This document shows, one piece after another, positions 1 to 64,000 of a DNA stretch of 64,000 bases. This DNA is from Actinoallomurus soli (lineage in GTDB: Bacteria; Actinomycetota; Actinomycetes; Streptosporangiales; Streptosporangiaceae). Positions within the stretch are counted from its first letter, which is position 1. Every line of letters begins with the position of its first letter. The stretch lies in the NCBI RefSeq assembly GCF_024055715.1, contig NZ_JAMXMV010000001.1, positions 434,001-498,000 of the forward strand. Direction: 5' to 3'. The position numbers were made by a program, and so were the translations under genes. A model generated the notes under the pieces. That model saw only the letters and a list, made by a program, of their open reading frames with translations. It had not been told where the DNA came from and did no database searches.

Positions 1-221
1 GGCTCCATCCACTCCGTTCGCTGCGTCATCGGCCCCGCCTTCGTCTCTCCACTAGAACCACATTCGACCCCTATGGAACCAGAAGGGCGGGAGCCGTCAT
101 CGCCTCGGTCCCGCCAGGCTTGTCAAGCAAGCGATTGGTTGGCAGAATTCGGAGGCGTGTGCATGCTCACATGTGGCGCGGAATGCCCGGCATGGCACAC
201 TGGTTGTGAGTCAGTGAAAGC
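1..221. other. Left edge, no gene called
   Basis: No convincing coding region was found before the riboswitch. The first 60 bases could carry the first codons of a leftward gene (an ATG on the minus strand at position 29), but too little is inside the window to judge. The stretch from about 120 to 221 is less GC-rich than the genes around it and probably holds the promoter of the riboflavin operon. Confidence 0.5.
139..167 (+). promoter_or_regulatory. Possible rib operon promoter
   Basis: TTGGCA at 139-144 and CATGCT at 162-167 are separated by 17 bases and lie about 55 bases ahead of the FMN aptamer. The -35 match is good and the -10 match is poor, so this is a weak prediction. Confidence 0.25.
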
Positions 222-348
222 GTGCTCCGGGGTCGGTGAAAGTCCGAACCGGCGGTGACAGTCCGCGACCCGGCCGAAACCATCGGCCGGTTGACCCGGT
301 GGAATTCCGGGACCGACGGTTAAAGTCCGGATGGGAGGCAGCACGCGG
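222..348 (+). promoter_or_regulatory. FMN riboswitch (RFN element)
   Basis: The segment carries the hallmark blocks of the RFN aptamer in order: TCGGTGAAAGTCCGAACC near 233-250, GGCGGTGACAGTCCGCGACC at 251-270, a variable arm built on the paired CGGCCG and CGGCCG stretches near 271-290, and CGGTTAAAGTCCGGATGGGA near 317-336, closed by the pairing of the two ends (GTGCTCC and GGCAGCAC). It lies directly upstream of ribD, so it is expected to sense FMN and lower expression of the whole rib operon when FMN is plentiful. In actinomycetes this class usually acts on translation initiation; no clear poly-T terminator follows here, which agrees with that. Confidence 0.95.
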
Positions 349-415
349 CCGTGCCCTGTCGGGCATGGCCACTGCGGCCTTGCCGCGCACCCGGAGCCTG
401 ATCAGGGAGGCCCGG

Positions 416-1558
416 GTGATCGTTCATCCCGCGCAGGAGCGGGCGATGCGCCGGGCGCTGGCGCTCGCCGCCCGCGCCCGCGGTGAGACCAGCCCCAATC
501 CCGTCGTCGGCTGCGTCGTCCTCGACGCCGACGGACAGGTCGCGGGCGAGGGACACCACGCGTACGCCGGAGGTCCGCACGCCGAGGTCGTGGCGCTGCG
601 CGAGGCCGCCGGCCGCGCCGAGGGCGGCACCCTCCTCGTCACCCTCGAACCCTGCGACCACCAGGGCCGTACCGGGCCGTGCACCGAGGCCATCATCGAG
701 GCCGGCGTCCGGCGCGTCATCTACGCGGTCGCCGACCCCGATCCCGTCGCGGGCGGCGGCGCCCGCCGGCTCGCCGAGGCGGGGGTCGAGGTGGAGGAGG
801 GGCTGCTCGCCGCCGAGGCCGAGCGCGTCAACGCCGAGTGGCTCACCTGCACCCGGCTGGGCCGGCCCCACGTGACCTGGAAGTACGCCGCGACGCTGGA
901 CGGCCGGTCCGCCGCCGCCGACGGCACCAGCCGGTGGATCACCGGCCCCGAGGCCCGGCACGACGTCCACGAGCTGCGCGCCCGCTGCGACGCGATCGTC
1001 GCCGGATCCGGCACCGTGCTCACCGACGATCCCCACCTCACCGTGCGCGGGGTCCACCGGCACGACCACCGGCGCACCCCCCGCAGGCCGCTGCGCGTCA
1101 TCGCCGACACCCGCGCGCGTACGCCGCTGACGAGCCGGGTCCTGGACGACGAGGCCCCCACCCTGGTCGCCGTGGGCGAGGACGCCGCCGCCACGGCGCT
1201 GGAGGGCCGCACCGCCGTCGTGCGCCTGCCGTACGGCGACGGCGGTCTCGACCTGACCGCACTGCTCGCCGAGCTGTACGACCGGCAGATCGTCTCGGTC
1301 CTCCTCGAGGGCGGCCCGACACTGGCCGGCTCCTTCGTGGCCGCCGGCCTGGTCGACCGGATCGTCGCCTACCTCGCCCCCCGCCTGCTCGGCTCGGGCC
1401 CGGCCGCCCTCGGCGACGCCGGCGTCACCACGCTCACCGAAGCTCATCACCTCCAGATCGACGACGTCACCCGGATCGGCGACGACCTGCGGGTCACCGC
1501 GGTCAGGCCGGCCGTCGAACCCCCCACCCGGCCGGTAGCGGCCCGAAGGGAGAACTGA
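416..1558 (+). CDS. ribD: RibD bifunctional deaminase/reductase
   Basis: Bifunctional riboflavin enzyme that deaminates the pyrimidine product of GTP cyclohydrolase II and then reduces its ribose side chain with NADPH. The GTG start at 416 has a GGAGG ribosome site five bases upstream; an upstream in-frame start at 236 would lie inside the riboswitch and is rejected. The 380-residue product has the N-terminal deaminase domain with PNPVVG near residue 27, the zinc ligands HAE at 55-57, PC at 79-80 and Cys89, then a RibD C-terminal reductase domain from about residue 150 (TLDGR and LLEGGPTLAGSF motifs). It is the first gene of the operon, with its stop codon directly followed by the ATG of ribE. 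Confidence 0.95.
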   Translation: MIVHPAQERAMRRALALAARARGETSPNPVVGCVVLDADGQVAGEGHHAYAGGPHAEVVALREAAGRAEGGTLLVTLEPCDHQGRTGPCTEAIIEAGVRRVIYAVADPDPVAGGGARRLAEAGVEVEEGLLAAEAERVNAEWLTCTRLGRPHVTWKYAATLDGRSAAADGTSRWITGPEARHDVHELRARCDAIVAGSGTVLTDDPHLTVRGVHRHDHRRTPRRPLRVIADTRARTPLTSRVLDDEAPTLVAVGEDAAATALEGRTAVVRLPYGDGGLDLTALLAELYDRQIVSVLLEGGPTLAGSFVAAGLVDRIVAYLAPRLLGSGPAALGDAGVTTLTEAHHLQIDDVTRIGDDLRVTAVRPAVEPPTRPVAARREN

Positions 1559-2158
1559 ATGTTCACCGGAATCGTCGAGGAACTGGGCGAGGTGGTCGCG
1601 CTCGAACCGGCGGGGGACTCCGCCCGGCTCACCGTGCGCGGCCCGCTCGTCGTCTCCGACGCCGCGCACGGCGCGTCCATCGCGGTCAACGGGGTCTGCC
1701 TCACCGTGACCGACCTCAAGGGCGACGCCTTCACCGTCGACGTCATGAAGGAGACCCTGGACCGGTCCAGCCTCGCCGCGCTGGAGCCGGGGTCGCCGGT
1801 CAACCTCGAACGTCCCGTCCGGGCCGCCGACCGCCTCGGCGGGCACATCGTCCAGGGCCACGTCGACGGCGTCGGCCGCATCGTCTCCCGCGAGCCGGGC
1901 GAGCGCTGGGAGGTCGTGACCGTCGAGCTCCCGCCGAGGCTCGCCCGCTACGTCGTCGAGAAGGGCTCGATCACGGTCGACGGCGTCAGCCTGACCGTCG
2001 TCGAGGCGCGCGACGACGCCTTCACCATCGCGCTGATCCCCACGACGCTGGAGCTGACCACCCTGGGCCGCAAGGGCCCCGGCGACCCGGTGAACCTCGA
2101 GGTCGACGTCGTCGCCAAGTACGTCGAGCGGCTCGTCACGGCGGGAGCGGTCGAGTGA
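1559..2158 (+). CDS. ribE: Riboflavin synthase alpha subunit
   Basis: Riboflavin synthase, which dismutates two molecules of 6,7-dimethyl-8-ribityllumazine into riboflavin and the pyrimidine precursor. The 199-residue protein starts with the typical [10 protein letters not shown] and contains the expected two lumazine-binding barrels, each with an internal NGVCLTV or DGVSLTV motif (near residues 45 and 140), the duplicated architecture of the family. It starts one base after the ribD stop and its stop overlaps the next start by four bases, so it is translationally coupled to both neighbours. It works with the lumazine synthase at 4021. Confidence 0.95.
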
Positions 2159-2798
2159 GCTCCTGGACACAGGCGGGGATCACCGTCCTCGGCGAGAAGG
2201 TCCTGTGGACCGACCTGGTGGGCAACGTCCTGTCCCTCGGGACGGTCTGGCTGGCGATGCGGCGCACGATCTGGACCTGGCCGGTGCAGCTCACCGGCGC
2301 GGTCCTGCTGCTGGTCGCCTCGGTCAGCGCGCACGCGCCCGGCAACGCGCTCAAGCAGGTGATGTTCCTCCTGCTCGCCTCGTACGGCTGGGTCCGGTGG
2401 CTGCGGGGCCTGCGGGAGAGCCGGGAACTGCCGGTGCGCCCCGCGACCGGGCGGGAGCGCCTGGCGCTCATCGGAACGCTCGCGGTCGGCACCGTCGCAG
2501 TGGCCCTGCTGTTCGCGAACATCCCGTGGCTGCAGATCTCCTGGTCCCCGCTGGCCAACGCGTACATCTTCGTCGGCAGCGCGGTCGCGACGTACGCGCA
2601 GAGCCGGGCGCTCGTCGACTTCTGGGTCATCTGGGTCCTCGTCGACCTGGTGGGCGTCCCCCTGGCCTTCAAGTCCGGGCTGTACGTCTCCGGCGCGGCG
2701 TACGGCATCTTCTTCGTCCTCGTCATGGCCGGTCTGCGCGACTGGCTGAAGCAGTACCGCCGGCAGCGGCGGAACACCGAGCCCGAGGTGGTGGCGGC

Positions 2799-2802
<4 letters not shown>
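2155..2802 (+). CDS. pnuX: PnuC/PnuX-like riboflavin transporter
   Basis: Small integral membrane protein of the PnuC superfamily (215 residues, about six to seven hydrophobic segments). The GTG start overlaps the ribE stop in GTGA. It shows PnuC-family traits such as an early [11 protein letters not shown] segment and the later [20 protein letters not shown] stretch. PnuC proteins classically take up nicotinamide riboside. However, members embedded in FMN-riboswitch operons of actinobacteria (PnuX) are riboflavin carriers, and the position here between ribE and ribBA makes riboflavin uptake the best reading. It would let the cell import riboflavin under the same FMN control as synthesis. Substrate choice is inferred from context, not from residues. 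Confidence 0.75.
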
Positions 2803-4533
<1,731 letters not shown>

Positions 4534-4580
4534 GCGTCGACGCCGCGAACCCCATCATCCGAAGAAAGGTCTGCTGAACC

Positions 4581-5456
4581 GTGCTGTCACTCGTGCTGCC
4601 CAAGGGCTCCCTGGAGAAGGCGACGTTCGAGCTGTTCGACGCCGCCGACCTGACCGTCCGCCGGGCCTCCGACCGCGACTACCGCGCCTCGATCGACGAC
4701 CCGCGGATCGACCGGGTCCGCGTCCTGCGCCCGCAGGAGATCCCGACCTACCTCGAACAGGGCCTGTTCGACCTCGGCATCACCGGCCGCGATTGGATCA
4801 CCGAGACCGACTCCGACGTCGTCTCCCTCGGTGAGCTGAAGTACTCCAAGGCCACGTCCAACCCGGTGCGCGTCATCATGGCCGTGCCGAACGACGCGCC
4901 CTGGCAGACCGTCTCCGACCTGCCCGAGGGCGTGCGGATCTCCACCGAGTTCCCCGCCCTCACCGAGCGGTTCCTCGCCCAGCACGGCGTCAAGGCGCGG
5001 GTCGTCCCGTCGTACGGCGCGACCGAGGCGAAGGTCCCCGACATCGTCGACGTGATCGTGGACCTCACCGAGACCGGCTCGTCGCTGCGCAAGAACGGCC
5101 TGCGCATCCTCGACACCCTCCTGACCAGCTACACCGAGCTGGTCGCCAACCGCGAGGCGTACGAGGACGCCGAGAAGCGGGCGGCGATGGAGGACATCGC
5201 GCTGCTGCTGCAGGGCGCGATCCGGGCCCGCGGCAACGTCCTGCTCAAGCTGAACGTCGAGAACGGCGCGCTGCAGAGCGTCCTGGACATCATCCCGTCG
5301 ATGTCGTCTCCGACCGTCACGCCCCTCGCCGGCGGCGAGATGCACGCCGTGGAGAGCGTCGTCGCCAAGCACGGCGTCAACACCCTGATCCCGGCGCTGA
5401 AGGCGGCGGGCGCCCGCGACATCCTCGAGATCCCGATCAGCAAGATCGTCGACTGA
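4581..5456 (+). CDS. hisG: ATP phosphoribosyltransferase (long form)
   Basis: First enzyme of histidine synthesis, coupling ATP to PRPP. At 291 residues it is the long HisG with a C-terminal regulatory domain (from about residue 210, ending in AGARDILEIPISKIVD) that binds histidine for feedback inhibition; the PRPP-binding loop is in DLTETGSSLRKNGL near residue 160. GTG start with an AAAGG site. In Streptomyces the order is usually ribH-hisE-hisG; here hisG follows ribH directly and hisE, the next enzyme of the pathway, must be elsewhere or replaced. Confidence 0.94.
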   Translation: MLSLVLPKGSLEKATFELFDAADLTVRRASDRDYRASIDDPRIDRVRVLRPQEIPTYLEQGLFDLGITGRDWITETDSDVVSLGELKYSKATSNPVRVIMAVPNDAPWQTVSDLPEGVRISTEFPALTERFLAQHGVKARVVPSYGATEAKVPDIVDVIVDLTETGSSLRKNGLRILDTLLTSYTELVANREAYEDAEKRAAMEDIALLLQGAIRARGNVLLKLNVENGALQSVLDIIPSMSSPTVTPLAGGEMHAVESVVAKHGVNTLIPALKAAGARDILEIPISKIVD

Positions 5457-5475
5457 TCCGTAAGGCGGCTCCTTC

Positions 5476-5904
5476 ATGACCACGGCGACGTGGCGACCCC
5501 GGCGGGCCAGGATCGTCCCGTACGTCCTCGCGGCGGTGGTCGTCCTCGGGATGATCCTCCTCGCCGTGGCCATGCCGTCGCCCTGGGGCCTCGGCGACCG
5601 GATCGGCCTGGTCGTGATCGGGCTGGCCGTCGCCGGGGTCCTGCACATCCTCGCCCGCAGCCGGGTGACCGCCGACGACGAGGGCGTCACGGTCGTCAAC
5701 GGCCTGCGCACGCACGAGTACGAGTGGGCGGAGCTGCTCGGCGTGACGATGTCCGAGGGCGCGCCCTGGCCCACCCTCGACCTCGCCGACGGCTCGACCG
5801 TCGCGATCCTGGGCATCCAGGCATCCGACGGCGAGCGCGCCAACCGCGCCCTCGCCGAGCTGGCCGCCCTGATCCACGAACGCGGCGAGGCCACGAACCA
5901 CTGA
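5476..5904 (+). CDS. PH-domain membrane protein
   Basis: Protein of 142 residues with two adjacent transmembrane helices near the N-terminus (about residues 11-30 and 40-60) followed by a soluble domain that resembles the bacterial PH domain seen in actinobacterial low-molecular-weight antigen-type proteins (VTADDEGVTVVNGLRTHEYEW). A gene of this kind follows hisG in many actinomycetes, so the pairing is conserved, but its function is not known. It starts 19 bases after hisG and is probably co-transcribed. It converges on the leftward regulator that ends at 5988. Confidence 0.75.
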   Translation: MTTATWRPRRARIVPYVLAAVVVLGMILLAVAMPSPWGLGDRIGLVVIGLAVAGVLHILARSRVTADDEGVTVVNGLRTHEYEWAELLGVTMSEGAPWPTLDLADGSTVAILGIQASDGERANRALAELAALIHERGEATNH

Positions 5905-5987
5905 GCCCGCGGCGGGCCGTACGGGACCGGTTCGTCACCGCGGCGTCACGCCCGGCCGGCGAGGTCGCTCTCACCTCGGAGCCACCC

Positions 5988-6734
5988 TCAGGTAACCACG
6001 TCGAGGGGGCGGCCGAGCAGCGGCGCGATCAGGCAGCGGAAGCGCTGCGACGGCGGCAGGCCGAGCTCGGCGTGCAGCAGCCGCCGGTAGACCTCGTACT
6101 GCCGCAGGGCCTCGGCGGGGTTGCCCTCGTCCAGATGCACCAGGGCGACGGCCCGGTGGGCGCTCTCCCGCAGCGGTTCACAGGCGACCGCGCGCATGCC
6201 CGCGTCCAGCGCCGCGTCGAAGCGGCCGCACCTGCGGTGCCGGGCGCACAGCGCGTCCAGGGCGTGCAGGCGGACCTGCCGGAACCACTCCCGCGTCGGC
6301 AGCAGCCACTCGTCGGGCCAGTCCGGCAGGACGTCCTGGCTCAGCACCGACGGATCGAGCCCGCAGTCGTCGTCACCGGCCGTGGGGAGCTCGGCGCTCC
6401 GCACCCGGATGACCTCGACGTCCACGAGGACGTCGGGATGCAACTCGATGCCGTACGGAGTGCAGTGGACCGGCCCGCCGGCCCGCTCCTGGCGCAGGCG
6501 CCACAGCGTGGAGCGCAGGTTCGCGGCGGCCCGGCGGTCCGGGAAGTCCGGCCACAACGTTGCCGCGGTCGCGGGCCGGGTGACCATGCCCGTCCGGGTG
6601 GCGAGGTAGGCCAGCAGCCGCTGCGCCGCGGGGCTGACCGGCAGCGGCACCTGTTCTCGGCGCAGCTCGAAGCAGCCGAGCAGGTGCACCGAGAACTCTC
6701 CCGCGCCGGGCCGGGGAGGGGCTGTCGCCTTCAT
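5988..6734 (-). CDS. SARP/BTAD-type transcription regulator
   Basis: Regulator of the AfsR/DnrI/RedD (SARP) family without extra ATPase or TPR domains. The 248-residue product has an OmpR-like winged-helix domain at about residues 15-95 and a bacterial transcriptional activation domain at about 100-245 (typical segments LHALDALCARHRRCGRFDAA and PLRESAHRAVALVHLDEGNP). The ATG at 6734 is preferred to an upstream GTG at 6773 because it has GGAG five bases ahead. SARPs often drive antibiotic clusters, but no biosynthetic genes are nearby; the divergent neighbour is the manganese catalase, so control of that gene, possibly together with the Mn transporter, is a reasonable guess. Confidence 0.85.
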   Translation of the reverse strand: MKATAPPRPGAGEFSVHLLGCFELRREQVPLPVSPAAQRLLAYLATRTGMVTRPATAATLWPDFPDRRAAANLRSTLWRLRQERAGGPVHCTPYGIELHPDVLVDVEVIRVRSAELPTAGDDDCGLDPSVLSQDVLPDWPDEWLLPTREWFRQVRLHALDALCARHRRCGRFDAALDAGMRAVACEPLRESAHRAVALVHLDEGNPAEALRQYEVYRRLLHAELGLPPSQRFRCLIAPLLGRPLDVVT

Positions 6735-6974
6735 GTCAGCTCCAGGACTGAGCCGCAGGTCAGAGGGTTTCACCAGACGCTGCCCTGCCCGCTCGTGACC
6801 CGCCTATGTCACTCGGTTTTCCCTCGACCGGCCGACCCTGTCAGCGCGGAACGCGGCCGTGACGGCCGTGAGACGCGTGCCTCCTAGCGTCCTGTCCGAT
6901 CCGCGAGACCCGTACCCGCATCCGGCGGAACCCGTGCGGCTCAGAGCACTCGCGGTGCACGGGAGGAATGGTCC

Positions 6975-7874
6975 ATGTTCCGGCACACCAAGCGTCTTCA
7001 GTTCGAGGCCCGGCCCGAGAAGCCCGATCCGGTGTTCGCCCACAAGCTCCAGGAGCTGATCGGCGGGGCGTGGGGCGAGATGACCGTCGCGATGCAGTAC
7101 CTGTTCCAGGGCTGGAACATCCGGATGCCCGGCAAGTACAAGGACCTGGTCATGGACGTCGCGACCGAGGAGATCGGCCACGTCGAGATGCTCGCCACCA
7201 TGGTGGCCCGGCTGCTCGAGGGCGCGCCGGCGACCGCCACCACCAAGGCCGCCCTCGCCGACCCCGTGATCGGGGCCGTCATCGGCGGAATGGACCCGCA
7301 GCAGGCCATCGTCGCCGGGGGCGGCGCGCTCCCCGCCGACAGCAACGGCTACCCGTGGAACGGCAGGTTCATCGTCGCCAGCGGGAACCTGCTGGCCGAC
7401 TTCCGGGTCAACGCGGCCGCCGAGGCGCAGGGACGGGTGCAGACCGCGCGGCTCTACAACATGACCGACGACCCGGGCGTGAAGAACATGCTCAAGTTCA
7501 ACCTCGCCCGGGACACGCTGCACCAGAACCTGTGGCTCAAGGCGATCGAGGAACTCCAGTCGGACGGCCTGGAGGACGTCGTGGCGCCGAGCGCGCTGTT
7601 CGACGAGGAGTACGTCGAGCACGCCGCCGGGATCTGGGACCTGTCCGAGGGCCGGGAGGGCCTGGAGGGCGGCTGGGCGTCCGGGCCGCAGCCGGACGGC
7701 CAGCACGAGTTCACCTACCTCACCGATCCGGAGCCGCTCGGCGACGTCGCCTCGGCCCCGCCGCCGGACCCGCTCCTGTACGTGACGTACGACGGCAGCC
7801 AGGGAGAGCCCAAGGGGCCGGCGCTCGGCACGGAGACCGGGCCGATGGGCAAGCTCAAGGAGAAGCTGACCTGA
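6975..7874 (+). CDS. katN: Manganese catalase
   Basis: Non-haem dimanganese catalase that breaks down hydrogen peroxide. The 299-residue protein has all five expected metal ligands: Glu35, Glu66, His69 (EExxH context), Glu150 and His183, within the four-helix ferritin-like core. The C-terminal part after residue 200 is the extended tail typical of this family. ATG start behind GGGAGGA. The next gene, 80 bases downstream, encodes an NRAMP metal transporter, which could supply the manganese that this enzyme needs. Confidence 0.93.
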   Translation: MFRHTKRLQFEARPEKPDPVFAHKLQELIGGAWGEMTVAMQYLFQGWNIRMPGKYKDLVMDVATEEIGHVEMLATMVARLLEGAPATATTKAALADPVIGAVIGGMDPQQAIVAGGGALPADSNGYPWNGRFIVASGNLLADFRVNAAAEAQGRVQTARLYNMTDDPGVKNMLKFNLARDTLHQNLWLKAIEELQSDGLEDVVAPSALFDEEYVEHAAGIWDLSEGREGLEGGWASGPQPDGQHEFTYLTDPEPLGDVASAPPPDPLLYVTYDGSQGEPKGPALGTETGPMGKLKEKLT

Positions 7875-7953
7875 CGGCGGCCACGGGCGGCGAAGGCTCC
7901 TTCCGGGAGGTCTCCGCCGCCCGGCCCGACCCGAGGACCGGAGGGCGACCGCC

Positions 7954-9309
7954 GTGCTCGATCCCCGCGAATACCAGGACACGCCGGCCGAGGCGGCCCC
8001 GGCCGCCACCGTCGACCTCTCGCGCTCGGGGCCGAGCCTCACCGGCCCGCCGCCGCCGGTGGCGGTCACCACCACCGTGCGACCGCTGATCGACGGCACC
8101 GGGCCGTTCCGGCCGGCTCAGCGGCTGCGGCGACTGGCCGGCCTGTGCGGACCCGCGTTCGTCGTCTCGGTCGCCTACGTCGATCCGGGGAACTTCGCCA
8201 CGAACATGTCCGGCGGCGCCCGCTACGGCTACCTGCTGCTGTGGGTGATCGCGCTCGCCAACCTCCTCGCGATGTTCGTCCAGGCGCTGTCCGCCAAGCT
8301 CGGCATCGCCACCGGGAGCAGCCTCCCGGAACTCTGCCGCGACCACCTGCCCAAGCCCCTGGTCCGGGTGCTCTGGGTGCAGGGCGAACTCGTCACCGTC
8401 GCCACCGACCTCGCCGAGTTCCTCGGCGGCGCGATCGCCCTGAACCTGCTGTTCGGCATGGCGCTCGTGCCCGCCGCGGCGATCACCGGAGCGGTCTCGC
8501 TCGTGCTGCTCGCGCTGGCCCCACGCGGCCGGCATCGCTTCGAGGCGGTGATCGGCGGCCTGCTCGCCGTGATCCTCGCCGGCTTCGTCTACCAGGCGCT
8601 GCGGGCCGGTTCGCCGGTGAGGGCCGTCCAGGGGCTCGTGCCGCGCCTCGCGGGCACGGACAGCCTGCTGCTCGCCACCGGCATGGTCGGCGCGACCGTG
8701 ATGCCCCACGTCATCTACCTGCACTCGGCGCTCACCCGCGAGCACGGCGCGACCGGCGGGCGCCGCCTGGCCCTGCGCTCCAGCCGGATGGACACCGCCG
8801 TGGCCCTGGGCGTCGCCGGCCTGGTCAACATGGCGATGCTGGCCGTGGCGGCCGCCGTGTTCCACGGGAGCTCCGATCCGGACGGCCTGCAGGCCGTCCA
8901 CGGCGGCCTCGGACGCCTCATCGGGCCCGGCGCGGCACTCGCCTTCGCGCTCGCCCTGCTGGCCTCCGGACTGGCGTCCTCCAGCGTGGGGACGTACGCC
9001 GGCCAGATCATCATGGCCGGCTTCCTGCGCCGTCGCGTGCCGATCCTCGCGCGCCGGCTCGCCACCATGGCCCCGGCCTTCCTGATCCTCGCCGTCGGCA
9101 TCGACCCGACCCACGCCCTGATCCTGAGCCAGGTCGCGCTGTCCTTCGGCATCCCGTTCGCGCTGATCCCGCTCGTCGTCCTGACCAGCCGCCGCACCCT
9201 GATGGGCGACCTGGTCAACCGCCGCGCCACGATCGCCGCCGGCGTCGGCGTCGCCGCCCTGATCAGCGGCCTGAACGTCCTCCTCCTCGCCCAGACCCTG
9301 ACCGGCTGA
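7954..9309 (+). CDS. mntH: NRAMP divalent metal (Mn) transporter
   Basis: Proton-coupled divalent metal transporter of the NRAMP/MntH family, 451 residues with about 11 membrane helices after a 60-residue Pro/Ala-rich N-terminal tail. The two metal-site signatures are present: DPGN in SVAYVDPGNFATN (TM1) and the A-x-x-MPH motif in GATVMPHVIYLHSAL (TM6). The GTG start at 7954 has GGAGGG eight bases upstream. The placement after a manganese catalase gene supports manganese as the main substrate. The long N-terminal extension is unusual compared with the E. coli protein. Confidence 0.92.
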   Translation: MLDPREYQDTPAEAAPAATVDLSRSGPSLTGPPPPVAVTTTVRPLIDGTGPFRPAQRLRRLAGLCGPAFVVSVAYVDPGNFATNMSGGARYGYLLLWVIALANLLAMFVQALSAKLGIATGSSLPELCRDHLPKPLVRVLWVQGELVTVATDLAEFLGGAIALNLLFGMALVPAAAITGAVSLVLLALAPRGRHRFEAVIGGLLAVILAGFVYQALRAGSPVRAVQGLVPRLAGTDSLLLATGMVGATVMPHVIYLHSALTREHGATGGRRLALRSSRMDTAVALGVAGLVNMAMLAVAAAVFHGSSDPDGLQAVHGGLGRLIGPGAALAFALALLASGLASSSVGTYAGQIIMAGFLRRRVPILARRLATMAPAFLILAVGIDPTHALILSQVALSFGIPFALIPLVVLTSRRTLMGDLVNRRATIAAGVGVAALISGLNVLLLAQTLTG

Positions 9310-9388
9310 TCCGTATCTCCGAATTCCCGTACACGGAGCGTATCCATATGCGTGCGCTGGGGAGCGCTCCACTGTTACCGGTCGCGAT

Positions 9389-10231
9389 TCAGCCTGGGGT
9401 CAGTTCCTGGAGGCCGACCACGCGTAGGAGTTCCAGCCGTTCGTAGGACTCGCTGCCCGGGCGGGCGGTGTAGACGACCAGCCGCTGGTCGTGCTCCGGG
9501 CTCAGCAGCACCTCGCAGTCCAGCTCCAGCAGGCCGACGACGGGGTGCACGAAGCGTTTGACGTCGGAGCGGCGCACGGCGACGTCGTGGGCGTCCCACA
9601 GCGCCGAGAACTCCTCGCTGCGGGCGCGGAGCCGGCGTACGAGCCCGGCCAGGCGCGCGTCATCCGGGCGGCGGGCGAGTGTGGCGCGCAGATCCGCCAC
9701 CGCCGTGCGGGCGGCACGGTCACGGTCCTCGGCCGGGAAGAGCTCCCGCGCGGAGGGGTCCGTGAAGTAGCGCCAGACGACGTTCTGCTCCGCCTCGGGA
9801 CGGGCGGACGCGTCCCCGTGAAGCGCCCTGGCCATCGCGTTCTGCGCGAGGACGTCGCCGCGGTCGCTCACCACCCGGGCGGGAGTGTCGGTCAGCCGGT
9901 CGAGGACGAGCAGCAGGCCGGGGCGGACGTGCGCCGTCGTCGGCCGGTCGCGCGGAGGCTCCTCGCCGGCCAGGTGGAAGAGGTGATCTCGTTCGTCGCC
10001 GGTCAGCCGCAGCGCGCGGGCGACGGCGGCGAGCATCTGGCGGGACGGGCGTGAGCCCCTGGCCTGCTCCAGGCGCGTGTAGTGGTCGGTGGACATGCCC
10101 GCCAGCTGCGCCACCTCCTCGCGGCGCAGTCCCGGAGTGCGGCGCCGCGCGCCCTGCGACAGCCCCACATCGGCAGGGGCGAGCCGGGCGCGGCAGTGGC
10201 GCAGGAAGTCGGCCAGTTCGCTTCGGTCCAC
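9389..10231 (-). CDS. XRE regulator with MmyB-like ligand domain
   Basis: Transcription regulator of 280 residues with an N-terminal helix-turn-helix of the XRE type (about residues 10-75, LRREEVAQLAGMSTDHYTRLEQ) and a C-terminal MmyB-like PAS-related domain (VWRYFTDPSARELFPAEDRD and CEVLLSPEHDQRLVVYTA). Start chosen at GTG 10231 because GGTGGAGG lies just upstream; the open frame extends further but without family similarity. Such regulators usually sit next to, and repress, a divergent oxidoreductase gene; here that is the aldo/keto reductase at 10480, and the 248-base gap between them should contain the operator. Confidence 0.9.
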   Translation of the reverse strand: MDRSELADFLRHCRARLAPADVGLSQGARRRTPGLRREEVAQLAGMSTDHYTRLEQARGSRPSRQMLAAVARALRLTGDERDHLFHLAGEEPPRDRPTTAHVRPGLLLVLDRLTDTPARVVSDRGDVLAQNAMARALHGDASARPEAEQNVVWRYFTDPSARELFPAEDRDRAARTAVADLRATLARRPDDARLAGLVRRLRARSEEFSALWDAHDVAVRRSDVKRFVHPVVGLLELDCEVLLSPEHDQRLVVYTARPGSESYERLELLRVVGLQELTPG

Positions 10232-10479
10232 GCCTCCACCATGCCCTGGACCGCCGGGCGCAGCCAGGGACGGCGCGTCCCCGGATAAGGACGTCTCTCC
10301 CGCCGGCGCCCGTACCGCCGCACGCTGGAAGCCGGCTCGGCGGACCGGCGGCCCTCCGCAGGTGCGCCGAGCCGAGCACGGGAGAGACGCCGTGACGTAC
10401 GGCATCCGCCCGACAGCCGCCTCCGCCTTCCGCGGAGTCGCCGGCGTCGCCGCCCATTGAGACCGGAGGAAGATTCCGC

Positions 10480-11502
10480 ATGCAGTACCGCACGCTCGGC
10501 CGGACCGGGATCAAGGTCAGTCCTTATGCGCTGGGCGCATTGATGTTCGCCACGTCCGTCGGCAACCCCGACCCCGACGACTCGGCCCGGATCATTCACA
10601 AGGCGCTGGACGCGGGGATCAACCTCATCGACACCGCCGACGCCTACGGCGACTCCGAAGAGATCGTCGGTAAGGCGCTCAAGGGGCGGCGGGACGATGT
10701 CGTCCTCGCGACCAAGGTGAGCCGCCCGATGGGCGGCGACCCCAACCGGCAGGGTGCCTCGCGGCGCTGGATCGTCACCGCGGTCGAGAACTCGCTGCGC
10801 CGCCTGCAGACCGACCACATCGACCTCTACCAGATCCACCGGCCGGACCCCACCACGGACATCGAGGAGACACTCTCCGCGCTCTCCGACCTGATCCACA
10901 GCGGGAAGGTCCGTGCGATCGGGACGTCCGGCATGCCGGCGTCCGACATCGTCGAAGCCCAGTGGGTCGCCGAACGGCGCGGTCTGGCACGGTTCCGCAC
11001 GGAGCAGCCGCCGTACTCGCTGCTCAGCCGCGGTATCGAACGCGAGGTGCTGCCGGTCGCCCAGCGCTACGGGGTGGGCACGCTGGTGTGGGGCCCGCTC
11101 GGGCAGGGACTGCTCACCGGGCGCGTCCGCAAGGGCGGGCGGAACGAACTCCGCCGCGCCGCCTTCGTCAAGCACGTCAGCGACGAGCGCCGTCTCGAAA
11201 CGGTCGAGCGGTTCATCGTGCTCGCCGAGGAGGCGGGCCTGCCGCTGACCCACCTGGCCATGGCGTTCGTGATCGCTCATCCCGGCGTGACCAGCGCGAT
11301 CGTCGGGCCGCGCACGATGAGCCACCTCGACGACCTTCTCGCCGGCATCGACGTGGCGCTCACCGACGACATCCTCGACCGGATCGACGAGATCGTCCCG
11401 CCGGGCACCGACGTCGGCACGCTCGACCAGAGCCACGTGCCGCCGGCCCTTGAGCAGGCCAGCCTCCGCCGCCGGCCCGCCGGCGAACGCACCGCCGCCT
11501 GA
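10480..11502 (+). CDS. Aldo/keto reductase
   Basis: NADPH-dependent oxidoreductase of the aldo/keto reductase superfamily, 340 residues. The catalytic tetrad is visible: Asp and Tyr in DTADAYGDSEE (about residues 46-55), Lys in VLATKVS (about 78), and His in LYQIHRPDP (about 116). The C-terminal cofactor motif is present in GVTSAIVGPRTMSHLDDLLA. The ATG has GGAGGAAG upstream. Its divergent partner is an MmyB-type regulator, which probably controls it. The physiological substrate cannot be deduced. Confidence 0.92.
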   Translation: MQYRTLGRTGIKVSPYALGALMFATSVGNPDPDDSARIIHKALDAGINLIDTADAYGDSEEIVGKALKGRRDDVVLATKVSRPMGGDPNRQGASRRWIVTAVENSLRRLQTDHIDLYQIHRPDPTTDIEETLSALSDLIHSGKVRAIGTSGMPASDIVEAQWVAERRGLARFRTEQPPYSLLSRGIEREVLPVAQRYGVGTLVWGPLGQGLLTGRVRKGGRNELRRAAFVKHVSDERRLETVERFIVLAEEAGLPLTHLAMAFVIAHPGVTSAIVGPRTMSHLDDLLAGIDVALTDDILDRIDEIVPPGTDVGTLDQSHVPPALEQASLRRRPAGERTAA

Positions 11503-11578
11503 CGCCCCCGCCGACGACGGGTCCGGGTGCCGCTTCGCCGTGCCGGGCGGCGGCCCGGATCGCCGCAGACAGCCGTTC

Positions 11579-11624
11579 AGTGCCGAGGATGTTCGTCGAT
11601 CCAACGACGAACATCCTCGGCGCT
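11579..11624. terminator. Perfect 17-bp inverted repeat between convergent genes
   Basis: GCCGAGGATGTTCGTCG at 11582-11598 is followed by six bases and its exact reverse complement at 11605-11621; with one wobble pair the stem extends to 20 pairs (11579-11624). It lies between the end of the aldo/keto reductase gene (+) and the end of nuoB (-), the place expected for a bidirectional terminator, but there is no T-run on either side. Confidence 0.65.
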
Positions 11625-11652
11625 CACGACGTTGATCGCGGTCGCGGAGGCC

Positions 11653-12207
11653 TCAGCGGGCGGTCGAGCAGGCGTCGGCCAGGGGGAGTCCCGTGAGGCG
11701 GGCCTGTTCCTCGGCCACGATCTCCGCGCGCCGGTGCGCGCCCAGCCTCGTGTTGCCGATCTTGTCGTGCAGCTTGGCGATGGCGTCGAGCAGCATCTCC
11801 GGGCGCGGCGGGCAGCCGGGCAGGTAGATGTCGACCGGCACGATGTGGTCGACGCCCTGGACGACGGCGTAGTTGTTGAACATGCCGCCCGACGAGGCGC
11901 ACACGCCCATGGCGATGACCCACTTCGGCGCGGCCATCTGGTCGTACAGCCGCCGCAGCACCGGGGCCATCTTCTGGCTCACGCGCCCGGCCACGACCAT
12001 GAGGTCCGCCTGCCGGGGCGACCCCGACGGGCGCTCCATGCCGAACCGCGAGAAGTCATGACGCGGGTCGCCGACGGCCATCAACTCCATGCCGCAGCAC
12101 GCGAGCCCGAACGTCATCGGCCACATCGACGACCTGCGCGCCAGGCCGGCCACCGCCTCGACGGTCGTGAGCAGGAAACCGCCGGGTATTTGCTCTTCGA
12201 GTCCCAT
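11653..12207 (-). CDS. nuoB: Orphan NADH-quinone oxidoreductase subunit B
   Basis: NuoB-like protein of 184 residues, the complex I subunit that carries iron-sulphur cluster N2 next to the quinone site. All four ligand cysteines are present: the adjacent pair in [11 protein letters not shown], one in GVCASSGG and one in LPGCPPRPE. The ATG at 12207 gives the usual [13 protein letters not shown] start; an ATG two codons upstream is also possible. No other nuo gene is nearby, so this is a stray copy outside the nuo operon. It is divergent from a LysR-type gene. Confidence 0.9.
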
Positions 12208-12291
12208 AGCCATTCCAGGCTGACCGCGCGGGGAAGGCCGATCAATGACGGATCGCGCCACGATCGTTAAGTCAGGCGTCACAATGAGCGC

Positions 12292-13191
12292 ATGGAGATG
12301 CGGGAGATCGAGGCGTTCCTGGAGGTCGCCCGCGAGCTGCACTTCGGCCGTGCGGCGGCGCGGCTGGGCGTGTCCACGCCGCGCGTGAGCCAAGCGGTGC
12401 GCGCGCTGGAGCGCCGGGTCGGCGCTCCGCTGTTCGAGCGCACGAGCAGGCACGTCCGGCTCACACCGCTGGGCGAACGCCTGCACGCCGAGTTGCGGCC
12501 GGCGTACGACCGGATGGAACGGGCGCTGGAGGAGGCGCGGCGCGGCGCGAGCGCCGAGGTGCTCCGCGTCGGCGTCGCGACCAGCCTGCCCGCCACGGCG
12601 GTCGACGGGCCGATCCGGGCGTTCGAACGGGCCCATCCGCACTGCGCCGTGGTGCGCTCCGCGCTGCCCAACACCGACCCGACCCGCTGGGGCGACGACT
12701 GGCCGGTGGACGTCTTCGTCGGCTGGCTGCCCGCCGATTCCGCGCCGATCCGGGCGATGGGGTTCGCCGTCGGCCCGGCGTGGCTGCGCGAGGAGCGGGC
12801 GGTGCTGGTGGCGGCCGGGCACCCGCTGGCCCGGCGCGCCGTCGTCGACGCCGAGGAGCTGGCCGGCCACGACATCCTGTATCCCCGCGGCATGCCGGAG
12901 CAGCTCGCCGACCTGTGGATACCGCCGGCCACCCCCGCGGGCGTCCCGCTCCGCCGGGTGCGCCGGCACACGTCGGCGTCCTTGGAGGAGGCGATCGTCA
13001 TGGTCGCGGAGGGAGACGTGGTCCACCTGACGGTCGCCTCGTTGCGCCCGGACAACCCCCGCGTCCTCACCGTGCCGGTGGCCGGCCTGCCGCCGGTCGT
13101 CTGCGCCCCGGTCTGGCCCGCCGGCGCGGACAACGGGTTGATCCGGGACTTCGCCCGGGTCACCGGGACGAGCGGAGCCCGAGCGAGATGA
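12292..13191 (+). CDS. LysR-family transcription regulator
   Basis: LysR-type regulator of 299 residues: an N-terminal winged helix-turn-helix (residues 1-65, [19 protein letters not shown]) and a periplasmic-binding-like effector domain from about residue 90. A CACAAT box ends six bases before the ATG, so the transcript may be leaderless. The gap to the divergent nuoB is 84 bases and contains spaced TGACG/CGTCA half sites, suggesting autoregulation or control of nuoB. Effector unknown. Confidence 0.88.
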
Positions 13192-13216
13192 CCGCCCCGC
13201 TCGGGCCGCTTCGCTC

Positions 13217-13843
13217 TTACGAGAGGGAGGGCAGGGCCGAGCGCGGGTCGATCCCGGTGATGTGCAGGCCGATGACGTACGCCGCGGTGGCCTCCAGGAC
13301 GCCGGCCCGGTCGAGGCCGCCGGCGACGGCCGGGACGCAGCCCAGGTCGTCGATCAGCGTCCGTACCGTCGCCAGGGCGCCGGAGTCGTCGCCGCAGACG
13401 GGCACGGTCAGCGGGCGGCCGTCGACCTGTGGCGGCGTCATCCGCCACATCGCGTCGGGGCACAGGTTGAACGCCTTCACCACGTGGGCGCCGGTCGCGT
13501 CGGCGACTCGCCGGGCGACGGACGGGCCGGTTCCGGTGGCGAGCGTGACGTCCGGATGCACGATGCCGTTCATGCAGTCGATCACCGTCCGCCCGCGCAG
13601 GACGTCCCCGACCTGCCCGAGGACGTCCGCCACGCCCTCGTACGCCACGGCGAGCAGCGTCGCCTCTCCGAACGCGGCCGCCTCGCGCAGGCCGCCCGCG
13701 CGGGCGCCCGGCCCGATGTCCGCGGCGCGCCGCACGGCCTTGTCCCGATCCCGCGCGCCGACGAGCACCTCGTGCCCCGCGCGCACCCACTGGGCGCCGA
13801 GCGCGCCGGCCATGTTCCCCGCTCCGAGGATTCCGATTCGCAT
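13217..13843 (-). CDS. F420:NADP-reductase-like dinucleotide-binding protein
   Basis: Rossmann-fold protein of 208 residues starting [15 protein letters not shown], with the GxGxxG nucleotide loop at residues 7-12 and a following ARD that favours NADP. It resembles the NADPH-dependent F420 reductase / NADP-oxidoreductase coenzyme-F420-dependent family ([20 protein letters not shown]). ATG 13843 is chosen because the fold starts there; ten upstream residues of open frame are not part of it. It is divergent from an HxlR regulator with a palindrome between the two starts, a common pairing for a redox enzyme and its sensor-repressor. Confidence 0.83.
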
Positions 13844-13869
13844 GGGCGCGACGCTAGACCCTTCGAAGT

Positions 13870-13883
13870 GCACCGAACGGTGC
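13870..13883. promoter_or_regulatory. Palindromic operator candidate for HxlR
   Basis: GCACCGAACGGTGC is a 6-2-6 palindrome in the 65-base space between the divergent reductase and HxlR genes, 26 bases before the HxlR start. Its position fits a binding site for the HxlR protein acting on both genes. Confidence 0.5.
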
Positions 13884-13908
13884 CCGGCCGATGCGGTAAG
13901 GACAGGGA

Positions 13909-14298
13909 ATGGACCGGGATCTTCTCGCCGACTGCCAGACGCGGCTGGCGTTCGACCTGCTGGCGAACACCTGGAACGCCGTCGTCATCTACGCGCTGCG
14001 CCGCGGGCCCGGGCGGCCGGTCGAGCTACGCAGGGCGATCGGCGGCATCAGCGGCAAGGTCCTCACCGAGACGCTGCGCCGGCTGGAGGACGACGGGCTG
14101 GTGCTCCGGCGCGCGTACGCCGAGGCGCCGCCCCGGGTGGAGTACGAGCTGACCGCGCCCGGCCGCGGCCTGCTCGAACCGATCGAGGCGTTCGGCCGCT
14201 GGACCGAGGAGCACGCCGACGCCGTCGTGGCGGCACAGGAGCGCGCGGCCGGCCGGCGGAAGGACGATGGGCGGAACGAGATCGCACGGGCGAAGTAG
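13909..14298 (+). CDS. HxlR-family transcription regulator
   Basis: Winged-helix regulator of 129 residues with the HxlR layout: an initial conserved Cys (Cys9 in LLADCQTRLAF), DNA-binding helices in LRRAIGGISGKVLTETLRRL and a wing in EYELTAPGRGL. Family members often sense redox or electrophile stress through that cysteine. It faces the NADP-binding reductase gene across a short shared promoter region. Its TAG stop forms part of a TAGCCT box that precedes the next gene. Confidence 0.88.
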   Translation: MDRDLLADCQTRLAFDLLANTWNAVVIYALRRGPGRPVELRRAIGGISGKVLTETLRRLEDDGLVLRRAYAEAPPRVEYELTAPGRGLLEPIEAFGRWTEEHADAVVAAQERAAGRRKDDGRNEIARAK

Positions 14299-14307
14299 CC
14301 TTGAGGC

Positions 14308-15219
14308 GTGCCGCATTCCACCGCGTTTCCGGCGTCCGGCTTCGCCTCGCCGGCGGCCCTGGGCGAGGCCCTGGACGGGCACGCGTACCTCGCCGACGAG
14401 GGGCTCGCCACGGCCTGCTTCCTGAGCCTGCGCATGAGCCGCCCGCTGTTCCTGGAGGGCGAGGCCGGGGTCGGCAAGACCGAACTCGCCAAGACGCTCG
14501 CCGCCGTGCTCGACGTCCCCCTCATCCGGCTGCAGTGCTACGAGGGACTGGACGCCGCGCAGGCGCTGTACGACTGGGACTTCCCGCGCCAGCTGCTGCA
14601 CCTGCGCGCCGCCGAGGCCGCCGGCGTGACCGACGTGCAGCGGCTGGAGTCGGAGCTGTACGACCGGCGGTTCCTCGTCGCCCGGCCGCTGCTGCGGGCG
14701 CTGGAGACCTCCTCGGCGGAGCGCCCGAGCGTGCTCCTGGTCGACGAGATCGACCGCGCCGACGACGAGTTCGAGGCGTTCCTGCTGGAGGTGCTGAGCG
14801 ACTTCACCATCTCGATCCCCGAGCTGGGCACCGTACGGGCCGAGCGCCCGCCCGTGGTCATCGTCACCTCCAACCGCACGCGGGAGGTGCACGACGCCCT
14901 GAAGCGCCGCTGCCTCTACCACTGGCTGGAGCATCCGGCGTTCGACCGCGAGGTCGCGATCATCCGGCGGCGGCTGCCGGAGGCGTCCGAGCGGCTCGTC
15001 CGCCAGGTCGCCGGTGCGGCGGCGCGGCTCCGGGGCCTCGACCTGCTGAAGACGCCGGGGATCGCCGAGAGCCTCGACTGGACCGAGGCGCTGGTCGCGC
15101 TCGGCGCCCGGGAGCTCGATCCCGACACCGCGGCCGTGACGCTGGGCGCCGTGCTGAAGTACCGGGAGGACACCGAGCGCGTCGCCAAGGGCCTGGACGT
15201 GCTGCTCGACGGGTCCTGA
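14308..15219 (+). CDS. coxD: CoxD-like MoxR AAA ATPase
   Basis: AAA+ ATPase of the MoxR/CoxD group, 303 residues, with Walker A GEAGVGKTE at 51-59, Walker B LLVDEID near 145, and sensor region VVIVTSNRTREVHDALKRRC. CoxD-type ATPases help insert sulphur/metal into the Mo-Cu site of aerobic CO dehydrogenases and related molybdenum hydroxylases. It is directly followed by a vWA protein and an XdhC protein, the standard maturation trio. GTG start with no ribosome site but a TAGCCT box ending six bases upstream, suggesting a leaderless message. Confidence 0.85.
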   Translation: MPHSTAFPASGFASPAALGEALDGHAYLADEGLATACFLSLRMSRPLFLEGEAGVGKTELAKTLAAVLDVPLIRLQCYEGLDAAQALYDWDFPRQLLHLRAAEAAGVTDVQRLESELYDRRFLVARPLLRALETSSAERPSVLLVDEIDRADDEFEAFLLEVLSDFTISIPELGTVRAERPPVVIVTSNRTREVHDALKRRCLYHWLEHPAFDREVAIIRRRLPEASERLVRQVAGAAARLRGLDLLKTPGIAESLDWTEALVALGARELDPDTAAVTLGAVLKYREDTERVAKGLDVLLDGS

Positions 15220-15221
15220 CC

Positions 15222-16322
15222 ATGGACGTGCCGCGCGACCTCGTCGAGACGCTGACCGGCTTCGCCCGTACGCTGCGCGCCGCCGGAGTGAACGCCGACC
15301 CCGAGCGGTTCCAGGCGATGATCGGCGCGCTCGACCGCCTCGACGTGCGGAACCCGCGCGACGTGTACTGGGCCGGCCGGCTCACCCTGTGCGCGGACCC
15401 CGCGGACCTGCCGCGGTACGACCGCTGCTTCGCCGCGTACTTCTCCGGGGAGACCGCCTCCGTGCGCCGCGCGCCCCGGCGGCCGGCACCGGTCGCCCGG
15501 CCCGCCGCCGGGTCCGAGACGGCCGGGGCGGAGGGGAGCGGCGACCCGAGCGTAACGGCCGCGAGCGCGGCCGAGATTCTGCGCAGACGTGACGTCGCCC
15601 GGCTGAGCGCGGCCGAGCGGGACGAGGTGCGGCGGCTCGTCGCCCTGCTCGACAACGTCTCGGCGCGCCGCCGGTCCCGGCGGTTCGCCCCCGCGAGCCG
15701 TGGACGCGTCGACCCGGCCCGTACGGTCCGCTCGATCCTGCGGCGCGGCGGGGAGGTCTCCCGGCCGCACCACCGCGCGCACCGGACCCGTCCCCGCCGC
15801 GTGGTCCTCCTCATCGACGTCAGCGGGTCCATGAGCCCGTACGCCGACGTGCTGCTGCGGTTCGCGCACGCGGCCCTGCGCTGCGCCCCGCGCAGCACCG
15901 AGGTCTTCACGGTCGGCACGCGGCTGACCCGGGTCACCCGTGAGCTGCGGCACCGCGAACCCGACGCGGCGATGGCGGCGGTGTCGTCCGCGATCCCCGA
16001 CTGGAGCGGCGGTACGCGGCTGGGCGAGGAGCTGAAGGAGTTCCTCGACCGGTTCGGGCAGCGGGGGATGGTACGGGGCGCGGTCGTCGTGGTCGCCTCG
16101 GACGGCTGGGAGCGCGGCGACGCTACGCTCCTGGGTGCGCAGATGGCGCGACTGCGGCGGCTCGCCCACCGGGTCGTGTGGGCCAACCCGCACAAGGCCC
16201 GGCCCGGGTACGAACCGCTCACGGCCGGGATGGCGGCGGCCCTGCCGCACGTCGACGACTTCGTGGCCGGCCACAGCCTGGCCGCGCTCGAAGAACTGGC
16301 GGGAGTGATCGGCGATGCGTGA
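15222..16322 (+). CDS. coxE: CoxE-like von Willebrand A protein
   Basis: Protein of 366 residues of the CoxE (vWA-containing) family, partner of the CoxD ATPase in metallocentre assembly. The vWA domain occupies about residues 185-350 with an intact metal-ion adhesion motif DVSGSMS and a later ASDGWERGD. The N-terminal half is helical, with a Pro/Ala-rich linker around residue 90. The ATG lies two bases after the coxD stop, and the 3' end overlaps xdhC by eight bases, so the three genes form one operon. Confidence 0.85.
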   Translation: MDVPRDLVETLTGFARTLRAAGVNADPERFQAMIGALDRLDVRNPRDVYWAGRLTLCADPADLPRYDRCFAAYFSGETASVRRAPRRPAPVARPAAGSETAGAEGSGDPSVTAASAAEILRRRDVARLSAAERDEVRRLVALLDNVSARRRSRRFAPASRGRVDPARTVRSILRRGGEVSRPHHRAHRTRPRRVVLLIDVSGSMSPYADVLLRFAHAALRCAPRSTEVFTVGTRLTRVTRELRHREPDAAMAAVSSAIPDWSGGTRLGEELKEFLDRFGQRGMVRGAVVVVASDGWERGDATLLGAQMARLRRLAHRVVWANPHKARPGYEPLTAGMAAALPHVDDFVAGHSLAALEELAGVIGDA

Positions 16323-17412
16323 CGTCCTCGGCGAGATCGGCGCCTGGTACGCGGCGGGGGAGACGTTCGGCCTGGCCACCGTGGTCGACACGTTCCGCAG
16401 CGCACCACGGCCGCCGGGCGCCGCGATGGCGGTCTCGACCGCGGGTGAGGCCGTGGGGAGCGTGTCCGGCGGCTGCGTCGAGGGCGCGGTGTACGAGGTG
16501 GCGCGGGAGGTCATGGACACGGGACGGCCCGTGGTGCGGAGGTACGGCGTCAGCGACGACGACGCCTTCGCCGTCGGTCTCACCTGCGGCGGCATCCTCG
16601 ACGTGCTGGTCGAGCCGGTCGGCCCCGCGACCTACCCGGAGTTCGCGGACGTCGTGGCGTCCGTCGAACGCCACGAGCCGGTGGCGGTCGTCACGGTCGT
16701 CGCGGGCCCCCGGGAGATCGGCGCGCGGCGGGTCGTCTGGCCCGACCGCGTGGCGGGCTCGCTGGGGCTCGAACGCCTGGACGCCGCGGTGGACGACGAC
16801 GCCCGCGGGATGCTCGCCCAGGGCCTTACCGGCGTCCGGCGTTACGGGCCGGACGGCGAGCGCCGTGGGGACGAACTGTCCGTCTTCGTGCACTCCTTCG
16901 CGCCGCCGCCGCGGATGCTGGTGTTCGGGGCGATCGACTTCGCGGCGGCGGTCGTGCGCGTCGGCAGGTTCCTCGGCTACCACGTGACCGTCTGCGACGC
17001 CCGGCCGGTCTTCGCGACCGCCAAGCGCTTCCCCGACGCGGACGAGGTGGTCGTGAAGTGGCCGCACCGGTTCCTCGCCGAGACGGAGGTGGACGAGCGC
17101 ACGGCGATCTGCGTGCTCACCCACGACCCGAAGTTCGACGTTCCGCTGCTGGAGGTGGCGCTGCGCACCCCGGCGGGCTACGTCGGCGCGATGGGCTCCC
17201 GGCGCACCCACGACGAGCGGCTGAAACGGCTCCGCGAGGCCGGGGTGACCGAGGACGAGATCGCCCGGCTGCGCTCGCCCATCGGCCTGGACATCGGCGC
17301 CCGTACCCCGGAGGAGACCGCGATCTCGGTCGCGGCCGAGCTCATCGAGCTCCGCTGGGGCGGCACCGGACGCCCCCTCAGCGAGACGGAGGGCCGGATC
17401 CACGGGGAGTGA
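16315..17412 (+). CDS. xdhC: XdhC/CoxF family Mo-cofactor insertion protein
   Basis: XdhC-type chaperone of 365 residues that binds molybdenum cofactor, promotes its sulphuration and delivers it to xanthine-dehydrogenase-like enzymes. The N-terminal XdhC/CoxI domain has the SGGCVEGAVYEVA motif (about residues 58-70) and a second Cys in LTCGGILDV. The C-terminal half is the Rossmann XdhC_C domain (MLVFGAIDFAAAVVRVGRFL, then GAMGSRRTHDERL). The usual GAG/GAI loop here reads GAIDFA. It overlaps coxE, confirming co-translation. No hydroxylase subunits are in the window. Confidence 0.87.
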   Translation: MRDVLGEIGAWYAAGETFGLATVVDTFRSAPRPPGAAMAVSTAGEAVGSVSGGCVEGAVYEVAREVMDTGRPVVRRYGVSDDDAFAVGLTCGGILDVLVEPVGPATYPEFADVVASVERHEPVAVVTVVAGPREIGARRVVWPDRVAGSLGLERLDAAVDDDARGMLAQGLTGVRRYGPDGERRGDELSVFVHSFAPPPRMLVFGAIDFAAAVVRVGRFLGYHVTVCDARPVFATAKRFPDADEVVVKWPHRFLAETEVDERTAICVLTHDPKFDVPLLEVALRTPAGYVGAMGSRRTHDERLKRLREAGVTEDEIARLRSPIGLDIGARTPEETAISVAAELIELRWGGTGRPLSETEGRIHGE

Positions 17413-17539
17413 CCTCCGGCGAGGGAGTTCAGGGGGGTTGTCACCACCGTCCAAGAGTCGACCTGACCCTACTGCGCGAGCGCGCGCCCGGCCGCAGACT
17501 CGGAAGAGTCCGCAGAAGCCGAGAAGAAGGCCGAACATC

Positions 17540-17677
17540 ATGCAGAACGCCCGGAAGACCGTCGTACGCCGGCTCGTCGTGACGGCGCTCATCGGCGCGG
17601 CGGTGGCCGGGGGAACGGCGGCGGCACCGCACTCCGCAGCCCACGGCGTGCTCCCGCCCATCGCGGCCCACCGCTGA
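17540..17677 (+). CDS. Small predicted secreted peptide
   Basis: Open frame of 45 residues, MQNARKTVVRRLVVTALIGA and onward, with a basic N-terminus, a hydrophobic core at about residues 11-27 and an Ala-rich cleavage region (GGTAAAPHSAAHG), so it looks like a signal peptide with a very short mature part. AAGAAGG lies upstream at a good distance. Codon use fits the genome. It sits between xdhC and the MocA-like gene. Function unknown; it may not be translated. Confidence 0.45.
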   Translation: MQNARKTVVRRLVVTALIGAAVAGGTAAAPHSAAHGVLPPIAAHR

Positions 17678-17739
17678 CCGCGAGGGGGAGGTGCCGTCGC
17701 GCGGACCCCGGCGGGCCGTTCCGACCGCCACGTCGTCGC

Positions 17740-17768
17740 GTGACGTGGACCACACGGGCGGATACCCT
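17740..17768 (+). promoter_or_regulatory. Promoter of the MocA-like gene
   Basis: GTGACG at 17740-17745 and TACCCT at 17763-17768 are separated by 17 bases, and the -10 box ends six bases before the ATG. Transcription would start at or next to the start codon, giving a leaderless message; no ribosome site is present. Confidence 0.45.
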
Positions 17769-17774
17769 CCCGGG

Positions 17775-18359
17775 ATGGGGATCAGGCACGCGGGCGCACC
17801 GGCCGGGCTGCTGCTGGCCGCCGGAGAGGGGCGGCGGCTCGGCACACCGAAGGCGCTCGTCGAGATCGGCGGGGAGCGGCTCGTCGACCGTGGGGTCCGG
17901 ATGCTCCACGAGGCGGGCTGCACTCCGATCGTCGTCGTCACCGGCGCCGCCGCGATCGACGTGGCCGGCGCGGTGGTCGTCCACAACCCGGACTGGCGCA
18001 CGGGCATGGCCTCGTCGCTGCGCCTGGGGCTGTCGGCGCTGGCGGACGACTGCCCGGCCGTCGTCATCGCCCTGGTGGACCAGCCGCGGGTGACCGCGGA
18101 GGCGGTGCGCCGCCTCCGCGCGGCGTACGACGCCGGAGCGCGGGTCGCGGTCGCCACCTACGCGGGCCTGCCGCGGAACCCCGTCCTCATCGCGCACGAG
18201 CACTTCGGAGAGGCGGCGGCCGGCGCGTCCGGCGACGCCGGCGCCCGCGCCTTCCTCCGCGCCCGTCCCGACCTGGTCGTCGCCGTGCCCTGCGAGGACG
18301 TCGCCGCCGCCGACGACATCGACACCCCCGAGGACCTCAGGCGTCTCGGCCGGCCGTGA
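17775..18359 (+). CDS. mocA: MocA/MobA-like nucleotidyltransferase
   Basis: Nucleotidyltransferase of the MobA-like NTP transferase family, 194 residues from ATG 17775. The signature loop GLLLAAGEGRRLGTPKAL (residues 8-25) binds the nucleotide, and the ALVDQPRVT motif contributes the metal site. Members next to xdhC/coxDE usually act as CTP:molybdopterin cytidylyltransferases, making the cytosine dinucleotide form of the cofactor used by CO dehydrogenase and xanthine-dehydrogenase-type enzymes. Context therefore favours MocA over the GTP-using MobA. Confidence 0.82.
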   Translation: MGIRHAGAPAGLLLAAGEGRRLGTPKALVEIGGERLVDRGVRMLHEAGCTPIVVVTGAAAIDVAGAVVVHNPDWRTGMASSLRLGLSALADDCPAVVIALVDQPRVTAEAVRRLRAAYDAGARVAVATYAGLPRNPVLIAHEHFGEAAAGASGDAGARAFLRARPDLVVAVPCEDVAAADDIDTPEDLRRLGRP

Positions 18360-18415
18360 GGGCGCGCCGCGGCGGCCGGATCAAGATCTCCGACAGGCCA
18401 ACCGGGGACGGGGCT

Positions 18416-18436
18416 CGCGCGTCATACTGACGCGCG
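18416..18436. promoter_or_regulatory. Perfect 9-3-9 palindrome
   Basis: CGCGCGTCA at 18416-18424, TAC, then TGACGCGCG at 18428-18436. It lies 57 bases after the MocA-like gene and 67 bases before the next start. The three-base loop is short for a terminator and there is no T-run, so an operator for the following gene is at least as likely. Confidence 0.45.
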
Positions 18437-18502
18437 GGGACGTGTACGGTCCGACAAGATCGCCGGGTCGGTGGCTCCGGCTGGAGAGGTGAGCAGCCCG
18501 CT

Positions 18503-18826
18503 ATGACGTCTGCCTGGCCGGAGGAACCCGGCTACCACTGGGTCACGCACAATGACAGCGCCGCCTCCCACCTGCTCAAGGCCGAGAACGCCCTGGCCCG
18601 CACGCCTCCGGACACGGCGGCGGCCCAGGTCCACGCGACGCTCGCCCAGGCGGAGGCCACGCTGGTCGTCGTCCACACGCTCCGCGACATCATGGCCAAG
18701 ATGCGCGAGCAGACCATGGCGATCGCGGATCTGCGGCAGTTCATGGGCGCCGACGACCGCGTCGACGACCGGCTCGTCGACGACGGTGTGCCGCTGCCCC
18801 GGCCGGGCGCGGTGGTGGACCGGTAG
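18503..18826 (+). CDS. Small helical protein, unknown function
   Basis: Hypothetical protein of 107 residues starting MTSAWPEEPGYHWVTHNDSA. Residues 18-75 look like two or three amphipathic helices (HLLKAENALARTP, AQVHATLAQAEATLVVVHTL). No enzyme motif, signal peptide or membrane segment is visible. Similar short helical proteins with no assigned function are common in actinomycetes. It ends 20 bases from the convergent end of the DUF6986 gene. Confidence 0.65.
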   Translation: MTSAWPEEPGYHWVTHNDSAASHLLKAENALARTPPDTAAAQVHATLAQAEATLVVVHTLRDIMAKMREQTMAIADLRQFMGADDRVDDRLVDDGVPLPRPGAVVDR

Positions 18827-18845
18827 GGCGGCCCACCACCCGCGA

Positions 18846-20042
18846 TCAGCCGATCAGGTCGCTGACGTCCTCCCGGTCGATCGCACCGCAGTCGACCGCG
18901 TGCCGCAGCCGGGCGGTCACCGCCGCGGAGGTTCCCGGCCCGTCGAAGGCGCCGTCGGTCTCCCCGGCGCGGTCGGCCCGCAGGCGCTCGACGGCGTCGT
19001 CGAGGCCGTTCAGCAGGGAGGCGTACACCGCGGCGTAGCGGCTCGGCAACTGCGCGACGTGCAGGTCGCAGCCCTGCTGGAAACCGTTCAGCAGGGAGTA
19101 GCGCACGAGACCGGCGTGCAGACGCCAGGCCTTGTACACGTCCTTGGTGCCGTCACCGGCCGGAGCGATCTTCGTCGCCCCGTCGGACAGGCGGACGCCG
19201 GTGCCGGCGAGGGTCACCTGCATGACGTGGCGCGCGTGGTCGCAGACCGGGTGGTCCAGCCGCTGCTCCGACGGCGGCAGCCCGCACGCGGCCGTGTAGT
19301 CGTACACGCCGAGCTGCGCCGCGCCGAGGCGGTCCCCGGCGGCGGCCACGATCTCCGGGAGACGGGCGACCGACTGCGGGGTCTCGATCTGGACCTCCAG
19401 GCGCAACAGCCCCTCCGGCAGGCCGATCTCCGCCTCGAAGCGGGTGAGGAAGTCGGTGAAGATCCGCACGTGCTCGGGCGTCACGATCTTGGGGAACGTC
19501 ACCAGGAAGCCGCCCGGCAGGCGGCCGAGACGCTCGGCCAGCCCGGTGAGGAAGCCGTCGAGGGTCCGCATCGCCCGGCGATGCCCGCCGTCCGCGAACG
19601 ACTTCACCCGTAGCCCCCAGTAATAGGGGAGGGACCGCGCCTCGTACGCCTGGGCGACCGCCTCGACGGCCGCGGCGACGTGGCCGTCCTCCTCCGCGTC
19701 GTCGCGGACGCCGTACCCGTCCTCGAAGTCGATGCGCAGGTCCTCCACCGGCTCGCGGGCGAGCTTCGCGGCGACCCGCTCCCGTACGGTCTCGGCCAGA
19801 GTCGCGTCGATGCCGAAGGCGCCCGCCGCCGAGGCGCCGTCCGCGACGTGGGTCTCCAGTAGTCGCAGCGCCTCCTTGCCCAGGTCGGCGGGGGTGGTCG
19901 CGGTGAACCGGTCGGCCGGGACGTACAGGGTGTGCACGGGGCGGCGCTGGTCCGGCCGGCCGCGGTACCGGCGGTCGTGCTCCGCGCGCGCCTCCTCCAC
20001 CCGGGCGCTCAGGTCGTCGACGGAGGACAGGGTCAGCTTCAT
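18846..20042 (-). CDS. DUF6986 aldolase/lyase-like protein
   Basis: Protein of 398 residues related to the HpcH/HpaI aldolase and citrate-lyase beta-chain TIM barrel (DUF6986 family). The metal/acid motif region appears in LRIDFEDGYG (about residues 102-111), and barrel strands in LRLEVQIETPQSVARLPEI match the ExxIET pattern of these lyases. The substrate is not known; homologues are often found near allantoin, purine or malate-synthase genes, which fits the neighbouring PucR and DUF2877 genes. The ATG has AAGG upstream. Confidence 0.78.
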   Translation of the reverse strand: MKLTLSSVDDLSARVEEARAEHDRRYRGRPDQRRPVHTLYVPADRFTATTPADLGKEALRLLETHVADGASAAGAFGIDATLAETVRERVAAKLAREPVEDLRIDFEDGYGVRDDAEEDGHVAAAVEAVAQAYEARSLPYYWGLRVKSFADGGHRRAMRTLDGFLTGLAERLGRLPGGFLVTFPKIVTPEHVRIFTDFLTRFEAEIGLPEGLLRLEVQIETPQSVARLPEIVAAAGDRLGAAQLGVYDYTAACGLPPSEQRLDHPVCDHARHVMQVTLAGTGVRLSDGATKIAPAGDGTKDVYKAWRLHAGLVRYSLLNGFQQGCDLHVAQLPSRYAAVYASLLNGLDDAVERLRADRAGETDGAFDGPGTSAAVTARLRHAVDCGAIDREDVSDLIG

Positions 20043-20195
20043 GAATACCTTCCAGAGACACCGCGTCGGATGAGGAACGTTATCGATCCGGGCCCGCCCG
20101 GCGGCGGCGTTCGCCGCTGACGGGCCCGGGCCGGTGCAACGCCTTCGGGAGATGTGATCGCCGCTCGCGCCGGTCGGTTCGCGCCGACGCGAAGA

Positions 20196-21101
20196 TCAGT
20201 CGCCGACGATCCCCCAGGAGCCGCCGAACTCCGCGCCCGGCTCGAGCGTGATCAGGTCCGTTCCGGTGACGAACGCGTTCGGCGGGCAGGTCATCGGCTC
20301 GGCCCCCACGCCCGCGCGGCGCATGTCCCCGGGCGCCGTGTCGGCGGTGAAGATCTCCAGCCACGGGTGCGCCTCGTCGGCCCAGAGCGCGACCGCGCGG
20401 GTCCCGTCCTCCAGGCGCACCCACGCGCGCCCGTCCGCGTCCCGGCGCAGGCCCGTGAAGGGGTTGTCGATCGTCAGGTCGCCGAGCCGCCGCCCGTCCC
20501 GCAGGTCGTACGGGGTTCCGGCGACGTCCCGTGGGGCGGGTTCGGGAACGGCGCGCTCGTCGACCTCCAGATACCGGTCGGCGGTGACGGTCAGGGAGCA
20601 CTCGTCGAGCGGCCGGCCCAGGGTGAGGTACGGGTGCGCGCCGTGCCCGTACGGCGCGGGCCGCGAGCCGGCGTTGCGTGCCGACAGGCGTACGGTCAGG
20701 CCGTCCTCGGCGTCGAGGGAGTACTCGACGGTCAGATTCAGCCGGAACGGATAGCCGGAGTGGCCGAGGAGCCGGTACGCGAGGAGCACCCGGTGCGGCT
20801 CGTGCTCGGCGACCGTCCACGCGCCCTCGCGTACGAGGCCGTGAATGGCGTTGTCGAGCGCCCGCTCGTTGATCGGCAACTGGTACGCCTCGCCGCCGAA
20901 CTCGTAGCGTCCGCGGTCGATCCGGTTCGGCCACGGCGCCAGCAGCTGCCCCGACGCGGCGGGCGGCTGCACGTCCGCGTCGTGCGAGAGGACGAGGGGC
21001 CGGCCGTCCCTCGACAGTGCCCGCAGCGAACCGCCCTGCTCGGTGACGACGGCGGCGTACGGGCCGGCGGCGATCTCGTACTGGTTCCCGGAAAGTGTCA
21101 T
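20196..21101 (-). CDS. Aldose 1-epimerase family protein
   Basis: Mutarotase-like beta-sandwich protein of 301 residues (GalM/YeaD superfamily). The conserved acceptor/donor motifs are visible: LLAPWPNRIDRGRYEF near residue 53, NAIHGLVRE near 85, and GHGAHPYLTL near 170, with a Glu in DLITLEPGAEFGGSW near the C-terminus. It probably interconverts sugar anomers, although some members act on other sugars or sugar phosphates. Leftward, 27 bases after the DUF2877 gene, so probably in the same transcript. Confidence 0.85.
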   Translation of the reverse strand: MTLSGNQYEIAAGPYAAVVTEQGGSLRALSRDGRPLVLSHDADVQPPAASGQLLAPWPNRIDRGRYEFGGEAYQLPINERALDNAIHGLVREGAWTVAEHEPHRVLLAYRLLGHSGYPFRLNLTVEYSLDAEDGLTVRLSARNAGSRPAPYGHGAHPYLTLGRPLDECSLTVTADRYLEVDERAVPEPAPRDVAGTPYDLRDGRRLGDLTIDNPFTGLRRDADGRAWVRLEDGTRAVALWADEAHPWLEIFTADTAPGDMRRAGVGAEPMTCPPNAFVTGTDLITLEPGAEFGGSWGIVGD

Positions 21102-21128
21102 GGGTCGATTGTGGCCACCGGTCCCCGG

Positions 21129-22061
21129 TCACGGCTCACCGGGAGCGGCGGTCCGCCCGTCCCGGTGCGGGCCGCTCAGCGCGAGGGCGGCGCGGCAGCC
21201 GGTCAGCAGGCCCCAGGCGACGTCGCTGCCGGACGTGTGACCGACCTCGACGAGGCGGCGTGCGGCGGGTGCGAGGTCCTCCTGGCCGGCGATGCCGCGC
21301 AGTACGGCCGCGGCCTCCACGCTCGCCTGCCCCCGTGCGGCGCACTGCAGCAGCGTCGCCGCCAGGGCGGTCGTGCGCTCGCACGCGTACGCGGTGACGG
21401 CGGCGCCGATCCAGTCGGCCAGCCGTACGGCCCGGCTCCCGCCGGGGACCGCCCCGCCGAGCAGGCGCAGCGCGAGCAGGAGACCGGCCAGCGCGTCGTC
21501 GCCGCTCGGGGTGAGGCCCGGACCGAGCCCGACGATCCGTTCCGCCGCGTCGACGGCGTGGGCGAGGTCCCCGGCCGCGCAGCTGTCGGCGAGGACGTCC
21601 GGCACGGGATGCCCGCTCAGTCCCCAGGGCCCGGCGAGGTCGCCGAGCGCGCGGGCCCCGTGCGCCAGCCGGGCGAGCGACAGCGGGCCGAGCACCGGGG
21701 TCGGGTCCCACCAGCGCCGGATCCGTACCCGGAGCCGGGCTGCGACCTCCACGCCGCCCTCACCGACGAACGCCACGTCCCCCTCACGGACGCCGCGGAA
21801 CGGCTCCTGCCGCGCGGGGACGGCCAGGACGACGGCGTTCGGCGGTCGCACGGCGTCCGTGGTGACGAGCGCGACGACGATCGGCTCGGCGGGCCCGTCG
21901 ACCCTCAGGTAGGTCGTCGCGGGGAACACCGCGACCGCGCGGGCGGTGCGCCGGGGACCGCCGAGCACGGCGCGGACGCCGAGGCTGGCGGCGCCCGGCA
22001 GGCTCAGGGCCGGGGCGGTGCGCGGGCCGCGTCGCCGCCCCGCGGTGGTGGACGCCCTCAT
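21129..22061 (-). CDS. DUF2877 / AllH-like protein
   Basis: Protein of 310 residues of the DUF2877 family, which includes AllH, one of the subunits linked to oxamate carbamoyltransferase in allantoin fermentation. Visible signatures are LGPGLTPSGDDALAGLLLAL (about residues 180-199) and the later VGHTSGSDVAWGLLTG. GGAGG lies five bases ahead of the ATG. AllF and AllG partners are not in the window. Context with a divergent PucR regulator supports a role in nitrogen-rich heterocycle breakdown; the actual reaction is open. Confidence 0.75.
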   Translation of the reverse strand: MRASTTAGRRRGPRTAPALSLPGAASLGVRAVLGGPRRTARAVAVFPATTYLRVDGPAEPIVVALVTTDAVRPPNAVVLAVPARQEPFRGVREGDVAFVGEGGVEVAARLRVRIRRWWDPTPVLGPLSLARLAHGARALGDLAGPWGLSGHPVPDVLADSCAAGDLAHAVDAAERIVGLGPGLTPSGDDALAGLLLALRLLGGAVPGGSRAVRLADWIGAAVTAYACERTTALAATLLQCAARGQASVEAAAVLRGIAGQEDLAPAARRLVEVGHTSGSDVAWGLLTGCRAALALSGPHRDGRTAAPGEP

Positions 22062-22284
22062 CCGGACCTCCCGCGGTGCGATGGGTCGGACCGCCCTCGG
22101 CGTACCGGACGCGGGTCGCTCAGGCCCGGTCGCGGCCCCGGCCGGGGCCGGTCACGGTCGTGAACGTAAACCGGCCCGGGCCATGGCCGTATGGAGAATC
22201 CTGACAAGGATGGTTGCCAGCGTTCGTATTTCTCGTCATCGTGTGATCGTTACTCGGGGGTCAACTTCGGCAGATTGGGCGGCT

Positions 22285-24024
22285 ATGTCGTCTTCGTGCG
22301 GATCTCGTCCTCCGGCTCTGCGTTCCACCGGCTCCGGCACCCCGGCGTACGGACTGTCCGTCGAAGAGGTTCTGGGCCTGTCGGCACTGGCGGGCGCCCG
22401 GCTCGTCGCCGGCGCGGGCGGTCTCGACCGCGTCGTGCAGCGCCTCAACGTCATCGAGGTCCCCGACGTCCGCGGCTGGGTCAAGCCGAACGAACTCCTG
22501 CTGACCACCGGCTATCCGCTGCGGCACATCCCCGAGAACCTCGGCCGGCTCGTCGCCGACCTCGACGCCCGCGACCTGACGGCCCTCGCCGTCAAACCCG
22601 GCCGCTACCTCGACCGCCTGCCGGACGAGATGCTCGAACAGGCCGACCGGCTCGACTTCCCGCTGATCCGGCTGCCCGAGGACGCCGGGTTCGACGACAT
22701 CCTCAACCAGGTCCTCGCCCGCATCCTCGACCGCCAGGCCGCCGTCCTGGCGCGCGGGGAGGAGGTGCACCGCGCCCTCGTGCAGATCGTGCTGTGCGGC
22801 GGCGGCCTGCAGGAGGTGACCGACGAGGTCGCCGAGCTCCTGGGCGCCGCGGTGACCGTCCTCGACGGCGACGGGCGGCAGCTCGCGGCCTCCGGCGACG
22901 ACGCGCTCCTGACCCGGCTGCGGGACGCGCTCTCGGACCTCCCGCCGGCCGGCGAGCCCGAGGCGCGGGCCGTCGTCGATCACGTCCCACCGGCCGGCGC
23001 CCCCGCGGCGTGGCCCGCCGACGCCGCGCGGGGGGAGACCGCGCCCGTACCCGGCGGCCCGGTCACGGACGGCGACCCGGGGACCGGATCCGGCGGCCCC
23101 ATCGTCGTGCCCGTCGTCGCGGGCGGGTTCACCCACGGGCGGATGGCGGTGCTCGGCGTCCCGGCGGCCGACGCCGGCATCCTCGAACGCGTGGCCACCG
23201 TCGTCGCCCTCGTCCTCACCCGGCAGCACGCCGTGTCGGCGGTCGAGAGCAAGTACCGGGCCTACTTCCTGCGCGACGTCCTCACCGGCCGGTCCGGAGC
23301 GGACGAGCGCGTGATCGCCCACAGCGCGAGCTTCGGCTGGGACCTCGGCCGCCCCGCCACCGTGGTCGTCGCCGAACTCGACCACGGGCCGGCGCGCGTG
23401 CCGGAGGAGCGCGTCCTCCAGGACCGCCTGGTGGCCGCGTGGACCTCGGCGGTCCGGCGCCGGGACCGCAAGGGCGCGGTGGCCGGCTTCTCGGGCGTGG
23501 TCGCCGCGGTCGTCGCCGCCGACGCCTGCGACGCACCGGCGCTGGCCAAGGACGCCGCCGCCGTCTTCGCCGACCAGGACCGGACCTTCTCCACCGGCGT
23601 GAGCCGCGTGGCCCAGCAGCCCTGCGGCCTGCCGTCCGCGTACGACCAGGCGCTGCGGGCGGTGCGCGTCGGGCGTCAGATGAACGGCGACGGGGCCGTC
23701 GTCCACTTCGACGACCTCGGCGTCTTCCGGCTGCTCAGCCTGGTCGAGGACACCGCCGAGCTGCACGCCTTCGTCCAGGAGACCCTCGGCGAGCTCGCCG
23801 GCGACCAGGACTCCGAGGCCGTCGACCTGCGGCGCACCCTGCAGGTGCTGCTGGAGACCAACCTCAACGTCGCCGAGACCGCCCGCCGGCTGCACTTCCA
23901 CTACAACACGCTCCGTTACCGCATCGGTAAGCTGGAGCGCCTGCTGGGCCCGTTCACCGACGACGCCCATCTGCGCCTCAACCTGACGCTCGCGCTGCAC
24001 GTCCTGCGGATGCGGGGGATCTGA
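22285..24024 (+). CDS. PucR-family transcription regulator
   Basis: Regulator of 579 residues. The N-terminal PucR-like ligand domain spans about residues 30-150 (VQRLNVIEVPDVRGWVKPNE, LLLTTGYPLR), a GGDEF-related middle domain about 330-450, and the C-terminal helix-turn-helix of the PucR/CdaR type at about 520-560 (NLNVAETARRLHFHYNTLRY). The start is uncertain; ATG 22285 is preferred because the 80 bases before it are much less GC-rich and look like a promoter region. PucR proteins typically respond to purine-degradation intermediates, and a UraA-type permease follows directly downstream. Confidence 0.85.
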   Translation: MSSSCGSRPPALRSTGSGTPAYGLSVEEVLGLSALAGARLVAGAGGLDRVVQRLNVIEVPDVRGWVKPNELLLTTGYPLRHIPENLGRLVADLDARDLTALAVKPGRYLDRLPDEMLEQADRLDFPLIRLPEDAGFDDILNQVLARILDRQAAVLARGEEVHRALVQIVLCGGGLQEVTDEVAELLGAAVTVLDGDGRQLAASGDDALLTRLRDALSDLPPAGEPEARAVVDHVPPAGAPAAWPADAARGETAPVPGGPVTDGDPGTGSGGPIVVPVVAGGFTHGRMAVLGVPAADAGILERVATVVALVLTRQHAVSAVESKYRAYFLRDVLTGRSGADERVIAHSASFGWDLGRPATVVVAELDHGPARVPEERVLQDRLVAAWTSAVRRRDRKGAVAGFSGVVAAVVAADACDAPALAKDAAAVFADQDRTFSTGVSRVAQQPCGLPSAYDQALRAVRVGRQMNGDGAVVHFDDLGVFRLLSLVEDTAELHAFVQETLGELAGDQDSEAVDLRRTLQVLLETNLNVAETARRLHFHYNTLRYRIGKLERLLGPFTDDAHLRLNLTLALHVLRMRGI

Positions 24025-24119
24025 GGCCCGACCGCCCGCGCACGGGCCGGGCAGGCGTTCGGCTCCACAGCGCGGGCGGGCCGGTGCGTCACGCCCGCGG
24101 TGACCCCCCGGGAGGACTG

Positions 24120-25526
24120 ATGGCGATCGGCTGGAAACTGCACGGCGACGGGCGCACCCCCGCGCCCGGCGAGGTCGTCGGCCCGGACGAGCGCCTGTCC
24201 TGGGGCCGCACCGTCGGCATCGGCGCCCAGCACGTGGTCGCCATGTTCGGCGCCACGTTCGTGTTCCCGGTCGTGATGGGACTCGACCCGAACCTGGCGA
24301 TCCTGATGTCCGGGATCGCGACCATCCTGTTCCTGCTCGTCTCCGCCGGAAAGGTGCCGAGCTACCTCGGGAGCAGCGCGTCCTTCGTCGGCGCCGTCGC
24401 GTCCATCCGCGCGGCCGGCGGCGGCACCGCCCAGGTGACCGGCGCGATCCTCGTCGCCGGCGCGGTCCTGGCCGTCGTCGGCGTGGTCATCCACGTCCTG
24501 GGCGCGCAGGTCATCCACCGGATCTTCCCGCCCGTGGTCACCGGCGCGGTGGTCATGCTGATCGGCTTCAACCTCGCGCCCGTCGTCGCCGACACCTACT
24601 GGCCGCAGGACCAGTGGGTCGCGCTCGCCACCCTGGCCGTCGTCGTCCTGTGCGCCGTGGTCCTGCGCGGGTTCTGGTCGCGGATCGCGGTCCTCATCGG
24701 CCTGGTCTTCGGCTTCGTGCTGTCGTGGATCCTGGACGAGACGGCCGGCCGGATCACCGCCCCCGACGGCACCGGCAAGGTCACCTCCCACTTCCGCGTG
24801 AACCTGAGCGGTGTGAAGGGCGCGGACTGGTTCGGCCTCCCGCACTTCCACGCCCCGGACTTCAAGACCTCGGCCATCCTCGTGGCGCTGCCCCCGGTGA
24901 TCGCGCTGATCGCGGAGAACACCGGCCACGTCAAGGCCGTCGCCGCGATGACCGGCGCCGACCTCGACCCGTACCTCGGCCGCGCCATCGCCGCCGACGG
25001 CGCCACCACCGTGCTCGCCACCGCGGTCGGCGGCGCCCCGACCACGACGTACGCCGAGAACATCGGGGTCATGGCCGCCACGCGGATCTACTCGACCGCC
25101 GCCTACTACGTCGCCGCGATCGTCGCGATCCTCGTCGGCCTGTGCCCGAAGTTCGGCGCGCTGGTGGCCGCCACCCCCGGCGGCGTCCTCGGCGGCATCA
25201 CCGTCGTGCTGTACGGCATGATCGGCCTGCTCGGCGCCAAGATCTGGATCGAGAACCGCGTCGACTTCGGCGACCCGGTGAACCTCGTGCCCGTCGCGGC
25301 CGGCCTCATCCTGGCCATCGGCAACGTCACCCTGAAGATCACCGGGGACTTCCCGCTGCAGGGCATCGCCCTCGGCACCGTCGCCGTGCTGCTGGGCTAC
25401 CACGTCCTGAACGCCGTCCAGCGCACCCCGCGCGACACCGGCGCGGGCGTCATCGCCCCCGGCGAGCGCGACGCCGTCCCCGGCGCCCCGGAGCGCCGTC
25501 CCGGGAGCGGCGGAGACGCACGATGA
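24120..25526 (+). CDS. UraA-type nucleobase permease (NCS2)
   Basis: Membrane transporter of 468 residues with about 14 helices, nucleobase:cation symporter-2 family. Diagnostic stretches are GIGAQHVVAMFGATFVFPVV near the N-terminus, KVPSYLGSSASFVGA, and TTTYAENIGVMAATRIYS, which carries the Glu of the uracil site in UraA. This signature favours uracil over xanthine or urate. GGGAGG precedes the ATG. It follows the PucR regulator gene by 95 bases and is probably its target. The C-terminal tail is Pro/Gly/Arg-rich. Confidence 0.88.
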   Translation: MAIGWKLHGDGRTPAPGEVVGPDERLSWGRTVGIGAQHVVAMFGATFVFPVVMGLDPNLAILMSGIATILFLLVSAGKVPSYLGSSASFVGAVASIRAAGGGTAQVTGAILVAGAVLAVVGVVIHVLGAQVIHRIFPPVVTGAVVMLIGFNLAPVVADTYWPQDQWVALATLAVVVLCAVVLRGFWSRIAVLIGLVFGFVLSWILDETAGRITAPDGTGKVTSHFRVNLSGVKGADWFGLPHFHAPDFKTSAILVALPPVIALIAENTGHVKAVAAMTGADLDPYLGRAIAADGATTVLATAVGGAPTTTYAENIGVMAATRIYSTAAYYVAAIVAILVGLCPKFGALVAATPGGVLGGITVVLYGMIGLLGAKIWIENRVDFGDPVNLVPVAAGLILAIGNVTLKITGDFPLQGIALGTVAVLLGYHVLNAVQRTPRDTGAGVIAPGERDAVPGAPERRPGSGGDAR

Positions 25527-25699
25527 CCAGGTAGAGGCGCGGGCGGCCGGTGACGCGCCGGAGGGCACGAGACGCCCGAGCCGCCCGGCCCCGCCCGGTT
25601 CCGGTACCGCGGCCGGCGACGACCGCCTCCGAACGGCGCGTTCCCCGCTCGGTAGATTCGGGCGGGTCAGAGTCGTCCGGGGATCGGAGCGCAGGCGGG

Positions 25700-26098
25700 A
25701 TGTCGGTCATCGACAAGGTGGCGTGGGTCAGGGTCGAGGACGGCAGGGTCCTCAGCACGCGTTCGCGGGGCAAGGACGCCTACTACTTCCCCGGTGGGAA
25801 GCGCGAGGCGGGGGAGAGCGACGCGCAGACCCTGGCCCGCGAGGTCCGGGAAGAGCTCACCGTCCTCATCGTGCCCGAGACGGTGGCGCACCTGGGCACG
25901 TACGAGGCGCAGGCGCACGGCCAGCCGGACGGCGTGACGGTGAGGATGACCTGCTACACCGGCGACTACCGCGGCACCCTCGCGCCCAGCAGCGAGATCG
26001 AGGAGGTCGTCTGGCTCTCCTACGCCGACCGCGACCGGGTGTCCCCGGTCGATCAGCTCATCTTCGACGACCTGCGAGCGTCCGGCCACCTGCGCTGA
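25700..26098 (+). CDS. NUDIX hydrolase
   Basis: Pyrophosphohydrolase of 132 residues with a complete NUDIX box, G-x5-E-x7-REVxEE, at about residues 38-60 (GKREAGESDAQTLAREVREE). The fold starts with MSVIDKVAWVRVEDGRVL, so ATG 25700 is used instead of a longer upstream frame. A TAGATT box at 25653-25658 may be part of its promoter. Substrate is not predictable. It converges on the TSUP gene. Confidence 0.87.
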   Translation: MSVIDKVAWVRVEDGRVLSTRSRGKDAYYFPGGKREAGESDAQTLAREVREELTVLIVPETVAHLGTYEAQAHGQPDGVTVRMTCYTGDYRGTLAPSSEIEEVVWLSYADRDRVSPVDQLIFDDLRASGHLR

Positions 26099-26116
26099 GC
26101 GGCCGTAGCGGCGCGC

Positions 26117-26143
26117 CGGCACCTGCGCTGGGCTGCGGTGCCG
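26117..26143. terminator. Hairpin between convergent genes
   Basis: CGGCACC at 26117-26123 pairs exactly with GGTGCCG at 26137-26143 across a 13-base loop. It lies in the 105-base gap between the ends of the NUDIX gene and the leftward permease gene. No T-run. Confidence 0.4.
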
Positions 26144-26203
26144 CGTCGGCCGACTGGTCGTCGCCGCTCGCCGCCTGCCGGAGGACGCGGCGACCGCCGA
26201 CGC

Positions 26204-26944
26204 TCAGTGAGCGGTGAGCTCCCACAGGCCCTTGGCCAACGTGGTGAGGCCGCCGGCGAGCGCGAGCAGCAGCACGAGCCGGCGCGCCCGTGCCTCCGGT
26301 ATCCGGTCCGCGAGCGCCTTCCCGGCGACGGCGCCGCCCGCGATGCCGGCCGCGACCAGCAGCCAGGCCGGGGAGGTGAGCCGAGGGGCGCCCTTGACCA
26401 GGAGGGACAGGGCGTTGACGGTGACGCCGTAGAACTGGGCGTTCGGCACGAACTCGCGCACCGGCCAGTCGGCGTTGACCGCGTAGAGCGACATCGCCGG
26501 TCCGCCGACACCGGCCGCGGAGTTCATGAAGCCACTGGCGGCCCCGGCGGCCAGCGCCCCGGAGGGGCCGCGCAGGGCGGACAGCCGGGCGCCGTACGCC
26601 ACGAGCAGCACCGCCGCGCTCACCAGCGCGCCCATCCCGGCGAGCAGCACGTCCTGCGGCAGGCGTGCGGCCACCCACGCCCCGGCGGGAACGGCGCACG
26701 CGGCCGCGGCGACGAGCGGCACCATCGCCCGCAGCCGCACCCGCCGCCATCCGTCGGCCAGGCCGATCAGGCTGATGGCGCCGGACGCCGCGTTCGACAG
26801 GAGGACCCCCTGCGCGGGGCCGAGGAGCAGCACGAGCGCGGGCGCCGCGACCAGCGCGAAGCCGATGCCCGCGAGCCGCTGCACGGACGCGCCCGCCAGG
26901 ACGACCCCGCTCAGGACCAGCTCGGCCGTCCATCCGCCGCTCAC
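26204..26944 (-). CDS. TSUP/TauE-SafE family permease
   Basis: Membrane protein of 246 residues with about eight hydrophobic helices in two repeated halves, matching the TauE/SafE (TSUP) family of sulphur-compound and organic-anion exporters. The two family repeats can be seen as GFALVAAPALVLLLGPAQG and ASGFMNSAAGVGGPAMSLYA. GTG start 16 bases after the GNAT gene on the same strand, so both are likely in one transcript. Substrate unknown. Confidence 0.85.
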   Translation of the reverse strand: MSGGWTAELVLSGVVLAGASVQRLAGIGFALVAAPALVLLLGPAQGVLLSNAASGAISLIGLADGWRRVRLRAMVPLVAAAACAVPAGAWVAARLPQDVLLAGMGALVSAAVLLVAYGARLSALRGPSGALAAGAASGFMNSAAGVGGPAMSLYAVNADWPVREFVPNAQFYGVTVNALSLLVKGAPRLTSPAWLLVAAGIAGGAVAGKALADRIPEARARRLVLLLALAGGLTTLAKGLWELTAH

Positions 26945-26960
26945 GTCGCGTCCTCGCTCC

Positions 26961-27434
26961 TCAGCGGCCGAGGTGCTTCTCGAACCAGTGGTCGGCGTAG
27001 GGGCCGTCGTTGTACGGCTCGATCTCCTCGTATCCGGCGGCGGCGTACAGGGCGCGGGCCTCCACCAGGTCGCGGCGGGTGTCGAGGCGCATCGTGCGCG
27101 CGCCGAGCCGGACGGCCGCGCTCTCGGCCGCCTCCAGCAGCGCGCGGCCGCCGCCGGTACGCCGCGCCGCCGGGAGCACGTACAGCCGGGTCAGCTCCGC
27201 GACGCCCGGAGCGATCAGCCGCACACCCACGCAGCCCGACGGCACCCCGTCGTACCGCCCCACCAGGAAACAGGCCAGATCGTCGCTGGGGTCCTCGGCC
27301 ATCGCGGCGTCGACCTCGGCCTCGGTGGCCGGCCTGCCGTAGTACCGCGAGGCGACGTCCGTGAAGTAGGTCCGCAGCAGCCCCGCCGTCCCGACCGGCT
27401 CCGCCCCGATCGCCCAGGTCGCTCCAATGATCAC
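26961..27434 (-). CDS. GNAT-family acetyltransferase
   Basis: N-acetyltransferase of 157 residues with the GNAT core. The acetyl-CoA loop is ARRTGGGRALLEAAES (about residues 89-104, R/Q-x-x-G-x-G/A variant), preceded by the strand AELTRLYVLP and followed by YAAAGYEEIEPYND near the C-terminus. GTG start. First gene of a small leftward pair with the TSUP permease, divergent from folD. The acceptor substrate is not predictable. Confidence 0.85.
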   Translation of the reverse strand: MIIGATWAIGAEPVGTAGLLRTYFTDVASRYYGRPATEAEVDAAMAEDPSDDLACFLVGRYDGVPSGCVGVRLIAPGVAELTRLYVLPAARRTGGGRALLEAAESAAVRLGARTMRLDTRRDLVEARALYAAAGYEEIEPYNDGPYADHWFEKHLGR

Positions 27435-27665
27435 CCGGCAACCGTACTGAGCCGTTGAGGAGACGCGAACCGATTATCGGCGCCGGAGCGGTTCCCCTGG
27501 CGTTTCCCGCCGCCTATCGGCGGTGGACGCCGGTGACCACCGAAGGGCGGTACGGTACGACTCGGGCCGCGACTGGCGCTGAGGTGGAGCACCACCGGGG
27601 AGCGGCCCGCACACACGTCGGGTCGTGCGCCTGGGCCGAGTCACCTCGACCGTTCGGGAGCAGCC

Positions 27666-28325
27666 ATGACCCAGCCGCAGACCGCCCGTCTCATGGACGG
27701 CGCCGGCCCGGCCCGCCGCATCGTCGAGCGCAGCGCCGCCAGGGCCGCGCGGATCACCCGGGAGGCCGGCACGCCGCCGTGCCTGGCGACCGTGCTGGTC
27801 GGCGACGACCCCGCGTCCGTGACGTACGTCCGCATGAAGCGCGCCCGGTGCGAGAAGGCCGGCATCGCCTCGCGGCACGTGGGATTGCCGGCCACGACCA
27901 CCACGGCCGAACTGGTCGACACCGTCACCGCCCTGTCACAGGACCCGGGAGTGCACGGCATCCTGCTGCAGCACCCGGCCGGGCCGCACATCGACGAGCG
28001 CGCCGCGTTCGAGGCCATCGCGCCGCACAAGGACGTCGACGGTCTCACACTGCAGTCGTTCGGCGCGATGAGCTTCGGGCTGCCGGGCTTCGCGTCCTGC
28101 ACCCCTGGCGGCATCATGCGGCTGCTGGAGGAGTACGACGTCGAACTCGCCGGACGGCACGCCGTCGTGGTCGGCCGCAGCGCCATCCTCGGCAGGCCGG
28201 TCGGGATGATGCTGCTGGCCGGGGACGCCACGGTCACGTACTGCCACTCGCGTACCGTCGGCCTGCCCTCGATCGTGCGGCAGGCCGACATCCTGGTCGC
28301 GGCCGTCGGGCGGCCGCGGTTCATC
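27666..28325 (+). pseudogene. folD: folD 5' fragment, interrupted by tnpB element
   Basis: First 220 codons of a FolD-type methylenetetrahydrofolate dehydrogenase/cyclohydrolase. The catalytic Tyr and Lys (TYVRMK), Gln in LLQHPAG, Asp in KDVDGLTL and the nucleotide loop GRSAILGRPVG are all present, so the enzyme was complete before the break. GGGAG precedes the ATG. Similarity stops at ...VGRPRFI (28325), exactly where a mobile element begins; the reading frame runs on into the element to 28646. The remaining part is at 29660-29876. This probably was a second folD copy, since a sole copy would be hard to lose. Confidence 0.9.
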
Positions 28326-28343
28326 GGCTTCTCGGCGTGGAGA

Positions 28344-28363
28344 CCCCGGCCTTCAGGCCGGGG
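28344..28363 (+). repeat. Left-end hairpin of the element
   Basis: CCCCGGCC, loop TTCA, GGCCGGGG: a perfect 8-4-8 hairpin about 20 bases inside the left end. It matches the right-end hairpin in shape and loop and is the expected recognition structure for a Y1 transposase. Confidence 0.8.
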
Positions 28364-28416
28364 AGGAAACGCCGTTCCCTCCTCGGAGTGTCGGCGGTGG
28401 TGGTTAGGGTGCGGGC

Positions 28417-29616
28417 ATGCGGTTCCGGCTTGCGCCCACGCCCGCCCAGGAGCAGGCGCTGCTGGAGCACTGCTCGCACGCCCGTTATGTGTGGAATCTC
28501 GCGGTGGAGCAGCATCGGCATTGGCGGCCGGGCCGGCAGAGTGCGCCGGGTTATGCGGAGCAGTCGCGTCAGTTGACCGAGGCGAGGAAGGCGTTTGCGT
28601 GGCTGGGGGCGGGGTCGCAGACGGTGCAGCAGCAGGCGTTGCGTGACTTCGCCCAGGCCATGAGCAACTTCTTCGCCGGGACGCACCGGCGGCCGACCTG
28701 GCGCAAGGCGGGCGTGCATGAGGGGTTCCGGATCGTCGGGCAGCGCGGCAAGGCCTGGGATGTGCGCCGGTTGTCCCGCAAGGTCGGGCAGGTGTGGATT
28801 CCGAAGGTCGGCTGGGTGCGGTTCCGCTGGTCCCGGCAGGTGTCTGGCATCGCGAAGTCGTTTCGGGTGAGGCGGGATCGGGCGGGGCGCTGGCATGTGT
28901 GCTTCGCGGTGATCCCGCCGCCCGTCGAGGGGCCGGGTACGGGTGAGGTCGTCGGCGTTGATCGTGGGGTGGCGGTCTCGGCGGCCTTGTCCACCGGCGA
29001 GCGGCTGTCGGTGCCGGGTCTGCGTGCCACCGAGGCCAGCCGTATGCGGCGGTTGCAGCGCCGGCTGGCGTGCGCGGAGCGCGGGTCGAACCGCCGCGCC
29101 CGGGTCAAGGCCGTGATCGCCCGGTTGAAGGCGCGTGAGAGCGATCGGCGTAAGGACTGGGTGGAGCAGACCTCCACTGATCTGGCCCGCCGGTTCGATC
29201 TGATCGGGGTCGAGGACCTGAAGGTCAAGAACATGGTGCGGTCCGCGCGCGGCACGACCGCCGCGCCGGGCACGAACGTGCGCGCCAAGGCCGGGCTGAA
29301 TCGCTCCATCCACGCCGCCGGTTGGGGTCTGCTCGTGACCCGTCTGGAGCAGAAGGCGCCGGGCCGGGTGGAGAAGGTCAATCCCGCGTACACGTCTCAG
29401 ACCTGTCATGCCTGTGGGCACTGCGCTGCGGAGAGCCGCGAGAGCCAAGCGGTTTTTCGTTGTCGCGCCTGCGGGCATGTCGATCACGCGGATGTGAACG
29501 CGGCCAAGAACATCAGAGACATCGCCGTCGGGCGGACGGTGACAGCGCGGGGAGCCCTCCAGCCGTTGGGCGGGGCTGTGAACCGCGAACCTCAACCTGT
29601 TCTCTCCTGCGGGTAG
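28417..29616 (+). CDS. tnpB: TnpB RNA-guided nuclease
   Basis: TnpB protein of 399 residues, the RNA-guided endonuclease of IS200/IS605 elements and ancestor of Cas12. The RuvC catalytic residues are all present: Asp182 (GVDRG), Glu266 (GVEDLKV) and Asp359 ([10 protein letters not shown]). The zinc finger is complete with Cys330, Cys333, Cys349 and Cys352. The N-terminal domain begins at [20 protein letters not shown] without truncation. TAGGGT ends six bases before the ATG, so the message may start leaderless. All features suggest an active nuclease. Its usual role is to cut the empty donor site and so help the element persist. Confidence 0.93.
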
Positions 29617-29659
29617 GGATCGGGTTGGAATCCCCCGCCTTCAGGCGGGGGAGGGCGTC
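29500..29659 (+). ncRNA. Predicted omega/reRNA of TnpB
   Basis: In TnpB systems the guide RNA is made from the 3' end of tnpB through the right end of the element, with the guide read from the DNA just outside. By that rule the scaffold would lie in about 29500-29659, including the right-end hairpin, and the guide would begin with AACCGGGGCGAGGACGTCAC from folD. The boundaries are inferred from the family and cannot be proven from sequence alone. Confidence 0.4.
29632..29651 (+). repeat. Right-end hairpin of the element
   Basis: CCCCCGCC, loop TTCA, GGCGGGGG: a perfect 8-4-8 hairpin a few bases inside the right end, sharing the loop and the GGxGGGGxGAGG outline with the left hairpin. Confidence 0.8.
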
Positions 29660-29876
29660 AACCGGGGCGAGGACGTCACCCGGAGCCGTCGTGATCGACG
29701 CCGGGTCCAATCCCGGCAACGTCGGGGACGTGGACTTCGAGACCGCCCGGACCCGCGCGAGCCTCATCACCCCCGTGCCCGGCGGCGTCGGCCCCATGAC
29801 GATCGCCGTCCTACTCGAGCAGACCGTCGACGCGGCGGCCCGCCAACTCGGCGTGGACCTCGGCGAAGCGGGGTGA
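29660..29876 (+). pseudogene. folD: folD 3' fragment with frameshift
   Basis: C-terminal 70 or so codons of the interrupted folD, ending with the typical [20 protein letters not shown] and [16 protein letters not shown]. Read from the repaired junction the frame begins NRGEDVT, but to continue into [17 protein letters not shown] two bases are missing (or one is extra) near 29676-29683, in the run CACCCGG. So even precise excision of the element would not restore the gene unless the shift is a sequencing error. Confidence 0.85.
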
Positions 29877-30026
29877 GCGCACGCCTGCGACGCTGAGGCT
29901 GGTCGTCGTGGTGTTGCCGTCCGTTATGCGTAGGTTGTTGAATCTTGGGGCGATCGCGCGACTCCCGGTGGGCATCTTCCGCACGGCGGCGCTAACCTCG
30001 ATCGACACTCGAACACAGGGGGAGAC

Positions 30027-30971
30027 GTGCCTGACCTGTCGACCTTCGCAGACACGGCCGTATCACCGGCCGAGCTCCGCGGCTTCCTGCACGGTCTGCC
30101 GCCGGTGGACCAGGTGGGAGCGGAGGAGCGGGCCGCGCGGCTGGCGACCCGTTCGATCAAGAAGTCGGCGAAGGCGTACGCGATCGACCTGGCGATCTCG
30201 ATGGTCGACCTGACGACGCTCGAAGGCGCGGACACCCCCGGCAAGGTGCGGGCCCTGTGCGCGAAGGCGGCCCATCCGGATCCGGCCGACGCGAGCGCGC
30301 CGAAGGTCGCGGCGGTCTGCGTCTACTCCGACCTCGTCGGCGAGGCGGTCCGCGCCCTGGACGGCACGGGGATCGGGGTCGCCAGCGTCGCGACCGCGTT
30401 CCCGTCGGGGCGGGCGCCGCTCGACGCCAAGCTCGCCGACACCCGCCGGGCGATCGACGACGGCGCCTCCGAGATCGACATGGTGATCGACCGCGGCGCG
30501 TTCCTCGCCGGCGACCACCGGAAGGTGTTCGACGAGATCGTCGCGATCAAGGCCGAGTGCGGCGACGCGCACCTGAAGGTCATCCTGGAGACCGGCGAGC
30601 TGGCCACCTACGACAACGTCCGGCGCGCGTCGTGGCTGGCGATGCTGGCCGGCGCCGACTTCATCAAGACGAGCACGGGCAAGGTGAGCCCGGCCGCCAC
30701 CCTGCCGGTCACCCTGATCATGCTGGAGGCCGTGCGCGACTTCCGCGCCGCGACCGGCCGCCAGGTGGGCGTCAAGCCGGCGGGCGGCATCCGTACGACC
30801 AAGGACGCCGTCAAGTACCTCGTGCTCGTGAACGAGACGGCCGGGCCGGACTGGCTGACGCCCGACTGGTTCCGGCTGGGCGCGTCCAGCCTCCTCAACG
30901 ACCTGCTGATGCAGCGCCACAAGCTCACGACCGGCGTGTACGGCGGTCCCGACTACTTCACCCTGGACTGA
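30027..30971 (+). CDS. deoC: Deoxyribose-phosphate aldolase
   Basis: Class I aldolase that splits 2-deoxyribose 5-phosphate into glyceraldehyde 3-phosphate and acetaldehyde. In the 314-residue protein the Schiff-base Lys is in ADFIKTSTGK and the second catalytic Lys in QVGVKPAGGIRT; EIDMVIDRG is the strand with the conserved Asp. GTG start behind GGGGGAG. The following two genes are aldehyde dehydrogenases, so the operon probably routes the acetaldehyde or related aldehydes from deoxynucleoside breakdown to acids. Confidence 0.94.
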   Translation: MPDLSTFADTAVSPAELRGFLHGLPPVDQVGAEERAARLATRSIKKSAKAYAIDLAISMVDLTTLEGADTPGKVRALCAKAAHPDPADASAPKVAAVCVYSDLVGEAVRALDGTGIGVASVATAFPSGRAPLDAKLADTRRAIDDGASEIDMVIDRGAFLAGDHRKVFDEIVAIKAECGDAHLKVILETGELATYDNVRRASWLAMLAGADFIKTSTGKVSPAATLPVTLIMLEAVRDFRAATGRQVGVKPAGGIRTTKDAVKYLVLVNETAGPDWLTPDWFRLGASSLLNDLLMQRHKLTTGVYGGPDYFTLD

Positions 30972-30975
30972 TCGG

Positions 30976-32400
30976 ATGAGTTTCGAGTACGCCCCCGCGC
31001 CGGAGTCACGGGACATCGTCGACCTCAAGCCGTCCTACGGCCTGTACGTCGACGGGGAGTTCGTGGAGGCGAAGAACACCTTCAAGACGATCAACCCGGC
31101 CACCGAGGAGACCCTGGCCGAGGTCGCCGAGGCCGGCGCCGACGACGTCGACCGCGCCGTCGCGGCGGCCCGCCGCGCGTACGACACGGTCTGGGGCCCG
31201 ATGCCGGGTGCCGAGCGGGCGAAGTACCTCTTCCGGATCGCGCGGCTGATCCAGGAGCGGTCCCGCGAGCTGGCGGTCCTGGAGTCCATCGACAACGGCA
31301 AGCCGATCCGCGAGTCGCGGGACGTCGACCTGCCGCTGGTCGCCGCGCACTTCTTCTACTACGCGGGCTGGGCCGACAAGCTCCCGTACGCAGGGTTCGG
31401 CCCCGACCCGAGGCCGCTGGGCGTCGCCGGGCAGGTCATCCCCTGGAACTTCCCGCTGCTCATGCTCGCGTGGAAGATCGCGCCGGCGCTGGCCTGCGGC
31501 AACACGGTCGTCCTGAAGCCGGCCGAGACGACGCCGCTGACGGCGCTGGCGTTCGCCGAGATCTGCGCGCAGGCGGAGCTGCCGCCCGGCGTCGTGAACA
31601 TCCTCACCGGGGCGGGGGAGACGGGCCGCGCGCTGGTCGAGCACCCCGGCGTCGACAAGGTCGCCTTCACCGGCTCCACCGAGGTCGGCCGGCAGATCGC
31701 CCGCTCGGTCGCCGGCACGGGCAAGAGGCTCACGCTGGAGCTGGGCGGCAAGGCGGCGAACATCGTCTTCGACGACGCGCCCCTCGACCAGGCCGTCGAG
31801 GGCATCGTCAACGGGATCTTCTTCAACCAGGGCCACGTGTGCTGCGCCGGATCGCGGCTGCTCGCCCAGGAGTCGGTCGCCGACGAGCTGCTCGACCGGC
31901 TGAAGGCGCGCATGGCGACGCTGCGGGTCGGCGACCCCCTGGACAAGAACACCGACGTCGGCGCGATCAACTCCGCCGCCCAGCTCGCGAAGATCCGAGA
32001 GCTGTCCGACAGCGGCGAGGTGGAGGGGGCGACCCGCTGGTCCCCGGCGTGTGAACTGCCCGAGCGCGGGTTCTGGTTCGCGCCGACCGTGTTCACCGGG
32101 GTCGCGGCGTCGCACCGGATCGCCCGCGAGGAGATCTTCGGGCCGGTCCTGTCGGTGCTGACGTTCCGCACCCCGGCCGAGGCGGTCGAGAAGGCCAACA
32201 ACACCCCGTACGGCCTGTCGGCGGGCATCTGGACCGACAAGGGGTCGCGGATCCTGTGGGCGGCCGAGCGGCTCCGGGCCGGGGTCGTCTGGGCGAACAC
32301 CTTCAACAAGTTCGATCCCGCCTCGCCCTTCGGCGGGTACAAGGAGTCCGGTTTCGGGCGCGAGGGCGGACGGCACGGACTGGAGGCGTACCTGCGGTGA
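30976..32400 (+). CDS. Aldehyde dehydrogenase
   Basis: NAD(P)-dependent aldehyde dehydrogenase, 474 residues, five bases after deoC. The catalytic Cys is in GHVCCAGSRLL (Cys289/290), the general base Glu in LELGGKAAN, and the nucleotide site in PWNFPLLMLAWKIAPALACG and FTGSTEVGRQIA. The C-terminal oligomerisation strand PFGGYKESGFGREGG is complete. It is slightly short in the segment around residue 340 compared with typical members. Together with deoC it suggests oxidation of acetaldehyde from deoxyribose use. Confidence 0.92.
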   Translation: MSFEYAPAPESRDIVDLKPSYGLYVDGEFVEAKNTFKTINPATEETLAEVAEAGADDVDRAVAAARRAYDTVWGPMPGAERAKYLFRIARLIQERSRELAVLESIDNGKPIRESRDVDLPLVAAHFFYYAGWADKLPYAGFGPDPRPLGVAGQVIPWNFPLLMLAWKIAPALACGNTVVLKPAETTPLTALAFAEICAQAELPPGVVNILTGAGETGRALVEHPGVDKVAFTGSTEVGRQIARSVAGTGKRLTLELGGKAANIVFDDAPLDQAVEGIVNGIFFNQGHVCCAGSRLLAQESVADELLDRLKARMATLRVGDPLDKNTDVGAINSAAQLAKIRELSDSGEVEGATRWSPACELPERGFWFAPTVFTGVAASHRIAREEIFGPVLSVLTFRTPAEAVEKANNTPYGLSAGIWTDKGSRILWAAERLRAGVVWANTFNKFDPASPFGGYKESGFGREGGRHGLEAYLR

Positions 32401-33251
32401 GCGAGCGGTTGAGTGTTCGCAAGACCTACAAGCTGTTCATCGGGGGAGCGTTCCCCCGGTCGGAGTCCGGCAGGACCGTCATCGTGAACGACGCCAAGGG
32501 CAGGTTCCTGGCCAACGCCGCGCGGGCCTCCCGCAAGGACGTACGGGACGCGGTCGTGGCCGCGCGCAAGGCGCAGGCCGGCTGGGCGGCGCGGACCGGC
32601 TACAACCGCGGCCAGATCCTCTACCGCGTCGCGGAGATGCTGGAGGGGCGGCGCGGCCAGTTCGTCGAGGAGCTGCGCGGCGCCGGCCTCGGCAAGACGG
32701 CCGCCGCCGTGGAGGTGGACGCGGCGATCGACCGGTGGGTCTGGTACGCCGGGTGGGCCGACAAGATCGCCCAGGTGACGGGGTCGGCCAACGCCGTCTC
32801 CGGCCCGTTCTTCAACTTCTCCACGCCCGAGCCCACCGGCGTCGTCGGGGTGATCGCCCCCGACTCGCCGCTGCTGGGGCTGGTCTCGGTGCTCGCCCCG
32901 GTCGTCGTGACCGGCAACACCGCGGTCGTCGTCGCCTCGGAGTCCGCGCCGCTCCCGGCGATCACCCTGGCCGAGGTGCTCGCCACCTCCGACGTGCCCG
33001 GCGGCGTGATCAATCTGCTCACCGGCCACCGCGCCGAGCTGGCCCCCTGGCTGGCCTCGCACCAGGACGTCAACGCGATCGACCTGACCGGCGCGCCCGG
33101 CGACCTGGCGGCGGACTGCGAGCGGGCGGCGGCGGACAACCTCAAGCGGGTGCACCGCCCCGGCGACGCCGACTGGTCCGCCGACCCCGGCACCGCGCGG
33201 ATGACCGCGTTCCTGGAGACGAAGACCGTCTGGCACCCGGTCGGTGTCTGA
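32397..33251 (+). CDS. Shortened ALDH-family protein without catalytic domain
   Basis: ALDH relative of 284 residues that overlaps the previous stop by four bases. It retains the N-terminal coenzyme-binding region (YKLFIGGAFPRSESGRTVIV, GVVGVIAPDSPLLGLV, VTGNTAVVVASESAPLPA, GGVINLLTGHR) but ends without the domain that carries the catalytic Cys and Glu motifs. The reading frame is clean, with no sign of a frameshift, so it looks like a stable short form, not a decaying gene. A role as a partner or regulatory subunit of the full ALDH upstream is possible. The stop codon lies in the first unit of a tandem repeat. Confidence 0.82.
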   Translation: MSERLSVRKTYKLFIGGAFPRSESGRTVIVNDAKGRFLANAARASRKDVRDAVVAARKAQAGWAARTGYNRGQILYRVAEMLEGRRGQFVEELRGAGLGKTAAAVEVDAAIDRWVWYAGWADKIAQVTGSANAVSGPFFNFSTPEPTGVVGVIAPDSPLLGLVSVLAPVVVTGNTAVVVASESAPLPAITLAEVLATSDVPGGVINLLTGHRAELAPWLASHQDVNAIDLTGAPGDLAADCERAAADNLKRVHRPGDADWSADPGTARMTAFLETKTVWHPVGV

Positions 33252-33314
33252 ACGCGCCGCCCGTCTGAACGCGCCGCCCGTCTGAACGCGCCGCCCGTCT
33301 GAACGCGCCGCCCG
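33247..33314. repeat. Four exact 17-bp tandem repeats
   Basis: The unit TCTGAACGCGCCGCCCG occurs four times without a mismatch at 33247, 33264, 33281 and 33298. The TGA inside the first unit (33249-33251) is the stop codon of the short ALDH gene, so the array starts right at the end of that gene. A smaller doubled motif, CGGGCCGTCGT, follows at about 33320-33351. Confidence 0.95.
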
Positions 33315-33383
33315 TCTCAGCGGGCCGTCGTCGTCCCGGCGGGCCGTCGTCTCAGGGCGCGGGCTCGCCTGGGCGCGCCGGCG

Positions 33384-33959
33384 TCAGTTGTCGCGCCAGC
33401 GGTCGCGGGGGGACGGGTCCGGGAGCTCGTCCTCGTCGTCGGCCGCGGCGGCGATGGTCTCCCAGAAGGCGGCGTGCGCCTGCTCGTGGAGGATGCCGAG
33501 GGAGAGCGTGTGGTCGCAGGACCGGCCCGGCCCGTCGGCGTCCAGTGCCGCGCGCCGCCGGCGGTACCGCTCGACCTTGTCCCGGTGCCGCTCGGCCTGG
33601 CTGCGGGCGAGGCGCAGGAGATCCTCCGGCTCACCGAGGTCGGCGAACGCCAGCCTGAGCTGCGCGGGGTCGCGGTTGTCGGCCGGGGGCGCCTCGGGCG
33701 CCGCCAGCCACGCGCGCAGCGCCCGTTCGCCCTCGGGGGTGAGGTGGAAGAAGCGCCGCCGTCTGCCGCCCTCCTCGGCCTCCTCGCGCAGCAGGCCCAG
33801 CTCCGCGAGCCGGGGCGGATCCCGGTAGAGCTGAGCGTGGGGGATCGGCCAGAAGAACCCGACGCTCTCCTCGACCCGCGCCTTCAGCTCGTACGGGGTC
33901 ATGGGGCCGTGCCGGGCGATCAGGCCGAGCACCACGTAGGCCGACATGCTCAACTCCAC
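33384..33959 (-). CDS. PadR-family transcription regulator
   Basis: PadR-like regulator of 191 residues: winged-helix domain at about residues 5-80 (MSAYVVLGLIARHGPMTPYE, SVGFFWPIPHAQLYRDPPRL) and a C-terminal helical dimerisation domain with a coiled-coil region around LARSQAERHRDKVERYRRRR. GTG at 33959 is chosen because AGGAGG lies five to six bases upstream; this also removes an overlap with the deacetylase gene behind it. Target genes unknown; the next leftward-reading gene behind it is the polysaccharide deacetylase. Confidence 0.86.
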   Translation of the reverse strand: MELSMSAYVVLGLIARHGPMTPYELKARVEESVGFFWPIPHAQLYRDPPRLAELGLLREEAEEGGRRRRFFHLTPEGERALRAWLAAPEAPPADNRDPAQLRLAFADLGEPEDLLRLARSQAERHRDKVERYRRRRAALDADGPGRSCDHTLSLGILHEQAHAAFWETIAAAADDEDELPDPSPRDRWRDN

Positions 33960-34029
33960 CCGCGCCTCCTGGCGGCCGTCGTCCGCGAGACCGTCTCGTC
34001 GTCTCTCCCCCATACCCCGGCCCATCGCG

Positions 34030-34884
34030 CTACTCGAAATATTGCGGGGGGAGATGGTCACGTACCGCGGCCGGAGTGAACCCCTGCTTCTTGATCGAGC
34101 GGAGCATCCGCTTGAAGTCGGCGGTCATGTTCGGGTTGAAGTGCACCAGGATGATGTCGCCCCGGTGCAGCTTGCCGGCCACCTGGTAGGCGATGCTCCC
34201 GTTGCTGACCACCTCGCGCCAGAAGAAGACGGCCTTCATCCCGCAGTCCCGCGCGGCCCGTAGCGTGTCGTGGTCGGTCGAGCCGTACGGCGCGCGGAAC
34301 AGCGTCGGGCGCGCGCCGTACTGCTTGGTGTAGATGTCGGCCGCGTCGCAGATCTCCTGCTTCTGCCGCTTGTACGACAGCTTGGGCATGTACGGGTGCG
34401 TCATCGTGTGATCCTCGATGAGCGCGCCCGCCTGCTGGAGCTCGCGGAAGTACCCGTAGTCCTTCTTGACCGCCATGTTCGCCAGGAACAGCGTCACGGG
34501 GATCCGCTCGTCGCGGATCAGCCGGACGAAGTCGGCGTCCTTCTCCCAGCCGTCGTCGATGGTGATGAAGACGATCTTGTCCTGGGTCGGGATGCGGCTG
34601 ATGACCGGGGGCAGTCCGTCGCGCGACCGGGGGATCGGCGAGGGGGAGGTCGCGGTGGGCGATCCGCTCGGCGTCGCCGACGCCGAAGGCGACGCGGAGG
34701 GGGACGGGGGAGCCGGAGAGGACGGCGGCCCGTGGCCGGGGGTCTGGCTCGGTGCGCCGTCACCCGCTCCTCGTGAGGCGACCGGCGCGGCCGTTCTGGT
34801 GCGGGCGCCGTTGTGGCAGGCCGCCAGGCCGCCCGCGGTGAGCACGGCGAGGGCGGCCGCGGTCAGAGTACGCAGTTGTGGCAT
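34030..34884 (-). CDS. Polysaccharide deacetylase lipoprotein
   Basis: Secreted family-4 carbohydrate esterase (NodB fold), 284 residues. The N-terminus is a lipoprotein signal with lipobox LAAC (Cys23), followed by a Pro/Ser/Thr-rich linker to about residue 85. The deacetylase domain has the metal/catalytic motifs TIDDGW (Asp110, Asp111), HTMTH (His159, His163) and FRAPYGS, and ends with GDIILVHFNPNMTADFKRML. It should remove acetyl groups from a cell-wall or extracellular polysaccharide on the outer membrane face. A paralogue lies immediately upstream. Confidence 0.9.
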   Translation of the reverse strand: MPQLRTLTAAALAVLTAGGLAACHNGARTRTAAPVASRGAGDGAPSQTPGHGPPSSPAPPSPSASPSASATPSGSPTATSPSPIPRSRDGLPPVISRIPTQDKIVFITIDDGWEKDADFVRLIRDERIPVTLFLANMAVKKDYGYFRELQQAGALIEDHTMTHPYMPKLSYKRQKQEICDAADIYTKQYGARPTLFRAPYGSTDHDTLRAARDCGMKAVFFWREVVSNGSIAYQVAGKLHRGDIILVHFNPNMTADFKRMLRSIKKQGFTPAAVRDHLPPQYFE

Positions 34885-34981
34885 CGGATGTTCCTCTGGA
34901 ACGGCGATACGTCGGTTACCAGGCTGTCCCGATTCGAGGGGGTACCAACCTGTTCGTGCCGGGGTGTGGACGTGGGATGGC

Positions 34982-35812
34982 TCACCCCGCCGCCTCTCCG
35001 CCCAGCGAACGGGGCAGGTAGTTCTGCAGCGCCGCGGGCCGCAGTCCCGCCTGCCGGATCCAGGTGAGCAGGCGCTGGAAGTCGCCGGCGAGGCCGGGGC
35101 GGAAGTGCATCAGGATGATGTCGCCGGCCCGCAGGTCCGAGCCGCCGTCCATGCGGGCCAGCTTCCCGGACAGGCCGTTGTAGAACTCCACGGACCAGAT
35201 GACGACCGACTTCATCCCGCAGTCGCGGGCCGCCGTCCGGGTGACCTGGTCGTACGATCCGCCGGGCGGCCGGAAGATCTGGGGCCGCCGCCCGTACTGC
35301 CGGGCGTCGATGTCGGCCGAATCGCAGATCTGCCGGTGCTGCGCCTCCGAGGACAGCCGCCGCATGTCGTTGTACGGCGCGGCGTGGTCCATGGTGTGGT
35401 CCTGGATCGCCGCGCCGGCGTGCTGCAGCGCCCAGAAGTACTCATAGCCGGTGCGTGCCGCCTGGTCGGTGAGGAAGACCATGATCGGCACCCGCTGTGT
35501 CCGGACCTCCTCGACGAAGCGGGTGTCGTGCTCCCAGCCGTCGTCGATGGTGATGAAGACGACCTTGTCGTTCGTCTTGATCCGGTCGACCACCGGCGGC
35601 AGGCCGTCACCGCGCCGCTCGTACGACACCTGCCAGGTGCCGGGCTTCGGCGCGGGCCAGTGCGGCGGCGCCATGACCTGCGCCATCGCGGGCGGACCCG
35701 CGGGCTGCGAGTGAGAATCCTCGACCCGTCCCCGGACGTCGGGCCACACGCCGGAGGCCACTCCGATCGCCGCCGCCAGCACGCACGACGCGATCAACCG
35801 CATTTCACGCAT
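34982..35812 (-). CDS. Polysaccharide deacetylase, secreted paralogue
   Basis: Second NodB-type deacetylase, 276 residues from ATG 35812, clearly related to the gene at 34030 along the whole catalytic domain (GDGLPPVVDRIKTNDKVVFI versus RDGLPPVISRIPTQDKIVFI). Motifs: TIDDGWEHD (Asp90, Asp91), HTMDH (His139, His143) and FRPPGGS. The N-terminus has a hydrophobic segment at residues 5-23 without a lipobox, so it is secreted or anchored by a signal helix instead of a lipid. The two genes probably arose by duplication and then diverged in anchoring. Confidence 0.88.
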   Translation of the reverse strand: MREMRLIASCVLAAAIGVASGVWPDVRGRVEDSHSQPAGPPAMAQVMAPPHWPAPKPGTWQVSYERRGDGLPPVVDRIKTNDKVVFITIDDGWEHDTRFVEEVRTQRVPIMVFLTDQAARTGYEYFWALQHAGAAIQDHTMDHAAPYNDMRRLSSEAQHRQICDSADIDARQYGRRPQIFRPPGGSYDQVTRTAARDCGMKSVVIWSVEFYNGLSGKLARMDGGSDLRAGDIILMHFRPGLAGDFQRLLTWIRQAGLRPAALQNYLPRSLGGEAAG

Positions 35813-35953
35813 CCATCCCAGCTTCCCCTCAGTGGATCTTAAGTATCCGCATAGGGGTTGATGCCCGAAAGTGGCGGTCAGGTTCGAGCGAACCTTCTTC
35901 ACTTCCCGGGCGGTGGCGGGCCGCGGGGCGGTGGGAGGGAGGGAAGGGGCGGT

Positions 35954-36535
35954 TCAGCCCGCGCCGAGGGAGCGCAGCAGTGTGGTGCTCAGGGCGTTCA
36001 CCGTCGCGTCCGGCACCGGCCTGGCGTCGGGCCCCTCGGTGAAGTACTGGAGGAACGCCTGCTGGAAGCAGGCGCCGGTCAGCAGGGCGGCGGCCGCGTC
36101 GGTGTCGGCGCCGGCCGGGATCCGCCCGAGGTCGCGTTCGGCGCGCAGGTAGGCGGCGAACCGGCGGACCAGGTGCTCCGGCCCGGCGCCGTACTGGCGC
36201 AGCGACTCGCGCTGGGCGGCCATGAGCCGCGGATCACCCAGGAGCGAGCCGAGCATCGGCAGGGCCTCCAGGTAGAAGTCGGCGATGGCCCGCGTCAGCG
36301 CGGCGACGGTCTCGGCGACGCTCCCGGTGCCGGGGCGCGGGGCCATGCGGGCGAAGCCGGGCATCCGCTCGCGCAGGACGGCGAGCATCAGTTCCGTCTT
36401 GTCGCTGAAGTGCTTGTAGAGGGCCGCCTCGGACAGGCCTGCCGCCTTGGCGATCTCCTTGGTGGTGGTGCGCGCGACGCCGCGTTCGCGCATCAGGCCG
36501 GCGGCGGCGTCGAGGATGCGATCCCGGGTCGTCAC
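35954..36535 (-). CDS. TetR-family transcription regulator
   Basis: TetR-type repressor of 193 residues with the N-terminal helix-turn-helix at about 25-45 (TTKEIAKAAGLSEAALYKHF) and an all-helical ligand domain. GTG start behind AGGGGG. It is divergent from the NAD(P)H-binding gene at 36640 and a semi-palindrome lies between them, so it most likely represses itself and that gene. Inducer unknown. Confidence 0.9.
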   Translation of the reverse strand: MTTRDRILDAAAGLMRERGVARTTTKEIAKAAGLSEAALYKHFSDKTELMLAVLRERMPGFARMAPRPGTGSVAETVAALTRAIADFYLEALPMLGSLLGDPRLMAAQRESLRQYGAGPEHLVRRFAAYLRAERDLGRIPAGADTDAAAALLTGACFQQAFLQYFTEGPDARPVPDATVNALSTTLLRSLGAG

Positions 36536-36574
36536 GGTCCCCCTTGGTCTGCGAGCTTTGCTCCATTATGGTGG

Positions 36575-36590
36575 TTAGTAAGCACTCACT
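36575..36590. promoter_or_regulatory. TetR operator candidate
   Basis: TTAGTAAGCACTCACT is an imperfect palindrome (outer AGT..AG and CT..ACT halves match) in the 104-base gap between the divergent TetR and NAD(P)H-binding genes. The surrounding 60 bases are markedly AT-richer than the genes. A CATAAT box on the minus strand lies next to it and could be the regulator's -10. Confidence 0.45.
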
Positions 36591-36639
36591 CACCCACTCG
36601 CCGACTCTACGCTCACCGACCGCGAAGGGCGGACGATCC

Positions 36640-37275
36640 ATGAGACTCACGATCTTCGGGGCGACCGGGGGAACCGGCACCCAACTGGTCCGGCAGGCGC
36701 TGGAGCGCGGTCACGAGGTGACGGCCGTGGTACGCGACCCGTCGCGGCTCGACGTCCCCGCGCGCGATCGCCTCGACGTGGTCACCGCCGACGTGATGGA
36801 CCCGGCCGCCATCACGCCCGCCGTCGCCGCAGCCGATGCCGTCGTCTCCGCGCTCGGCCATCGCGGCACCGGCCCGACGACCGTCTGCCAGGACGCCGCC
36901 CGCGGCATCATCGCGGCGATGACCAGGACCGGCGCCCGCCGTTTCCTCATGGTCAGCGCCGCGGGCATGGTCACCGACCCCGGCGACGGCCCCCTGACGC
37001 GCTACGTCGCGAAACCGATCCTGCAGCGGATCCTCCGGAACAACTTCGCCGACATGGGCCGGGCCGAGGAGGAGGTCCGCGGTGGCGACCTCGACTGGAC
37101 GATCGTCCGGCCACCGCGGCTCACCGACAAGGAGGGCACCGGGCGGTACCGCACCGCGACCGACCGCAGCATCCGGGGCGGGGTGCACATCTCCCGCGCC
37201 GACCTCGCCACCGGCATCCTCGCGATGATCCCCGACGACGCGACGGTGCGGCGGCACGTCTGGATCGCGCATTGA
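36640..37275 (+). CDS. NAD(P)H-binding SDR-like protein
   Basis: Atypical short-chain dehydrogenase of the NAD(P)-binding (NmrA/YwnB-like) type, 211 residues. The nucleotide loop is IFGATGGTGTQLVRQALERG (GxxGxxG at residues 6-12), and ARRFLMVSAAGM plus DWTIVRPPRLTD are family segments. The usual catalytic Tyr-Lys pair is not evident, so it may act as a redox sensor or a reductase of the isomerase/epimerase-like group. Regulated by the divergent TetR gene, probably. Confidence 0.85.
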   Translation: MRLTIFGATGGTGTQLVRQALERGHEVTAVVRDPSRLDVPARDRLDVVTADVMDPAAITPAVAAADAVVSALGHRGTGPTTVCQDAARGIIAAMTRTGARRFLMVSAAGMVTDPGDGPLTRYVAKPILQRILRNNFADMGRAEEEVRGGDLDWTIVRPPRLTDKEGTGRYRTATDRSIRGGVHISRADLATGILAMIPDDATVRRHVWIAH

Positions 37276-37287
37276 CCGCCGGACGAG

Positions 37288-37327
37288 CCACGGCCCCGCC
37301 ACCGGGGTTCCGGTGACGGGGCCGTGG
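37288..37327. terminator. Strong 18-bp hairpin between convergent genes
   Basis: CCACGGCCCCGCCACCGG (37288-37305), loop GGTT, then CCGGTGACGGGGCCGTGG (37310-37327): 17 of 18 positions pair. It fills the 72-base gap between the end of the NAD(P)H-binding gene and the end of the FKBP gene and should stop transcription from both sides, although it has no T-run. Confidence 0.75.
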
Positions 37328-37347
37328 TCCGGGCCTGCGGGAGAGCG

Positions 37348-37722
37348 TCAGCTGACGCCCAGCAGGTCGACGACGAAGATCAGCGTCTCGCCCGGCTTGA
37401 TCGCGCGGCCGGCGCCGCGGTCGCCGTAGCCCAGGTGCGGCGGGATGACGAGCTTGCGGCGCCCGCCGACCCGCATGCCGGCGACGCCCTGGTCCCAGCC
37501 CTGGATGACGCGGCCTGCCCCGAGCGGGAAGCTGAAGGCCTCACCGCGGTTCCACGAGGCGTCGAACTCCTCGCCGGTCGAGTGCGCCACGCCGACGTAG
37601 TGCACCGAGACGGTCGACCCGGGGGTGGCCTCGGCACCGTCGCCGACCGTGATGTCGGTGATCTGCAGGTCGGCGGGCGGCTCGCCCTCGGGGAAGTCGA
37701 TCTCGGGTCGCTCAAGCGCCAT
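37348..37722 (-). CDS. FKBP-type peptidyl-prolyl isomerase
   Basis: Cytoplasmic single-domain FKBP of 124 residues; no signal peptide. The domain runs from about residue 20 to the end with the motifs VSVHYVGVAHSTGEEFDASW, FPLGAGRVIQGWDQGVAGM and PPHLGYGDRGAG, and the active-site aromatic and Asp residues are present. The start MALERPEIDFPEGEPPADL matches actinobacterial homologues. Catalyses cis-trans isomerisation of prolyl bonds during folding. Confidence 0.92.
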   Translation of the reverse strand: MALERPEIDFPEGEPPADLQITDITVGDGAEATPGSTVSVHYVGVAHSTGEEFDASWNRGEAFSFPLGAGRVIQGWDQGVAGMRVGGRRKLVIPPHLGYGDRGAGRAIKPGETLIFVVDLLGVS

Positions 37723-37828
37723 GGGGATGTCTCTCATTGTCGGTGATATCGAGTTCCCAAGCGTATCCACCTGTGACCGCTGTGGGGCCGGTGGAATGCG
37801 CGGCCCGCCGGGGCGGTTGCGATCCTTT

Positions 37829-38446
37829 GTGAACGTGGAGATTTTCTCGGATGTCGTATGCCCCTGGTGTTACCTGGGCCGGGCGCGGTTCACGGCCGCC
37901 GCCCGCGACTTCGGCGGCGAGGTGAACGTCACCTGGCGGCCGTACCAGCTCGATCCCGGCGCCTCGGGCGGCGGGCTGATGAACGACAGCCTCGCCAAAA
38001 AGTTCGGCGGCGCCGACCGCGTCGCCGAGGCGCACGCGCGGATGCGGGAGCTGATGGCGGCCGAGGGCCTGCCGTACGCGCCGGAGAAGGCGCTGAGCGC
38101 CAACACCCGCGACGCGCACCGGGTGATCGCGCTGGCCGGTGAGGCGGGCGTCCAGGACGCCGTCGTGGGCCGGCTGTTCCGCGCCCACCACGCCGAGGGC
38201 CGGGACCTGAACGACCACGGGACGCTCGCCGAGCTCGCCGCCGAGGCCGGGGTGTCGGACGTCGCGGAGCGCCTCGCGGCGGGGGAGGGCGACGCGGCGG
38301 TCGGCGCGCAGCTGGAGGTGGCGCGGACGATCGGTGTCACCGGGGTCCCGTTCTTCGTCTTCGAGGGCACCTGGGCGGTGTCCGGGGCGCAGTCACGGGA
38401 GTTCTTCGGCAACGCCCTCGCGGAGGTGGCCGCCAAGTCCGGCTGA
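37829..38446 (+). CDS. DsbA/FrnE-like thioredoxin-fold protein
   Basis: DsbA-family protein of 205 residues related to FrnE and 2-hydroxychromene-2-carboxylate isomerases. The CPWC redox motif is at residues 11-14 (SDVVCPWCYLGRARF), and the cis-Pro loop is in GVTGVPFFVFEGTWAVSGAQ. There is no signal peptide, so it is cytoplasmic, as FrnE is. GTG start. The stop codon opens a 45-bp repeat array. Confidence 0.88.
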   Translation: MNVEIFSDVVCPWCYLGRARFTAAARDFGGEVNVTWRPYQLDPGASGGGLMNDSLAKKFGGADRVAEAHARMRELMAAEGLPYAPEKALSANTRDAHRVIALAGEAGVQDAVVGRLFRAHHAEGRDLNDHGTLAELAAEAGVSDVAERLAAGEGDAAVGAQLEVARTIGVTGVPFFVFEGTWAVSGAQSREFFGNALAEVAAKSG

Positions 38447-38598
38447 CCCGTCGGCCGGAGATCGCTTCCGAAGACGGCCTGAGGCCGGCGACCCGTCGGC
38501 CGGGGATCGCTTCTGGAGGCGGTCCGAGGCCGGCGACCCGCCCGCCGGGAGCCGCCTTCCGGAGGTGGCCGCCGAGGACCGCCGACCCGCCGGCCGGG
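38445..38598. repeat. Imperfect 45-bp tandem repeats
   Basis: Units starting GACCCGTCGGCCGG begin at 38445 (45 bp), 38490 (45 bp), 38535 (49 bp, more diverged) and 38584 (partial). The first unit begins on the TGA of the DsbA-like gene. The remaining gap to the permease gene (38599-38747) has no gene; its last 100 bases are AT-richer and probably hold the permease promoter. Confidence 0.85.
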
Positions 38599-38747
38599 CG
38601 CGGCCGGGTCCACTGGGACTGACGGGGGCGATGAGGCGGTTCCAGGTCATGTCAACCCCTTGACCTGGTAAAACGCTTTGGGGTCCCGAATCGCGGGCGG
38701 ATACATTCCGACATACGGCTACATCCGATTCCCCCGGGAGACCTTTC

Positions 38748-40121
38748 TTGGAGCCGCAGGCACTTCGCCGCAGCCTGTCGCTGCGCGACCTCATCGTCTA
38801 CGGACTGCTCTTCATCGGCCCGCTCGCGCCGGTGGGCGTCTTCGGCGTCCTCGACGCCAAGAGCTCCGGGGCGGTCGCCCTCGTTTACCTGGTCGCGACG
38901 ATCGCGATGGGCTTCACCGCCCTGTCGTACGCGCAGATGTCGCGCCGGGTCCCGAACGCCGGCTCGGTGTTCGCCTACGCCAGCGCCGGGCTCGGCCGGC
39001 CCGCGGGCCTGCTGGCCGGCTGGATGGCGATGCTGGACTACCTGCTGATCCCCGCGGTGGCGTACCTGTTCTGCGGGATCGCCCTGCACTCGCAGGTGCC
39101 CTCGGTGCCCGCCTGGGTCTTCACCGCGGTCGCGTTCGTCCTGACCACCGCGTTCAACCTGGCCGGCGTGCGCGTCGCGGCGCGGGTCGGGTTCGTCGTG
39201 CTGGTGATCGAGATCCTGCTCCTCGCGGTCTTCGTGGTCGCCGCGATCGTCGTCCTGATCACGCACGGGCCCTCCCGGCCGTGGACGTCGCCGTTCGGCG
39301 GCGCCGGCGGGATGACCGCGCCCGCCGTCATGGGCGCCGTCTCCGTCGCCGTGCTGTCCTTCCTCGGCTTCGACGGGATCGCCTCCTTCGCCGAGGAGAA
39401 CACCGGCGACGAGCGCCAGGTCGGCCGCGCGGTGCTGTTCTGCCTGGGCCTCGCCGGTCTGCTGTTCGTCGTGCAGACGTACCTCGCCGGGCTGCTCATG
39501 CCCATGAGCCCCGGCCACCTCGCGGGGGCGCCCGCCGAGCAGGGCACGGCCTTCTACACGATGACCGACGTGGCCTTCGGGTCCTGGCTCCACCTGACGT
39601 TCGTCATCGTGAAGGGCATCGGGCCGGCGTTCTCCGCCATGTCGGCGGTCGCGGCCGCCTCCCGGCTGATGTACGGGATGGCCCGCGACCACGGCCTGCC
39701 CAAGGCGCTCGCCACCGTCGACTCCCGCACCCGCGTGCCACGGGCCGCCCTCCTCACGACGGCGGGCGTGGCGGCCGTCGTGTCGATCTGGGCGGCCTGG
39801 CTGTCCAACGGCCTCGACGTGCTCGTTTCGATCGTGAACATCGGCGCCCTCGTCGCCTTCACCCTGCTGCACGCATCGGTGGCCGGTTACTTCGTCGTGC
39901 GCCACCGGAGCCGGGCCTGGCTGCCGCACCTGCTCGTGCCGGCCGCGGGCGCCGCCGTCTCGATCTGGATCATCGTGTCGGCGACCACGATGGCGAAGAT
40001 CGTCGGCGGCGCCTGGCTCCTGATCGGGCTGGTCCTGGTCGCCCTGCAGTACCGGGTCAGGCGAACAGGTCGGGGCGGCGGTGTTCCAGCGCCGGGAGGG
40101 TCTTCCGCACGTGTTCGGTGA
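38748..40121 (+). CDS. APC-family amino acid/amine permease
   Basis: Membrane transporter of 457 residues with about 12 helices, amino acid-polyamine-organocation superfamily. The first helix carries the typical LRDLIVYGLLFIGPLAPVGV loop and the SLGFDGIASFAEE-like stretch (FLGFDGIASFAEEN) of TM6. The TTG start at 38748 has GGGAG nine bases upstream; no better start exists. The 3' end runs 65 bases into the convergent hydrolase gene. Substrate is probably an amino acid or polyamine. Confidence 0.85.
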   Translation: MEPQALRRSLSLRDLIVYGLLFIGPLAPVGVFGVLDAKSSGAVALVYLVATIAMGFTALSYAQMSRRVPNAGSVFAYASAGLGRPAGLLAGWMAMLDYLLIPAVAYLFCGIALHSQVPSVPAWVFTAVAFVLTTAFNLAGVRVAARVGFVVLVIEILLLAVFVVAAIVVLITHGPSRPWTSPFGGAGGMTAPAVMGAVSVAVLSFLGFDGIASFAEENTGDERQVGRAVLFCLGLAGLLFVVQTYLAGLLMPMSPGHLAGAPAEQGTAFYTMTDVAFGSWLHLTFVIVKGIGPAFSAMSAVAAASRLMYGMARDHGLPKALATVDSRTRVPRAALLTTAGVAAVVSIWAAWLSNGLDVLVSIVNIGALVAFTLLHASVAGYFVVRHRSRAWLPHLLVPAAGAAVSIWIIVSATTMAKIVGGAWLLIGLVLVALQYRVRRTGRGGGVPAPGGSSARVR

Positions 40122-40848
40122 CGACGTCGTCGATCTCCACCACGCGCACGCCCGGGAACGGCCCCAGGTCGGTCTGGACCGTGCCCATCGGGTCCACGAG
40201 CAGGCTGCGTCCCACCCCGATCGCGCCGCCCTGCGCGTGCGGCGGGTCCGGGGCCTTGTCGACGGCGGCCGTCCAGACGGTGTTCTCGATGGCGCGGGCG
40301 CGGACGAGCGTGACCCAGTGCTCCTCCTTGAAGTTGCCCTGGGCCCAGGAGGCGATCACGGCGAGTAGATCGGCGCCGCGATCGACCAGCGCCCTGGCCA
40401 ACTCGGGGAAGCGCAGGTCGTAGCAGGTGATCAGACCGATCCGCGCCCCGGCCAGCTCGACGACCACCGGCGTGTCCCCGGGAGCGATCAGCTCCGACTC
40501 CCGGAACCCGAACGCGTCGAAGAGGTGGATCTTGCGGTAGGCGCCGGCCCGCCGGCCGTCGGTGTCGATCGCGACGGCGGTGTTGTACACCCGGCCGTCC
40601 GGCGACGGCTCGAAGACGCCCGCGATCACGGCCGTACGGTGCCGGCGCGCGGCCTCGGCCAGCGTGGTCACCCAGGGGCCGTCGAGGGGCTCGGCGGCCG
40701 CGGCCATGGCGCGGCCGAACCGCACCTGCACCGCCTCCGGGAAGATCGCCAGGTCGGCCTCCGAGGCGACCGCGAGCGCCTCCAGGACATGCTCCAGGTT
40801 CTCCTTGGGGTCGTCGCCGACCGGGATCTGGCACAGGGCGATCCGCAT
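40057..40848 (-). CDS. Nitrilase-superfamily carbon-nitrogen hydrolase
   Basis: Carbon-nitrogen hydrolase of 263 residues with the complete catalytic triad: Glu38 (IFPEAV), Lys106 (YRKIHLFDAFGF) and Cys142 (TCYDLRFPEL). The HLFDAFGF and CYDLRFPE signatures place it with Nit1/Nit2-like amidases such as deaminated-glutathione or omega-amidases. ATG 40848 is preferred because GAGGAGG lies just upstream. It is divergent from an aminotransferase gene, a pairing that fits omega-amidase/transaminase pathways. Confidence 0.88.
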   Translation of the reverse strand: MRIALCQIPVGDDPKENLEHVLEALAVASEADLAIFPEAVQVRFGRAMAAAAEPLDGPWVTTLAEAARRHRTAVIAGVFEPSPDGRVYNTAVAIDTDGRRAGAYRKIHLFDAFGFRESELIAPGDTPVVVELAGARIGLITCYDLRFPELARALVDRGADLLAVIASWAQGNFKEEHWVTLVRARAIENTVWTAAVDKAPDPPHAQGGAIGVGRSLLVDPMGTVQTDLGPFPGVRVVEIDDVVTEHVRKTLPALEHRRPDLFA

Positions 40849-40925
40849 GACGGGCCTCCTCATCTCGTCCTCCCTCCACCGTATCGATCTCCGGCGCCGG
40901 AGCCTCGTTCACTTACGCTGATCCG

Positions 40926-42095
40926 GTGACCCTTGAGAACGACCCGCTCGTCGCCCGCATGCAGGGCTTCGGCACCACCGTGTTCGCGGAGATGACCGCG
41001 CTGGCGATCCGCACCGGGGCGATCAACCTGGGGCAGGGCTTCCCGGACACCGACGGCCCCGCCACGATGCTGGAGACCGCGGCCGCGGCCATCATGGGCG
41101 GCGCGAACCAGTACCCGCCCGGCCCCGGGCTGCCGGAGCTGCGGGAGGCCGTCGCCGCGCAGCGCGCGGACCGCTACGGCCTGACCTACGACCCCGCCGA
41201 GGAGATCCTGGTCACCGTCGGCGCCACCGAGGCGATCGCGGCGGCGATCCTCGCCCTCGTCGAGACCGGCGAGGAGGTCGTCGTGTTCGAGCCCTACTAC
41301 GACTCGTACGCGGCGATCATCGCCCTGGCCGGCGGCGTACGCCGGCCGGTCACGCTGCGGCCCGACGGCGGGCGGTTCACGTTCGACCCGGAGGAGCTGC
41401 GCGCCGCCGTCACGCCGCGCACCCGCGTGCTGCTGCTCAACTCCCCGCACAACCCGACCGGAACGGTGTTCACCCGGGAGGAGCTCGAGGTCGTCGCGGA
41501 CGTCTGCCGCGAGCACGACCTCATCGCCGTCACCGACGAGGTCTACGAGTACCTGACCTACGACGGCCCGGCCGCGCACGTGCCGCTCGCGACCCTGCCC
41601 GGCATGCGCGAGCGCACGGTCGCCATCTCCTCGGCGGGCAAGACCTTCTCCGTCACCGGCTGGAAGATCGGCTGGACCACCGCCCCGCCGCGGTTCGTAC
41701 GGGCGGTGCAGACGGTCAAGCAGTTCGTCACGTTCACCGCGAGCGCCCCGTACCAGCGCGCGGTCGCCTACGCGCTGCGCGAGGAGGGGAAGTGGGCCGA
41801 GGACCTGCGCGTGGCGCTGCGGGCCAAGCGCGACCGGCTCAGTGACGGGCTCGCCGCCGCAGGGCTCACGACGTTCCGGCCGCAGGGCACCTACTTCGCG
41901 CAGGTCGACGTGCGCCCGCTCGGGTTCGGCGACGGGCGGGAGTTCGTCACCGCGCTGCACGAGCGTGCCGGCATCGTCGCCATCCCGACGCAGGTGTTCT
42001 ACGACTCCGACGCCGGCGACCCGTACGTCCGGTTCGCCTTCTGCAAGCGCGACGAGGTGATCGACGAGGCCGTCGAGCGTCTGCACCGGCTCTGA
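40926..42095 (+). CDS. Fold-type I PLP aminotransferase
   Basis: Class I/II aminotransferase of 389 residues. The PLP lysine is in ISSAGKTFSVTGWKIGW, the cofactor Asp in LIAVTDEVYEYL, and NSPHNPTGTVF is the conserved substrate/cofactor loop. The family includes glutamine/methionine transaminases (kynurenine aminotransferase-like, YbdL) and actinobacterial DapC. The divergent omega-amidase-like gene supports a glutamine transaminase or methionine-salvage role. GTG start, with a TACGCT box ending six bases upstream and no ribosome site. Confidence 0.88.
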   Translation: MTLENDPLVARMQGFGTTVFAEMTALAIRTGAINLGQGFPDTDGPATMLETAAAAIMGGANQYPPGPGLPELREAVAAQRADRYGLTYDPAEEILVTVGATEAIAAAILALVETGEEVVVFEPYYDSYAAIIALAGGVRRPVTLRPDGGRFTFDPEELRAAVTPRTRVLLLNSPHNPTGTVFTREELEVVADVCREHDLIAVTDEVYEYLTYDGPAAHVPLATLPGMRERTVAISSAGKTFSVTGWKIGWTTAPPRFVRAVQTVKQFVTFTASAPYQRAVAYALREEGKWAEDLRVALRAKRDRLSDGLAAAGLTTFRPQGTYFAQVDVRPLGFGDGREFVTALHERAGIVAIPTQVFYDSDAGDPYVRFAFCKRDEVIDEAVERLHRL

Positions 42096-42131
42096 GGGCC
42101 GGCCGCCGGCACTCGGATACGCTGGACTGCC

Positions 42132-42818
42132 GTGTCCGGACACCGCATTCCGCAGCCGCAGTTCCCCGACGACGACGGGACGACGCCCGCCGAGGTCGCG
42201 CGGGCGCTGAGCGACTATGCCGAGGGCCGCGCGGGGGAGCGTCCCGTGCTCGCGGCGCTCGCCGGCACCCGCCTGCTCGTCCCGGTCGTCGCGGTGCTGA
42301 CCGAGGACGAGACCGTCGACGGCCTGCGGCGGGAGAAGGAGAGCGAGATGGCGCTCCCCACCCTCGTCGGGCAGGACGGCCGGCGTGCGGTCCTCGCCTT
42401 CACCTCCACCGACAGCCTCGCCCGCTGGCGCCCGGACGCCCGGCCCGTCGCGGTGCACGCCCGGGAGGCGTGCCAGGCCGCGGTCGGCGAGTCCGCCGAC
42501 GCGCTCGTCGTCGACGTGGCGGGCCCCGTCCCGTACGCCATCGAGGGCGCCCGGCTGCACGTGCTCGCGAACGGCGGCGCGATCACCGCGCCGCACGAGG
42601 ACCCCGACGTCCTGATGGCCGTGCACGGGGCGGTCGACGGCCTGCCCGGCATCACCGGTGTGCGCGTGGAGCCCGGCGAGCGGGCCGAGCTCGCCGTACG
42701 CCTCCGGCTGGCCGAGGGCGCCGGGGCGCAGGAGGTACGGGCCGCCGCGGACCGTCTCGCCGAACGCCTCCGCGGCCACGTCACCGGAGGCGTCGAGATC
42801 GGCGTCACCCGCGGCTAG
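42132..42818 (+). CDS. SseB-domain protein
   Basis: Protein of 228 residues with an SseB N-terminal-type domain (about residues 20-130: EVARALSDYAEGRAGERPVL, LLVPVVAVLTEDE, LPTLVGQDGRRAVLAFTSTD) followed by a smaller C-terminal domain. Cytoplasmic; function unknown, common and conserved in actinomycetes near the aro operon. GTG start eight bases behind TACGCT. Its TAG stop is the first point of a 36-bp repeat array. Confidence 0.8.
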   Translation: MSGHRIPQPQFPDDDGTTPAEVARALSDYAEGRAGERPVLAALAGTRLLVPVVAVLTEDETVDGLRREKESEMALPTLVGQDGRRAVLAFTSTDSLARWRPDARPVAVHAREACQAAVGESADALVVDVAGPVPYAIEGARLHVLANGGAITAPHEDPDVLMAVHGAVDGLPGITGVRVEPGERAELAVRLRLAEGAGAQEVRAAADRLAERLRGHVTGGVEIGVTRG

Positions 42819-42925
42819 ACCGCCCGGGCGACGACCCCCGGCGGGCGCGGTCGGATCGCCCGGGTGACCACTTCCGACGGGCGCGGTCGGATCGCCCGGG
42901 TGACCACTTCCGACGGGCGCGGTTA
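42818..42925 (+). repeat. 36-bp tandem repeats copied from the next gene start
   Basis: Three units of 36 bp start at 42818, 42854 and 42890; units two and three differ at two positions, unit one at six. A fourth, shortened copy is the start of the prepilin peptidase gene itself. Units two and three contain GTGACCACTTCCGAC, almost the same as the real start GTGACCACTCCCGAC at 42935, so the array duplicates the initiation region. Confidence 0.9.
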
Positions 42926-42929
42926 GATT
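42900..42929 (+). promoter_or_regulatory. Promoter formed in the last repeat unit
   Basis: GTGACC at 42900-42905 and TAGATT at 42924-42929 are 18 bases apart, and the -10 ends five bases before the GTG at 42935. In the other units the -10 position reads TCGGAT, so the two changes that distinguish the last unit create the box. A leaderless message would result. Confidence 0.4.
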
Positions 42930-42934
42930 GCCCG

Positions 42935-43498
42935 GTGACCACTCCCGACTGGGCCGAGCCGGTGCTCCGGCGGCGGCTCGCCGTCGTCACGGTCGCCGTG
43001 GTCGTCCTCGCGCTCGTCGTGTGGCGGGTCGGCCCGGCACCCGACCTCCCGGCGTTCGGCTACCTCGCCGTGGTCGGCGTCGCGCTGACGTTCATCGACG
43101 TCGCGCTCAAGCGGCTGCCCGACCCGGTGACGCTCCCGTCGTACGCCGCCGGCCTGCTGCTGCTCGGCCTCGCGGCCCTCTTCACCGACCGGGGCGGCAC
43201 GCGGTTCACGCACGCGCTGCTCGGCATGGTCGTGCTCTTCGCGCTGTACGCGCTGCAGTGGCTCATCGCACCGAACCAGATCGGCCTGGGCGACGTGAAG
43301 CTGGCGGGCGTGCTCGGGCTCTACCTGGGCTGGCTCGGCCTCCCGACGTGGGTTCTCGGGGTGGGCGCCGGATACGTGCTGGCGGCGGTGTGGTCGCTCG
43401 CGCTGCTGGCCGGCCGCCGCGCGACGCTCAAGACCCAGATCCCGTATGGGCCGTTCATGCTGGCCGGAGTGCTGGTCGCGGTGCTCGCGCACGGCTGA
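42935..43498 (+). CDS. A24 prepilin peptidase
   Basis: Membrane aspartic protease of 187 residues from the type IV prepilin peptidase family (short TadV/CpaA-like form without the N-terminal methylase domain). The two catalytic aspartates are in FIDVALKRLPD and GLGDVKL, and there are about six helices. Such enzymes process Flp/Tad pilins or secretion pseudopilins. No pilin, ATPase or other tad gene is in the window, so its substrate is elsewhere; the secreted protein downstream lacks a prepilin cleavage site. Start at GTG 42935, apparently leaderless. Confidence 0.87.
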   Translation: MTTPDWAEPVLRRRLAVVTVAVVVLALVVWRVGPAPDLPAFGYLAVVGVALTFIDVALKRLPDPVTLPSYAAGLLLLGLAALFTDRGGTRFTHALLGMVVLFALYALQWLIAPNQIGLGDVKLAGVLGLYLGWLGLPTWVLGVGAGYVLAAVWSLALLAGRRATLKTQIPYGPFMLAGVLVAVLAHG

Positions 43499-43624
43499 GA
43501 CCGCCGGGACCGCCCTTTTGCCGTCGCATGAATTCCTCTGTCGCTCCGGACGGGTATGCCGACCGCGCGACGTGCCCGAGCGCTGAACCCGTCGCATCGG
43601 GATCGAACGGATGAGGGGCGACAA

Positions 43625-44302
43625 TTGACTGCTCGCAGGTGGATCGCCGTGCTGACCGCCGGAACGGCCGGGCTGCTGACGGCCGTGGCGTCGTGGGACA
43701 CGGCACCGGCCGCCGCGTACCCCACCTCCTCGGCCGGACCGGCGCGCCGGGGACAGGGCCCGCACGCGGCGCCGGCCCCGTCTCTCAGCCCGGCGACCAC
43801 GGCCGGCGGCGGAGAGACCGTCGTCATCGCGCCATCGGCCCCGTCCCCGAGCCCGGCGACCACGGCCGGCGGCGGGGACAACGTCGTCATCGCGTCGCCG
43901 GCCCCGTCACCCAGTCCGACGACCACGCCGTCCCCGTCTCCGAGCCCGACGAACTCTCCGAGCCCGGCGACCACGGCCGGCGGCGGAGACACCGTCGTCA
44001 TCGCGCCGGAGGACAACGGCGCGAACGCACAGAACAGCAACTCCCCGTTCGAGGATCGGTTCTTCCGCCGCCGACGGCCGTTCCGGGAGAACCCCCACCT
44101 GGAGTTCACCGGGTGGATCGGCTGGCCCGAACTCGCGATGGGCTGCCACTTCGACCCCTACTTCGAGGGCGTGGACTGGAACGGACGCCGTGTCATCTGC
44201 GTCGACCGGGCCGTCCGGCCGCCGGCCGTCGGGCTGCCCCGGGTCCGCGGCCGCCGCTTCTTCTTCCCCCGCCGCCGCTTCCCCTTCCGCCGCTTCTCCT
44301 GA
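43625..44302 (+). CDS. Secreted Pro/Thr-rich repeat protein
   Basis: Predicted secreted protein of 225 residues from TTG 43625 (AGGGG seven bases upstream). The N-terminus is a signal peptide (ARRWIAVLTAGTAGLLTAVA). The middle has three copies of SPATTAGGG(E/D)xVVIA separated by Pro/Ser/Thr-rich linkers, then a region with two Cys (GCHFDPYFEGVDWNGRRVIC) that could form a disulphide, and a tail almost entirely of Arg, Phe and Pro. No known domain. It could be an exported cell-wall-associated protein, with the basic tail binding acidic polymers; that is a guess. Confidence 0.7.
   Translation: MTARRWIAVLTAGTAGLLTAVASWDTAPAAAYPTSSAGPARRGQGPHAAPAPSLSPATTAGGGETVVIAPSAPSPSPATTAGGGDNVVIASPAPSPSPTTTPSPSPSPTNSPSPATTAGGGDTVVIAPEDNGANAQNSNSPFEDRFFRRRRPFRENPHLEFTGWIGWPELAMGCHFDPYFEGVDWNGRRVICVDRAVRPPAVGLPRVRGRRFFFPRRRFPFRRFS
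43787..44010 (+). repeat. Intragenic repeats coding SPATTAGGG
   Basis: Near-identical segments of about 50 bp, each beginning AGCCCGGCGACCACGGCCGG, start at 43787, 43850 and 43961 within the secreted-protein gene. They encode the three SPATTAGGG blocks and are separated by Pro/Ser/Thr codons. Confidence 0.85.
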
Positions 44303-44365
44303 CCCCTGACATCGACCCTGTTCCTTTGACGTCATGTGTTCACTCGCATGCAGAGTGTGTTCGAG

Positions 44366-44401
44366 TATGGCGGTATGGCTTCATGGGTATGGTTCGCCAT
44401 A
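44366..44401 (+). promoter_or_regulatory. Inverted repeat at the vapB start
   Basis: TATGGCG (44366-44372) and CGCCATA (44395-44401) are exact inverted copies; the second overlaps the first base of the vapB ATG. GTATGG also occurs three times in this stretch. The preceding 70 bases are clearly AT-richer than their surroundings. This is where a VapBC complex would bind to repress its own operon. Confidence 0.5.
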
Positions 44402-44643
44402 TGAAGACGACCGTGGACATCTCCGATGATCTGCTGCGGGAGGCTCGCCGGATAGCGCACGAGGAGGGGGTCACGCTCAAATCGATGATCGAGGAGGGTC
44501 TGCGGGCGGTTCTCGCGCGGCGCGAGCAAGGACGTCGCTACGTGCTCCCGGACGCTTCAGTGCGTGGTGACGGGCTTCAGCCGGAGGCGCGGACGGCTTC
44601 GTGGGCCGAGTTGCGCGCCATGGCGTACGGGGATCGACTGTGA
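44401..44643 (+). CDS. vapB: VapB-type antitoxin
   Basis: Antitoxin of 80 residues with a ribbon-helix-helix N-terminus (MKTTVDISDDLLREARRIAH) and a C-terminal segment that would wrap the toxin ([25 protein letters not shown]). Two in-frame ATGs lie up to 18 bases upstream, but MKTTVDIS is the family start. Its TGA overlaps the vapC GTG by three bases. It should bind and neutralise VapC and repress the operon. Confidence 0.88.
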   Translation: MKTTVDISDDLLREARRIAHEEGVTLKSMIEEGLRAVLARREQGRRYVLPDASVRGDGLQPEARTASWAELRAMAYGDRL

Positions 44644-45074
44644 TCGCCGTTGACACCAACATCCTCGTCTACGCGCATCGGCAGGACAGCGAGTTCCACA
44701 CTGTCGCGGCTGCGCGCCTTCGCGAGTTGGCGGAGGGGCGAGCATCGTGGGCGATTCCGTGGCCGTGTGTCCATGAATTCTTCTCGGTCGTGACGCATCC
44801 CCGCATCTACGCGCCGCCCAGCACGACCGACCAGGCCGTAGAGCAGATCGATGCCTGGCTGGGATCGCCGTCCCTGGCGCTCCTGGGTGAGGGGATCGGC
44901 TACTGGGAGACCCTCCGTGCCACGTTGCGAGAGGGCAAGGTCGCTGGGCCACTGGTCCATGACGCCCGAATCGTCGCCCTCTGCGCCAGTAACGGCGTAC
45001 GCGAGCTGTGGACCATGGACCGGGACTTCTCCCGGTTCCCCGGTGTCGTCGTCCGCAACCCGCTGCGGTCGTGA
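44640..45074 (+). CDS. vapC: VapC-type PIN-domain toxin
   Basis: PIN-domain ribonuclease of 144 residues, the toxin of the pair. All acidic metal ligands are present: Asp5 ([10 protein letters not shown]), Glu46 (CVHEFF), Asp108 ([10 protein letters not shown]) and Asp127/Asp129 (MDRDF). VapC toxins cut tRNA or rRNA and stop translation when VapB is degraded. The GTG start sits on the vapB stop. The pair has a somewhat lower GC content and separate promoter region and may have been acquired horizontally; aroC follows after 76 bases. Confidence 0.9.
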
Positions 45075-45150
45075 CGGCGGTGTCAGTGGGTTCGTCTCAC
45101 GCTGCGGACATGTGCGCGTAGCCTTCCGTGGGGATGGAAGGATTCACCTC

Positions 45151-47890
<2,740 letters not shown>

Positions 47891-47922
47891 CCATCGGAGG
47901 AGAGACGGAGGACGGGCGGTCG

Positions 47923-48369
47923 ATGAGTGAGGTCTTCGTCCTGAACGGGCCCAACCTCGGCAGGCTGGGCAGCCGCGAACCCGACGTGTACGGCGCCGCG
48001 GACTTCGAGGCCCTCACCGCGCTGTGCCGGGACACCGCCCGGCGGCTGGGCCTGCACGCCGAGGTGCGCCAGACCGACGACGAGGCCGAGCTGATCTCGT
48101 GGCTGCACGAGGCGGCCGACGGCCGGATCCCGGTCGTGCTGAACCCCGCCGCCTTCACCCACTACTCGTACGCGGTGCGCGACGCCATCGCCCAGCGGAC
48201 CGCCCCGCTGATCGAGGTGCACCTGTCGAACCCGGCGGCACGGGAGGAGTTCCGCCACAACTCGGTGGTCGCAGGGGTCGCCACCGGCACGATCGCCGGC
48301 TTCGGGTTCCTGTCGTACGTGCTGGCGCTGCAGGCGATCGCCGAGCTCCTCGCGGAGAGCGAGGGCTGA
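47923..48369 (+). CDS. aroQ: Type II 3-dehydroquinate dehydratase
   Basis: Dehydrates 3-dehydroquinate to 3-dehydroshikimate. The 148-residue protein is a type II enzyme: LNGPNLGRLGSREPDVYG with catalytic Tyr23, NPAAFTHYSYAVRD (Asn74, His80) and EVHLSNPAAREEFRHNS (His100). ATG 47923 with GGAGG upstream gives the normal family length; a GTG at 47887 overlapping the aroB stop is a possible alternative start. Last gene of the aro operon. With aroC, aroK and aroB, four of the seven pathway steps are here. Confidence 0.93.
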   Translation: MSEVFVLNGPNLGRLGSREPDVYGAADFEALTALCRDTARRLGLHAEVRQTDDEAELISWLHEAADGRIPVVLNPAAFTHYSYAVRDAIAQRTAPLIEVHLSNPAAREEFRHNSVVAGVATGTIAGFGFLSYVLALQAIAELLAESEG

Positions 48370-48460
48370 CGCCGGAGGTGCCGCGCCCGCGCCGGTACGG
48401 TATGACTGAATGTGATTCTGTTACTCGGCGGTTCAGGTCAGGATGGGTGGGTGCGGCGCC

Positions 48461-49507
48461 ATGCGGATCGGGATGTCCCTCAACTACGCGGGCGGTTTCA
48501 CGGAGACCGTCGACGAGCTGGCGGACTATGAGAAGGCCGGCCTCGACATCGTGTTCGTGCCGGAGGCGTACAGCTTCGACGCCGTCAGCCAGATGGGCTT
48601 CATCGCGGCGCGGACCGAGCGCCTGCAGATCGCCTCGGGCATCCTCCAGCTGTACTCGCGGACCCCGACGCTGACCGCCATGACGGCCGCCGGCCTGGAC
48701 TACGTCTCCGGCGGGCGGTTCGTGCTCGGCCTCGGCGCGTCCGGCCCGCAGGTCATCGAGGGCTGGCACGGCGTCCCGTACACCGCGCCGATCGGCCGGA
48801 CCAGGGAGATCATCGAGATCTGCCGGATGGTCTGGCGCCGCGAACGCGTCGTCTACGACGGCAAGTACTACAAGCTGCCGCTCCCCGCCGAGGAGGGCAC
48901 CGGCCTCGGCAAGCCGCTCAAGCTGATCAACCACCCGGTCCGCGAGCGTATCCCGATCTTCATCGCCTCCCTCGGCCCGAAGAACGTCGAGATGACCGCC
49001 GAGCTGGCCGAGGGCTGGGAGCCGATCTTCTACGTCCCCGAGAAGGCCGGCGACGTCTGGGGCGACGCGCTCGCCCGCGGCAAGGCCAAGCGCGACCCCG
49101 CGCTCGGCGAGTTGGACATCGTCGCGCAGGCGTTCCTGGCGATCGGCGACGACGTCGACGGCCTGCTCGACCTCGGCCGGCCGATGGCCGCGCTGTACAT
49201 CGGCGGCATGGGCGCCAAGGGCCGCAACTTCTACAACGACCTCGCCCGGCGCTACGGCTACGAGAAGGAGGCCGAGGAGATCCAGGACCTCTACCTCGCC
49301 GGGAAGAAGGACGAGGCCGCCGCCAAGGTGCCGTACGAGCTGCTGCAGAAGACCTCCCTGATCGGCTCGGAGGGTTTCGTCCGCGACCGGCTCGCGGCGC
49401 TGAAGGAGTCCGGCGTCACGACGCTCAACGTCGCGCCGATGGCGGGCGACCACGAGTCCCGCGTCAAGCTGATCGAGCGGGTCCGGGAGCTGGCCGCCTC
49501 CGTCTGA
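48461..49507 (+). CDS. LLM-class F420-dependent oxidoreductase
   Basis: Luciferase-like TIM-barrel oxidoreductase of 348 residues that probably uses coenzyme F420. The start MRIGMSLNYAGGFTETVDEL and the segments GRFVLGLGASGPQVIEGWHG and IFIASLGPKNVEMTAELAEG are typical of F420-dependent LLM proteins. ATG 48461 is chosen over one six codons upstream because the fold begins there. Single gene after the aro operon. Substrate unknown. Confidence 0.88.
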   Translation: MRIGMSLNYAGGFTETVDELADYEKAGLDIVFVPEAYSFDAVSQMGFIAARTERLQIASGILQLYSRTPTLTAMTAAGLDYVSGGRFVLGLGASGPQVIEGWHGVPYTAPIGRTREIIEICRMVWRRERVVYDGKYYKLPLPAEEGTGLGKPLKLINHPVRERIPIFIASLGPKNVEMTAELAEGWEPIFYVPEKAGDVWGDALARGKAKRDPALGELDIVAQAFLAIGDDVDGLLDLGRPMAALYIGGMGAKGRNFYNDLARRYGYEKEAEEIQDLYLAGKKDEAAAKVPYELLQKTSLIGSEGFVRDRLAALKESGVTTLNVAPMAGDHESRVKLIERVRELAASV

Positions 49508-49668
49508 CCACGCGGGCCGCCGCGATCGCGCGCCCGCGCGGTCGGTGCGGGTGTTCAGCGGCGCGTCCCGGTCGGCGGGGCGGGCGCCCGGCGAAGCGCG
49601 CGGGGGACGGGGCGGTGTGCTCGGGGCTCGGCGGCTCCGCCCCGCGGCGCGGGCGTAGAGTTCGGGGC

Positions 49669-50736
49669 ATGCCGGAGATCCACGAGGCCCGCCGCGCGCG
49701 GCTGGCCGGGCTCGTCGCCGCCCGCGGGGCCGACGCGGCCCTCATCACCCGCCTGGTCAACGTGCGCTACCTGACCGGGCTGGCCAGCTCCAACGCCGCG
49801 CTGCTCGTGCGCGCCGACGGGACCGCCGTGCTGGCGACCGACGGCCGGTACGCCGGCACGGCCACGCGCGTGTGCCCGGAGCTGGAGTGCGTGATCGACC
49901 GGGCCACCGCGGGCGTGCTGGCCGGACGGGTGACGGGCCGGCTGGCGTTCGAGGCGCACGAGGTCACCGTCGAGGCGCGCGACGCGCTCGCCGGGGAGCC
50001 GGACGCGCCGGAGCTGGTCCCTCTCGGCCACGCCGTGGAGGAGCTCCGGATGGTCAAGGACGAGGAGGAGATCGTCCTCCTCGCGGAGGCCTGCGCCATC
50101 ACCGACCAGGCCTTCGACGCGGTGCTGCCCACGATCGGCCCCGGCGTCGCCGAACGCGAGATCGCGATCGCCCTGGACCGCGCCATGGTCGACCTCGGCG
50201 CGGACCGGCCGGCGTTCGCCACCATCGTGGCGAGCGGCCCCAACGGCGCGATCCCGCACCACGTCCCGTCCGAGCGCGCGATCGAGCGCGGCGACCTGGT
50301 CACCATGGACTTCGGCGCCCTGCGGGGCGGCTATCACGCCGACATGACCCGGACCGTCGCGATCGGCGAGGCCGGGGCGTGGGAGCGCGAGATCTACGAG
50401 CTCGTCGCCGCGGCCCAGGCGGCGGGCGTCGCGGCGGCGCGCCCGGACGCGGTGACCAAGGAGGTCGACGCCGCGGCCCGCGGTGTGATCGAGGCGGCCG
50501 GGCACGGCGACGACTTCCCGCATGGGCTCGGGCACGGTGTCGGCCTGGAGATCCACGAGGCACCGCTCATGGGGTATGACAAGACCGGTAAACTGATGGA
50601 TCGAGTTCCCATCACCGTCGAGCCCGGCGTCTACGTCGCCGGTCGCGGCGGGGTCCGCATCGAGGACACCCTCGTCGTCCGTGCGGACGGTCCGGAGCTG
50701 CTCACCAAGACGACAAAGGACCTGCTCGTCATCTAG
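49669..50736 (+). CDS. pepQ: M24 aminopeptidase P-type (Xaa-Pro) peptidase
   Basis: Metallopeptidase of 355 residues with the creatinase-like N-terminal domain and the pita-bread catalytic domain from about residue 125. The five metal ligands are visible: Asp in VTMDFGAL, Asp in YHADMTRTV, His in GHGVGLEIHE, Glu in ITVEPGVY and Glu in RIEDTLVV. It removes N-terminal residues before proline or splits Xaa-Pro dipeptides. A pepQ-type gene before efp is a conserved actinobacterial pair. A TAGAGT box ends seven bases before the ATG, suggesting a leaderless message. Confidence 0.92.
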   Translation: MPEIHEARRARLAGLVAARGADAALITRLVNVRYLTGLASSNAALLVRADGTAVLATDGRYAGTATRVCPELECVIDRATAGVLAGRVTGRLAFEAHEVTVEARDALAGEPDAPELVPLGHAVEELRMVKDEEEIVLLAEACAITDQAFDAVLPTIGPGVAEREIAIALDRAMVDLGADRPAFATIVASGPNGAIPHHVPSERAIERGDLVTMDFGALRGGYHADMTRTVAIGEAGAWEREIYELVAAAQAAGVAAARPDAVTKEVDAAARGVIEAAGHGDDFPHGLGHGVGLEIHEAPLMGYDKTGKLMDRVPITVEPGVYVAGRGGVRIEDTLVVRADGPELLTKTTKDLLVI

Positions 50737-50772
50737 ACGCGGCAGACCGCCGAAGCGGGAGAACGACACACA

Positions 50773-51330
50773 GTGGCGACGACGAACGACCTCAAGAACG
50801 GCATGACGCTGAACCTCGACGGCCAGCTGTGGACCGTCCAGGAGTTCCAGCATGTCAAGCCTGGCAAGGGCGGCGCGTTCGTCCGTACCAAGCTCAAGAA
50901 CGTCCTGTCCGGCAAGGTCGTCGACAAGACCTTCAACGCCGGCACCAAGGTCGACGTGGCGAACGTCGACAAGCGGGAGATGCAGTACCTCTACCGCGAG
51001 GGTGAGGACTTCGTCTTCATGGACACCGAGACCTACGACCAGCCGCACATCCCGGCGGCGACGGTCGGCGACGCGGCGAACTACCTCCTTCCGGAGCAGA
51101 ACGCCGTGATCGCCTTCAACGAGGGCACCCCGCTCTACATCGAGCTGCCCGCCGCCGTGGTGCTCGAGATCACCGAGACCGAGCCCGGCCTGCAGGGCGA
51201 CCGCTCCACCGGCGGCACCAAGCCCGCGACGGTCGAGACGGGCGCGACGATCCAGGTCCCGCTGTTCATCACGACCGGCGAGAAGATCAAGGTCGACACG
51301 CGCTCGGGCGACTACCTGGGTCGTGCCTGA
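50773..51330 (+). CDS. efp: Elongation factor P
   Basis: Translation factor that rescues ribosomes stalled at polyproline. The 185-residue protein has the three-barrel layout, the conserved loop [16 protein letters not shown] in domain I whose central residue contacts the peptidyl-transferase centre (here Lys in PGKGG), and the C-terminal signature [22 protein letters not shown] start. Next to pepQ and nusB in the order usual for actinobacteria. Many secreted or membrane proteins in this window have proline-rich tails and would depend on it. Confidence 0.96.
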
Positions 51331-51333
51331 TCC

Positions 51334-51750
51334 GTGGCCGCACGGAGCAAGGCGCGCAGACGCGCCCTCGAAATCCTCTACGAGGCCGAGGTCCGCGGTG
51401 AGCCGCCGGTCGAGGTCCTCGACCGGCGCACCCGGCAGGCGGAGCACCGGCTCGCCGAGCAGGACTTCGTCGACCGGCTCGTCGAGGGCGTGGCCACACG
51501 CCGCGAACGCCTCGACGAGCTGATCGCCACGTACGCCGTCGGCTGGACGCTCGACCGGATGCCCATCGTCGACCGCAACATCCTGCGGCTGGGCGCGTAC
51601 GAACTGCTGTGGAGCGAGGACGTCCCCGACGGCGTCGCCGTCAGCGAGGCGGTCGCCCTGGCCACCGACCTGTCCACCGATGAGTCGCCCCGGTTCGTCA
51701 ACGGCCTGCTGTCGCGGCTGTTGGAGCTGAAGCCCTCCCTGGCCCTGTGA
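51334..51750 (+). CDS. nusB: Transcription antitermination factor NusB
   Basis: RNA-binding antitermination protein of 138 residues, all helical, with the N-terminal Arg-rich helix AARSKARRRALEILYEAEVR and the C-terminal signature PRFVNGLLSRLLEL. It binds boxA with NusE and is used in rRNA transcription. GTG start three bases after efp, so co-transcribed with it. Confidence 0.94.
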   Translation: MAARSKARRRALEILYEAEVRGEPPVEVLDRRTRQAEHRLAEQDFVDRLVEGVATRRERLDELIATYAVGWTLDRMPIVDRNILRLGAYELLWSEDVPDGVAVSEAVALATDLSTDESPRFVNGLLSRLLELKPSLAL

Positions 51751-51794
51751 GGTCTTAGGGTGGGCGGGGAAGCGCCGAGCCGGGAGGGGGAGCC

Positions 51795-52541
51795 GTGACC
51801 GATCGTCCGCGATCGCGGTCGACGCGCACCGCCGTCGTGTGGGAGATCCTGCGCGATGTCCTCGACGAGACCGCCAAGGAGTCGGGGCGCGACCGGCTCG
51901 ACGTCGTCGACGCGGGCGGCGGCACCGGCGGGTTCGCCGTGCCGCTGGCCGAGCTCGGGCACCGCGTCACGGTCGTCGACGCCAGCCCGGACGCCCTCGC
52001 CGGCCTCGAGCGCCGCGCCGCCGAGGCCGGGGTCGCGGTTCGTGCCGCGCAGGGCGACGCCGACGGCCTGCTGGACGTCGTGGGCCCGGACAGCGCGGAC
52101 CTCGTCATCTGCCACAGCGTGCTGGAGTACGTCGACGACCCGGCCACCGCGCTGGCCGCGATCGCCCGCACCGTACGGCCCGGCGGAGCGGTCAGCGTGC
52201 TGGCCGCCAACCAGGTCGCCGCGGTGCTCCACCGGGCGCTCGCCGGGCACTTCGAGGACGCCCGCCGCGTCCTGTCCAGCGCGCAGGGCCGCTGGGGCGA
52301 CCGTGACCCGGTTCCGCGCCGGTTCACCTCCGGGATGCTGGCCGAGCTGATCGACGCGGCGGGCCTGCGGTCGGGGCCGGTGCACGGGGTCCGGGTGTTC
52401 GCCGACCTGGTTCCCAGCGGCATCATCGACGGCGAGCGCGGGGCCGCCGACGAGCTCGTCGCCTTGGAGCGTGCCGTCTCCATGCACCCCGTCCTGAAGG
52501 ACGTCGCCACCCAGCTCCACGCCCTGGCCTACCGCCGGTAG
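51795..52541 (+). CDS. SAM-dependent methyltransferase
   Basis: Class I methyltransferase of 248 residues. SAM motif I is VVDAGGGTGGFAVPLAELG (about residues 37-55), motif II DASP follows, and DLVICHSVLEYVDDPATAL is the post-motif region. The C-terminal part (GLRSGPVHGVRVFADLVPSG) resembles the actinobacterial methyltransferases found between nusB and dinB. Methyl acceptor unknown. GTG start behind GGGAGGGGGAG, 44 bases after nusB. Confidence 0.87.
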   Translation: MTDRPRSRSTRTAVVWEILRDVLDETAKESGRDRLDVVDAGGGTGGFAVPLAELGHRVTVVDASPDALAGLERRAAEAGVAVRAAQGDADGLLDVVGPDSADLVICHSVLEYVDDPATALAAIARTVRPGGAVSVLAANQVAAVLHRALAGHFEDARRVLSSAQGRWGDRDPVPRRFTSGMLAELIDAAGLRSGPVHGVRVFADLVPSGIIDGERGAADELVALERAVSMHPVLKDVATQLHALAYRR

Positions 52542-52558
52542 TCTCCAGTGAGCGACCA

Positions 52559-53830
52559 TTGAGCAGGAAGCAGCAGCTGCACCGGCCGGGGCCGCAGCCC
52601 GGGCCGCCGGGGGACGACACCGGCTGCACGGTCCTGCACGTGGACATGGACGCCTTCTTCGTCAGTGTCGAGTTGCTGGAGCACCCGGAGCTGCGCGGCC
52701 GCCCGGTCGTCGTGGGCGGGGCGGGGCCGCGCGGTGTCGTGGCCGCCGCCTCGTACGAGGCCCGGGCGTTCGGGGTGCACTCGGCGATGCCGATGAGCCG
52801 CGCCCGGCGGCTCTGCCCGCAGGCGGTCGTGCTGCCGCCCCGGCACGCCCGGTACGCCGCCGTGTCGGCGGGCGTCATGGAGATCTTCCGTTCGATCACG
52901 CCGCTGGTGGAGCCGCTCGCGCTCGACGAGGCGTTCCTCGACGTGGCGGGGGCGCTGCGCCGGCTGGGCCGGCCCGCCGAGATCGGCCGGATGATCCGGG
53001 AGCAGGTCTTCGCGCGGCAGGGCATCACCTGCTCGGTCGGGGTCGCGAGCACCAAGTTCGTGGCCAAGCTCGCGTCGACCCGGTGCAAGCCGGACGGCCT
53101 GCTCGTCGTGCCGGCGGACGGGGTCGTCGACTTCCTGCACCCGCTGCCCGTCGCGGCCCTGTGGGGCGTGGGGGAGCGTACCGAGGAGACCCTCCGGCGC
53201 CTCGGCCTGCGCACGGTCGGCGACCTCGCGCGGACGCCGGTCGACACCCTCCGGCGCGAGGTCGGCGAGGCGGCCGGCCGGCACCTGCACGACCTGGCCT
53301 GGGGCCGGGACCCGCGGTCGGTGACGGCGAGCGTGCCGGACAAGAGCATCGGCGCGGAGGAGACCTTCGACCACGACATCGCCGACCCGGAGGCGATCCG
53401 GCGCGAGCTGCTGCGGCTCTCCGACCGGGTGGGCGCGCGGCTGCGCGGAAGCGACCAGGCGGGCCGCACCGTGGCGGTCAAGCTCCGCAGGCCGGACTTC
53501 ACCACCCTGACCCGCGCCCGTACGCTCCCCGAGCCGACCGACGTGGCGCGTGAGGTCTACGCGACCGCCTGCGCGCTGTACGAGGCGTCCGGGCTGGAGG
53601 GCGTCCCCCTGCGGCTGGTGGGCGTGCGGGTCGAGAACCTCGTGCCCGCCGCGACGACCCCGCGGCAGCTGACCCTGGACGAGCCGGAGGTCGGCTGGCG
53701 TCAGGCGGAGGCGGCCATGGACCTGGCCGTCCGCCGGTTCGGCGCGGGCGCCGTACGCCCCGCCGCCCTGGTCCGCCCGGACGGCGGGCGTGATGCTCGC
53801 CACGGTCGAGAGACCGGTGACGACCAGTGA
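52559..53830 (+). CDS. dinB: Y-family DNA polymerase IV
   Basis: Translesion DNA polymerase of 423 residues. The catalytic acids are in HVDMDAFF (Asp29) and ALDEAFLDV (Asp123, Glu124); the helix-hairpin-helix thumb is ALWGVGERTEETLRRLGL, and the little-finger domain covers about 260-365. A beta-clamp-binding motif QLTLD is at 370-374. The TTG start overlaps the TGA of a four-codon GTG reading frame behind a TAGTCT box, which may couple initiation. No clear LexA site was seen upstream. Confidence 0.92.
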   Translation: MSRKQQLHRPGPQPGPPGDDTGCTVLHVDMDAFFVSVELLEHPELRGRPVVVGGAGPRGVVAAASYEARAFGVHSAMPMSRARRLCPQAVVLPPRHARYAAVSAGVMEIFRSITPLVEPLALDEAFLDVAGALRRLGRPAEIGRMIREQVFARQGITCSVGVASTKFVAKLASTRCKPDGLLVVPADGVVDFLHPLPVAALWGVGERTEETLRRLGLRTVGDLARTPVDTLRREVGEAAGRHLHDLAWGRDPRSVTASVPDKSIGAEETFDHDIADPEAIRRELLRLSDRVGARLRGSDQAGRTVAVKLRRPDFTTLTRARTLPEPTDVAREVYATACALYEASGLEGVPLRLVGVRVENLVPAATTPRQLTLDEPEVGWRQAEAAMDLAVRRFGAGAVRPAALVRPDGGRDARHGRETGDDQ

Positions 53831-54013
53831 GGCTCATGTGAAACATGTGACGACGCCGAGTGATCAGGGGTGATGACTTGACGATCCTCCTGTCCACAGG
53901 CGAACGTTTTCTTTCCCCCGGTCGTCAGGGCTCGTATTCTGGGCATATCACCGATAGCCATGTCCCCGTCCGGCGTGGGATTCCCCCTCGCGGGGCTGTC
54001 TTTGGGAGGCGCC

Positions 54014-54403
54014 GTGCCGCTCTCTGACCACGAGCAGCGCATGCTCGACCAGATCGAGCGCGCGCTGTACGCCGAGGATCCGAAGTTCGCTTCGGCGGTC
54101 CGCTCGACCGATCCGCAGGTGCATTACAGGCGCAGGATCTGGAAGGCCGCGATCGGCTCCGCACTGGGCCTGTTCGTGGTGTTGGCAGGCGTCATCGTGA
54201 ACACGATGCCGATCAGCATCGTGATCAGCGTGGCCGGGTTCCTGCTCATGGTCACCTGCTGCGCGTGGGGGCTGACCAGCTGGAAGCGGATGAACGGCGT
54301 GGCCGAGGCACCGCGCAGGCGGGGCAGGCGGCAGAAGGCGGCCGGCGGCGGGTTCATGGAGCGTCTGGAAGAGCGCTGGCGCCGCCGCCACGGAGAGCTC
54401 TGA
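54014..54403 (+). CDS. DUF3040 membrane protein
   Basis: Small actinobacterial membrane protein of 129 residues. The N-terminal part VPLSDHEQRMLDQIERALYA is the DUF3040 signature, followed by two transmembrane helices (about residues 50-92) and a basic cytoplasmic tail. Function unknown; the gene is conserved near the mra/fts cluster. GTG start behind GGGAGG. The 180 bases before it include the short palindrome CATGTGAAACATG at about 53835 and AT-rich stretches, probably its promoter region. Confidence 0.85.
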   Translation: MPLSDHEQRMLDQIERALYAEDPKFASAVRSTDPQVHYRRRIWKAAIGSALGLFVVLAGVIVNTMPISIVISVAGFLLMVTCCAWGLTSWKRMNGVAEAPRRRGRRQKAAGGGFMERLEERWRRRHGEL

Positions 54404-54417
54404 CCCCCGAAGACTTA

Positions 54418-54450
54418 CGTCACCGCCCGGCACACCGCCGGGCGGTGACG
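54418..54450. terminator. Perfect 14-bp hairpin between convergent genes
   Basis: CGTCACCGCCCGGC (54418-54431), loop ACACC, then GCCGGGCGGTGACG (54437-54450), perfectly paired. It sits 15 bases after the DUF3040 stop and serves the convergent end of the transglutaminase operon as well. A further half copy, CGGGCGGTGAC, follows near 54473. Confidence 0.75.
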
Positions 54451-54532
54451 CGCTTCCCCCCGGTACGCCCTCGGGCGGTGACTCGCCGACCGCGTGCCCC
54501 TGAGCGGACGGCCTGCCGGGTCCGCCGGGCGG

Positions 54533-56926
54533 TCAGCCCGCGGAGTGGCGTCGCCGGCGCAGGACGAGTGAGTCGATCCGGTCGAAGGCGTCGAGCGCCC
54601 GGCCGGCCACGCCGCGCGGGAAGGCCGCCGAGGACGGCGGCAGCACCCGGGCCCGCCACCGGCCGCGCCGGCCCGCCGCGGCGGCGAACGCGGCCCGTAC
54701 CGTGAACGCGTCCTCGCGGAGGCCCGCGCCGGGGCCGGGCGCCGGCGCGTACCTGGCGAGCTCCTCGGCCCGTACGAGCCGGTTCAGGGCCTCGGCGGAC
54801 GGCTCGTCCAGCGACAGCGCCTCGGTGAGCCGTCGCCCCGCCGCCCGGGGACTGTCCCCGGTCCGCCACGGCAGCCCGTGGTCCACCGCGGCGATCCGCA
54901 ACTCCTCCCATGCCGCGTGCGCCAGGTCGGCCTCGGTGGCCGCGCGCGCCCAGCGGCGGACCCGCGCCAGGCGGTGCAGCGCCGCGGGGGCCGAGACCAG
55001 GAGGAGAAGGAGCGCCAGCAGGGCCAGCAGCCGGCCGATCGGCGGGCCGCCGTGGCGGGGCGCGGCGAGCGGTCCGGCCGCGCCGGCCGGGTCGAGCGGG
55101 TCGGCGCGGCGACGCGGAACCGACCCGTGGCCGGTGGTCGAGCGGCCGCCCGTGGCCTGACCCGTCGAGGGCAGCCGGCTCGTGGAACCGCTCGTCGGCG
55201 CGCCGGGGAGCAGCAGCGGGCTGGTGTACTCCGGCACGGTCGCGCTGCCCTGGCCCGTACCGCCCGCCGGGGTCGGCTCGAACCGCAGCCAGCCGACGCC
55301 GGCGAAGTAGAGCTCGGGCCAGGCGTGCGTGTCCTTGGTCCGTACGATCCAGCTGCCGTCCGCCTGCCGCTCACCGGAGGTGTAGCCCATCGCGACGCGC
55401 GCGGGGATGCCGACGATCCGGGCCAGCAGCGCCATCGACGCCGCGAACTGCTCGCAGTATCCGGTCCGGCTGCCGAACAGGAAGTCGCGGAGCGCCCCGG
55501 CGTTACGGGGGGAGGGCGCGTCGAGGCTGTACTTGAAGTTGCCGGGCTTGGTGAACCACTCCTGCAGCTTGACGGCCCGGTCGTACGGCGTCGACGCCGT
55601 CGCGGTCAACCGGTGCGCCAGCGCGATGACGTCCCTCCCCACCGACATCGGGGCCGGCACCGCGAGGTAGCGCGAGGCGACGTCGTCGGGAACCGGGACG
55701 GCGGCCTCCAGCTGCTGGTACGTCGGCGAGGGACGCACGCTCGACACCGTGTAGGCCCGGCCGCCCGCCGTCTCGTGCGGCGAAAAGATCATCAGCGTGG
55801 GGGCGTCGACCCGCCAGTCGCCCTTGATCGACACCTTGGTCGGCGGGTAGGGGGCCGGGAGGACGCTCATGCCGCGTACGTGCGCGTCGATCCTGACGCT
55901 GGTGGTCACCGGGCGGAGGAGGGAGGAGTCCCGGTTCAGACCCGGCGCCGCGGGCAGGGTCTTGCCGTCGACGCGCGCGTTCTTGTCCCCGTGGATCGTG
56001 GAGTACGTCCACCCGTCGCCGTCGAACCGGTCGAGCGAGTACATCCGCAGGTAGTCCGGTGTCGCGTCGTCCGACGTGCGGTAGGTGAGGACGACGGCGT
56101 CGTCCGCCCGTACGAGCTGGCGTTTCAGGCTGACCAGCGGATCCGGGGTGGTCACCGTGGTGAGCCCGCCCGGGCCGTTTCCGTCCGCGTCGGGCAGCCA
56201 GTGCGGATCGACGTCGGGCACCGCCAGGGGGACCACGACCGCCAGGACGACGGCGGTCAGCCCGATCCGCCGTCCCGTCACGGCCAGCGGGCTCGAGTCG
56301 GGGCGGTCACGGAGCCGCACGTCGTCCGACCAGTGGCGGGAGAACACCGGGCGGCCCCAGCCGGAGAGGCGGTCACGGGAGTCGGCCACGAGGAGCGCGA
56401 GGTATCCGGCCGCGCCCGGCAGGAAGACCAGCCAGCCGGCGCTCTCCTCGCGGAACCGCGCCGGCAGCGCGTACATCGCCAGCAGGGGCAGACCGGCCGG
56501 GGCGGCGCGGCGCAGGCGGACGGCGAGCAGGTCGACGAGGATCGCGACCAGCCCGATGCCGCCGGTGCTCAGCAGCTCCACTCCCGGGAGCACCGGCACG
56601 GGCGGGGCGTAGCGGAACGAGTCCTGCCACCCGTCGCGGGCCAGCTCCGCCAGAGACGACAGCGACCGGGGGGTCGGGACCACTCCGAGGAACGCGTCGC
56701 CGGCGGCGAACAGCACGTTGAGGTAGAAGACGAGCGCCACGACGGAGATCAGGAGACAGGCCACGGCGGGCAGGCGGAAGCGCCGGGTCAGCAGGCCCGC
56801 CCCGCCGACGGTGAGCACCGCGCCCAGCCCGCTGCCGAACCACCCCGCCGTCTTGAACAGCGGGTAGAGCGCGATCGAGGCGAGCAGCGTCGCCACGCAG
56901 GCCACGATCGTCAGCCGTATCCTCAT
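54533..56926 (-). CDS. Transglutaminase-like membrane protein (TgpA-type)
   Basis: Large membrane protein of 797 residues. The N-terminal third has five to six transmembrane helices (to about residue 225), then an extracytoplasmic region with a transglutaminase-like domain around residues 455-580; the triad is Cys in TGYCEQFAASMALLARIVGI, His in DTHAWPELYF and Asp/Glu in RFEPTP. A Pro/Ser linker, one more helix and a basic C-terminal domain (DUF4129-like) follow. ATG overlaps the DUF58 stop in ATGA. It forms a unit with the DUF58 and MoxR proteins; similar trios are common but of unknown role, possibly cell-envelope protein crosslinking or processing. Confidence 0.88.
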   Translation of the reverse strand: MRIRLTIVACVATLLASIALYPLFKTAGWFGSGLGAVLTVGGAGLLTRRFRLPAVACLLISVVALVFYLNVLFAAGDAFLGVVPTPRSLSSLAELARDGWQDSFRYAPPVPVLPGVELLSTGGIGLVAILVDLLAVRLRRAAPAGLPLLAMYALPARFREESAGWLVFLPGAAGYLALLVADSRDRLSGWGRPVFSRHWSDDVRLRDRPDSSPLAVTGRRIGLTAVVLAVVVPLAVPDVDPHWLPDADGNGPGGLTTVTTPDPLVSLKRQLVRADDAVVLTYRTSDDATPDYLRMYSLDRFDGDGWTYSTIHGDKNARVDGKTLPAAPGLNRDSSLLRPVTTSVRIDAHVRGMSVLPAPYPPTKVSIKGDWRVDAPTLMIFSPHETAGGRAYTVSSVRPSPTYQQLEAAVPVPDDVASRYLAVPAPMSVGRDVIALAHRLTATASTPYDRAVKLQEWFTKPGNFKYSLDAPSPRNAGALRDFLFGSRTGYCEQFAASMALLARIVGIPARVAMGYTSGERQADGSWIVRTKDTHAWPELYFAGVGWLRFEPTPAGGTGQGSATVPEYTSPLLLPGAPTSGSTSRLPSTGQATGGRSTTGHGSVPRRRADPLDPAGAAGPLAAPRHGGPPIGRLLALLALLLLLVSAPAALHRLARVRRWARAATEADLAHAAWEELRIAAVDHGLPWRTGDSPRAAGRRLTEALSLDEPSAEALNRLVRAEELARYAPAPGPGAGLREDAFTVRAAFAAAAGRRGRWRARVLPPSSAAFPRGVAGRALDAFDRIDSLVLRRRRHSAG

Positions 56927-58155
56927 CGCGCCTCCGTCCGCTCCGGCCGCCCGGGCCGTCCCCCGTCGTCGGGCCATGCCGTCCGCAGCGCGGCGGCCGA
57001 GGGGACGGGGACGATCCGCCACCCCGCCGCGCGCAGGAGCCGGGCGACCTCCGGGTCCGCGCCCTCCTCCCCGATGACCACGGCGACGCGGGCGGCGGTC
57101 CCGTGCCCGGCCCCGGCGATCTCCCGGGCGTCCTCCGGAGTGAGCCGTCCGAACACTCCGACGATCAGGCCGTCGCCTTTGTTCGCCGTCTCGCGCACGG
57201 CCGCCAGGCCGGGCCGCAGCGACCGGCCCCGCGACGTGCGGACGACGGCGAGGAGGTCCAGGAGCGTCCCCTCGAACGTCGCGGAGGGGGCGAGCGCCAC
57301 GCCTTCGTCGGTGACGTACCGCAGGCCGAGCCCCTCCCGCCCGAGCCGCAGCCCGATCGAGGCCGCCGCGGACACCGCCTGCTCGAACGACGCGCCGGGG
57401 CCGTTCCCCCAGTGCGCCGTCCGGCGGGTGTCGAGGAACAGGGTGCCGCTGGTCTGCCACTGCTGTTCCTCGCGGCGCACCATCAGCTCGCCGCGGCGCG
57501 CCGTCGACCGCCAGTGCACCCGCCGGAGGTCGTCGCCGTGGCGGTACTCGCGCGGCGTCACGTCGTCCTCCCCGGCGCCGGCCACCAGCCGGGCCCGGCT
57601 CTCACCGCCTCCCGTCCACGAGCCGGTCGGCCGGCCCGCCGGGAGGGGCACGATCGCGGGCGTGACGGTGATGACGTCCGCCGCCGAGAACGACCGGGCC
57701 AGCTCGACCAGGCCGAACGGGTCCGCCAGGCGTACGGTCAGCGGCCCGACGGGGTACCGGCCGCGGACGTCGGCCCGTACCCGGTAGGCCATCTCCCGCG
57801 CGCCGCCCGGCTCGATCCGGTCGATGACGAACCGCGCGCGCCCGCCCAGCGTGTACGGCACCTGGTCCTCGACGAGGAGGATCCCGGTCGGCAGCCGCGA
57901 GACGTTCTCCAGCAGGACGTTCACCCGGGCCTCGCCGCCCGCGGCGAAGCGGGTCGGGCTCGCCCGGCGCGAGCAGGTCAGCCGGTAGCGGGTCCGCGAG
58001 ACCACCAGCACGGACAGCAGCGGCAGGGCCAGGATGAGCAGGCCGGCGCGGAGCAGGTCCCGCTCGCCCAGGACGAACGAACACGCGATCGCGGTGGCCC
58101 CGGCCGCGACGAACGAACGGCCCCGCGTCGTCAGCGCGCTCAGCGTCCCCGCCAT
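56923..58155 (-). CDS. DUF58 vWA-like membrane protein
   Basis: Protein of 410 residues with two N-terminal membrane helices (about 13-55) and a DUF58 domain whose signature DDVTPREYRHGDDLRRVHWR (residues about 202-221) is intact; the following region resembles a von Willebrand A fold (GTLFLDTRR, VVIGEEGADPEVARLL). Middle gene of the MoxR-DUF58-transglutaminase operon, with its start one base after the moxR stop and its end overlapping the next start. Confidence 0.9.
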   Translation of the reverse strand: MAGTLSALTTRGRSFVAAGATAIACSFVLGERDLLRAGLLILALPLLSVLVVSRTRYRLTCSRRASPTRFAAGGEARVNVLLENVSRLPTGILLVEDQVPYTLGGRARFVIDRIEPGGAREMAYRVRADVRGRYPVGPLTVRLADPFGLVELARSFSAADVITVTPAIVPLPAGRPTGSWTGGGESRARLVAGAGEDDVTPREYRHGDDLRRVHWRSTARRGELMVRREEQQWQTSGTLFLDTRRTAHWGNGPGASFEQAVSAAASIGLRLGREGLGLRYVTDEGVALAPSATFEGTLLDLLAVVRTSRGRSLRPGLAAVRETANKGDGLIVGVFGRLTPEDAREIAGAGHGTAARVAVVIGEEGADPEVARLLRAAGWRIVPVPSAAALRTAWPDDGGRPGRPERTEAR

Positions 58156-58156
58156 G

Positions 58157-59137
58157 TCAGCGCCGGTGATCGGGGACCGCGACGCGTTCGACGAGCTCGG
58201 CGACGATCTGCTCGGCCGACCGGCGCTGGACCTGGGCCTCGGCCGTCGGCAGGAGCCGGTGCGCGAGCACGGGCACCGCGAGGCGCTGCAGGTCGTCGGG
58301 GAGGACGTAATCCCGGTCGTCCAGGGCCGCGTAGGCGCGGGCGGCCCGGACGAGCTGGAGCGTCGCCCGCGGTGAGGCGCCCAGGCGCAGCTCGGGGTGG
58401 TTCCGCGTGGCGGTGACGAGCGCGATGGCGTACCCGCGCAACCCGGGCGCGACGTGCACCTCGCGGACCACCTCGATCATCGCCCGCACGTCGCCGTCCC
58501 GGGCCACGGGCTGCAGCCGGTCCAGCGGGGACGGCCCGCCGTGCACGTCGAGCATCTCCAGCTCCGCGGCCGGTTCCGGATAGCCCATCGCGATCCGGGC
58601 GGTGAACCGGTCCCGCTGGGCCTCCGGGAGGGGATAGGTCCCCTCCATCTCCACCGGGTTCTGCGTGGCGATCACCATGAACGGGGCGTCCAGGGGGTAC
58701 GTGCGGCCGTCGACGGTGACCTGGCGCTCCTCCATGCACTCCAGCAGCGCGGACTGCGTCTTCGGCGACGCGCGGTTGATCTCGTCGCCCACCACGATGT
58801 TCGCGAACACCGGGCCGGGCTTGAACTCGAACTCCCGGAGCTCCTGGTTGTAGGCGCTGACCCCGGTGATGTCGCTCGGCAGCAGGTCCGGTGTGAACTG
58901 CACCCGCCGCACCGAGCAGTCGATCGACTTGGCGAGCGCCTTGGCCAGCATCGTCTTGCCGACGCCGGGGACGTCCTCGATGAGGAGGTGGCCCTCGGCG
59001 AGGAGAACGGTCAGCGCGAGGCGTACGACGTCGGGCTTGCCCTCGATGACGGACTCGATGGCTCCGAGGATCTTGCTCGAGATCTGGGCCAGCCCGTCCA
59101 GTCCCCGGCCGATCCCGCCGTGCGTGCTTACTGACAC
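58157..59137 (-). CDS. moxR: MoxR-family AAA ATPase
   Basis: AAA+ ATPase of 326 residues, MoxR proper subfamily. Walker A is DVPGVGKT at 55-62, the [15 protein letters not shown] segment follows, Walker B is [19 protein letters not shown], and sensor 1 is [20 protein letters not shown]. It is thought to remodel or load the partner proteins encoded downstream (DUF58, transglutaminase). GTG start. First gene of the leftward operon, divergent from mraZ with a 483-base gap. Confidence 0.92.
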
Positions 59138-59541
59138 TTACCCCTCCTCGGGCCACCCGTACGGCCGGGTGTCGCATCGCCACACCGGCCGTGGATGGGC
59201 ACTCCCACCCGATATGTCGTACTGACAGTACGTCGTCGGGGCCGGTCACGGCGATGGCTGAGGAATGACCGCGGCGATCTCTTAGGCAGCGCGTGAGACT
59301 CCTTCGCGGCGGCGTCTCGACCCCACCGGCGCGGCGGGTGTCCGGCCGGTGGCGGACCGTGACCTCGGCGGTCCTCCACTTTCCCCCACCCGGCGCTCCC
59401 CGGCCCCGCCCGAGGGGCCGCCGACGGGTCTTGACCGACGCGCCGGGCGGCTCTGACGGGGTCTGTGGCACCCCCCGGCGGCGCCCTCTTCTGACCTGGC
59501 CGTACGCGGGGCGAGATGCCGCGTGACCGGTGTTTTGGTCG
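59138..59541. other. Divergent promoter region moxR/mraZ
   Basis: No gene is seen in this 404-base stretch. It holds the short palindrome CGTACTGACAGTACG at 59218-59232, about 80 bases before moxR, which could be an operator or promoter element for the leftward operon. The part next to mraZ leads into its promoter. The central 200 bases show no structure that could be assigned. Confidence 0.5.
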
Positions 59542-59569
59542 TTGACCGTGGGGGAGAGTGGAGTACAGT
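59542..59569 (+). promoter_or_regulatory. mraZ promoter
   Basis: TTGACC at 59542-59547 and TACAGT at 59564-59569, 16 bases apart, form a good housekeeping-sigma promoter 52 bases before the mraZ ATG. It is interleaved with the MraZ operator repeats. Confidence 0.6.
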
Positions 59570-59584
59570 GGGGCGCCGTGGGGG
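59548..59584 (+). promoter_or_regulatory. MraZ operator: four GTGG repeats, 10-bp period
   Basis: GTGGGG, GTGGAG, GTGGGG and GTGGGG start at 59548, 59558, 59568 and 59578, exactly 10 bases apart. MraZ is known to bind TGGGN direct repeats separated by five bases upstream of its own gene. The first repeats lie between the -35 and -10 boxes, so binding would block the promoter and repress the division cluster. Confidence 0.8.
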
Positions 59585-59620
59585 AGGGCATCGACCCCGC
59601 GAAGCGGGAGGTGGGGGCCG

Positions 59621-60052
59621 ATGTTCCTCGGCACTCACACCCTGCGCTTGGACGACAAGGGACGACTGTTCCTGCCGGCGAAGTACCGCGAGGAGCTGTC
59701 AGGGGGATTGGTGATCACGAAGGGCCAGGAACGCTGCCTCTACGTCTTCCCCGAGGCCGAGTTCCAGCGCATCACCGAGGCGCTTCGCACCGCACCGGTC
59801 ACCGCCAAGGCAGTGCGGGACTACAGCCGGGTCTTCTTCGCCGGCGCCTCTGACGAGGTCCCCGACAAGCAGGGCCGGATCACCATCCCGCCGACGCTCC
59901 GGCGCTACGCGGGCCTGACCCGCGACTGCGCCGTCATCGGGGCCAACACGCGCTTGGAGATCTGGGACGCCACCGCGTGGGAGACCTACCTGGACGACCA
60001 GGAGCAACAGTTCTCCGACCTGTCGGAGGAGGTGCTGCCCGGGATTCTTTGA
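59621..60052 (+). CDS. mraZ: Transcription regulator MraZ
   Basis: Regulator of the division and cell-wall cluster, 143 residues, built of two SpoVT/AbrB-like halves: [20 protein letters not shown] at the start and [20 protein letters not shown] in the second half, each with the DxKGR / DKQGRI DNA-binding motif. ATG 59621 behind GGGAGG. It forms ring-shaped oligomers that contact the repeats at 59548-59584. First gene of the dcw cluster; rsmH follows after a 326-base leader. Confidence 0.95.
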
Positions 60053-60105
60053 CGCACCATCGCCGGTGATCGGATCCGTTCGGCGAGGTCTCCACCCGCT
60101 CCCAG

Positions 60106-60203
60106 CTGGCGCACCTTCCCCGGTGCCAGATGGCCGTTGCACAGCTCTTCCTCACGGAGCAGCGGATGGGGACCTGGCCGGGCGAAATCCCGAAGGGGGC
60201 CGG
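60106..60203 (+). ncRNA. Candidate structured leader of rsmH
   Basis: The 326-base space between mraZ and rsmH has no convincing gene but folds on paper into consecutive stem-loops: 60106-60129 (CTGG-CGCACC with GGTGCCAG, one bulge), 60134-60165 (CCGTTGC with GCAGCGG, one wobble) and 60174-60203 (CTGGCC with GGCCGG enclosing GGG/CCC). A conserved RNA called the mraW motif has been described upstream of this gene in actinobacteria, and this could be an instance; I cannot check it against that consensus. The remaining 175 bases to rsmH show nothing assignable. Confidence 0.4.
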
Positions 60204-60378
60204 CGTAAGCCATTGAGCGGTGAGCCGCCGAGCAGGAGGGGTGGCGTCTTCCATACGGGGCAGACGGCCACACCGGCCGCCTTGATCGTTCCTGATCGAT
60301 TCTCTCTCAGGGGTGGCGGGCGACAGCGAGCGCGGTCTCAGCGCTGTCCGCGAGCAGTGGCGTCCTGAGGGGGGTTTC

Positions 60379-61443
60379 ATGCACGGCGACGACGAGCGCG
60401 AGGAGGGCTCGCGCGCGCGCCACGTACCGGTCATGCTCGACCGGATCCTGGCGCTGCTCGCACCGGCCCTGTCGGCGCCCTCCGATGAGGACGCGATCTA
60501 CGTCGACGCCACCCTGGGCCTCGCCGGGCACGCCACCGCCATCCTCGCCGCGCACCCGCGGGCGCGGCTCATCGGGCTCGACCGCGACACGACGGCGCTG
60601 GAGCGATCCCGGCGCCGCCTGGAGCCGTACGCCGGCCGGTTCACGCTCGTGCACGCCGTGTACGACGAGATCCCGCGGGTCCTGGCCGACCTGGGCGTTC
60701 CGCACGTGCACGCCGTCCTCTTCGACCTGGGGGTCTCGTCCCCGCAGCTCGACGAGGCCGAGCGCGGTTTCGCCTACTCCTACGACGCACCGCTCGACAT
60801 GCGGATGGACCGCACCCAGCGGCTCACCGCCGAAGAGGTGGTCAACACCTATTCGGCCGCCGACCTGACGCGCATCCTGCGCGACTACGGCGAGGAGCGG
60901 TTCGCGCGACGCGTCGCCGAGGCGATCGTCCGTGAGCGGGGGCGCGCCCCGTTCACGTCGACGGCCCGCCTCGTCGACGTCGTCCGCGGCGCCATCCCCG
61001 CCGCTTCGCAGCGCACCGGCGGGCATCCGGGCAAGCGCACCTTCCAGGCCCTGCGCATGGAGGTGAACGGCGAGCTGGCCGCCCTCGAGCGCGCGGTGCC
61101 CGCCGCCCTCGACGCCCTGGCCGTCGGCGGGCGCATCGCCGTCCTGTCCTACCACTCGCTGGAGGACCGGCTGGTCAAGCGCGCGCTGGCCGAGCGCACC
61201 ACCGACACCACCCCACCCGACCTGCCGGTCCCGCTGCCGGAGGCGCAGCCCCGGTTCCGTCTCCTCACCCGGGGGGCGGAGCGACCGGCCGACGACGAGA
61301 CCACGATCAACCCCCGGGCCGCCTCGGCACGCCTGCGTGCCGCCGAGCGGATCCGGGCGGAGCGACGTCCGCGAGGCATCGGCGCGATGCCCCTCGGTGA
61401 GAAGCCGCCGAGCGGGCGGAGTGGAGCAGGAGGCATCGCATGA
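60379..61443 (+). CDS. rsmH: 16S rRNA C1402 N4-methyltransferase
   Basis: RsmH (MraW) methylates N4 of C1402 in 16S rRNA. From ATG 60379 (GAGGGG upstream) it has 354 residues: [11 protein letters not shown] near the start, the SAM motif [35 protein letters not shown], and the C-terminal [15 protein letters not shown] and [13 protein letters not shown] motifs. The C-terminal 40 residues are basic. Its stop overlaps ftsL by four bases. Confidence 0.95.
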
Positions 61444-62423
61444 CCATCACGACTCCGCCGCCGGAGACCCGGCGTCGCCGTCGGCGCGCGGACGCGCCCG
61501 TCCGGTCGGGCGATGCCGGAAGGGACGCCGGCCGGAAGGAGAAGGCGGCACCGCGCGGCACGTCCACCAGGACGGCCAAGCCGGCCAAGCCGCCGGGCAA
61601 GTCGGCCGAGGCGGCCAAGACCACGAAGACCACCAAGGCGGCCAGGGCGAAGACGGCCAAGGCGAAGACGAAGGCCGCGCCCGCCGGCGCGCGGGCGCGC
61701 GTCGCAGCGAGCGGGAAGACCGCGTCCAGGGGGGCGAGCGCCGCGGACCGGACCACCGGCACCTCGGCGAGTGCTCCGGCGAACACCGGCGCCGCGCGGA
61801 CGGCGGCCAGGAGGCCGGCGACCCGGCCGCCCGAGCGGACGCGCACGGCGCCGAGCCGCTCACCGGCGACTCGGCCCGAGTCCGCCACGCGGCGGCCACG
61901 GACGTCCGCGCCACCGCGCGCCCGCGCGCCGTTCGTCCTGCTCGTCGTCGGCCTGCTCGGCGGCGCGCTCGTCAGCCTCCTGCTGCTCAACACCGTCCTC
62001 GCCCAGGACGCCTTCACGCTCAGCGAGCTGCAGCGCGACAACCGGCAGCTGGGCGAGCGCGAGCAGGCGCTGAAGTCCGACATCGCACGGGAGCAGGATC
62101 CGGGGGTGCTGCACCAGAAGGCCCGCAGTCTCGGCATGGTCGACCCACAGGGCACCGCCTTCATCGACGCGCGAACGGGACGGGTGACCGAGGTCGGCGC
62201 CCCGCCGCAGGGCGTATCCGACGAGGCGGTGGCCGCCGCCGCGGCCGGAGCCGTCACCGGCGCGCCCGGCGCGCTCGTGCCGCCGGCCGGCGGTCCGGCG
62301 CCGGGCCAGGGCACCACCGGCACGTCGAAGGCCGCTCCGCGCCAGGGCGCCGTTCCGCAGCGCCAGGGCAGCGCCCCGAAGACGAACACGGCCGCTCCCC
62401 GGCAGGGAGGCGGCACGCGGTGA
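61440..62423 (+). CDS. ftsL: FtsL-like division protein with long basic tail
   Basis: Septum protein of 327 residues at the ftsL position. One transmembrane helix lies at about 164-187, followed by a short coiled-coil ([20 protein letters not shown]) and the LGMVDP segment typical of FtsL/DivIC-type proteins. The cytoplasmic part is unusually long, about 160 residues, and rich in Lys, Ala, Thr, Arg and Pro ([20 protein letters not shown]), resembling histone-H1-like tails. The C-terminal 90 residues are Ala/Gly/Pro/Gln-rich. It should bridge FtsQ/DivIC and FtsW/FtsI at the division site. Confidence 0.85.
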
Positions 62424-64000
62424 CCTCCCGGCGTGGCCGCGGACCGGCCGCTCCTTCCCCGCCCGGAGGTCCGCGCCGCACGAGCGGCCCCGGGCAGACC
62501 GGCCGTGGCCAGGGTGCCCGTGGGCAGGGCGCCCGTGGCCAGACCGGTCGTGGGCAGGCGTCCACCGGGCGTCCGAGCGTCCGGGGCGGCGCCGACCCCG
62601 CCGCCCGGCGTGCCCGCGGCGGCCGCCCGCCGGGCCCGCCGCGACGGCCGGCGCTGCTGCGGCGCCGCATCGTCCGGCGTGACCCGATCAAGCGGCTGAA
62701 CGTCGGCCTGCTGCTCGTGGCGTTCGTGCTGTCGCTGTTCGCCGGGCGTCTCGTCCAGCTCCAGGGCCTGGAGTCGAAGGGCTACGCCGAGGCGGCCATC
62801 CGCCAGCGGCTCAACCGGGTCCCGCTGCCCGCGGTGCGCGGCGCCATCACGTTCTCGCAGGGCCAGCCCATCGCCGAGACCGTCGACGCCCGCGTCATCT
62901 ACGCCGACCCGTCGATGATCCAGCAGTACGAGCAGAAGAACCACACGGACCTCCGGAACAAGATCGCGACGACGCTCGCGTCGATGTTCGGGCTCGACCC
63001 GGCCACGCTGCTCAAGAAGCTCACCCCCCGGTCGAACATGGACCGCTACCGGGAGCTCATCCACCACGTCCAGCCGGACCGCGCCCGCATGGTGACCGCG
63101 ATGAACCTCCCCGGCATCGGCACGCAGCAGGAGTACCGCCGGGACTACCCCGGCGGCTCCCTCGCCGCGAACGTCGTGGGCTTCGTCAACGCGGCGGGCG
63201 ACGGCGCCGCGGGCCTGGAGTCCAGCATGAACAAGCTGCTCAAGGGCCGCAACGGCTGGCAGAAGGTCGAGGTCAGCGAGAAGGGCCAGCGGATCCCCAT
63301 GGGGGAGGACCAGCAGCTCAAGCCGATCCCCGGCAAGGGGCTGCGGCTGACCCTCGACCAGGACATCCAGTGGAAGGCGCAGGACGCGATCGCCAAGCAG
63401 GTCAAGGCGACCAAGGCCCAGAGCGGCAGCGTCATCGTCATGGATCCCCGGTCGGGTCAGATCCTGGCGATGGCGACGGCGCCGTCCTTCGACCCGGCGA
63501 ACTACGGCAAGTACCCCGAGAGCGACTGGGGCAACCGGGTCGTGCAGGACGACTTCGAACCCGGCAGCACCAGCAAGGTGGTCACCGCCGCGGCGGCGCT
63601 GGAGGCCGGCCACGTCACGCCGGACACCGTGTTCGACGTGCCGGACCACATCACGAAGTTCGACCGGACGTTCCACGACTCCGAGCCGCACAAGACCGAG
63701 CCCCTCACCTTCGGGGGCGTGCTCGCCAGGTCCAGCAACGTCGGCACCATCATGGCCAGCGACCGGCTGTCGCCGACGCAGCTCTACCAGTACATGCGGG
63801 CGTTCGGGTACGGCCAGGAGACCGGGATCGGCCTGCCGGGCGAGGCGGCCGGCTCGCTGAAGCCGCCGAGCCAGTGGTGGGGCACCGACCGCTACTCCCT
63901 CGCGTTCGGCCAGTCGGTCTCGGTCAACGCGCTGCAGGTCGCCAGCGTCTACGCCACGATCGCCAACCACGGGATCCGCGTGACCCCCAACCTCGTCGCC
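62420..64000 (+). CDS. ftsI: Division penicillin-binding protein FtsI, 3'-truncated by window
   Basis: Class B penicillin-binding protein (septal transpeptidase), 527 codons inside the window with the end missing. GTG overlaps the ftsL stop. The N-terminal cytoplasmic tail of about 90 residues is Arg/Gly/Gln-rich; a transmembrane helix follows (LNVGLLLVAFVLSLFAGRLV), then the PBP dimer domain (VPLPAVRGAITFSQGQPIAE) and the transpeptidase domain. The catalytic STSK is at 383-386 and the SSN motif at 438-440; the KTG motif would lie beyond the edge. Confidence 0.94.
   Translation, partial: MTSRRGRGPAAPSPPGGPRRTSGPGQTGRGQGARGQGARGQTGRGQASTGRPSVRGGADPAARRARGGRPPGPPRRPALLRRRIVRRDPIKRLNVGLLLVAFVLSLFAGRLVQLQGLESKGYAEAAIRQRLNRVPLPAVRGAITFSQGQPIAETVDARVIYADPSMIQQYEQKNHTDLRNKIATTLASMFGLDPATLLKKLTPRSNMDRYRELIHHVQPDRARMVTAMNLPGIGTQQEYRRDYPGGSLAANVVGFVNAAGDGAAGLESSMNKLLKGRNGWQKVEVSEKGQRIPMGEDQQLKPIPGKGLRLTLDQDIQWKAQDAIAKQVKATKAQSGSVIVMDPRSGQILAMATAPSFDPANYGKYPESDWGNRVVQDDFEPGSTSKVVTAAAALEAGHVTPDTVFDVPDHITKFDRTFHDSEPHKTEPLTFGGVLARSSNVGTIMASDRLSPTQLYQYMRAFGYGQETGIGLPGEAAGSLKPPSQWWGTDRYSLAFGQSVSVNALQVASVYATIANHGIRVTPNLVA
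62498..62557 (+). repeat. Four 15-bp repeats coding (T/G)(G/A)RGQ
   Basis: Four in-frame 15-bp units start at 62498, 62513, 62528 and 62543 in the ftsI 5' region, each ending CGTGGCCAG or CGTGGGCAG and encoding x-x-R-G-Q. They build the basic cytoplasmic tail of FtsI. Confidence 0.85.

What the first reader, a model, noticed from the sequence alone, without database searches (positions are those of the whole stretch)
28318..29876. tnpB-only element with readable ends and empty site inside folD
Seen: folD similarity breaks at 28325 and resumes at 29660; deleting 1334 bp gives FINRGEDV across the joint. Both ends carry 8-4-8 hairpins with the same TTCA loop, there is no target duplication, and the nuclease has all RuvC and zinc-finger residues. 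Known: in IS200/IS605 elements the 5' flank is the target and TAM, and the 3' flank supplies the guide. Inference: TAM is TTCAT (28320-28324) and the guide reads into folD, so this TnpB should recognise an intact copy of this folD site. The lack of tnpA makes it a passenger kept or moved in trans.
Basis: partly seen in the sequence, partly recalled or inferred. Interest (0 to 1): 0.75.

Follow-up and report, generated by a model that had tools for sequence, protein, structure and literature searches.

The report
TnpB-only jumping element inside folD
A small mobile DNA element carrying only an RNA-guided cutting enzyme sits inside a folate-metabolism gene of a soil actinobacterium; it is of a known kind, but comparing it with its relatives suggests that one amino acid of the enzyme, a short guide in the element's own DNA and its four-letter landing site have changed together.

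Summary
Against intact folD genes the element is 28325-29661 (1337 bp), ends in TCAA, and sits directly 3' of TCAT without duplication. The joint reads RFIRGEDV, not FINRGEDV. folD also has a separate 2-bp deletion. The element is a tnpB-only (IS1341-type) IS200/IS605 member. Its ends follow the IS608 base-pairing code, its catalytic residues are present, and its 3' RNA shows covariation (24 of 35 pairs). The motif is TCAT; the base before it is free. No Y1 transposase gene was found in the genome. Three sister insertions, two of them only 227 and 64 bp, also have clean empty sites. New: 61 sister copies use TCAT or TCAC. The last base co-varies with the left DNA guide (46 of 52) and matches TnpB residue 46 in every copy where both could be read: Tyr with TCAT (24 of 24, window included), Phe with TCAC (32 of 32). 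Residue 46 aligns with ISDra2 Tyr52, the known contact of that base. The rule fails in some distant TnpBs and rests on four independent changes. Verdict: a new member of a known kind, with a testable co-evolution of nuclease, motif and transposon end.

The parts
27666..28324 (+). 5' part of interrupted folD, ending in the target/TAM
   Evidence: Pfam THF_DHG_CYH and THF_DHG_CYH_C; ungapped alignment to A. spadix folD, 613 of 659 identical
28321..28324 (+). Left cleavage/target site C_L = predicted TAM, TCAT
   Evidence: TCAT or TCAC at this place in sister copies; folD relatives contiguous after it; base before it not conserved
28325..29661 (+). Whole tnpB-only IS200/IS605 (IS1341-type) element, 1337 bp
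   Evidence: Empty-site comparison and end alignment of sister copies
28340..28343 (+). Left DNA guide G_L = GAGA, 5' of the left hairpin
   Evidence: Position and pairing rule as in IS608 (PMC5934647 passages); last base co-varies with the last base of the target
28344..28363 (+). Left-end hairpin CCCCGGCC-TTCA-GGCCGGGG
   Evidence: Sequence; aligned in related copies
28417..29616 (+). tnpB, 399 aa; Tyr46 predicted contact of TAM base -1; RuvC Asp182, Glu266, Asp359; zinc-finger Cys330, 333, 349, 352
   Evidence: Pfam, NCBIfam guided_TnpB 264 bits over a cut-off of 100, alignment to ISDra2 TnpB 8bf8, motif positions
29522..29661 (+). Predicted omegaRNA/reRNA scaffold (helices 29522-29542, 29546-29587, 29593-29627, 29632-29651), overlapping the 3' end of tnpB
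   Evidence: 24 of 35 pairs with changes on both sides, 0 of 500 shuffles as high
29628..29631 (+). Right DNA guide G_R = GAAT
   Evidence: GAAT in 55 of 62 right ends scored, AAAT 3, CAAT 1, none found 3; identical to IS608 G_R (PMC5934647)
29632..29651 (+). Right-end hairpin CCCCCGCC-TTCA-GGCGGGGG
   Evidence: Sequence and covariation
29658..29661 (+). Right cleavage site C_R = TCAA, last four bases of the element
   Evidence: TCAA in 61 of 62 right ends, CCAA in one (the search pattern itself required T/C-CAA, but the columns align); folD resumes at 29662
29662..29681 (+). Predicted guide segment read from folD (16-20 nt)
   Evidence: Adjacent to C_R; guide length by analogy with ISDra2 (PMC8612924 passages); inference
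29662..29876 (+). 3' part of folD, with a 2-bp deletion between 29678 and 29679 relative to relatives
   Evidence: Pfam match of the 3' part

Best explanation
This is a tnpB-only IS200/IS605 element of the IS1341 kind that landed in folD. Shown here: it lies exactly 3' of TCAT, duplicates nothing, and its ends carry the IS608 set of cleavage and guide tetranucleotides (TCAT with GAGA on the left, TCAA with GAAT on the right). Its 3' end has the conserved fold expected of a TnpB guide RNA. Inferred: it was moved as single-stranded DNA by a Y1 transposase supplied in trans by another element that is not in this genome now. Its own TnpB, loaded with the 3'-end RNA and a folD-derived guide, would cut TCAT-flanked empty folD alleles and so retain or re-copy the element. 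Inferred from family comparison: TnpB residue 46 reads the last base of the motif (Tyr for TCAT, Phe for TCAC), and the element's left DNA guide changes with it, so nuclease, transposon end and target evolve as one unit.
For: Empty site contiguous in A. spadix and in 67 of 80 relatives. Three other insertions in the genome (1331, 227 and 64 bp; lengths printed) have contiguous empty sites in at least one other genome of the genus each. Right end TCAA in 61 and GAAT in 55 of 62. Left guide versus target: 46 of 52 obey T:A or C:G, two of them with a gapped guide in the alignment (L176, L188). Four target changes on the element tree, three coinciding with the matching guide change, branch-level Fisher p 0.0013. 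Residue 46: Phe in 32 of 32 TCAC copies, Tyr in 23 of 23 readable TCAT sister copies, plus the window. For L166, L172, L177 and L181 the residue was read before the target; four of four agreed. The residue aligns with ISDra2 Y52, which touches the -1 base and whose change to Ala abolishes cleavage (PMC10097598 passages). RNA covariation. Genomes that I counted as carriers have a Y1 match more often than the rest: 37 of 60 versus 88 of 237, p 0.0007. Ten of 34 Y1-bearing loci examined share the GAAT-hairpin-TCAA right-end plan.
Against: No Y1 match in this genome or in 23 of the 60 carriers, so trans movement is not demonstrated. None of the nine Y1 elements whose left end I could read uses TCAT or TCAC: eight use CTAC with guide AGTG and one CTAT with GGTG (by eye). 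The Y1 association is not corrected for relatedness or genome size. The residue-46 rule rests on four independent changes, and the four prospective cases are related variants. The left-guide column had only the second-highest mutual information with the target; another left-end column without a known role was higher. One more distant copy breaks the residue rule (L267, Phe with TCAA), and two TnpBs at 43-47% identity do not follow it (L303 Tyr with TGAC, L300 Pro with TGAC). Six of 52 copies break the left-guide pairing. No RNA or protein data. The single-sequence structure model was poor, mean pLDDT 45, and was not used.
Confidence: 0.8

Rival explanations
1. It is a dead remnant: an IS605 element that lost tnpA by deletion and merely decays in a pseudogene, with no retained function.
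For: folD is frameshifted besides the insertion; no Y1 match in the genome; fragments such as C55:4824-5150 and the left end at C59 (L022) lie elsewhere in the genome.
Against: The 92 bp between left end and tnpB hold only the left-end structure. The sister left ends that could be aligned are built the same way, with no room for a tnpA. The tnpB frame and catalytic residues are intact, and residue 46, target and left guide have stayed matched in most copies, which a decaying lineage would lose.
Confidence: 0.1
2. The match of residue 46, left guide and target base is shared ancestry only, and residue 46 has no causal role in target choice.
For: Other columns also separate the two groups partly (residues 112, 68, 76), and an unrelated left-end column reaches higher mutual information with the target than the guide does. 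Only four changes. Distant TnpBs do not follow the rule.
Against: Of the columns scanned, residue 46 is the only one that separates the groups without exception once L188 is read by tblastn, and it differs in each of the four lineages with a changed target, while residues 68 and 112 do not. It is the column aligned to the structurally known -1 contact. Four prospective predictions were right, though in related copies.
Confidence: 0.25
3. The element is moved by a non-Y1 enzyme, such as an IS607-type serine recombinase, rather than by a Y1 transposase in trans.
For: No Y1 match in the genome and none in 23 of 60 carriers.
Against: Ends have subterminal hairpins and the IS608 guide and cleavage tetranucleotides, whereas a passage of PMC9956272 (cut off at its start) describes ends bound by serine recombinases as lacking subterminal repeats. 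NCBIfam scores IS200_TnpB 184 against IS607_TnpB 85 bits, both below cut-off. No serine-recombinase search was made.
Confidence: 0.06
4. The 2-bp deletion in folD, after guide nucleotide 17, is a repair scar of TnpB cutting (15-21 bp from the TAM in ISDra2), either of an earlier empty allele or of the element's own right flank through weak recognition of TCAA.
For: Against L028 it is the only indel in 659 bp of 5' and about 200 bp of 3' folD sequence before the divergent C-terminus, and it lies inside the cleavage interval reported for ISDra2.
Against: One case, noticed after the fact. None of three other insertions in the genome shows an indel there. A dead gene is free to collect frameshifts.
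Confidence: 0.12

Closest known systems
IS1341-type (tnpB-only) elements of the IS200/IS605 family
   Same: Single tnpB, hairpins at the ends of most, 10 of 18 being 1252-1393 bp in PMC9956272 (passages); whether they are autonomous or decayed is called unclear there
   Different: Actinobacterial lineage with TCAT/TCAC targets; ends shown here to keep the IS608 guide code; 227- and 64-bp derivatives in the same genome
IS608 (Helicobacter pylori)
   Same: C_R TCAA and G_R GAAT identical; left guide pairs with target by the same positions (PMC5934647 passages; pairing of the fourth guide base is my reading)
   Different: IS608 has tnpA, target TTAC and guide AAAG; here no tnpA, target TCAT and guide GAGA
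ISDra2 and its TnpB (Deinococcus radiodurans; 8bf8, 8exa, 8h1j)
   Same: TnpB family, RuvC and zinc-finger residues, Tyr at the -1 TAM contact, TAM ending in T
   Different: Pentanucleotide TTGAT, tnpA present; phmmer E 8e-31
Y1-bearing IS605 elements of the same taxonomic family (L215, L216, L218, L219, L220, L222, L227, L234)
   Same: Right end GAAT-hairpin-TCAA, IS608 pairing rule; L216, L218, L219, L220 and L227 have left hairpins much like this one
   Different: Carry tnpA, target CTAC with guide AGTG, TnpB only 30-39% identical (L222 over a partial match)

Membership tests
IS200/IS605, IS1341-type | Insertion 3' of a short motif kept at the left, no target duplication | tested here: met
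   folD relatives and three further insertions
IS200/IS605, IS1341-type | Subterminal hairpins at both ends with 5' guide tetranucleotides that pair with the cleavage sites | tested here: met
   rule taken from PMC5934647
IS200/IS605, IS1341-type | tnpB only, no tnpA or remnant inside the element | tested here: met
   92 bp before tnpB hold only the left end; no Y1 match in the genome
IS200/IS605, IS1341-type | Mobilisation by a Y1 transposase | not testable with these tools
   Co-occurrence only: 37 of 60 against 88 of 237
RNA-guided TnpB nuclease | RuvC triad and C4 zinc finger | tested here: met
   Alignment to 8bf8: Asp182, Glu266, Asp359; Cys330, 333, 349, 352. D191 of ISDra2 is in PMC8612924; its partners E278 and D361 are recalled
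RNA-guided TnpB nuclease | Structured RNA at the right end | tested here: met
   Covariation; expression not tested
RNA-guided TnpB nuclease | TAM-dependent cutting guided by the flank | not testable with these tools
   Needs biochemistry
IS607 | Ends without subterminal palindromes | tested here: not met
   Hairpins at both ends; description of IS607 ends from a partly cut passage of PMC9956272
IS607 | Serine recombinase gene | not tested
   None in the element by its ORFs; the genome was not searched for one
Nuclease-dead TnpB-like repressor (TldR; name and definition recalled) | Lost RuvC residues | tested here: not met
   All three acidic residues present
Rfam RNA families | Match above gathering score | tested here: not met
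   Only sub-threshold HgcC and CRISPR-DR9 matches in 27600-30000

The most novel reading that the evidence does not exclude
In this actinobacterial TnpB lineage a single conservative difference, Tyr46 or Phe46, sets TAM recognition to TCAT or TCAC. Switches are mostly matched by an A/G change in the transposon's own left DNA guide, so that the RNA-guided nuclease and the DNA-guided transposition of an element without a transposase gene stay aimed at the same motif. Neighbouring Y1 elements whose hairpins are alike but whose guides differ could serve these passengers in trans without imposing their own target.
Probability: 0.5. Interest if true: 0.7.

Novelty: new member of a known kind. Interest (0 to 1): 0.5.

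Why it matters
TnpB and Y1 transposases are known to share one motif (PMC8612924 passages), but I know of no account of how the two keep in step when the motif changes (recall; searches listed none that I saw). This family gives four natural switches with a one-residue candidate on the protein side and a one-base partner on the DNA side, testable in a standard TAM assay. It also bears on whether tnpB-only IS1341 elements are decayed or living passengers, which PMC9956272 calls unclear. For the folD finding itself the meaning is ordinary: a mobile element interrupted one of two folD genes of the genome.

Tried and rejected
Rejected: pentanucleotide TAM TTCAT (base before TCAN is free); right end at 29659; the genome's second folD as the guide's target (best 20-nt match in that 3.5-kb locus has 3 mismatches and no TCAT before it); TCAT plus folD guide elsewhere in the genome (18-nt pattern, up to 3 mismatches: the only 1-mismatch place listed is the element's own right end; the listing was truncated); a Y1 element in the genus with the same ends (pattern scan of L209-L212 found no convincing one). 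Phylum-wide search by DNA, 396 genomes, gave only two long copies outside this genome (L266, L267). Phage collection search gave nothing at 60% identity or above. Viral-contig hits L305 and L306 and plasmid copies L297, L301, L302 and L304 had no left end I could read, so they were not scored; the other viral-contig hits were not examined. Single-sequence structure model poor and unused.

Rows left out: 5 of 56 left ends were dropped (truncated or misaligned). Six of the 61 copies never entered that alignment: L166, L172, L177 and L181 carry an extra gene before tnpB and were read later by eye (with L170), and L156 and L195 lie at contig ends. In one search, 5 of 61 copies had no readable target and one had a stop at codon 46. 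The column scan used 49 of 52 proteins (three broken frames). For the RNA alignment I gave 48 of the 60 fetched copies, leaving 12 out without a fixed criterion. Ten of 60 listed plasmid hits, of 3518 records, were fetched. Carriers were picked by eye from a capped listing (two candidates scored per genome). One search set residue labels from the 1:1 match and adds no independent evidence. L170's last target base had been printed before its residue was read, so it is not counted as prospective.

Full report
Setting. The window lies at G000:C11:434001-498000 of a 9.42 Mb genome in 60 contigs, 98% complete. The closest intact folD found in named genomes is from Actinoallomurus spadix (L028, 92% protein identity over the 5' part), so the host is probably an Actinoallomurus or near it (inference).

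Boundaries. I compared the two folD flanks separately with 80 related loci. In L028 the base equivalent to window 28324 is at 3659 and the base equivalent to 29662 at 3660; 67 of 80 relatives show the same contiguity, 11 a gap of 2 and 2 an overlap of 3. The element is therefore 28325-29661, 1337 bp, and the protein around the joint reads RFIRGEDV as in A. spadix. In addition the 3' part of folD lacks two bases after position 17 of the flank compared with L028, L082 and L035; the 5' part has no indel in 659 bp against these three. So folD is broken twice. A second folD with an open frame lies at G000:C44:316041-316517.

Sisters. In the same genome there is a full copy (84%, C55), a 227-bp copy on C5 that keeps the left end and the last 140 bp or so, and a 64-bp copy on C2 whose first 18 bases equal the window's left end and which runs straight into the right hairpin; C59 holds a left end only (lengths). 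The C55 insertion has contiguous empty sites in two other genomes of the genus, the C5 and C2 insertions in one each where both flanks aligned; in a second genome each only the right flank aligned well. The empty sites read TCAC, TCAC, TCAT and TCGG where the copies have TCAT. In the taxonomic family, 226 of 297 genomes have some match to the element, many of them partial. I fetched 60 further copies and analysed them with the C55 copy; all 61 gave a tnpB alignment.

Ends. The right end is TCAA in 61 of 62 (61 copies and the window) and the tetranucleotide before the right hairpin is GAAT in 55 of 62 (the pattern used required T/C-CAA). These are C_R and G_R of IS608 (figure legend in PMC5934647, passages seen). 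At the left, the target is TCAT or TCAC and the tetranucleotide before the hairpin is mostly GAnA or GAnG. By the IS608 geometry (A+16 with T-3 and A+17 with T-4 in PMC5934647; pairing of the fourth guide base with -1 is my reading) three pairs are canonical. In one search, 51 of 56 rows were usable and the table T/C against A/not-A was 20, 4, 2, 25; the guide column came second in mutual information with the target, after a left-end column of no known role. In one search, 46 of 52 obeyed the rule (two with gapped guides), and on a tree of the element bodies three of four target changes fall on a branch with the matching guide change (p 0.0013 by branches). The target motif has four bases: the base before it is G 25, T 17, C 10, A 2 in 54 copies.

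Nuclease. The protein is a guided TnpB (NCBIfam 264 bits over a cut-off of 100) with Pfam HTH_OrfB_IS605, OrfB_IS605 and Cas12f1-like_TNB domains. Asp182, Glu266 and Asp359 align with ISDra2 catalytic positions (of these only D191 was seen in a paper, the other two are recalled). I asked which protein column follows the last target base. In 49 proteins residue 46 stood out: Tyr in 23 TCAT, Phe in 25 and Ala in 1 of 26 TCAC; the Ala row (L188) is a broken frame and reads Phe by tblastn. Over all 61 copies tblastn gave Phe in 32 of 32 TCAC and Tyr in 23 of 23 readable TCAT copies, with one TCAT copy (L185) having a stop at that codon and five copies without a readable target; the window itself is Tyr and TCAT. 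For L166, L172, L177 and L181 the residue was known before the target was read; all four agreed, but they are related variants. Residue 46 aligns with Tyr52 of ISDra2 TnpB. In the ISDra2 structure Tyr52 and Ser56 touch the -1 dT of the TAM and Y52A abolishes cleavage (PMC10097598, passages). A full-text search for TnpB with 'TAM specificity' or Y52 listed three papers; the passages I saw in two of them do not mention a Tyr/Phe effect on the TAM, and the third was not opened. That is all I can say about print.

Outside the family sample. L266, L295, L296 and L298 (one genome and three plasmid copies, 62-65% identity) have Tyr with TCAT. L299 (50%) has Phe with a target read as CCAC and guide GGTG. 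L267 has Phe with TCAA, against the rule. L300 (Pro) and L303 (Tyr) have TGAC with guide CAAG: the DNA pairing holds there but the residue rule does not (left ends read by eye). So the DNA code looks general, while the residue rule is a property of this lineage.

RNA. The last 180 bp of 49 of the 61 copies, of the window, and the last 140 bp of the C5 short copy were aligned (51 sequences). A structure with 35 pairs, partly from RNAalifold and with one helix added by eye, has 93.6% of cells paired, 24 pairs with changes on both sides, 0 of 500 shuffles as high, and 39-46% paired when slid. The first helix lies inside the tnpB reading frame. The added helix was chosen on the same alignment, which favours it.

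Helper. No Y1_Tnp match in this genome; 2 of 8 genomes of the genus have one. In the family, 37 of 60 genomes that I counted by eye as carrying a long copy have a Y1 match, against 88 of the other 237 (Fisher p 0.0007), uncorrected for relatedness and genome size. Ten of 34 Y1 loci examined show a GAAT-hairpin-TCAA right end (a few extra pattern hits looked like chance). Nine of their left ends were readable: eight CTAC with AGTG and one CTAT with GGTG. Since the target is set by the transposon's own guide in IS608 (PMC5934647), such a transposase could in principle move TCAT elements; this is inference.

Verdict. The finding is a genuine insertion of a known kind with slightly corrected ends. 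The added value is the matched change of target base, DNA guide base and TnpB residue 46, which rests on four independent changes and needs a TAM assay.

Noticed in passing
window 29678/29679: 2-bp deletion in the 3' part of folD after guide nucleotide 17, inside the 15-21 bp cleavage interval known for ISDra2; not present at three other insertions of the genome.
   Followed up: partly
L021 (G000:C2, near 213485) and L020 (G000:C5, about 170009-170235): 64-bp and 227-bp derivatives of the element with contiguous empty sites in another genome of the genus; the 227-bp one keeps the guide-RNA part without tnpB, so it could supply a second guide in trans.
   Followed up: partly
L166, L172, L177, L181; also L299: Variant elements with a divergent reading frame between left end and tnpB whose start reads like a ribbon-helix-helix (CopG-like) protein (my reading, no family search); all five have Phe46.
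   Followed up: no
54 copies: 17 of 54 insertions have an antisense Shine-Dalgarno-like motif 4-16 nt after the right end, against 87 of 730 TCAC/TCAT sites in the window: some copies seem to sit between ribosome site and start codon of a neighbouring gene.
   Followed up: partly
window 28261-28377 and 29552-29674: Sub-threshold matches of Rfam HgcC (RF00062) at both ends (29.3 and 19 bits, gathering 50; E 0.0003 and 0.18). HgcC RNAs might themselves be ends of IS200/IS605-like elements, or this may only reflect GC-rich hairpins.
   Followed up: no
L300 (Mycobacterium branderi plasmid): IS605 element with tnpA directly before a tnpB 46-47% identical to the window's; left end read as TGAC with guide CAAG.
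   Followed up: partly
L185: TCAT copy in which the codon for residue 46 is a stop.
   Followed up: no
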